DNA from: an uncultured Anaerolineae bacterium
GTDB taxonomy: Bacteria; Chloroflexota; Anaerolineae; Anaerolineales; Villigracilaceae
NCBI GenBank assembly: GCA_903854805.1
Contig: CAINXK010000214.1
Coordinates: forward strand, 1 to 8,494
Reading direction: 5' to 3'
DNA: 8,494 nt
Part shown: in pieces, positions 1 to 8,494 of the stretch
Position numbering within the stretch: the first letter of the stretch is position 1
Layout of the letters: every line of letters starts with the position of its first letter
Notes under the pieces: model-generated
The model's input: only the letters and a program-made list of their open reading frames with translations
Told to the model about the DNA's origin: nothing
Database searches by the model: none
Translations under genes and position numbers: made by a program

Positions 1-186
1 AATCATCTCCTGGTTTGGACGCGCTCCCTGGCTGACAGCGCGCAAGGTGGTTGGATAAGTCAGACTGTAGTGTTCATCGCTGGCAGATCTCTGCTTTATC
101 AGGACGGGTGTTTGCTGAATTCAGCCGCGATGTTTGTGTAGCAGACTTTTACTACCCCTTTTATTCTATTCATTATTAATGGGTTT
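1..186. other. Left-edge region without a supported gene
   Basis: No gene can be assigned. Two frames in register on opposite strands are open to the window edge. The plus frame starting at base 1 is open to a TAG at 139-141. The opposite minus frame is open from about 117 leftward and reads like protein (it contains SDEHYSLTYPTTLRAVSQG), but it has no ATG, GTG or TTG start and no ribosome binding site before an in-frame stop. Either could be the edge of a gene lying mostly outside the window. A 12-bp palindrome GCTGAATTCAGC sits at 114-125. Bases 150-186 are AT-rich. Confidence 0.3.
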
Positions 187-228
187 TGCAACTACCAATT
201 TTGGGCGAGTGCGGTTCAAAATTTCGGA
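187..228. repeat. Left terminal inverted repeat
   Basis: Left arm of the element. The core 208-228 pairs with 478-498 (19/21) and the outer part 187-200 pairs with 507-520 (11/14). A short unpaired stretch around 201-207 separates the two blocks. Confidence 0.6.
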
Positions 229-309
229 AAACGCCAGGATTTGTATCTGGGATCTTGCAAAGGGTTTGCCCATAGAAAATATGCGTTGCCTGGCAGGGAA
301 ATGAGGGGT

Positions 310-349
310 TCTGGGTGGAAAAGGGACAGCCGTCCCTTTTCCACCCAGA
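310..349. repeat. Perfect 18-bp inverted repeat with 4-base loop
   Basis: Bases 310-327 pair without mismatch with 332-349 around the loop AGCC (328-331). The stem contains the run GGTGGAAAAGGGAC and its complement. No T-run follows on either strand, so it is not a standard intrinsic terminator. It would form a very stable hairpin in RNA, or a cruciform in DNA. Confidence 0.85.
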
Positions 350-361
350 TTAAGAACTTCT

Positions 362-419
362 CCCTCTCCCGCAGAGCCATCTTTTGTCAGTTTGAATTCA
401 AACTCTCGGCGGGAGAGGG
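362..419. repeat. GC-rich REP-like hairpin
   Basis: CCCTCTCCCGC at 362-372 pairs perfectly with GCGGGAGAGGG at 409-419. After one mismatch, GAG (374-376) pairs with CTC (405-407). The apex is a separate 16-bp palindrome, AGTTTGAATTCAAACT (389-404). The downstream sequence TCGGGGTGAGGG (420-431) together with the stem resembles dispersed CCCTCTCCC/GGGAGAGGG intergenic repeats found in many bacterial genomes. The copy number in this genome cannot be seen from one window. Confidence 0.6.
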
Positions 420-477
420 TCGGGGTGAGGGCAGGTCACAACTGAAAAGCAAGAAATTTGTGCTAATTTTCCCGATC

Positions 478-520
478 TCCGAAAATCTGAACCGCACTCC
501 CAATAGAACTGGTGTTTGCA
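478..520. repeat. Right terminal inverted repeat
   Basis: Right arm of the element, complementary to 187-228. Its last bases overlap the candidate -35 box of the ferredoxin promoter at 516-521, so the element may contribute to expression of the downstream gene. Confidence 0.6.
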
Positions 521-544
521 CAGGATGATAAACATCGCTATAAT
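516..544 (+). promoter_or_regulatory. Candidate sigma-70 promoter for the ferredoxin gene
   Basis: A perfect -10 hexamer TATAAT (539-544) lies 17 bases downstream of TTGCAC (516-521), which keeps the TTG of the -35 consensus. Transcription would start near 551, giving a leader of about 30 bases that contains the Shine-Dalgarno sequence. The -35 overlaps the right end of the inverted-repeat element. This is a pattern match only. Confidence 0.5.
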
Positions 545-567
545 AAACGTGTCCATTCATCTCAAAC

Positions 568-575
568 AAGGAGGA
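568..575 (+). promoter_or_regulatory. Shine-Dalgarno site of the ferredoxin gene
   Basis: AAGGAGGA lies 6 bases before the ATG at 582. It is close to the full anti-SD complement and decides the start in favour of 582 over the in-frame upstream ATGs at 516 and 525, which have no such site. Confidence 0.85.
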
Positions 576-581
576 AGCTTT

Positions 582-977
582 ATGACTCACATTATCACCA
601 GCCTGTGTTTGCGCGATAGCGGGTGCGTAGAAGTTTGTCCCGTGGAGTGCATTACCCCAGGTAAACCACAAGAACAGTGGCCACTTTTTTACATCGACCC
701 GGATACCTGTATCGATTGTGGTGCTTGTGTCCCTGAATGCCCATACGCGGCTATTTTCCCTGAAGACGAAGTCCCGACAGCCTATTCCGCCAAGGGCGGC
801 GAATTTATCAGCCGTGTCGGCCTGAGTGGGCACTATACCGGGACAGATCATCATGGTAAGGCTGTGGTTCTTGAAACCGCCAAACAGCTAACCAAGGGTG
901 AAGCGGTCGACTTTACCGCAGATGTTCAGAGCAATTACGATTATTACAAAAAAGGCCCTGGTTACAGCGCCAAGTAA
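582..977 (+). CDS. Ferredoxin, dicluster type with C-terminal extension
   Basis: A small soluble electron carrier of 131 residues. The N-terminal half carries two iron-sulfur signatures: C9-x5-C15-x3-C19-P, with a further C23, and C43-x2-C46-x2-C49-x3-C53-P (CIDCGACVPECP). Spacing resembles 7Fe/8Fe bacterial ferredoxins. By analogy with Azotobacter FdI, C19, C43, C46 and C49 would hold a [4Fe-4S] cluster, while C9, C15 and C53 would hold a [3Fe-4S], or a [4Fe-4S] if C23 takes part. Residues from about 65 to 131 form an extension without cysteines, ending in YYKKGPGYSAK, which I recognise from longer ferredoxins in Chloroflexota-like genomes but whose role I do not know. The start is set by the strong AAGGAGGA. 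The gene stands alone, is convergent with the next one, and ends in an intrinsic terminator. The redox partner cannot be inferred. Confidence 0.92.
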   Translation: MTHIITSLCLRDSGCVEVCPVECITPGKPQEQWPLFYIDPDTCIDCGACVPECPYAAIFPEDEVPTAYSAKGGEFISRVGLSGHYTGTDHHGKAVVLETAKQLTKGEAVDFTADVQSNYDYYKKGPGYSAK

Positions 978-987
978 TTTATTCAAT

Positions 988-1020
988 AAAAAAAGCCAGG
1001 CTTCGCGCCCGGCTTTTTTT
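988..1020. terminator. Bidirectional intrinsic terminator between convergent genes
   Basis: Seven A residues (988-994) and GCC (995-997) pair with GGC (1011-1013) and seven T residues (1014-1020). One A/C mismatch (998/1010) separates these from the inner GGC/GCG pairing (999-1001 with 1007-1009), around a 5-base loop TTCGC. Because the stem is flanked by A-run and T-run, it can terminate transcription from both sides. It lies 10 bases after the ferredoxin stop and 3 bases beyond the stop of the minus-strand gene. Confidence 0.9.
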
Positions 1021-1023
1021 ATT

Positions 1024-3462
1024 TTAGGGTTGAATTGTTTTTTGCAATACTGCGCTGCCAATGTTTTTTGCGAGTGAGGCTGATTCTTCTTCCAGAATAA
1101 CGACAACTGCCAATGGCGTGCCTGACCAATTGGGGAGAGTTCCTGCCAGATACCAGGTGAGTGCCTGGTTATTACCCGAGCTGCTGCCTTGGTATTCCCA
1201 AAACAATTTTCCGCTGTTTTGCAGTGATTCCGCTACCCGCTTTGCGCCGTCCACCGGCAGGCACTGGACGGATTCTTCTGGTTCAGGCAACACCACCCAG
1301 CCCTGAGCTGGGGTTTCGACCGCATTGGCGATCTTCAAACCGGGGCACAGCCCCTGGTTGCTGATTGCAGCCGCTGCTGAAAGCATTTGAACTGGGCTTG
1401 CGGCCAGGTCCTTGAGGGTTCCTTGGGTTGCTGCAGCCGCAGCGGGAAGGCTTAGCTGGGGTGTTTTATAAAAACCCAACATACCGAATAATTTTTGAAG
1501 CTCTGCATCTGTGGGTTTGGATATACCATAAACGGCATCCCTAAAAGGCTTAATCGCCGGTTCGACCAGGTAAAGGCCCTGGGTGGCGCGATTGAGCAGG
1601 GGCGCATTCGGCAGCCCCGGCAAACTCTCGCCAATGGTATCCAGCAGGTTTGCATCAAAGGTTGGGTGAGAAGCCATCGCCAGGATCTCTCCGGTTTGGG
1701 CATTGACAAGCACAAGCGCGCCTGTATGGTCACCGAGCAGCTCGTCAGCGTGTTTCTGAGTATCCAGGTCGAGAGTTAAGCGAAAGTTTAGGCCGGTGGG
1801 CGGTTGCCCATAAAGCAGGTAATCCCACCAGATCAGCAAGGTAGGGTTGCCCTTCAAGCCGCGCAGGTAAGGGTCGAGCGAGGCTTCCAAACCGGCCTGC
1901 CCATAAATGGCATGCGTATAACCGGCGATAGCCGAGAGCGATGGAACCAGGTAGCTCCGGGAATAACTGCCGGGTTGGCCTGTGGTGATATTAATCGAGC
2001 GATTTTGCCGGTCGAAAAGGGCGCCGCGTAAAACGAAGCGGTCTGCGATGGCGCGGCGCGGGTTGTCAGTGCGGCTGAGCAGGTCGTCGGCGCGAGTTTC
2101 GGCCCACCATCCATTTACGAGCGCACAGGCCAGCAGCCCGGCTCCAATTAAGCGGGCCATATCTAAGTATGGTTTTGGCTGTGGCAGTCCGGCTGGTTCA
2201 TCATCGACTTCATTGCTGATCTGCAGGAGTATAAGCAGCCCAATAAATGATGTCAATAATGAAGAGCCGCCATAAGAGACGAAGGGCAGGGTAACCCCCG
2301 TCAGAGGCAGCAGGCGCAGATTTCCACCAATGATCAGTATGCTCTGAGCGCTGAAGTAGGTCGCGATCCCGGCTGCCAGTAAGCGGCGAAAATTGCTGGT
2401 TGCCCGGATTGCGATCAGAAAGCCGCGCGAGGCAAACAGCCCAATGATTAATAACAGGGCCATACTGCCCAACATTCCGGTTTCTTCGGCGATGCTGGTA
2501 AAGATGAAATCCGAATGCGCCACCGGCACCAGCCCAGGGGAACCCATGCCCGGACCGCGCCCATAGATGCCGCCATTCGCCACTGCCAGGATCGATTGGA
2601 TCACTTGATATGATCGTCCTGAAGGATCGGCCCAGGGATCAATCCAGGCATCCAGGCGGTAGTGGATGATGTCTACAAATGAATAACCCACCAGGGCAGC
2701 GCTGACCAATAACCCCATCGAAATCAGCAGGATGCGGCGTTTTCCGCTGGCCATGTAGACCATGGCAGCATACAGAAATATAAATATACTGGCAGTCCCC
2801 AGGTCACGCTGCGTCAGCAAAATTGCCAGGGCCAGCCCGGTCAATAACATGGAGGGCAACAGCAAAGGTAAAAAGCGGGTTTGGTTTGGAAATCGATCGG
2901 CAAAATATGCTGCTAGATAAACCACCAGTAAGAGTTTGAGCGGTTCAGATGGCTGAAGATAAAGCCCGCAGCAGCCCAGCCAGAGTCGTGGCCCACTGCC
3001 ACCAGGATTTGTGCCAAATATCAGTGTGAGTGCAGTCAGCAGCAGACCGCTGACCAGAAATATGTATTTATATCGCTGTAAGATGACCAGGTTCTGTGGG
3101 AATTTTATCCCTACCACGAAGATGCCGGAGCAAAAAGCCAGCCATAATGCCTGCCGCAGCCCGAAGGCGGGCTCTAATCGCCAAATTGTCAACAATCCCC
3201 ATCCGGCGAGTAAGGCAGCGGCTGGCAACAGGTATGGATCTGCGTCAGGCGTATGTTTGGTTGTCTGCCAGTTGGCAACCCAGACAGCCGAGGCCCAGAT
3301 GGCCAGCCCAAGCCAGTGTGACCAGCGTAGTTCGACATCCCATGTCCGTGCGCGGGCAGCTGGTGCAAGCGTCATTGCCAGGGCATAGATGGATAAAAAT
3401 AGTGCTGCCAGCTTCAGCAGGTGGCTTTGGATTTGAATCGGGGGCGAGTATTTTGAATTCAA
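1024..3462 (-). CDS. RodA/FtsW SEDS polymerase fused to a degenerate PbpA-like PBP
   Basis: A membrane protein of 812 residues. Residues 1-417 are a SEDS peptidoglycan glycosyltransferase with about 12 hydrophobic segments. The motif WIDPWADPSGRSYQ (273-286), with D279 as likely catalytic Asp, lies in the large outer loop, and LPLTGVTLPFVSYGGSS (385-401) is the family signature. After a short cytoplasmic linker (about 418-433) comes another membrane segment (435-453). An outer part like actinobacterial PbpA follows: RGALFDRQ (479-486), GYTHAIYGQAGLE (514-526), LVNAQTGEILAMASHPTFD (585-603) and LLNRATQGLY (622-631). The transpeptidase looks dead: SxxK reads PAIK (635-638), the SxN segment is absent, and the KTG region reads QGSSSG (758-763). 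The start is TTG, the first start codon after an in-frame TAA, without a Shine-Dalgarno; M30 is a poorer alternative. Known family role: lateral wall polymerisation with a cognate bPBP. Confidence 0.88.
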   Translation of the reverse strand: MNSKYSPPIQIQSHLLKLAALFLSIYALAMTLAPAARARTWDVELRWSHWLGLAIWASAVWVANWQTTKHTPDADPYLLPAAALLAGWGLLTIWRLEPAFGLRQALWLAFCSGIFVVGIKFPQNLVILQRYKYIFLVSGLLLTALTLIFGTNPGGSGPRLWLGCCGLYLQPSEPLKLLLVVYLAAYFADRFPNQTRFLPLLLPSMLLTGLALAILLTQRDLGTASIFIFLYAAMVYMASGKRRILLISMGLLVSAALVGYSFVDIIHYRLDAWIDPWADPSGRSYQVIQSILAVANGGIYGRGPGMGSPGLVPVAHSDFIFTSIAEETGMLGSMALLLIIGLFASRGFLIAIRATSNFRRLLAAGIATYFSAQSILIIGGNLRLLPLTGVTLPFVSYGGSSLLTSFIGLLILLQISNEVDDEPAGLPQPKPYLDMARLIGAGLLACALVNGWWAETRADDLLSRTDNPRRAIADRFVLRGALFDRQNRSINITTGQPGSYSRSYLVPSLSAIAGYTHAIYGQAGLEASLDPYLRGLKGNPTLLIWWDYLLYGQPPTGLNFRLTLDLDTQKHADELLGDHTGALVLVNAQTGEILAMASHPTFDANLLDTIGESLPGLPNAPLLNRATQGLYLVEPAIKPFRDAVYGISKPTDAELQKLFGMLGFYKTPQLSLPAAAAATQGTLKDLAASPVQMLSAAAAISNQGLCPGLKIANAVETPAQGWVVLPEPEESVQCLPVDGAKRVAESLQNSGKLFWEYQGSSSGNNQALTWYLAGTLPNWSGTPLAVVVILEEESASLAKNIGSAVLQKTIQP

Positions 3463-3476
3463 AGATAGTGATCTTG

Positions 3477-3482
3477 ATTATA
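3477..3482 (-). promoter_or_regulatory. Candidate -10 box for the rodA-pbp fusion gene
   Basis: The minus strand reads TATAAT from 3482 to 3477, directly after the T-run of the mtnP terminator. No good -35 is seen at 16-18 bases. A start of transcription near 3470 would leave a leader of under 10 bases before the TTG at 3462, which would agree with the missing Shine-Dalgarno. Weak evidence in an AT-rich stretch. Confidence 0.3.
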
Positions 3483-3488
3483 TTTAAC

Positions 3489-3549
3489 AAAAAAACGAAA
3501 TTTGATTTGCGCAGAGTCAGGGAGATCTGGCGCAATTTAATTTCGTTTT
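3489..3549 (-). terminator. Intrinsic terminator of the fhaA-fhaB-mtnP operon
   Basis: Read on the minus strand, AAAACGAAATT (from 3549) pairs perfectly with AATTTCGTTTT (ending at 3492). An inner GCGCAA/TTGCGC pairing follows after a small mismatch, closing on a loop of about 17 bases. The 3' side runs into seven T residues (complement of 3489-3495), followed by GTTAA. The hairpin begins about 9 bases after the mtnP stop. It separates the operon from the rodA-pbp gene. Confidence 0.8.
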
Positions 3550-3558
3550 AGGGTTCTG

Positions 3559-4428
3559 TTACTTTAAGTATTTTCCAACCAAAAGATCCAGCCTGGCACG
3601 GGTTGCCGCCGGGATGACTGCCGGGTTGCTGATCAACGCTTCTGAAAGCGCCTTGTCGCAAGTGCAAGACCTGGGTGTAACGTCAAGGTCGTTGACCAAA
3701 AGGCGCAGCGACTCTTGAGCCGCAGCGGTATTCTTATTGAGAGTCTGGATGACCATATCGACCGTCACAGGTTCGGCGGAAATATGCCATACGTCATAAT
3801 CTGTAACATGCGCCATGGTGCTGTAACACATTTCGGCTTCACGCGCCAAAAAGGCTTCAGGAGAAGCCGTCATGCCGATGATGGACATGCCCCAGGCTCG
3901 AAATACATTCGATTCGGCTTTGGTAGAGAATCGCGGACCTTCGATGGTGATCAGGGTTCCGCCCTTGTGCACGGATGCGCCGCTGCCAGAGACCGCATTG
4001 TAAACCTGCTGGCTAAGCTCCGGGCAGAACGGATCTGCCACACCAACATGCGCGACCATGCCCTGTCCGAAGAATGTGCGCGGGCGTTCGCGTGTATTGT
4101 CAAATATCTGGTCTGGAATGACGATGTCTCCGGGTTTGTAATCCTCACGCAAAGATCCGCATGCGCTGATGCTGATGATCCGGTTTGCGCCGAGCATTTT
4201 TAAGGCGTAGATGTTAGCCCGATAATTGACTTCTGTAGGGGAAATGAAATGCCCGACCCCGTGCCGGGCGAGAAATGCCAGGCGCTTTCCGGCGAGTGTA
4301 CCAATGATGATTGGTGAGCTGGGTTTGCCAAAAGGAGTCTCAACATTATGTTCGCTCGTTTCGGTCAGCCCGTTCATTGTATACAAACCCGAACCACCAA
4401 TGATTGCAGCCGCGAGTAATTCTGTCAT
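3559..4428 (-). CDS. mtnP: S-methyl-5'-thioadenosine phosphorylase
   Basis: Cleaves 5'-methylthioadenosine with phosphate to adenine and 5-methylthioribose-1-phosphate, in the cytosol, as part of polyamine/SAM by-product salvage. The protein has 289 residues, normal for the family. Visible motifs: GGSGLY (11-16, phosphate loop), ARHGVGH (54-60), YRANIYALKMLG (69-80), SACGSL (88-93), EGPRFSTKAES (163-173), GMTASPEAFLAREAEMCY (185-202) and TDYD (209-212), whose Asp residues contact the purine. The PEA..AREAE and TDYD pattern fits MTAP better than the inosine/guanosine phosphorylase branch, but related specificities cannot be excluded. A CTC motif (255-257) resembles the C-terminal CxC of hyperthermophile MTAPs. 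The ATG follows AGGAG by 7 bases. The gene starts 2 bases after the FHA gene stop and is followed by an intrinsic terminator. The link to wall genes is positional only. Confidence 0.93.
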   Translation of the reverse strand: MTELLAAAIIGGSGLYTMNGLTETSEHNVETPFGKPSSPIIIGTLAGKRLAFLARHGVGHFISPTEVNYRANIYALKMLGANRIISISACGSLREDYKPGDIVIPDQIFDNTRERPRTFFGQGMVAHVGVADPFCPELSQQVYNAVSGSGASVHKGGTLITIEGPRFSTKAESNVFRAWGMSIIGMTASPEAFLAREAEMCYSTMAHVTDYDVWHISAEPVTVDMVIQTLNKNTAAAQESLRLLVNDLDVTPRSCTCDKALSEALISNPAVIPAATRARLDLLVGKYLK

Positions 4429-4430
4429 GC

Positions 4431-4883
4431 TTATTCTCCTGTGTCGGGCTGAGTTTCGGATTTGAAGATTACAGTTAACGTGATTTGCCCACACGTAATT
4501 GTATCCCCGTTTGTCACCACTGTGGGCATCTGCAAAGCTTCGCCATTTAAATTTGTGCCGTTGGTCGAAAGTAAATCATCCACCCACCATTGGGCGTGAT
4601 GATAGGCCAGCCTGGCGTGGCGCCCAGATACCGTATTGTGTGCCAGAATACAATCACAATCCGGGTCGCGTCCGATTACCACGCTGCTCTGGGTGAAATG
4701 GGAATGAATATCCTCCAGATCTGGCATGCTGATCAGCAAGTCGATCGGGGTTATCTGGCGCGAAGATAAAGCCTGGGCGTCTTGTTTCAATGAGCGCCAA
4801 AGTAAGAAGAGCGCGCCTCCCAGGAAGGCATAAAGCGCTATGGCAGCGAGGAATCGCAAGCCAAGCAATACAAGTCCGCTCAT
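4431..4883 (-). CDS. FhaB-like membrane-anchored FHA domain protein
   Basis: 150 residues. One hydrophobic segment at about 5-29 (AIALYAFLGGALFLLW) is followed by basic residues, so the C-terminal part should be cytoplasmic. The FHA domain, about 66-140, binds phosphothreonine peptides: GRD (71-73), SGRHAR (86-91) and STNGTNLNG (106-114) are all intact, including the conserved R72, S86, H89 and N108. Size and architecture match actinobacterial FhaB/FipA, which lies next to fhaA and rodA and works in cell growth and division. The start ATG overlaps the TGA of the preceding gene (ATGA, 4880-4883) and has no Shine-Dalgarno of its own, so it is probably translated by coupling. No kinase is encoded in the window, so the phosphorylated partner is unknown. 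Confidence 0.88.
   Translation of the reverse strand: MSGLVLLGLRFLAAIALYAFLGGALFLLWRSLKQDAQALSSRQITPIDLLISMPDLEDIHSHFTQSSVVIGRDPDCDCILAHNTVSGRHARLAYHHAQWWVDDLLSTNGTNLNGEALQMPTVVTNGDTITCGQITLTVIFKSETQPDTGE
4435..4440 (-). promoter_or_regulatory. Shine-Dalgarno site of mtnP inside the preceding gene
   Basis: AGGAGA on the minus strand (4440 to 4435) lies 6-7 bases before the ATG at 4428 and within the last codons of the FhaB-like gene. It fixes the mtnP start and shows that translation of the two genes is closely linked. Confidence 0.85.
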
Positions 4884-5695
4884 GTATTTTTGTCGTTTTT
4901 GGGCTGGGGTCTATTGAAAGTAATTGTGGCTCGCTCACTGGAGGCTGGCGTGAAAGGTGCGGTATCGCCCTTGGCAATCGATGACGGGGGCGAATCTTGC
5001 CCGAAGACAATGGGCAGCCCTGCCAGCGATATCACATCGCCTGGATATAAAATGCTTTGGGTTATCCGCTGTCCATTGACAAACGTTCCGCCGGTGGAAT
5101 TCAGGTCGAAAATCGTGAAGTGGTTGCGAACATAGCGAATCTGAGCATGGTAACGGGATATGCGCGGATCGTCTATCACCAGGTGATTATCGAGTCTGCG
5201 GCCAAGATTGATTACAGCCTGATCGAGGGTGAATACATTTGTACCGCCGATTATTAAAAAGCCTGCCCGAACTGGAGTTTCTTCGCCGCTTGTGGTCATA
5301 TTTTGCGTTTCTGCTACACTCTCTAGTTTACTTGTGCGCACGATCAGGTCGTCAATAGCGAGAGAAGGGTCACTGGCAATCGTCATGGACGGCGCTGATT
5401 TAAGCGTCAGACCCATTTCCGTGGCAACAGTATGGATTACGGTTGTAAGGCCTTCCAGTAAATCTGGTTCTTTTTGCCATAACTCCAGATTGGAAGGGTG
5501 TACTACCAGGATAAACTCAGTCGGAAATGTGATTTCTGGCGGGTTTAGTTTTTGTGTGGATGAATTGGCCTTCAAGGCATCCGCCAGCCGCTGTGCAATC
5601 CAATCCCTGCTAACTGGTTGGGGTAGGAATTTCAACAGGCGCGCTTCGATCAGATCCTGGATCCTTTTTTCGATTTCGTTAAGTTGAATGTTCAT
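4880..5695 (-). CDS. FhaA-like protein, DUF3662 (FhaA_N) plus FHA domain
   Basis: 271 residues, soluble. Residues about 5-120 match the DUF3662/FhaA N-terminal domain in pattern: IEKRIQDLIEARLLKFLPQP (8-27), IAQRLADAL (33-41), PTEFILVVHP (58-67) and a late SDPSLAIDDLIV. A polar linker (about 122-142) contains TT and further T/S residues that could be phosphorylated. The FHA domain spans about 146-232, with LGRR (164-167), SRYHAQI (180-186) and NSTGGTFVNG (199-208). The tail is polar and disordered-looking. In mycobacteria FhaA binds phosphorylated MviN and other wall proteins; that role here is inference. The start at 5695 follows AGGG by 4 bases. In-frame ATGs at 5707 and 5782 lack a site, and the latter lies upstream of the candidate promoter. 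First gene of the operon. Confidence 0.88.
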   Translation of the reverse strand: MNIQLNEIEKRIQDLIEARLLKFLPQPVSRDWIAQRLADALKANSSTQKLNPPEITFPTEFILVVHPSNLELWQKEPDLLEGLTTVIHTVATEMGLTLKSAPSMTIASDPSLAIDDLIVRTSKLESVAETQNMTTSGEETPVRAGFLIIGGTNVFTLDQAVINLGRRLDNHLVIDDPRISRYHAQIRYVRNHFTIFDLNSTGGTFVNGQRITQSILYPGDVISLAGLPIVFGQDSPPSSIAKGDTAPFTPASSERATITFNRPQPKNDKNT

Positions 5696-5719
5696 TTTTC
5701 CCTGCATACCAATAATATA

Positions 5720-5748
5720 ATTATAGAGGTTTATCCTATAAAATACAA
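5720..5748 (-). promoter_or_regulatory. Candidate promoter of the fhaA operon
   Basis: On the minus strand TTGTAT (5748 to 5743) lies 17 bases before TATAAT (5725 to 5720). The expected transcription start is near 5713, giving a short leader of about 18 bases with AGGG before the ATG at 5695. The surroundings are strongly AT-rich, so chance matches are possible. Confidence 0.5.
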
Positions 5749-6026
5749 TTCTATCAGAAATATTGAATAACAACTTTCCCAAGCCATAAATTCTCTGCCT
5801 GTTCTCAAAGCATTTGTCTCAACTGGATACGCTAAGTATAGCCAGTTACCTTTAGCCGGGTGACTGCCCATAACTCAATTGAAACGCACCCTTTTGATTT
5901 CTCCTTTTACTCAGATCTCGGCCATCATTTTCAAGGATACTGCGACGACCTGCGGGATGGCAAACTGGCGCGAAATGTTTTTTCTTCATCGCTAAGCAAA
6001 TCGAGATGGGGGTTTTTCGGTGATTC
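5749..6026. other. Intergenic region between cyclase gene and fhaA operon
   Basis: No credible gene. A minus-strand reading of 45 codons (5989 to 5852, beginning MKKKHFAP) has no ribosome binding site, and its composition does not persuade. A hairpin is visible at 5821-5847: AACTGG and ATAC (5821-5830) pair with GTAT (5836-5839) and CCAGTT (5842-5847), with a 2-base bulge and loop GCTAA. It has no T-run and is not a typical terminator. No intrinsic terminator was found right after the cyclase stop at 6027. Confidence 0.5.
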
Positions 6027-8494
6027 TCACAATATATCATACCTAATAACCTTGTTACGACCTGCTTCTTTGGCGCGGTATAACGCTTGATCAGCCTGAC
6101 TGAGGACCATGTCGAATGATTCCTGGCCATTTGAAAGATTGGCGATGCCTGCGCTGATGGTGAGCGCAACTGGAATGCCGCCCAGATCAAGGGGTTGTGC
6201 CGTTACCGCCAGGCGAACGCGTTCAAGCACTTCATACGCCTGTTCTTGAGATGTCTCCGGCAGGAGCAGGACAAACTCATCACCGCCGAATCGCGCAAAC
6301 ACATCGATTTCACGGATTTGTTTCTGGCATATTTTTGTAAACGCAACCAAAGCCTGATCGCCTGCCGCGTGTCCTAAGGTGTCATTAACCTGCTTGAAAT
6401 GATCGATGTCAATCAGCGCAACGGCGGGTGGGCGTTTGAGCCGAAGCGCGCGTTTTATTTCGCCCTGCGCCAGCTCCATAAAATGACGACGGTTGGATAC
6501 TCTGGTCAGTTCATCTGTCGTGGCCTGTTGGCGCAATTCTTCTTGAAGCTTTTTTCGATCTGTGATGTCGGCAATGATGTGCATTCTTCCAATGACCTGA
6601 CTCTGCTGCCCGCGCAAAGGTGCCACCGACAGACTCACGGGTATCAGATTTCCATTTTTTGTCAAGCGCAGGGTATCCAGATTGCTAAATGCCATGCCGC
6701 TGAGGGTGGCCTGGCGCAGGGCCTCATATTCCTTTAACTTGTTTTCGGGTACGGTGGGATTAGCCTGCCCAAGGATTTGTTTATCCGACCAACCAAACAT
6801 TGCTTCCGCGGCTGGATTCCATATCGTGAGGCGGTCTTCGTAGTCGAGTGCCAGGATTGCCAGCGGCGAGGAATGGATGATGGTCTGTAGAGTATCGCGC
6901 GTGTCACGCAGTTGCTCCTCAGCCCGCTTGCGTGAGGTAATATCCATCATCATGGTCAAGAGGCAAGGTGTATCGTGCAAGATGATCGGGGTGATAAAGA
7001 TGAGCGCTGGAAATATCTCGCCGGATTTTCGTCGTAAACGGATTTCCAGGTTTTCGACGCGCCCATGCGCCTGGATTTCACGAAGGATATTCGGACGCGT
7101 ATCATCGTCCACCCATAAATTCAAGTCAAACGAAGTGCGGCCAACCGTTTCTGCCTGACTGTAACCCAGCACGTTTTCAAAAGAATCGTTGACATCCGTA
7201 TAGAGGCCTTCTGCCGCAGTGCTGACGCCGATGACGATTGGACTGAAACGGAGAATGTTAGCGGTGCGTCTTTCGCTCTCACGAAGTTCCTCTTCCATTC
7301 GCTTGCGCGTGGTGACATCCCGAAATGACCAGACGCGGCCACTGGCCTTCTGCTCTCGGATCAGAATACGCGAAAGCCGCTCAAATACTCGCCCATCCTT
7401 GAAATTCAGGCTGTCGAAACTTTCTTGTTCTGATTGGTAGAGTTCCTGAACCTTGTCAAGAAATTCTTGTGGGTTGATCAATTGCTCAAGGACGTGCTGA
7501 AGGAGAGCCGTATCATCCTTGCGGGCAAGCACTTCCGCTGGGATCTGCCACATTTCAACAAAACGCTCATTCACAAACAAGACCCTATTGTCAGAGTCAA
7601 CCGCGAGAATGCCGTCCGCCGTTGATTGCAGGACTGCTTGAAAGGATGACTCGCTCTTGAGCAATTTTTCTTCCGTGCGTTTGTGCTTGCTGATTTCATC
7701 CTGCAATTGCGTATTGGTTTGATTCAGCAGAGCTGTGCGTTCTTGCACCTGGGTTTCCAGATTGAGATTGAGATCGGCAAGCGCGAGGCGGGTGTGGTTC
7801 AATTGCTGCGTCACGCCAAGCAAAAAGACGACCAGAAGCAACAAGACCACAATACCCGTGCCGGTGGCAATGATTTGCGGTTGGTAGAGCTCCCAAAAGG
7901 AATATTGGCGGTTCTTGACGATGCTATCCGGCGGCAGAAGTGATAAGGGAATACCAAAGCGCTGTAAAGCCAGGTGATCAAAAATAAAGCGGTCGCTCTC
8001 GTCTTGCACAATCGGAATGGAGTTCATCGCCTCAGCGCGCAAAACACGCAAACCGATCTGCGCTGCATCGCGGGCTTGCTGGTCGATGCTGTACATATAC
8101 CCACCGATGATTCCCGTTCCTATGAACACATCGTAGCCGCTGATGACAGGCACAGATGAAGCGGCGGTTAGTTCGCGCAATACAGCCAGAGGACGATACT
8201 TGGTCGCTTCCGCATCCTCGAACATGGGATGGTAAAGAACGATTGAAGTTTTCGGCAGTTTTGCTACCCGCTGTTTGATCTCAGCCAAAGGCAGACCAGC
8301 CATGTCTGTAAACTTCACCTGTTCTTTCAACTCTTCTTGCATTTTACGTAGATGATCAAAAAAACCTTGCTCGATTTTCCCTACCCCACCAACAAGCACG
8401 ATTTCATTGACGGCAGGCATCGCAGTTAATGCCCATTGCACTGATTTTTCGCAATCTTCCACCGCGCTCACGCCGGTCACGTTTGCAGGAAGAT
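6027..8494 (-). CDS. Membrane diguanylate cyclase with ABC-binding-like sensor and three PAS domains (5' end missing)
   Basis: The reading frame is open to the right window edge. Residues are counted from the first GTG at 8480, which is probably not the real start. Domains in order: periplasmic ABC_sub_bind (peripla_BP-like) part to about 190 (TGVSAVEDCEKS, VPVISGYDVFIGTGIIGGYM); membrane segment about 202-222; coiled coil about 225-275; PAS about 278-395; PAS with PAC end about 405-520; PAS about 528-645, the last two closing in DITSRKRAEE and DITDRKKLQE; GGDEF about 650-817. The cyclase looks active: GGDEF (732-736), DIDHFKQVND (691-700) and TTDELT (654-659). R723-E-I-D726 five residues before GGDEF forms an intact inhibitory I-site. 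It should turn GTP into c-di-GMP in response to a small extracellular ligand. No EAL domain. Separate from the fhaA operon. Confidence 0.92.
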   Translation of the reverse strand, partial: LPANVTGVSAVEDCEKSVQWALTAMPAVNEIVLVGGVGKIEQGFFDHLRKMQEELKEQVKFTDMAGLPLAEIKQRVAKLPKTSIVLYHPMFEDAEATKYRPLAVLRELTAASSVPVISGYDVFIGTGIIGGYMYSIDQQARDAAQIGLRVLRAEAMNSIPIVQDESDRFIFDHLALQRFGIPLSLLPPDSIVKNRQYSFWELYQPQIIATGTGIVVLLLLVVFLLGVTQQLNHTRLALADLNLNLETQVQERTALLNQTNTQLQDEISKHKRTEEKLLKSESSFQAVLQSTADGILAVDSDNRVLFVNERFVEMWQIPAEVLARKDDTALLQHVLEQLINPQEFLDKVQELYQSEQESFDSLNFKDGRVFERLSRILIREQKASGRVWSFRDVTTRKRMEEELRESERRTANILRFSPIVIGVSTAAEGLYTDVNDSFENVLGYSQAETVGRTSFDLNLWVDDDTRPNILREIQAHGRVENLEIRLRRKSGEIFPALIFITPIILHDTPCLLTMMMDITSRKRAEEQLRDTRDTLQTIIHSSPLAILALDYEDRLTIWNPAAEAMFGWSDKQILGQANPTVPENKLKEYEALRQATLSGMAFSNLDTLRLTKNGNLIPVSLSVAPLRGQQSQVIGRMHIIADITDRKKLQEELRQQATTDELTRVSNRRHFMELAQGEIKRALRLKRPPAVALIDIDHFKQVNDTLGHAAGDQALVAFTKICQKQIREIDVFARFGGDEFVLLLPETSQEQAYEVLERVRLAVTAQPLDLGGIPVALTISAGIANLSNGQESFDMVLSQADQALYRAKEAGRNKVIRYDIL

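Follow-up and report, generated by a model that had tools for sequence, protein, structure and literature searches.

Why would a bacterium join a wall glycan polymerase to a transpeptidase relative that has no active site? This question is raised by the window, a stretch of 8,494 nucleotides on contig CAINXK010000214.1 from an uncultured Anaerolineae bacterium. As the initial annotation had stated, a reading frame stays open there over 812 codons. It lies on the minus strand and runs from a TTG start at 3462 down to 1024. The open frame, its Pfam domains and homologues of equal length identify the product as a SEDS polymerase fused to a PbpA-type pseudo-transpeptidase of 812 amino acids.

The SEDS domain (residues 100-418; 2209..3165, minus strand) matches the glycosyltransferase profile PF01098 (FTSW_RODA_SPOVE) with 244.5 bits against a cut-off of 26.4, and its best solved-structure matches by sequence are RodA and FtsW. 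Residue D318 (2509..2511, minus strand) aligns with Asp262, given as catalytic for E. coli RodA in PMC10449877, and is found in 100% of aligned rows, be they relatives without transpeptidase motifs (pseudo), relatives with them (intact) or paralogues. W161, Q170 and P313 are present in 100% of the pseudo rows. The position of Arg101 of E. coli RodA is Leu in the window and also in 76% of intact rows, and that of His260 is variable, with His in 54% of pseudo and 56% of intact rows. The SEDS half has retained its catalytic residues, and it is probably a glycan polymerase. The earlier label ‘RodA-type’ is only loosely right: the protein is a SEDS protein, but it stays under the NCBIfam equivalog cut-off for rodA_shape (211.3 of 336.7 bits) as well as for ftsW (248.5 of 337.5 bits). 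These cut-offs are weak evidence here, as neither was reached by six of the eight FtsW-like or RodA-like paralogues that were scored. In a quick SEDS tree, 126 rows of this type were parted from 17 other SEDS of nine family-carrying genomes with an SH-aLRT of 100. The 17 fall into groups of 8 and 9, and eight of them were tested: four members of the first group scored highest with the FtsW model, and four members of the second with that for RodA. The SEDS type of the window forms a third group beside the FtsW-like and RodA-like SEDS of these nine genomes.

The PBP half starts with a linking helix (residues 430-456; 2095..2175, minus strand), which in the AlphaFold2 model lies at the place of the single membrane helix of a PBP and presumably has the same role. 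It is followed by a highly conserved pedestal or dimerisation region (residues 458-560; 1783..2091, minus strand), in which N467, R469, R479, G480, G514, G521, L533 and G535 are invariant in alignment A3, and by a transpeptidase-like domain without active site (residues 561-812; 1027..1782, minus strand), defined by profile, model and structure comparison. The model shows a transpeptidase fold with a pedestal, consistent with a class B PBP of the PbpA type, and by sequence the best solved-structure matches are MrdA/PBP2 entries, then PbpA-type entries such as 4n1x and 4mnr. The Pfam Transpeptidase profile reaches 38.2 bits in the window with its best stretch at residues 581-640 only, i.e. a fragment match; PBP_dimer_2, which is given for many relatives, reaches 20.3 bits with a cut-off of 27.

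All three motifs of a class B PBP are missing in the window, and the loss noted at the outset is real. At the SxxK position (residues 635-638; 1549..1560, minus strand) alignment with intact relatives confirms the reading PAIK, with P in the serine column 635 and K in the lysine column 638. The SxN columns are empty, as had been observed, and the site lies at about residues 644-655 (1498..1533, minus strand; junction approximate). The KTG motif is lost too, but the initial annotation placed it a few residues off, at QGSSSG; the true columns are Y757-Q758-G759 and read YQG (1186..1194, minus strand). Neither the alignment nor the structure comparison places an SxxK and KTG pair elsewhere in the domain. 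P0031, L036 and L044 have the letters KTG or KSG elsewhere among their last 200 residues, and within the set L001-L080 described below only L050 has S..K near the site, in a shifted position; in no case do they belong to an aligned set.

Where intact forms are found and how the pseudo form may have arisen was approached through genomic loci. With an alignment of close homologues at least 592 Chloroflexota relatives were found, and the best 80 of them (L001-L080) were taken, a set that is therefore biased towards the pseudo form. It includes fusions of two cultured environmental species, Thermanaerothrix daxensis (L048) and Levilinea saccharolytica (L025). A search with a profile of the PBP half gave some match in 270 of 301 Chloroflexota genomes, other PBPs being matched by this profile as well, and 60 regions (L111-L170) were hand-picked among the matches listed. 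Pseudo forms were present in five of these (L111, L123, L126, L130 and L131), while each of the remaining 55 contains a motif-bearing PBP (for example PGSTFK, SCN/SSN/SDN and GKTGTA). A SEDS frame precedes the intact PBP on the same strand in 39 of the 55 regions, separately in 38 and fused in one (L113); L141 has its SEDS on the strand opposite to the intact PBP, and in 15 regions no SEDS was found by profile. Altogether 122 of 126 SEDS loci were scored, by letter patterns first and then by column for alignment A1 (see below) and L001-L080 only: 74 are fused pseudo, 9 split pseudo, 38 split intact and 1 fused intact, with no mixed case. Unscored are L049 and L068 (contig ends), L062 (no PBP ectodomain) and L141 (opposite strands); L042, cut by a contig end, and L130, with its C-terminal end unaligned, were counted as pseudo. 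Given the sampling of the best 80 of at least 592 plus 60 hand-picked regions, the ratio of 83 pseudo to 39 intact loci is not a frequency.

In the quick SEDS tree 85 rows including the window form one group with a support of 99 (82 pseudo rows and the unscored L049, L062 and L068). The SEDS half of one fused pseudo form, L123 (1970-4630, minus strand), falls among intact rows with modest support, and with this placement the free tree needs two changes for motif loss. When all 83 pseudo rows were held together the log-likelihood was 38.5 higher than for the free tree (p-AU 0.92); two separate losses are not required, as a single loss fits at least as well, and convergent loss in L123 is possible. 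Between fused and split forms the free tree needs at least six changes, hence fusion or fission occurred repeatedly. The intact fusion L113 (2156-5056, minus strand) groups with intact split pairs and is thus apparently an independent fusion. In the split pseudo pairs L070, L071, L074, L076, L077, L078 and L080 the SEDS and PBP stretches share a reading frame with a single stop between them, in a comparison of stop-to-stop stretches that covered the matching frame only. The simplest order of events would start from an intact pair that lost its motifs and was then fused; several branches would later have become shorter at the SxN place.

The fusion gene comes last in a minus-strand order that begins with a PAS/GGDEF protein truncated at the edge of the window (8492-6027) and goes on with an FhaA-like FHA-domain protein (4880..5782; FHA 72.1 bits, FhaA_N 22.4 bits, under its cut-off of 25), an FhaB-like FHA-domain protein (4431..4883; NF049868 FhaB 77.7 bits, under its cut-off of 125) and, in the same gene run, an S-methyl-5'-thioadenosine phosphorylase (MTAP) gene (3559..4494; TIGR01694 311.1 bits, over cut-off). 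In the window fhaA and fhaB thus lie close to the SEDS-PBP unit. Among loci with at least 4 kb upstream (window excluded), 54 of 66 pseudo and 27 of 31 intact ones have both genes upstream, and the MTAP gene is found there in 57 of 66 pseudo versus 6 of 31 intact loci. Because the fhaA-fhaB pair is missing from the stretch examined in 12 of the 66 pseudo loci, control by FHA proteins from neighbouring genes would not be universal. A ferredoxin gene (ORF 516-977, plus strand) faces the fusion gene; a related one on the opposite strand downstream of the fusion was also seen in 18 of the 80 loci L001-L080, many of which end shortly downstream. A scan of positions 900-6100 gave 15 promoter-like sites where 6.0 were expected and 10 terminator-like sites where 5.8 were expected, and Rfam gave nothing at gathering scores in the window.

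As to the rest of the wall machinery, we looked at the 46 genomes to which 46 of the 80 loci belong. SEDS matches number exactly three in 38 of them, four in 5 (some of these being contig-end pieces or duplicates) and two in 3, and transpeptidase-domain matches number 4 to 11 in each, the pseudo form possibly included. In 18 regions from nine genomes we found 17 class B PBPs. Sixteen of these match the patterns SxxK and K[TS]G[TS], and 12 have S-x-N at the expected distance; one, L171, passes the PBP2 cut-off (494 versus 455 bits). PASTA domains occur in 2 of 10 genomes examined. The exception among the 17 is L179 (7825-9603, minus strand) in genome G040, which also carries L074: this class B PBP near an FtsW-like SEDS has EPGSIMQ and GKPGTA, with Gln for the Lys of SxxK and KPG for KTG, and its relatives L187, L175 and L172 are intact. 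It is a second class B PBP with eroded motifs, seen in one assembly only.

How, then, is the loss of the active site to be explained? A protein search gave 5229 relatives at E <= 0.001 among 7999 scored candidates; 120 of the 5229 were listed, and the 120-row alignment A1 consists of the window and 119 of the matches listed, 57-80% identical, with the identical copy P0002 omitted. Since these 119 proteins and many separate contigs share the architecture, a sequencing, assembly or frameshift artefact is practically out of the question, and a recent lesion is ruled out likewise. None of the 120 listed proteins and 80 loci is a close homologue with all motifs intact. It might be argued that the PBP half keeps acyl-transfer or penicillin-binding chemistry by means of unconventional residues. 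Among the matches listed, S635 is present in 39 of 120 rows, so that the serine loss first described holds for the window (P635) and not for the whole family; K638 is present in 14, and S635 plus K638 together in 4 (P0006, P0009, P0012 and P0107). Against this, in the same 120 rows 12 residue types occur in column 635 and 15 in column 638, a variety that looks like released constraint, K757 with G759 occurs in 0 of 120, and the SxN segment is absent from the window's form. In L001-L080 plus the window S635 and K638 never occur together in the 78 scorable rows, three loci lacking the region. Residual chemistry of this kind is thus very improbable.

A passive remnant, in which nothing beyond the membrane helix, and perhaps the pedestal, is of importance and the transpeptidase shell is a decaying terminal passenger, we consider unlikely, although several observations suit it. 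In L001-L080 plus the window the stretch from SxxK to LGF is short (1-25 residues; 18 in the window) in 31 rows scattered over the tree, compared with 36 residues in 3 rows and 58-84 in 44, long forms often having GCP at the SxN place; it is absent in L049 and L068 (contig ends) and in L062. In the last, the SEDS frame (L062:9947-11428) stops soon past the linking helix, and the 21 kb of this locus yielded no PBP ectodomain. At least one lineage thus dispenses with the ectodomain, and L062 is possibly an end point of erosion. Comparing 33 pseudo with 57 intact PBP rows, sets that differ in breadth and make all values approximate, the C-terminal transpeptidase part has 1.91 bits per column in pseudo against 2.44 in intact forms, and S635, K638, K757, T758 and T760 are among the residues that intact rows strongly conserve and pseudo rows have lost. 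In eight pairs of relatives (74-92% identity) dN/dS is 0.069-0.234 for the transpeptidase-like part and 0.024-0.115 for the SEDS half, the former being higher in all eight pairs, with dS saturated in several pairs including window/L001 and about 1 or less throughout in L022/L039, L050/L065 and L005/L019. Slow decay would also agree with the lower conservation, the higher dN/dS and the scattered SxN shortening. However, dN/dS of this part is still far below 1, W770, E791, P690, R625 and other residues remain conserved, the ectodomain is modelled with a pLDDT of 95.2, and, among the best 80 of at least 592 relatives, L062 is the only locus whose missing ectodomain cannot be put down to a contig end. 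In the same approximate comparison the pedestal reaches 2.44 bits per column in pseudo forms against 2.15 in intact ones, and residues 561-634 reach 2.68 against 2.62; pedestal dN/dS is 0.033-0.130 in the 7 of 8 pairs where it could be computed. Wide conservation, purifying selection and a confident predicted fold together argue that the pseudo-transpeptidase has been maintained in fusion with SEDS, as had been suspected. Alternatively, the SEDS product might be a glycan not meant for PBP crosslinking, a different or deliberately uncrosslinked envelope polymer, and the partner would have lost its chemistry for that reason. An enzyme without transpeptidase and a SEDS extra to the FtsW-like and RodA-like ones would suit this idea, yet the fusion has kept residues that E. 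coli RodA needs for polymerising lipid II, and in intact relatives this SEDS type has a PBP with all motifs as its partner. We think the idea quite improbable.

The best explanation, to which we assign a probability of roughly 0.6, is a third SEDS polymerase whose dead PbpA partner acts in cis as a non-catalytic regulator. The unit would have originated from a rodA-pbpA-like pair beside fhaA-fhaB in Anaerolineae-type Chloroflexota and would serve as a third SEDS glycan polymerase. In an ancestor the PbpA partner would have lost its transpeptidase active site; it would then have become covalently joined to the SEDS protein in most descendants sampled, and the lineage of the window would additionally have lost the SxN segment. 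Pedestal and transpeptidase shell might hold the SEDS half in an active conformation, or gate it through the contact between pedestal and SEDS, or both, and the glycan strands would be crosslinked in trans by other PBPs of the cell. The FHA proteins encoded alongside could exert control, and that they relay phosphorylation to the fusion is a guess from the gene neighbourhood. A pseudo-PBP that is joined in cis and has a conserved pedestal is most plausibly a regulator built into the polymerase, and the role of ‘activator or scaffold’ proposed in the initial annotation fits published SEDS-PBP biology. We would put forward only tentatively that the whole clade has a polymerase-only SEDS machine, with the former transpeptidase as an attached allosteric on/off subunit that responds via the neighbouring FHA proteins and never crosslinks; if this were true, strand making and strand linking would be permanently separated in a third wall-synthesis pathway.

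Many environmental Chloroflexota thus seem, by their sequences, to carry a wall glycan polymerase joined to a transpeptidase relative that lacks an active site and has been retained in evolution. Across a large clade the active site has been removed and most of the rest kept, with intact relatives available for comparison, which offers a natural test of the roles of class B PBPs for SEDS beyond crosslinking, otherwise studied with laboratory mutants, and points to PBP surfaces kept for a non-catalytic role. Because beta-lactams are not expected to bind this SEDS-PBP unit, it could allow polymerisation to be studied separately from crosslinking.

Natural SEDS-PBP fusions and class B PBPs with dispensable catalysis, the latter as laboratory mutants, are already known; in the open-access literature we found neither a report of a SEDS protein fused to a fixed pseudo-transpeptidase nor an experiment on any member of the family. 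According to PMC10449877, which has a Rhodococcus genome paper as its reference 18, SEDS-PBP fusions in a single ORF exist. In the fhaA/fhaB/rodA/pbpA operon of Mycobacteriales (PMC11898655), rodA and pbpA are two genes. Mycobacterial PbpA forms acyl-enzymes with beta-lactams according to structure entry titles, whereas here the active site is gone, both proteins are one chain and the MTAP gene lies between fhaB and the fusion. A ‘peptidoglycan glycosyltransferase’ of Atopobium parvulum (4jbf, 4n1x and others) has a PbpA-type domain like that of the window; its residue numbers 523-947 imply a long N-terminal part and hence probably a natural SEDS-PBP fusion, and as entry titles have it solved with penicillins, it has a working acylation site, unlike the window. 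The RodA-PBP2 pairs of E. coli and T. thermophilus and an engineered E. coli RodA-PBP2 fusion likewise combine SEDS and class B PBP and share the catalytic Asp, but their PBP2 is catalytically active as a transpeptidase, and in E. coli the two proteins are naturally separate. For an E. coli fusion, PMC10449877 describes stimulation of RodA by nothing more than the membrane helix of PBP2, and according to PMC10257715 PBP2 has one interface by which it activates RodA and another by which it restrains it. For B. subtilis PBP2b in the presence of PBP3 and for C. difficile SpoVD S311A, PMC12713402 describes catalysis as wholly or partly dispensable while the protein is needed with its SEDS; the natural proteins, however, have an active site and the inactive forms are laboratory mutants. 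The intact Chloroflexota fusion L113, finally, resembles the window in having SEDS, PBP_dimer_2 and Transpeptidase in one open frame, but it has a full Transpeptidase match (196 bits) with motifs and is placed away from the pseudo group.
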